A program made the translations under genes and the position numbers. A stretch of 64,000 nt of DNA from Cyprinodon diabolis (taxonomy: Eukaryota > Chordata > Actinopteri > Cyprinodontiformes > Cyprinodontidae), in the NCBI GenBank assembly GCA_030533445.1, contig CM060070.1, positions 31,172,001 to 31,236,000 on the forward strand. Reading direction: 5' to 3'. Of the stretch, positions 1-64,000 are shown piece after piece. Below the pieces are notes generated by a model. That model had not been told where the DNA came from. It made no database searches and was given only the letters and a program-made list of their open reading frames with translations. The first letter of the stretch is position 1; each line of letters begins with the position of its first letter.

Positions 1-2490
1 CAGGTGAAACTAAAACCTTTTGACCTGTGGAATTCTGCATAGAGCGTATTGACATATAAAAAAGTTTGTTTTTATCTTAAATGCACAATATTTTTATATT
101 TTTTCACAATTTTTCTGTAATTACTGCTCTAATTGGGTTGCTCTATCAGCTAAAGGCATGTTTTAGAATCTCTATACTCCAGTTAACAATTAATCGATCA
201 CTGAATTAGTTGACGATTATTTCAATAATCGATTAATCATGATTATCCCGTTTAATTGTTTCAGCCCTAACTACAACCACCTGCTTTTTGTCATCAACAT
301 GCTTTTGTCGCAATACTTGCTTGATATTTCATCACTCCATTAAAATGGTAGGGCTAATTTAAACTGGATAACACTGTGCACTAAAAAAACACATTTAAAA
401 TATAATCAACTGTTTTCAATTTGGAGTGAAGTTGGGTCAGGTACTTAATTGTAATGTTAGCTTTAATTTCATAAATAGTTTGAGTAGCATTGTTCCTCAG
501 AACTCCTACTTCTGTCCAAATTTAGATACTTTAGCTGCTGTATGAGGGGAAGCTAAAATACATAAAACTTTGTAAACCAATATGATGCTGCCACCACCGT
601 GCTTAACAGTTAACTATAAAAGCTATTTGGTTCATTTATATTGGTTGCTATAGATTGTAGGTATACCTGAGCTGCTTCCCTGTTTATTGAAAAGCTTTCA
701 GCTCCTTGAAATGCTTCGCCATTCACATTGACAATGGTGTTAAAGCAGCTTCCATTTTTGACTCAGTTAAAGCTACGGTAGTGTTAGTGTTGTTTCAGCC
801 TGTGTAATTTCTTTCATTCTAAAGGGAGACAGTAGAATTGAGTCTTAGAACTGTTATGGTTACTCAAGAAGACGTTATGATTTCATGCACACATCAGAAG
901 TCAGTTAATAATCTAATATTACTTCAACTATCATTCTAAGGTGTGTCTGCACCTTCTATTTGAAGAAATTCTAAACATGTTGTTTCTGTAATTTCCTGTG
1001 TCCCACATCTAGGTCCTCTTTCCAACATTATGATAACATTCTAACATTTCTGATGCTAATCTACCAAGAGGAAGAGTTTCTACAGGAGTCTCTTGGAGCC
1101 AAACTCTGCGACCCTCACGCTGATACCTCCAGATGTGTGACCGATACCAATGAGGTTTTGTCCTTTTTCAAACGCTTTAATCAGACTTCCTGGAAGCAGA
1201 CAGTAGACAAATCCTTTTGCTGTTTTGTTTTTTTTGTAACCGCAAGTGGTTTACATACGCATACACCTCCGGAAGGATAGAGTGACAGATGGGCATTAAA
1301 TTTTAATGTTTTAATTAGTATCTTCAGTCAACAACTAGAAGTGTGTGTGTTTTAACCAGTCGCCCACTGAACAAGGTGTCTGTGGGAGTTAGACGGCAGA
1401 GTGTTCCTGGCATGCAGCACTCTGCAGCTCTCTGAGGAGCATTATGGGATTGTTGGTTGATCTGCCAGCGGGACCAAAGAGAGCAGCAGCCGTCCATCTG
1501 GCGATGTCTATTCTGAGGGAGGGGCGTTCATGGAAGATGAGAAAGAAACTTTGCTGGCAAATGAGCACAAAATGCTCCTAGAAGCTGAACTATTTTTTTT
1601 TTTTTTTTAGGAAAAAAAAGCAGATGAGAAAATATTGCATCTTCCCATGATATTTCACTTTTTTAATTTAAGGAGAATTAGCTTTCTAGCTTTATAGGTT
1701 TATGGTATACAGAACATCAGCATCATCATTGTCTCTGTTTTTTTTTGCACTGATGAAATCAAACAGATCTGAGACTTGCTTGCAATAAAGCAGCCTGGTA
1801 AGGAATTTGTTTACTATTCCTTTCGATCCAATTTCTAATGCTGAAATATTTGGATTGGGTCATAAGAATATCAGAACCTTTAGATCATAAGTTACTGAAT
1901 AGTAATACATTAGTTCACAAACTGTTAAGTAGTCGCTGGTTTAAGAACCTTAGTTCTGGTTTAAAACATAAAAAAAACTATTTGAAGGCTGTAAACTAAC
2001 TAAACTAAAAATAACCCCATTGTTAAATATTTGAATAAATACATGAAACATCTTAGCCCATGTTATTGTTTAGCCCATTTTATCACTAATTTAATGGTTA
2101 AAAAAGATAGGAGCTGTCTATTTGGGCTGCATTCAGAAGTGAGGAAGTTATGCCAACATGTAAATATATCTTAATTTATGAAATGTACATAAAACAACAA
2201 GTTAAACTGGTCCTCATTAGGGTTATTACTGGATTCGGGAATATGGAAATGAGTGTGGCGTACTTTCATAACATGTTTTAGACTGTGCATGTGAGTTTGT
2301 TAGTTTGGACATGCAGTCTAGTGGTGCAAATCAAGGGTGATAGTATTGCTCTGTTCTAGAATAAAATCAGTACAGTTAGTTTTGCACAAAAAATAAACTT
2401 CAAACTACCTCAACGGGCGTGTATCCCTTTAGTCAGGCAGATCCCCTTCAAACAAATGTCTTACCCCCTAAAATGCAACCTGCCAAAATA
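1..2490. other. unc13a intron, left part: no gene seen
   Basis: AT-rich intronic sequence. Apart from the degenerate repeat near 160-280 and a TGATGCTGCCACCACCGTGC phrase at 581 (old repeat), nothing is recognised. Reverse-strand search for the unc13a C2C domain here was negative. A moderately GC-rich stretch at 1,380-1,560 has no coding signal I can support. Confidence 0.6.
160..280. repeat. degenerate ATCGATTAAT-type repeat
   Basis: The phrase AATCGATCACTGAATTAGTT, followed by ATAATCGATTAATCATGATT and TTTCAGCCCTAAC, resembles terminal sequences of a common fish DNA-transposon family. It is too diverged to bound. Confidence 0.4.
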
Positions 2491-2599
2491 ACTGGACATC
2501 TTACTGAGGTTCTACTGCGCACCGCATCGGGCAGGCTGTGATCTTCTCCTGTCTGTCTGCAATCAGCATAGAGCTCAAACTCCTCCCTCGCTCCCTCTA

Positions 2600-5253
2600 C
2601 TAACCAACCAATCAGTGATCTGGAAACTGGAGAGAAAATATCGCTCCACAGGCCTGCGGGAGACCTTCCTAGTCTGGAAAAATGGTTCACTGCTGTATAA
2701 GAGGACCCTTTGTAAAGCAAGAGCAGCATACTTCTCCTCATTAATAGAGGAGAATAAGAATAATCCTAGATTTCTTTTTAATACAGTTGCCAAACTCACC
2801 CAGAGCCATAGCTCTGTTGAACCGTCCATTCCACCTGTTCTTAGCAGCGATGATTTTATAGGATTCTTTATAAATAAGATTGATCTTATTAAAAATAAGA
2901 TCATAAGCACTCCTCTATCCGCGATTGTACCTGAGGTAGTCATGGAATCTGAACCGGGTTTAGACTGCTTTGATCCAGTTGAACTTTCTGAATTAGCAAA
3001 ATTATTGTCTTCATCTAAGCCTTCAACTTGTATGTTAGATCCAGTTCCAACCAGGTTATTTAAGGAGGTATTCCCTTTGATCTCCTCCTCCATTTTAGAT
3101 GTGATTAATCTATGTCTGTTACAGGGATATGTACCTAAAGCTTTTAAGGTTGCTGTAATTAAACCTCTGCTTAAGAAACCGTCTCTTGGCCCAGATGACT
3201 TGGTCAATTATAGACCTATATCCAATCTTCCTTTCTTATCCAAAATTCTTGAGAAAGTAGTTGCCAAACAAGTTTGCGATCACTTACACCATAATGAACT
3301 TTTTGAAGAGTTTCAGTCTGGCTTTAGAGCTCATCATAGCACTGAAACAGCTCTGGTGAAAGTCACTAACGATATTCTCATGGCCTCAGATAATGGACTT
3401 GTATCTGTGCTCGTCCTGTTGGATCTCAGTGCTGCATTTGATACAGTTGACCATGATATTCTTTTAGAAAGACTTGAATATTTTGTTGGAATTAAAGGAA
3501 CAGCACTAGACTGGTTTAAATCTTATCTATCTGATCGAATTCAGTTTGTTTATGTTAATGATAGATCTTCAACACGCTCAAAGGTTACCTGTGGAGTACC
3601 ACAGGGATCAGTGCTAGGACCAATTCTCTTTACTTTATACATGCTCCCAATTGGTAGAGTTATTAGACAGCATGGGATTAATTTTCACTGTTATGCTGAT
3701 GATACCCAGCTATATCTGTCTATAAATCCAGATGAAGCTAACCCATTACATAGATTACAGGCATGTCTTGAAGACATAAAAACCTGGATGACTCTTAACT
3801 TTCTGCTTCTGAATGCAGACAAAACAGAAGTTATAGTCTTTGGACCAGAGTCTCTGAAAAAGAAGCTGATTAGCCAGTCACTTCATTTGGATGGAATTAA
3901 ACTGATTTCAGATAATAAAGTAAAAAATCTTGGTGTTGTTTTTGATCAGGACCTGTCATTTAAATCCCATATCGAAGAGGTTTCTAGAATTTCCTTCTTT
4001 CATCTGAGGAACATTGCAAAAATTAGAAATCACCTGTCCAGGTGTGATGCTGAGAAACTAGTTCATGCATTTGTTACTTCAAGGCTGGACTATTGTAATT
4101 CTTTACTATCAGGAAGTCCACAAACTGTAGTTAAAAGACTTCAGCTGATCCAAAATGCTGCAGCCAGAGTTCTGATGAAAATTAAAAAGAGAGATCATAT
4201 CTCTCCTATCCTGGCTTCTCTTCATTGGCTTCCTGTTAAATCAAGAATAGAATTTAAAATCCTCCTTCTCACATATAAAGCCTTAAATGGCCAAGCTCCA
4301 TCTTATATCAGAGATCTGATTGTTCCTTATGTTCCTAACAGAGCACTTCGCTCTCAATCTGCAGGTTTACTAGTGGTTCCTAGAATTTCTAAAAGTAGAA
4401 TGGGAGGCAGATCTTTTAGTTATCAGGCTCCTCTCCTGTGGAAACAACTACCAGTTTTAGTCCGTGAGGCAGACACCCTGTCTACTTTTAAGGCTAGACT
4501 TAAAACTTTCCTTTTTGATAAAGCTTATAGTTATGGTGGCTCAGGTTATCCTGGGCTATCTCTATAGTTATGCTGCTATAGGCTTAGACTTTTGGAGGAC
4601 ATAGGGACCCCCATTTCATCATTCTGCTTCATTCTCTCTCTGTTCTCCTATTCTGCAGAATCTGTTAGTTCAATCTCTAACCTTCTGCTCTCTCTGCTTT
4701 TCCTCAGAGTAGCTTTGCCTCATCTGTTCCTGTTTGGCTGTGACGTCATCCTGGAAAGAAATATCAGCTGTGCTGCTTCCATTAACACCCTTGTTTATAG
4801 ATGTTGGAGATCGGCCTGTTTTCCAGTGTGGTCCTGTTTCTCTGACCGTGACTGAGTGGATGTGCTCTCTTCGTCCTCTGGCATGGGAGCTGCCTTGGAG
4901 CTCGTCTGCCTGGCTGTGTGTTTCCTGGACAGGGCCGCCTTTTACAGCTGCTTTTTGTATCTCTGCTTCTGTCTCCTTGAACCCCAGTCGGCCTCGGCAG
5001 ATGGCCGCTCACACTGAGCCTGGTTCTGCTGGAGGTTTCTTCCTGTTAAAAGGGAGTTTTTCCTCTCCACTGTCGCTACAAGCATGCTTAGTGTGAGGGA
5101 TTGTATTTGAGTCAATGAGTCAATGCAATCAACTGGTTTTCCTTAGATAGAAAACTTTGTATCAATTTGACTGTATGATCTGGTTGAACTGTAAAGTGCC
5201 TTGAGATGACATGTGTTGTGAATTATAATATATATATAAATAAAATGAATTGA
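2600..5253 (+). mobile_element. 5'-truncated L2-clade LINE
   Basis: A reverse-transcriptase frame (2615-4567) is followed by about 690 bp of 3' UTR. The UTR has the familiar fish L2/Maui tail: TTCTTCCTGTTAAAAGGGAG near 5038, AAAGTGCCTTGAGATGACAT near 5194, and a terminal TAAATAAAATGAATTGA. The endonuclease domain is absent, so the copy is 5' truncated; the exact left border is unclear. It lies in the unc13a intron at the left edge, antisense to the gene. Confidence 0.88.
2615..4567 (+). CDS. L2-type reverse transcriptase, 650 codons, 5' incomplete
   Basis: Non-LTR reverse transcriptase motifs appear in order: [31 protein letters not shown] (motif A Asp), [17 protein letters not shown] (motif B) and [12 protein letters not shown] (catalytic YADD). 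The C-terminal block [32 protein letters not shown] and [10 protein letters not shown] is typical of the L2 clade. The frame stays open upstream to 2492, but no endonuclease is seen. No internal stop is present over 650 codons, so the copy is fairly young although it cannot mobilise itself. Confidence 0.92.
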
Positions 5254-7394
5254 TCAATTTCTAAAGGAGCCAACAAATAGTCTGACTATCTAGCAAACTG
5301 AGAGATAAAGCCGAATTGGTGAACCTTAAAGAAACAGAAAAGCTCCAAGTAATTCATTATTGGGATTTATGCTGCGAGACACGATATAAATAGTTCACTT
5401 TATAAAATATGCATAAATATAGCATCTATTTTTAAAATACATTTACAAATATGAGCCTGTTAGTAGAAGTGGCTCTCAATCACATCAGCACAGAGAGAGG
5501 TGAGTGACCGGTGCATAGGTCATAACACCGTTTTTAATGCTGTTTTAGTGAATAATACCAGAAATGTTTACTAAGCTTTTCCCATTTTGCACTCTTGGGA
5601 TTTACAGCTCTGTTTATTTTCTCCTTGGTGATTTCAAAAAATGTCGAGGAGTCAACTGGTTGCTGATCATGTTAAAACTTTTCTCAAATTAGTTTAAGAC
5701 ACATAATGACAATCCAGTAAGATAAATGTTGTGTTAGCTGTTCAATCATGGATGAAGGATATCCTAATTTTTCTTCCTGTTATGTATTATTATTTTCTGT
5801 ATGAGGGAGGGATTGCTGCTTTGTCGTGGTCAGATGGCCCTGTGCCTAAAAGGTGTAAGGAACTGTACTTGCAGGACTTTTGCTTCAGGTGGGACACCCA
5901 GACTTGGCAGGTCTGGGTAGAGGCAATCAATTTTTGTAGAGCTGAACACAGTTTATTTCATTTTATTTTAGTTCTATGCAATTTATTCATTGAGAAATGT
6001 GAATAGTTAGTGTAACAACTGGAAAAACCATGAATAAAAAGAAGCAGAAAGGAGTAGAAACGTATATATGCCCCCAATTTGTATGAAAAATGTGTTATTC
6101 AGATTAGAAAACTATTACTGACATAATTCAAATACACAAAAATACCTTAAAAACATAAAATTGCTTATTCAATGACCAACATCACCTTATCACAATGGTT
6201 TTCAAAATATTGAATTAACTATTTTTTTTTTTTATCTCAATGTCAATATTTTTCCATAAACTGAAACCTATAATTGAAACGCTTCTATCCAACATTGTTG
6301 TTCTGAATCTATTCTATTTTTTAGCTGTTAGCTCTGCCTCCAGTCCCATGGAGAAAACATAAGTGAACAATAACAACTTCTATGCTGGAGATTAATGAGT
6401 ACAGATAAAGATATCTCCTTCACAAAAATTCTACCGTCTGACATTAAAAAAGTTAAACTTAAAAAAAAAAAGTCTTTGTCCTGTTAATCTGGTATAAAAC
6501 AAACCCCCCTTTTTAAAAACAGGACCTCCTTTCCCCAACCCCACCTGGATGAACTCCAGTAACTGGTTTAACCATGAATTATTTCTCTACCACAAAATAC
6601 TTCAGAAGATTGTCTGGAACTCAGATTTCTCCTATTGGGATTAAGCAGGAGGATAATAATCTGAAGTAAACCAGAAAACCTATCTCTAAGGGGTTTGCAA
6701 TGGCATTATCAAAAGATCCGATTGTGAAGCTGTGGCATGATCTTAAACGACCTGTTGAAACTGAAAAAAAAAAAATGAAATGATTCTGAACTTAATCAAA
6801 AAGGGAGGATTACACATTAATATAGAAAATTAGTTACCAAATTAATGTCAGTTATTAGCTCCAAAGGTGGATTTAGGGAGGGATCCGATCTATTAAGAGT
6901 TTATTATCTTAATAAATGTAATCATGATTTGAAATGATTGGCAGAAGATCAGATCGCTCTGTCCAAAGATTAGCTTGAGGAACTCTTCTATAAACCATTG
7001 AGAAAGTAAATCTTTACAAAATATTAAGGTAAACAATATTTTGCTGAACAGTCTAATTAACTGATATTGGTCCGAAGGTTATCTATGTGAGATCAGACCT
7101 CATATAAAGCTCTTAAATGAATATGTTTGATATTAGGAGATTGGACACATTTGGAGATAATTTGTGTAAAGAATTACATTTCAAATTCTGTGTCTGTCTT
7201 TCACGGTCTTTAACATTTTTGTTTGGACTATATTACTTATTTAAATTTGAGCAATTATTTCATTTTTTATGATAACACAACATATCAATAAAAATAGGCT
7301 TCTCTACTCATTTTAACATTAGGTTGATCTGTTTTTAAGTCCAAGAAGTCTTTAATCGTGTCCCTCAATCATTTTCACTGAATTTTCCTTTAAT

Positions 7395-7600
7395 GCCCAA
7401 AAGCAGAAAGTCATAGGTTTGAATCCCAGTCTGAAACTTTCTGTATTGAGCTTCCATGTTCTCAGTGTTGATGTGTGGGTCTCCCTGGGTACTCCGGCTT
7501 CCTCCTCCAGTCTAAAACCATAACAGGTTAATTCATCTTTTTTAAACTGTCCTGAGGTATGATCTGTATTAATAGTACCAAGATTGTCTGTAATGACCAA
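7395..7600 (+). repeat. fragment of the same tRNA-type SINE family
   Basis: It contains GGTTTGAATCCCAGTCTGAA (B-box-like), then GGGTACTCCGGCTTCCTCCT, CAGTCTAAAACCATAACAGG and a diverged AATTGTCCTGAGG-like end. These are the body phrases of the SINE also seen at 15.6 kb. The repeat is truncated and diverged. Confidence 0.55.
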
Positions 7601-8334
7601 TGACCACTACAGATAGGCACCCAAACACCACAACACTGCAATGCTATGTGGCTGTCCAGAATAAATCGATTGTTTTTCTTCTCCTTAATGTTTTTTTCTA
7701 AAGAAAATGTCATATCTTGTGGTGTTTCAGGAGTTTTTTTGCTGGAGTGCTGACCACTTCACACTCAGCTGGGTAACCTAGAGCCTAGAGTTGTACAGCA
7801 TCTGATGATCGCTATAGCTTTAAACAGGATAACAAAATGCTCACAAAAGGCATCCAGCTTCATCAATCCTCTGTGAAAATAGTGAATGCAGAAGAGTTGC
7901 AGCTTTTCATGCTGATTCAATCTGACAGAATTTAAATCTCCTGACCTGAGGGATAATTTTTATGGGCTCAGTCTGCGGCATGCAGATGGATGGAGGGTCC
8001 TTTGTGTGGTAGATCGTGATGCATCTGAGAGCTGTATGGGTTTTTCTTTGTATTTGTTTATGTTTGATGATGGAGCAGTAAAGGGCAGAAAGCCCTCCTA
8101 GACAAAATGAGCAAGCAGGCTTCATCTTCTTATCAGGAGCCCTATCTCTCCTCATCTGCAGTTGTTTTCTTTTCCAACATAAAGAGAGGGGAAGCTCTGC
8201 AGAATAAAGGGGATTTCTTTTTATGGTTCTCATCACTGACAAATAATACTTTGTACCTCTACGTCTAAAGGAAACTGATAGTCACATTGCTCAATCACTC
8301 ACTTTCCAGTGCACACAAACGCATTCATTTTATA

Positions 8335-8880
8335 TAGCCTAACCCAGACCCTTACCCTTACCCTAACCCTAACTATTACCAAGATGTACCTAATCCTAAC
8401 CTAAACTGAATTCACACCTTAGTCCTAAACCTAACCCCAACTCAAAGAAAAGAACTTTACCATATAGGGACCAGTTGAATGTCCCTATATGTACCTGCAA
8501 GTCCTTGCCTGTAGGATATTTTTCAAAATACTTCCCTGACATTGTAGGTAAAACAAGACCACACACACACACACTCATTCTGCCATCGTAGTGAAGACCA
8601 TGTGTTGACTCCCATTGACTTTCTTTGATTTTTAGTCATTTACAACCCTTTCTATGCCCTAACCCTAAAACTAACCATTACGAATGCATACCTCACCCTA
8701 ACCCTAACCCAATTGAGACCTTAGCCCTAAACCTATCCAACAGCAAAATAGCATGTACGTAGTGGCAAAATATCCTCACTTTGCAACAACTGGTCCTAAA
8801 TTGGACTGTGAAATTGAAAAAATGGTCCAAACTCTGAGGGCTAGACAGGTACACCCACACACACGCACACTCACCCCTTC
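8335..8880. repeat. two diverged copies of a telomere-like (CCCTAA) interspersed repeat
   Basis: Blocks of CCCTAA/CCTAAC occur at 8355-8373, 8657-8667 and 8696-8710. Each is followed by a similar phrase (CACCTTAGTCCTAAACCTAA versus GACCTTAGCCCTAAACCTAT), so two diverged tandem copies are present. Short CA runs follow each. This is an interspersed repeat carrying telomere-like motifs, not a true telomere. Confidence 0.6.
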
Positions 8881-9853
8881 ACACATAGAGACTCCAGCCC
8901 TCTGGCTTTTCTCGATGACTTCATGCTAGGTCAGAATTGCCCCACACTTGAATGCATTTCCATCATGTTTTCCCTGATGTCCGCCCATCATGCTTCAGTG
9001 TCTGCTCATACATACTGTCAGTGGCGTATGTATTTACTGCAGTACCCACAGACATCAGTGTTCATGTTTCATGCATGAATGCATAACATTTTTACTTGTG
9101 TGGCGGGCGAAGGAAGTGTGTTTTCAGTTTGTGCATTGCATTTCTCTGTTAGGATGAGTTTGAGCAGGCGGAGTTGGAGCAGGCAGGAGTTAAAAAGGCT
9201 TCTGGATGCAAATGAGGGGTTTGGGGGGGATTGGATGTGGAAGGAGTTGGGCTTTGGTCTTGAGACCCCCTTACAGTCTCAGATGTCTCAGGGCCTGAGC
9301 CTGAGAGCCACATACCCTTTTCTGGGTAAACATCCTCACTAGTGGTGAATCTCACCCCCTTCCCGCCGAACACTGGCCCACAGACGGGGCAGGAGGAGGA
9401 GAAAGGAGAGAAACGCAGAAATAAGAGGTTTTCAGGGATTCAAGTTCAGAAGAGTTATAACAACAGACCAAAATGTTTTAGCAATTTTATGACAAAGAAA
9501 AGTCAAACTGTGGTATTTTGCTTAATGATAGTTTGTTTTCTTTTTTATGTAGCATTGTGCAGACCTTTTGTCAAAGCTTAGACGATTAAAGACATTTCTG
9601 TAAAATATTCCTTAGCGTGCCCAAAGTGCTGCACGACATTTCGCTGAGTTAATGCTAATTGTTTTAACTAGTACCCCTAAGACCAGTCCTGAGGGACAGC
9701 ACGACAGCTTCCACACTGACAAGGGCAGCAGGGCAGGACTGAGCACCAAAATGGGGAGAGATTAGAGGCGGTTTAACTATATCAAATCAGAGTAGTTTTA
9801 GTTTTGCCTGTGGTTTGGTAACCAAAGAGCTCAGAATAGCCAATCTCTGTTAT

Positions 9854-10244
9854 TCCGTAAAAATTCAAAAAATATCCACTGGACTTGGTTTTCAAGATTT
9901 GAAGACGTTTCGCCACCTCTCCAGGAAGCTTTCTCAATTCAAATGTCTGGATCCGCAGTGAGTTTGAGTCTTATATGGACAAGGCCTTGTATTGCTTGGA
10001 AACATGCAAATGGTAACCGATGAATGGGTCGTTTGGTTCCATCATTAGCCTGTAATATCTGAACCTGTCTATGATTCTAGGGGTCGGTCGTTAAAGGGGG
10101 GATTGCCATTAAGGGGGGATTGTCTCCTGTAATACCTGAAACCTGTCTATGATTGTTGTTCAAATCTTGAAAACCAAGTCCAGTGGATATTTTTTGAATT
10201 TTTACGGAATGACTATGACCTGGATGACTGAGAACCTTCATCAA
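9854..10244. mobile_element. foldback element with 13-bp direct repeats
   Basis: A perfect 52-bp inverted repeat joins 9852-9903 and 10159-10210 (arm begins ATTCCGTAAAAATTCAAAAA). The word CAATCTCTGTTAT occurs at 9841-9853 and again at 10245-10257, as a target duplication would. The right side extends 34 bp beyond the arm (CTGGATGACTGAGAACCTTC), a phrase frequent in fish retroelements. The long duplication suggests a retrotransposed, internally inverted copy rather than a DNA transposon. Confidence 0.65.
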
Positions 10245-10429
10245 CAATCTCTGTTATCTTTATATACACAGGATGCACAACATGTTTAACTGGGAGACAC
10301 TCAATGACAGCAGACATTTAAGAATAGGGGCTAATTGAAAGAACCCTGAATTCATATCTTAAAATTACTCACATCAGAGTCACAAACTTTAAGGTATTGT
10401 TTTGGAGGTTGTGCATCCTTTAACCTAAG

Positions 10430-10735
10430 CATAGTTTTGAAATATCTTTTTACAACTAAAAATCTGAAAAGATTCACAGATGGATTCTTCTCTTAATTGA
10501 GCCAAACTGTAGCTCTTGCTGTAAGTTTGGGGTTGCAGTCTTGAACAGCTGCTCATTAGAGTTCCTTAAACCATTTCCCTCTATTTGCTACATCTCTGTT
10601 TCAATAAACTGATTTCCCTGTCCCTGCTTAACCAAAGCATTCCCACAGCATAATGCCGCCATCTACATGTTTCACCATGGGAACAATGTTTTTAGGGTTA
10701 TGTACAGTGTTAGCTTCTGCCACCCAATTTTTGTT
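10430..10735. repeat. degenerate copy of the same repeat family
   Basis: The segment CCACAGCATAATGCCGCCAT with CATGTTTCACCATGGGAACA is a diverged form of the phrases at 51.7 kb. It sits directly downstream of the last unc13a exon in the window. Confidence 0.45.
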
Positions 10736-10911
10736 AAATGGGCCAAACACTTAGATTTTGCCATCTTCTGATTTCAGCACTGTCTTCCGAAGACAGTTCT
10801 GACTCTCTGGATACTCCCATAAAGACCATGATCTTGTCATGTATGAGACGGGACACAATCATGTTAAAGGGGAATAAATGCTGCTGGCAGACAACGAACA
10901 TCCACCAATTA

Positions 10912-51173
<40,262 letters not shown>

Positions 51174-51284
51174 CTGTGAACGAAATGATAAAAAAGCAAA
51201 AAACAGAACATAGCATTAGTCTGTTTTATCATATTATCTTAAAGGAGCTTCATACCAAATATAAGAGAATTTTGTATGAAAAAT

Positions 51285-52085
51285 GCTTTAAAAATGACCC
51301 ATATTTTGTCGCTTTGTAACAACAAACAAACAATATACTTCATCAGGAGTTTTTGTGACAGATTAAGACCAAGTGGTACAAACTTTTGAAGTGGAAAAAA
51401 TTGGCACACAGATTTCAAAATTTAAACAATGCATGCATTTCATCCCTTACGTTAATACTGTAGAATCATCTTTCACAGCAAATAAAGCTGATAATCTATT
51501 GGTGTATGTTTCCACCAGCTTTGCAGTTTTTGCCAAGTATTAAAAAAAAAACTAGCTCAAGCCTTGACTGATCCGATGGATATTCTCTGTAACAATGATC
51601 CAGGGATTTTATTTATTTTTCCTTTACAGCAGCTTACTGGTACTGTATATAGCTGCCTCCCCCATTTCTACCAAGACTGACCAGCTGCCTCAGCATGATG
51701 CTGCCACAACCATGCTTCACTGTGGTAATCATGGGGGACTGTTCCGCTGAAAGTCTGTTTGGCCACCACGTTATATTAAGCGAACAGCATTTCTGGTTTG
51801 TGTTGTATTTCTGTTCGAATCATTTCGTTTTGGTTGATGATTTGAATGGTGCTACGTGGGATCTTTAAAGCTTGGATTCTGTTCTATCCATGATCAGACA
51901 GCTGTGTTCTCTGGTTTAACATGATGCTTTTTGTTGTTTAACAAGCATAAGGACTTTACAGAACAGCTGCCTTTACAGTGAAATCAAATAACCTTCAGGT
52001 GACACACTGGTTGCACTGGACTTTATCCAGGAGTATAGAAGTAAAGAGGGTTGAATATTAGTCTACACTACATTTTCAATAACTG
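51285..52085 (+). repeat. old Tc1-associated interspersed repeat
   Basis: The phrases GTCGCTTTGTAACAACAAAC, CAGCATGATGCTGCCACAAC, CCATGCTTCACTGTGG and TTTATCCAGGAGTATAGAAG match a very common degenerate fish repeat family of probable Tc1-related origin. It lies in the long first unc13a intron. No coding potential is left. Confidence 0.5.
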
Positions 52086-55000
52086 AATAGTTAGTCTTTA
52101 CATAAAATTATAATATATTGTAGAGGCCTGGAGAGTTTAGAAGAAACAAAAACACACACACACAAAATAAAAAGAGTCTTGCACCAATCTTAACCATTGC
52201 CTCTGCCTCACAGAGCTTGCTGGTGACTGACAGCAGTTTGGCATTTTAAATATAAGGTGGGTGGTCTGCTGTCCTCAGGCCGGGATTCCTCTGTTCTCTA
52301 TGCATAGAATGCCAGGATCTCAATATGAAAGACTGAACCCATTCAGTAGATGTCAGAGTCTCTGAGTCATTTATTGAAGGCTAGAGGAACAGTTTGCGCA
52401 GGTAAAAGTTAAAGGTTGAGGGAAAAGCCTCTTTTGCTTCTTACCTCTTTAAGTTGCAATCCCCCATTTTTTTTAACAGGACATGACAAAAAAAAAACGT
52501 TATTATCTCTGAGATAATCAACAAGGTACTGTCAATGTCAGACCGCCAAACCTCTGTCACAGAGTCCTACAGAGGTAGCATGGCTTTTAAAACACCAGTG
52601 ATGTCAAATCTGTATTTATAATTCATTTAATTTTGACCCCTACTGATGTTTAACCCTTTCTGTTCAGCAGTGAAGTATTAATAGTCAGAGAGCTGATATT
52701 TAATCCCTGCTGATTGCCTGTTTTTATTCATATTACATGTATTGTAGGAGACTTTTTTATTATACATTTAACCTGTAGTTGTCCAAAGACTATGAAACAT
52801 ATGATAACATCTCTGTTCTCATATTTATAGATACTGTGTTTTATGTTGTATAACACAGCAAACAGCTTCAGTGACTGAAAAAAACGACTTTGGTTCATAA
52901 GTTAGATTTTCTTGTGTATTTCTTGTGAAACAATCAAAAAAGATCCTCTTCACTCCTCAGTATATCATTTTATCCACCATGGACTAATAGCTCACTCTTT
53001 ATCATGTCTGACTATATCATTATTTATCAGATATCATTTGGCTTATTCACAGACACAGTTGCAACTACTGATTTCTGTTGTTTTTATCATTTTATTCATT
53101 TCTATGTTTTATATTGCTCTCAATCATTTGTTTTTCTATATGTTACTCTCATCATTGGAAATAGTGTATGGTCATAAGACAGTCAAATGTTTTGCAAGAA
53201 TGCTTTCCTGTTTTTCATTTGAGAAGCAGAGAAGTGAAAAGTTATAACCCCGACACCTTTTGTAAAGCGTATGCTGAAACCAGGCAAGTTCCCTGTCTTA
53301 AAAGTTCATGCTATGTCTAAGAGACTGCTTAATCGAATCTAACACCTGATGTTGTAATGTGTTGACTGCTCAATAAAAAGCCTGGCAAGTGTTGAGCCAA
53401 GCGGAGATGCAGAGATTGACTGTTCAACTCTGGACTCCCCTTTGCAAAGCATTTCAGGAAAAATCTTACACTGTCTTTGCTTCCAACTTTTATAGGTTAA
53501 GGTTGGGGGAAACTTAACAACCCTAACAGCTACAGTCAAGGTTAAACTGGATTACATTTGAACATCATTAGCAGTGTCTTATTTACTAAATACTAAACAA
53601 AATTTACTTAGCACCATAAAGCTGTTAGAATTGAGCCTTAGTGCTTTATCCCCAAAAAATGCTTTCATGAGTAGAATAAATTGCATCAGATTGTTTAAAA
53701 TTTCCAATAGTAAACACATGGAAACTACTTTTGGAACAAAGCAGGCTAAACGTAGATTTCTGAAATTGCTGGAACTCAACGCTATTGTAAGTGTGCAGAC
53801 TACTCCTAAAAAGAGGAGTCTATGCAAGAAAACCAGCCAAGGTAAAGGAACTCTATCACATCAGAAAAGCAGAGAGGTTGAATAGTCAGCTAGAATTTGG
53901 TCAGCATCTTATTTTATTCTAGATCTGAAAAATAATAGTACAGTTTTAGATTAATCATGTATTATACACAACTGTCAGTCAAACTGTCTATGATGGTAGT
54001 AAATAAATATACATCTATTTTGTTTTGTAAAGAAAAAAACAAATTGGACTTAGAAAGAGGTGATGACAAAGCAACACATTCTGAGTAATTTTCCCTGTCA
54101 GTGAAAATGGGAATGATAATCACTGTGGAGCGACAGGTTTCTTAAAATAGCATTTTCCAAAGAAAACCTCCGGGATAACACCTATCTCTGTCTTAACCAT
54201 GGGCCCTGAATCACGATTTAGGTGGTGGTTTAGTGGAGCATGTGTTTCACAGACTACTCCAATGGAAAATCCTCCTCCAGATATTTATCTTCTGGAAAAG
54301 CAATCCCATCTGCAGGGTGAGGTGGAATCAATCCAGTCAATTCACATTTTATCAACATGTGAGCACTGACAGATCCACCTTAGCGTCTCACTTGGCAACC
54401 CTCACGCACAGCGTCCTGTCCTCATCCAGTCATCGCCCTTTTCCCTCTCACTCCATCACTGACTCCCACAAGCCTCCCCTATCATGTGGCGAGTGTGCAC
54501 GTGCGCTCCCTTTCTATCTCTTTTGCTTGTGCTCCATTAATCTCTCAGTGGAGCCGCCGGATGCAGTCAGAGTGAGCTGCATCCCCAACTCTAAAAATAA
54601 CCACCTTAGTGTGACAGGGCTGGGGAGAGGGGTGCTGGAAAGAGAAAAAAGGGGTGTGTGTGTGTTTGCGTAGAAGGGGAGGACTATATGCTGTCAGGCA
54701 TGAGACTGAACCAACACTGCGGCATTTATGGCACACTAATAAAAAAAAAGGAAGTGTTGCTTATTCTGTTGATATGCATCTGGATAATTGACAGGAATCC
54801 ATCTCACAAAATTTGAATTAGTTGGAAATAAATCATGTATATCTTACAATCTATGTATATTCATATCTTTATTTTTAGAACTAATTACAGTGAACAGACA
54901 ATTTCATGCTTCTGATGCATTCAGAATTTCTTTTTTCACAAGTTGGAAGGATTGGGCAACAAACAACTTCAGAGGAGCTGGAACTAAATTTTGCTTTCTT

Positions 55001-56924
55001 TGTGCTTTTCTTATGATTGAAACAAAATATTTCTTACATTCTAACGGTATAACTGGGGGTCTGATGTTTAAACTTGGACACAGCTCGATGCTCCAACAGG
55101 TCAAAGTCCCCAAACACACATAAAAATCAGTTATAAAATCAGAAATAAGGCACCCAGAATGCCCCAAACTTAAACCGTGTTGAGACAACATTGTTTGAAA
55201 GAAGGCTCTATGGCAAGAAACAATGGAATAAATAAACGATCACTTTGGATAAAAAAAACAGCCAAATGTATAAGTAGAATTATGGCAGTAGCTTGGTGGA
55301 AGCAAGAGATGTTGTGCAGTTTCTCTATAGATTGCTAAGAAAGCTTTATTCATTTATATTTGTATACATATATACGTAATTAAACTAACATGAAATCTTT
55401 TTGTATATGTTTTTAATACATTAGTGAGGTTGCTCTTGATATCTGATTGGATTCATAGAATAGTTTAGTAAGTTATTTGTATAGCACAGTTTAGTAAAGA
55501 GAAAATTCAAAATGTTTTACATGAATTAAACAATAAAATATAAGGAAAATAAAATATGGGATATAATGTCCTGTAATGTCCCAAAATGAATATCCTGGGA
55601 TAATATTGATTTGATGGTGCCTCACTATAATTATTTTTATTTCCACTTTTTATGATTTTATCAAGCCTTATCAAAAAAAATCAATATTAATTTAAATGAA
55701 ATGTACTTATTAATAAATAGATGCAATAAATAGAATATAGCACTGATTTTAGGCTTCTACTTTGTAATTTTCTGGTGTGTATTTTGCAGTCTTGCAGCTG
55801 GGTGTCACGATCAGAGTGGCTGGCAGATTTAAATGTGCTTACTCAGCCTCAGTGACACAGTTTATCTGACAACATGAGACATGGACATGGTAAATTACCC
55901 TAAGTAGAAAATAATACAAGACCACTGGAGCAAAGGCTCATCTTTATCCGTATTCCTACAGCAAACATTAAACATTATTTTATCAATGTAAACATAGCAG
56001 ATGGCCTTTCAACAGGTCTGAATAAAGTACTGGGAAAATACATAGACATTGGAGCACAAATTAACACCAGAGCTCATTCAGCAACAACTGATGGGTGTAA
56101 TTTGAAAAAAAAAAAAAAAACACAAAAAAGAGTAGCTTTGAAAGATAAGTTAATTGTGACTAAAATGTGTAAAAAAAAATTTTTTAAAAGATGAAAGGTA
56201 ACTGTAAATAATAATGTACAGTCATTGAAGGATACAGCATCTAGTACAGAGGCTTGAAAGTTTGGCAAACATTCATAATAACCATAAGCAAATTGTAGCT
56301 TATTCTTATTGTAATAAGAATAATTCAGTAATTTCTACAAGTGGGTGGCAAAGAAATGCATGTTATTCTGTACTTGAAGGATGTGATGCTATCCGCTTAT
56401 TCCTGAATAAAGGTTTTTAAACTTTTGATTGGAGAGATTTGCACAAAATTGCCTCCACTATTTGGATTCAACAGATATCCTTCTTGCTCAGTGGCTATTA
56501 CTGAGTTAGATTAATGTTTTCGTTAGGTCAAGGTAAATGTTTGACATGACTATTGTCTGGTTAGTTGATTATCCAAGCTTTTTTTGTTGTTGTTGTCAGC
56601 ATTCACTTTTTAGTCAGGCTTTGCCTCATAAAATGGAGTATGCTGTTTATGCTAGGAAGGTTTATAACATACCTAAGGAGAAGTTAATGTCGTCATAACG
56701 CTGTTCTACCAGTGCTTTAACCAGGGTCACTAATGCACGGGCAGGGCTCTGCATATGCCCTGTTTTAAAATGGTTTAAATTAGCCCCTTGCAAACGATAA
56801 ATAACCCCTTGGATCTTTTTTTTTTCAAATAATGCAAATTACATTTTTAAATCACTCTTACTCGAGAAAAGCCCTGTTTCATATCAACCTCAACACCAAA
56901 CCTACACAAGTATCTTTCTTCTGA
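52086..56924. other. long first unc13a intron, left part
   Basis: Mostly AT-rich with no supported exon. A less AT-rich block at about 54,380-54,670 contains CACGTG (54498-54503) and the MEF2-type CTAAAAATAA (54591-54600) and might be regulatory. The rest shows nothing I recognise. Confidence 0.45.
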
Positions 56925-57470
56925 CAACCGGTAAAATCCCTCACTCCATCCCTCCCTCTTCCGTTAATCCAGGGTCGGGTCGTGGGGGTAGCATCTTCAG
57001 TAGGGAGGCCCAGACGTCCCTCTCCCCAGCCACTTGGGCCAGCTCCTCTGGGGGAATCCCAAAGTGCCACCAGGCAAGCTGACAAACATAGTCCCTCCAG
57101 CGTGTCCTGGGTCTCCCCCTGGGCCTCCTCCTGGTGGGACGTGCCTAGAACATCTCACCAGGGAGGCGTCCAGGAGGCATCCTTACCAGATGCCTGAGCC
57201 ACCTTAACTGGCTCCTCTCGATGTGGAGGAGCAGCGGCTCTACTATGAGTCCTCCTCGGATGACGAGTTCCTCCCCCTATCTCTAAGGGAGAGCCCAGAC
57301 ACACTACGTAGGAAACTAATTTCGGCCTCTTATATCCGGGATCTCATTCTTTCGGTCATAACTCAAAGCTCACGAGCATGGATGAGGGTAGGAACATTGA
57401 CCAGTAAATCGAGAGCGTTACCTTTTGACTCAGCTCTCTCTTCACCACAACCTGCAAACTCCTATTAGCC
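56925..57470 (-). mobile_element. Rex3/RTE-type LINE fragment
   Basis: The minus-strand translation shows RWLRHLVRMP, then RRRPRGRPRTRWRDYV, then GIPPEELAQVAGERDVWASL, characteristic of the C-terminal end of Rex3/RTE LINE ORFs of fishes. The fragment has several frame breaks and lacks the reverse-transcriptase core. It lies in the first unc13a intron in the same orientation as the gene. Confidence 0.8.
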
Positions 57471-57543
57471 ACTGGATGGTGAGACAGAGAGTCACAACTA
57501 ATTGTTCAAGGGGACAAATCACCACTGCTCTGGATGCAGTTCA

Positions 57544-57700
57544 TCCATGGAAAACCCATTTCATGAAACCATGTTCTTAAACTAATCTGAATTCTTCATT
57601 ACATTTGAAAGGTCTGTAGCTACTGACTCTTCAGGAAGCCGCTGACCTCTTCCAACCACGAGCCTCATCATCTACTGACCTCTGCTGAGGGTCTGATGTC
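57544..57700 (-). mobile_element. degenerate Tc1-like transposase fragment
   Basis: The sequence aligns by eye with about 150 bp of the intact element near 63,146-63,300: both contain CATGG-AAACCCATT, GGTCTGTAG and TGACTCT followed by GACCTCTTC. It has many substitutions and no inverted repeats nearby, so it is an old relict of a related family. Confidence 0.65.
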
Positions 57701-59099
57701 ACCAACCATTTTGTAAAAGAGTCATTGTCATCCCAATCTGCTTCCATTCTGTCATTAGACCAAGTACCAGTTGGATGTAAAATATTTAGTAGTGGGAACA
57801 TCCAGTGATATGGAGGAATTACCCATTACTGCTATCAATATAGTGTAATCTTCTAAAAGTATATCAACATACTGTACAGATCAGTCTCGTTGAGGTCTTT
57901 AGAAGTCTCCTTTTCATCATAACACAAAGCAGAAAGAGTTTGAAAGAAAAGGCATGGATAAATTCCTGTAAAACATGTTTGATCATTCCCCTTTCATCAT
58001 CTGAATCGATCATCACCAACGCTTCAACAACCAATCAACCCCAAAAAGCATTAGATTAATAACCGGAAGGACTCAAGTTACATAAATAAAGAGGATCTTC
58101 ATATTTCTCCTCAAATAATTTCAATGTTAATGCATGCAAATCAAAATGGCTTCCTGAATAAAAAGTAAATTGCTGTCAGCAGCTTCTTTAATCATTTATG
58201 TATGTATCTGTCCATGGTCAAAAAAGTGTTAGACATTGAGTCCACTTGCATTAGTTTTATGTGTCTGTTTTACACTGCTACGTTTACTTAGACCAATTTA
58301 AAATAAACCTATTCAGCTCTTGACATAAAATAAAAGGACTTTATCAACTTGATGTTCATAAGGCTTCAATTGGCTCTCTTTAAATCCACACCCTTAAAAG
58401 ATTGCATCTCCTTTCAGATCTAAACTCTGTTTCGATATAGGCTATCACCAGAGAATTACAGCACCCAGTTGTAGGAAAAGCAGCAAAAACAGTTTATACA
58501 GCATTGAGCTAAGTGAAGTTTACATCTTGATTAAGTATATCTGTTTGACAGAGGTCGCCAGGAGCACACCACTGGACTAATCTGTAATATCGATCCAGTA
58601 GGAGCAGTGCCAGGTTCTGTAATATCCTGCAGAAGAGTCATTAGACACTTTCTTTGGGGGAAGTGTGGTAAAAAAGGCAGATGCATTAAAGAAATTCAGA
58701 ATTTAGAACCGTATCTGCACTCTTTTCACACCAAGAACATGTATATTGCATTTTTAACTTTCTACACAGCATTCCCTAAAATGTTCTCTTGAGCTATTTT
58801 AAATGTTCAGACCAGCTGGTGGAGGAAACTGACAGAACATCATGCCAAGACATTATACTGTTAGACGCTCCTTACCTCCAACACACAACAATGACATTTC
58901 TTATGAGCTGCTTTAATCCAGGGTCCAGCTACTTCACTAGTTCCCTAATTGGTAGAGATGATCTTTGCAAAGCCCAGCCCAGGGATGGAGAGCAGCTGGG
59001 CTGGAGGTGGGTAAAACCAGGCGTCGCTGTTCAGTAGCGGCAACGTTGCCCGGCTGGCTTCGAAACAGCTAGTAAAAAAAAAACACATAAATGAAAATA
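57701..59099. other. first-intron sequence downstream of the promoter
   Basis: AT-rich, no exon recognised. I searched the minus strand for a start exon resembling MSLLCVGV and found none. Confidence 0.45.
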
Positions 59100-59330
59100 A
59101 AAAAATAAAAACAGACAGTAGACACTTCCCTTCGCTCAGACGGAGAACGCCCTGTCCTTTTTCTCTTTTTGTGGCGTGTTTCGCCGCCTCTTTCCACCCC
59201 TCCCCGCTCTCTCTCAGCTCTCCAATCCCCAGCTAACAGCCATCTTGTTCAGCTTCAGCACCACCAGCTGCGCGGACAGCAGTGACGTCAGGGCGCGTGG
59301 CCATGGTGCGGGGCTTGTTTCATTACTCTT
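59100..59330 (-). promoter_or_regulatory. CpG-rich promoter-like segment, probably unc13a
   Basis: This is the most CpG-rich stretch between hmg20b and the first unc13a exon found. It contains a perfect palindromic CRE, TGACGTCA, at 59283-59290; a YY1-like AAGATGGC on the minus strand around 59239-59246; an E-box-like CAGCTG; and REST half-sites TTCAGCACC (59254-59262) and GGACAGC (59274-59280). It lies about 8 kb upstream of the second coding exon, fitting a first-intron size. Transcription start and direction are not visible, so assignment to unc13a is inferred from position. Confidence 0.5.
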
Positions 59331-60924
59331 CAAAAGGTTTTAATAGTAATAACAAACTAACAATAATAATAAAATAAATAATAAAAAAATAATTATGTTC
59401 AAAATAATTTATAAAATTGTGATAATAAAAACTTTAATAAAAAATATATATTAATAGCAATAACTACATTTGTGACTTACATTTGTATTCAATGCCTTCT
59501 AATCTGATATGAGTTCTCCTGTGTGTGTGATGTAATCACACTTAACTAATCTCTGTTCTAAGAAGTCCACAGATTTTTCTTGAGGGACTTTGATGGACAA
59601 AAACAAGATCATCCAGGGACACCCTAAACTGACCAGATAAGGCATGGGTGTCCTAATTTTGTGTGGTTAAGCAAAGCAATAGCCACAGAAGTCAATAAGC
59701 CCCTTGGTAAGCTTGGAGGGGGTGCATATATTTACACCTCGTGTGTAAATACCGTAATGTTTCCAGGTAAACCAGAAGTCATATAATAATGCAACTACAA
59801 TTAAAACAAAACTTGGCAGATATTTGCTCTATATGTGACAACCCAAAATGGGTCCTCAGGATTATAGAAACTTTTTAAGTAGTCCTTCACAAAAGGAGAA
59901 AAGGAAATGAGCTGCTTGGTGGAGGTCTGAGCTCTGACTTCTTTTTAGTTCTGCAAAAACTTACCGTATTCGATAAAACAAATGTTTACTCTTTTTTTGC
60001 ATTAAACCTTGAGTTTAAATTTTTGCTGGTAAACATTTCATACAAAACTTTCAAAGAACACATTAAATGTTGCTTTGTTGAATTTGTATTTATTGGAAAA
60101 CATACCCGTTTATTCTGAGTCTAAAAGTTAAAGTCTGAACATTGTCAAGCAACCCGTCTTTAAACCCCTACAGCAAGCAGAAGCAGAGACACTAAAAGAA
60201 ATCCCATAAAACGATCAACAGCCCCCCCTGCTTGTGATCATGTAAATTACAAGACAGGTTTTCTCATGCCACCAAAATGACAACATTTCAACTCTGTGGT
60301 AGACGTTGTTCAGAAATGTGATTCAAGTTTTGTCTGTACATTTCAAGCATGTCTATACTGACATGAAAACAATGATTTATTGGACATCTTAAAAAAAAAT
60401 ACAAAAACAATGCATAAACATATGTTATGACGACATTAGAAACAGCATGTTCGTCCTACAACCTGACAATGTTGAAAATCCACAATTTCATACCCCAGCA
60501 TTTACGATTTAGCCCTGCTGCTGTTTCCCCATGAGCAATGCATCCAGAGCAGAATACAAATACTTATGTACATACTGTATTGAATCTGCAACCAACCTGT
60601 GAACAACTGCTATAAACAATGTAAAAAACACAATTAGAGTCATCCTTTTTTTTTGTCCAGTTAGTGTGGTACAAGAAAAGAATAGACTTGGTCAAAATAC
60701 CTACATGCTTCCTCTGATTCACATTCAGATTAAACATGTTCAGAAGCACATGTCATACAGAATACATGTATCTATAAACAACAGACAAGTTGACATGGAC
60801 CATATGTGTTTTTCATAAGAATTTGAACAAGTTCCTTTGCAGATGTGATAACACCCAAATTTTCTGTTGATTCGAACAGTCGTTTGTCCAGATGAGGCAC
60901 AGCTGCATGGCCATCCGACACTCC
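59331..60924. other. spacer between unc13a promoter and hmg20b, including hmg20b 3' UTR
   Basis: The right part, roughly 60,376-60,924, is probably the hmg20b 3' UTR. The left part is AT-rich with a run of AATAAT-type repeats near 59,350-59,460. No other gene is seen. Confidence 0.5.
60376..60381 (-). terminator. candidate hmg20b polyadenylation signal
   Basis: An AATAAA hexamer on the minus strand lies about 545 nt downstream of the hmg20b stop codon, a plausible 3' UTR length. Another AATAAA-like site occurs near 60,090, so the actual end is uncertain. Confidence 0.35.
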
Positions 60925-63723
60925 TCATAATTTCTCGCTGACAAGGAACAGAGATGAAAATATGACAGAAAACTAGAGATAGTATCTGTGGCATAAAAAG
61001 TGATATAGGAATGAATTTCTTTCTGTTCTGTTTTCAACCTACATGCCAGGAAACCCAACTATAGAAGGTTTGGATTCTCAAATATTAAACAGGAGATTGA
61101 TGGAAACAACCTAACAGCCATTTGTATGTCGTTTTTAATGTTGTTTTTTTTTTACATATATAAAATGAAATTACTACAATGCAAACATAAAAGACTAAGG
61201 GATTAATCTGCTTATGAAAGATACAATATTTAAAATTCTAGCAAATGTTTTTGCTTTTTTAATGTTCTGACTTAAGTTGGTTAGACATAAAAGTCTTCCT
61301 AAAGGGAAACACAAAGATAAACTGGATTATAATAGATGTTTAGTAAAGCACAAATTTCCATTTTTTATATTTCTACTGCCTCAAATTATGAAGTAATCTT
61401 TACCTGTCCAGATGAGAAAAGACCTCATGAAGTTGGCTGAGGAGAGTGCGGTGTTTCTGAGGATTTCCCTCCAGGACCCCACTGAGTCGACTCAGGTATG
61501 AGTCAAGATTACCAAGAGATGCTGTCTCCCCTGTACCTGTTGAGGCATTAAAATACCAAATAAACATTTTGTTTAAACATATATTTTAAACTCTAATAAG
61601 ACATAACGCAACTTTGGAGGTTTGTTTAAACTGAAAATTAAAAAAAATACGTCTATCCAAATTGTCCATCATCTCCTCCCCATGTGGCTGACATAATGCT
61701 TCTGACCTGGCAGAGGGACTGTGGACAGGCTGCTGACCAGCGTGTGTTTAATGGCCAGCAGGTGTGAGTGAAGAGCCTGGGTACGCTTTTCATCCTGCCC
61801 CAATTCAGCCTCCAGACGTTCTTTAGCGCTGTTCATATCATTGATGTGGCGCTGCAGCATAGCGTTCTGCTCTTCAAACTCAATGTTTGCCTTCCGAAGT
61901 CGGCGCAACTCGGCCTCTCGAGCTAAAAAAAACAAAGAAGACTTAAGTTTCGTCAGGACAAACCCTTACCTTTTATGCATTTTAAGAATTAGTTGGTATT
62001 TTTTCTAAATTTAAGTTTCTTCATTGGACAGTTATCTTGTTTGAGTGTCTGTTACCTTTATTCTGATCGAGGAACTCTTCGGTGAAAATTGGAATGTCAA
62101 ATCTGCTTGAGAGCTCAGGAGCCTAAAACAGACATAAAAAAACAGCCTGATAACTTAGATTTTGATGTATGAAATGAATAAAATAAACCTCGTATGGTCG
62201 CCTACCTTCATTAAAGACAATCCTGAACTTGTACTGACAACAACCGGTAGACTGTCTTCTGAAACATGAAATTGGAACTGTAGATGCTTTTTTTTTTCTT
62301 CCATGGCACATATCAACATTACTGGACTTCATGTATAAGAGGTCAGCTTTACCCTTTTTAATCTTCTTGTCATGTACACTATATTGCCAAAAGTATTTGC
62401 TCACCTGCCTTGACTCACATATGAGCTTAAGTGACATCCCGTTCCTAATCCATAGGGTTCAATATGACGTCGGTCCACCCTTTGCAGCTAGAACAGCTTC
62501 AACTCTTCTGGGAAGGCTGTCCACAAGGTTTAGGAGTGTGTTTATGGGAATTTTTGACCATTCTTCCAGAAGCGCATTTGTGAGGTCGCACACTGATGTT
62601 GGACGAGAAGGCCTGGCTCTCAGTCTCCGCTCTAATTCATCCCAAAGGTGTTCTATCGGGTTGAGGTCAGGACTCTGTGCAGGCCAGTCAAGTTCATCCA
62701 CACCAGACTCTGTCATCCATGTCTTTATGGACCTTGCTTTGTGCACTGGTGCACAGTCATGTTGGAAGAGGAAGGGGCCAGCTCCAAACTGTTCCCACAA
62801 AGTTGGGAGCATGGAATTGTCCAAAATGTCTTGGTATGCTGAAGCATTCAGAGTTCCTTTCACTGGAACTAAGGGGCCAAGCCCAGCTCCTGAAAAACAA
62901 CCCCACACCATAATCCCCCCTCCACCAAACTTTACACTTGGCACAATGCAGTCAGACAAGTACCGTTCTCCTGGCAACCGCCAAACCCAGACCCGTCCAT
63001 CAGATTGCCAGATGGAGAAGCGCGATTCGTCACTCCAGAGAACGCGTCTCCACTGCTCTAGAGTCCAGTGGCGGCGTGCTTTACACCACCGCATCCGACG
63101 CTTTGCATTGCACTTGGTTATGTATGGCTTGGATGCAGCTGCTCGACCATGGAAACCCATTCCATGAAGCTCTCTGCGCACTGTTCTTGAGCTAATCTGA
63201 AGGCCACATGAAGTTTGGAGGTCTGTAGTGATTGACTCTGCAGAAAGTTGGCGACCTCTTCGCACTATGCGCTTCAGCATCCGCTGACCCCGCTCCGTCA
63301 GTTTACGTGGCCTACCACTTCGTGGCTGAGTTGCTGTCGTTCCCAAACACTTCCATTTTCTTATAATACAGCTGACAGTTGACTGTGGAATATTTAGGAG
63401 CGAGGAAATTTCACGACTGGATTTGTTGCACAGGTGGCATCCTATCACAGTTCCACGCTGGAATTCACTGAGCTCCTGAGAGCGACCCATTCTTTCACAA
63501 ATGTTTGTAAAAACAGTCTGCATGCCTAGGTGCTTGAATTTATACACCTGTGGCCATGGAAGTGATTGGAACACCTGATTCCAATAATTTGGATGGGTGA
63601 GCAAATACTTTTGGCAATATAGTGTATCTTGGCACTGGTGATGTGGTACGCCTCAGTCTGTTGATACTCCTTCAGTTCTTGGGCATATTGCACCTTATCT
63701 CGCTCCGCCTCATCAAGATAGCG
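60925..63723 (-). CDS. hmg20b: hmg20b (BRAF35), last six exons, interrupted by a Tc1 insertion
   Basis: HMG20B is a nuclear HMG-box protein of the LSD1-CoREST-HDAC (BHC) complex that helps repress REST-controlled neuronal genes. Exons: 63627-63723 continuing after the transposon at 62353-62376 ([10 protein letters not shown], end of the HMG-box region); 62206-62258; 62056-62122 ([15 protein letters not shown]); 61707-61922 (coiled coil, [20 protein letters not shown]); 61404-61536 ([20 protein letters not shown]); 60937 down to the stop at 60925-60927 (ends SEKL). The order and the [10 protein letters not shown] wording match HMG20B better than HMG20A. All phases agree once the transposon and one TA are removed. 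As written, the allele reads from K-I into the transposon inverted repeat and stops about 33 codons later. Upstream exons are beyond the window. Confidence 0.9.
62377..63624 (-). mobile_element. complete Tc1-like (DD34E) transposon inside an hmg20b exon
   Basis: The element is 1,248 bp. Both ends begin CACTATATTGCCAAAAGTAT and the terminal inverted repeats are identical for 29 bp. A TA dinucleotide flanks each side (62375-62376 and 63625-63626), the expected Tc1/mariner target duplication. It carries a full-length open transposase frame on the minus strand, the same orientation as hmg20b. The identical ends and intact frame point to a recent insertion. Confidence 0.97.
62459..63490 (-). CDS. 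Tc1-like transposase, 343 aa, intact
   Basis: This is a cut-and-paste DDE transposase that binds the terminal inverted repeats and integrates at TA. The start chosen is [10 protein letters not shown]; the frame stays open 38 codons further upstream, but that part lies in the element's end region. N-terminal helix-turn-helix segments (about residues 5-110) include [20 protein letters not shown] and the GRPRK motif. The catalytic triad is in [16 protein letters not shown] and [10 protein letters not shown], with 34 residues between the last Asp and Glu. There are no internal stops or frameshifts. It belongs to a family very common in bony fishes. Confidence 0.95.
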
Positions 63724-64000
63724 CTGTCAGTAATCACACAATGTTGAGCTGTTATAATAAAAACAACTAAACTGCTCTCATGGAATTGATAATTTTTTTT
63801 GTATATCTATTAAAGGTATTGTGGAGGATTCTTTAAAAGACCCCCCTACCCACTTAAAAAACATGCTCATGCTAGAGCATTTAAAATGTGCTGTTCTCAT
63901 AGCTCATACAAGCTTACAGTGTCCACATCCAGCGGGGACTATATAGTGGACTCTATAGCAAACCCACTTAACTGACCATTCCACAGATGATCACTGCTTT

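Follow-up and report, generated by a model that had tools for sequence, protein, structure and literature searches.

A complete Tc1-type transposon in a coding exon of hmg20b

Close to one end of the 64,000-nucleotide stretch of DNA analysed here, in the following referred to as the window, the coding sequence of a gene resembling hmg20b breaks off within an exon and resumes on the far side of a transposon. This arrangement raises the question whether a mobile element has truly entered the exon and what would remain of the function of the allele. We consider it probable that a Tc1 element has genuinely inserted into a coding exon of hmg20b, giving what is most likely a loss-of-function allele. 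This reading draws on the perfect repeats of the element, the duplication of its TA target, an empty site that is in frame, intact downstream exons and uninterrupted homologues of 98% identity, and also on an intact transposase that is 2 of 343 residues away from a Cyprinodon variegatus protein, a stop codon after 32 residues and a structural model of the break site.

The interrupted gene and its empty site

The part of hmg20b contained in the window comprises the following features:

62353-63723, (-): interrupted coding exon of hmg20b with a host part of 121 nt (splice sites, phase, frame, homologues)
62206-62258, (-): next exon, 53 nt, intact, resuming in phase 1
62056-62122, (-): exon, intact (splice sites, frame)
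61707-61922, (-): intact exon that codes for the greater part of the long coiled-coil helix (splice sites, frame, predicted model)
61404-61536, (-): exon, intact (splice sites, frame)
61259-61298, (-): alternative terminal exon, 13 residues and stop, the ending of the homologues P0001 and P0002
60925-60937, (-): terminal exon, SEKL and stop (frame, homologue alignment)

The interrupted exon is bordered by an acceptor ending in CTGACAG before position 63723 and a donor of the sequence AAAAGG/GTAAAG after 62353, and its host pieces span 63625-63723 and 62353-62376, with the TA counted in both. Removal of the element and one TA leaves an exon of 121 nt (40 codons and one base) that ends in phase 1, where the next exon resumes, as had been claimed in a sequence-only reading of this locus, which described an empty site of this length with intact frame and the right phase. 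From here the host frame stays open through five downstream exons, which have AG acceptors and GT donors, to the stop at 60925, encompassing 603 nt and 200 amino acids. The claim of the same reading that all other exons are intact holds for these five exons and does not extend to the 5' exons, which account for about 94 residues outside the window. The coding sequence for the first 94 residues of P0002, with the start codon and the larger part of the HMG box, would lie past base 64000. Of the HMG box, only the last part falls within the window, where it matches the end of the structure 2crj.

The identification of the gene as hmg20b, already made from the sequence, agrees with its best listed matches and with an alignment with fish HMG20B. 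The 200-residue host protein has 744 protein matches, and among the best 120 of these several are named fish 'High mobility group 20B'. Its coiled-coil half finds its best matches in HMG20B-named fish proteins among those listed, as expected for an HMG20B orthologue. The closest listed matches, P0001 and P0002, share 98% identity with the host protein across 98% of its length and carry the sequence SAKIHDKKIKK uninterrupted; in each of the 12 homologues that were aligned out of the 744 matches, the residues flanking the insertion point directly adjoin each other. Of the mammalian string quoted in the sequence-only reading we found close forms only, with rodents containing TEKIQESKIKKED, Xenopus AEKIQEKKIKK and a partial chimpanzee record stopping at TEKIQ. 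Within the first 195 residues, P0001 and P0002 each differ from the host protein by 3 substitutions; beyond these residues the C-termini diverge by the choice of terminal exon, and both C-terminal endings are available in the window. P0001, P0002 and P0004 lack one residue at position 41. This position adjoins a splice acceptor for which a site three bases further on could be used instead, and such a NAG-type alternative acceptor of the exon 62206-62258 may explain the absence of the residue. The small number of substitutions, and a coding sequence of 603 nt whose frame and splice sites show no further disabling change, both speak against the alternative that another hmg20b is functional and the present copy is a pseudogene or a duplicate that can be dispensed with, which we regard as very improbable.

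The inserted element and its age

The exon is occupied by an element with the following parts:

62377-63624, (-): Tc1-type DD34E transposon of 1,248 bp, in the same orientation as hmg20b (repeats, domains, triad)
63596-63624: terminal inverted repeat of 29 bp facing the 5' part of hmg20b (end comparison)
62377-62405: terminal inverted repeat of 29 bp facing the 3' part of hmg20b (end comparison)
63625-63626: TA target-site duplication, copy 1
62375-62376: TA target-site duplication, copy 2
62459-63490, (-): intact DD34E transposase reading frame, 343 amino acids and stop (domains, triad)

The description of a 1,248-bp Tc1 element flanked by TA turned out to be exact base for base, in both coordinates and arithmetic, and a comparison of the ends confirmed that the 29-bp inverted repeats are identical (31 nt with the TA included), while no inverted repeat longer than 29 bp was found when the first 240 bp were compared end to end. 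The TA duplication and the terminal inverted repeats at both ends are those of DD34E elements of the Tc1/mariner type. Tc1 and Sleeping Beauty preferentially target ANNTANNT, which among the 7 TA dinucleotides of the exon is matched by the used TA only. This match and the adjacency of the flanking residues in 12 of 12 homologues speak for an arrangement beyond chance. Most probably, a complete DD34E Tc1-type DNA transposon jumped by cut-and-paste into a TA of a coding exon in an otherwise intact-looking hmg20b of a pupfish-like killifish. Given the repetitive nature of Tc1 copies, the misjoins that can occur in draft assemblies and the second Tc1-type element located in the same window, it is conceivable that the assembly has misplaced the element into the exon. 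A misjoin would however not be expected to leave the TA duplicated at both edges, the repeats complete at both ends and the host frame resuming exactly, and we consider such an artefact extremely improbable.

The transposase contains the triad D154, D245 and E280, with 34 residues separating the second aspartate from the glutamate as is typical for DD34E proteins, and its domains HTH_SB, HTH_Tnp_Tc3_2 and DDE_3 (PF25787, PF01498, PF13358) all score above the respective cut-offs. With its 343 residues and its paired HTH and DDE domains, it conforms to a transposase of about 340 amino acids. Its best match is P0121 from Cyprinodon variegatus, a Tc1-like transposase of 354 residues and 99% identity (341 of 343 aligned residues are identical and 2 differ), which belongs to a 74-member cluster and is known from a protein record. 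Taken with the hmg20b match, it suggests that the host is a pupfish or a killifish close to one.

Among proteins of solved structure, the closest relative by sequence is the Sleeping Beauty transposase SB100X. The element has the DD34E triad, the domains HTH_SB, HTH_Tnp_Tc3_2 and DDE_3 and the TA duplication in common with fish DD34E/Tc1 transposons of the Passport and Sleeping Beauty group, whereas its repeats of 29 bp are short compared to those of Sleeping Beauty, which are long and contain inner direct repeats. To our knowledge, apart from Passport, the other eleven elements known to be active in their natural form do not originate from fish. Twelve such elements are named in an excerpt of PMC7731502, where Passport is the one assigned to fish. 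The ends of the element read CACTATATTGCC, compared to CAGTG in Passport and CAGTT in Sleeping Beauty, both as given in an excerpt of PMC7093834. An assignment of the element to Passport was rejected, as its ends are CACTA instead of the CAGTG listed in this excerpt.

The identity of the repeats had initially been taken as a sign of recent insertion. Using mutation rates between 2e-9 and 1e-8 per site and year and two assumed indel ratios, we calculated 95% upper bounds for the age of the insertion. The identical repeats alone would allow 5.2-25.9 Myr, which makes them uninformative as indicators of recency. The intact host frame allows 3.2-22.5 Myr and the intact transposase 2.3-18.1 Myr, and a combination of all evidence of intactness lowers the bound to 1.1-7.2 Myr at the same rates, so that the insertion can be called recent in a loose sense only, with a bound of about 1-7 Myr.

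Predicted consequences for the protein and possible removal by splicing

Translation of the occupied exon leads to an early termination:

63526-63528, (-): earliest stop in the reading frame of the occupied exon, preceded by 32 residues that the transposon encodes (translation)

The mRNA of the occupied haplotype would thus read into the element and meet a stop after 32 foreign residues. On the assumption that the 5' exons are like those of P0002, the predicted product has 159 residues. Stop codons located far upstream of later exon junctions generally elicit nonsense-mediated mRNA decay. Since the stop precedes the donor of its exon by about 1.17 kb and five exons follow, decay is expected, and the mRNA of the occupied haplotype would probably be destroyed.

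To locate the break within the protein, we used a structure prediction of P0002 calculated with 32 aligned proteins chosen from the matches listed for the host protein and for the truncated query (mean pLDDT 75.8, pTM 0.37). The model contains predicted helices at residues 53-68, 74-87, 90-135, 166-239, 256-269 and 275-300, and the HMG box is placed by Pfam at 47-114. The break after residue 127 is positioned past the HMG box and before the long predicted helix 166-239. Any protein made would thus most likely retain the HMG box and lack the coiled coil that recruits LSD1, and the loss of the coiled coil, as proposed in the sequence-only reading, is supported by frame and predicted model unless splicing removes the element. 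In human cells, HMG20B without its coiled coil fails to pull down LSD1, whereas mutants without the HMG box do so (excerpt of PMC7613766), and residues 173-317 are described as necessary and sufficient for the role of HMG20B in cytokinesis (excerpt of PMC4614378). By analogy to the human protein, both results support a loss of function.

A search for an annotated truncated protein resulted in 157 matches to the query, with a top coverage of 82% of the query among the best 120 of the 157. When the foreign tail with three host residues was compared to 353 listed matches of the hmg20b, transposase and truncated queries, no HMG20B protein matched; the five proteins that did (P0122, P0128, P0133, P0168 and P0210) all come from the transposase matches. 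The putative truncated product is hence without corroborating annotation among the matches listed.

In C. elegans, Tc1 elements residing in exons can be spliced out, and an equivalent process could in the present case remove the element like an intron and restore a working or partly working protein. The best in-frame route, scored with approximate site frequencies, connects the last exon base 63548 (CAG/GTGTAT) to the first exon base 62378 (ATATAG/TG). Such a junction would excise 1,169 nt and retain 27 additional in-frame residues between the HMG box and the coiled coil. The scores of donor (5.7) and acceptor (2.4) resemble those of the weak sites of the exon itself (5.1 and 2.6), and in the predicted model the 27 residues would be accommodated near the end of helix 90-135, beside a stretch of low confidence. 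Among the 4,030 GT-AG pairs of the occupied exon, 22 are in frame and free of stops, and each of these 22 removes at least 80% of the element. The same best route was obtained when the element was placed in silico at all six TA sites of the exon that allow it, the seventh being too near the exon end, whereas in the opposite orientation the score at the used site drops from 8.1 to 1.1. Conversely, the best in-frame score is reached by 79 of 400 shuffles of the whole element and by 132 of 400 shuffles of its interior and is thus not beyond chance, and with the frame ignored the best splice score is reached in 269 and 265 of 400 cases, respectively. Moreover, a near-consensus donor in the 3' repeat (CAG/GTGAGC, last exon base 62405), which with a score of 11.2 is the top-scoring donor of the exon and exceeds the five authentic donors (5.1-8.6), would favour wrong products. 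We thus regard the restoration of a functional protein by splicing as unlikely.

Skipping of the interrupted exon alone shifts the frame into stops, and skipping it together with the next exon would keep the frame (121 + 53 = 174) but cost the protein the last part of its HMG box. An ATG in the 3' end of the element, at 62437 (-), shares its reading frame with the rest of the exon to 62353 and with the next two exons, and translation from there would add 20 further foreign codons before continuing with HDKKIKKEDS. From the sequence it is conceivable, albeit improbable, that the element has recast the gene, either by a new intron leaving the 27-residue insert or by the ATG at 62437 starting an HMG20B devoid of its HMG box. 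Copies of the element residing in sense orientation within other genes would equally bring along the donor CAG/GTGAGC.

Known parallels and surroundings of the locus

An inactivating Tc1 insertion in hmg20b, which we consider the best explanation of the locus, is an event of a kind that has long been known and that proceeds by an ordinary mechanism, in a case that is cleanly preserved. The exonic Tc1 alleles of C. elegans Bergerac likewise contain a complete Tc1 in a coding exon with predicted disruption, and an excerpt of PMC9635669 reports 190 exonic insertions observed in strain RW6999. The present case differs from these alleles of sequenced strains in its element and in having a vertebrate as host, and it comes from a single haplotype in one assembly. 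An excerpt of PMC7731502 names Cyprinodon variegatus as one of eight fish that all four of the compared sibling families have invaded. For a pupfish host, this would mean a lineage known to be rich in such elements, in which an exonic insertion would be unsurprising. No comparable case in fish was found in the titles and beginnings of abstracts of the papers listed in the literature searches. In a preprint on the Devils Hole pupfish (PMC13277993), hmg20b does not occur in the main text, and the genes of the lethal haplotype named in its abstract are MIB1 and MMP16.

The locus shows a full-length Tc1-type element that has inserted naturally into a conserved chromatin gene and whose insertion can be read with precision, and the worth of the case depends on allele frequency, zygosity and RNA. 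If polymorphic, the insertion would provide a ready natural knock-out of HMG20B and evidence for the movement of a DD34E element in this fish lineage within a few million years. If fixed, it would signify the loss of a segment that is kept in 12 of 12 aligned homologues.

The window contains further mobile sequences:

about 41271-42499, (+): second Tc1-type element with an intact transposase of 346 amino acids and a spacing of 36 (DD36E)
57531-57767, (-): decayed sequence related to the inserted transposon (71% over 162 nt and 38% over 53 amino acids)
2492-4567, (+): stop-free frame of 691 amino acids with a reverse transcriptase domain (PF00078)

The end repeats of the second Tc1-type element are alike at 28 of 30 positions, and in length, triad and repeat length it fits the Incomer family as described in an excerpt of PMC6875036. 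The stretch CACTATATTG near 57.85 kb may represent the end of the decayed relative, and the frame at 2492-4567 probably belongs to a LINE-type retrotransposon. Scans of the 64-kb window with Rfam at gathering scores and for tRNAs found nothing, and a search of viral contigs gave 2 pattern matches and no relatives. Finally, a start reading MSLLCVG is located at 58897 (-), 2,028 bases downstream of the hmg20b stop, and open frames extend over 30690-40383 (-), which together presumably resemble unc13a.
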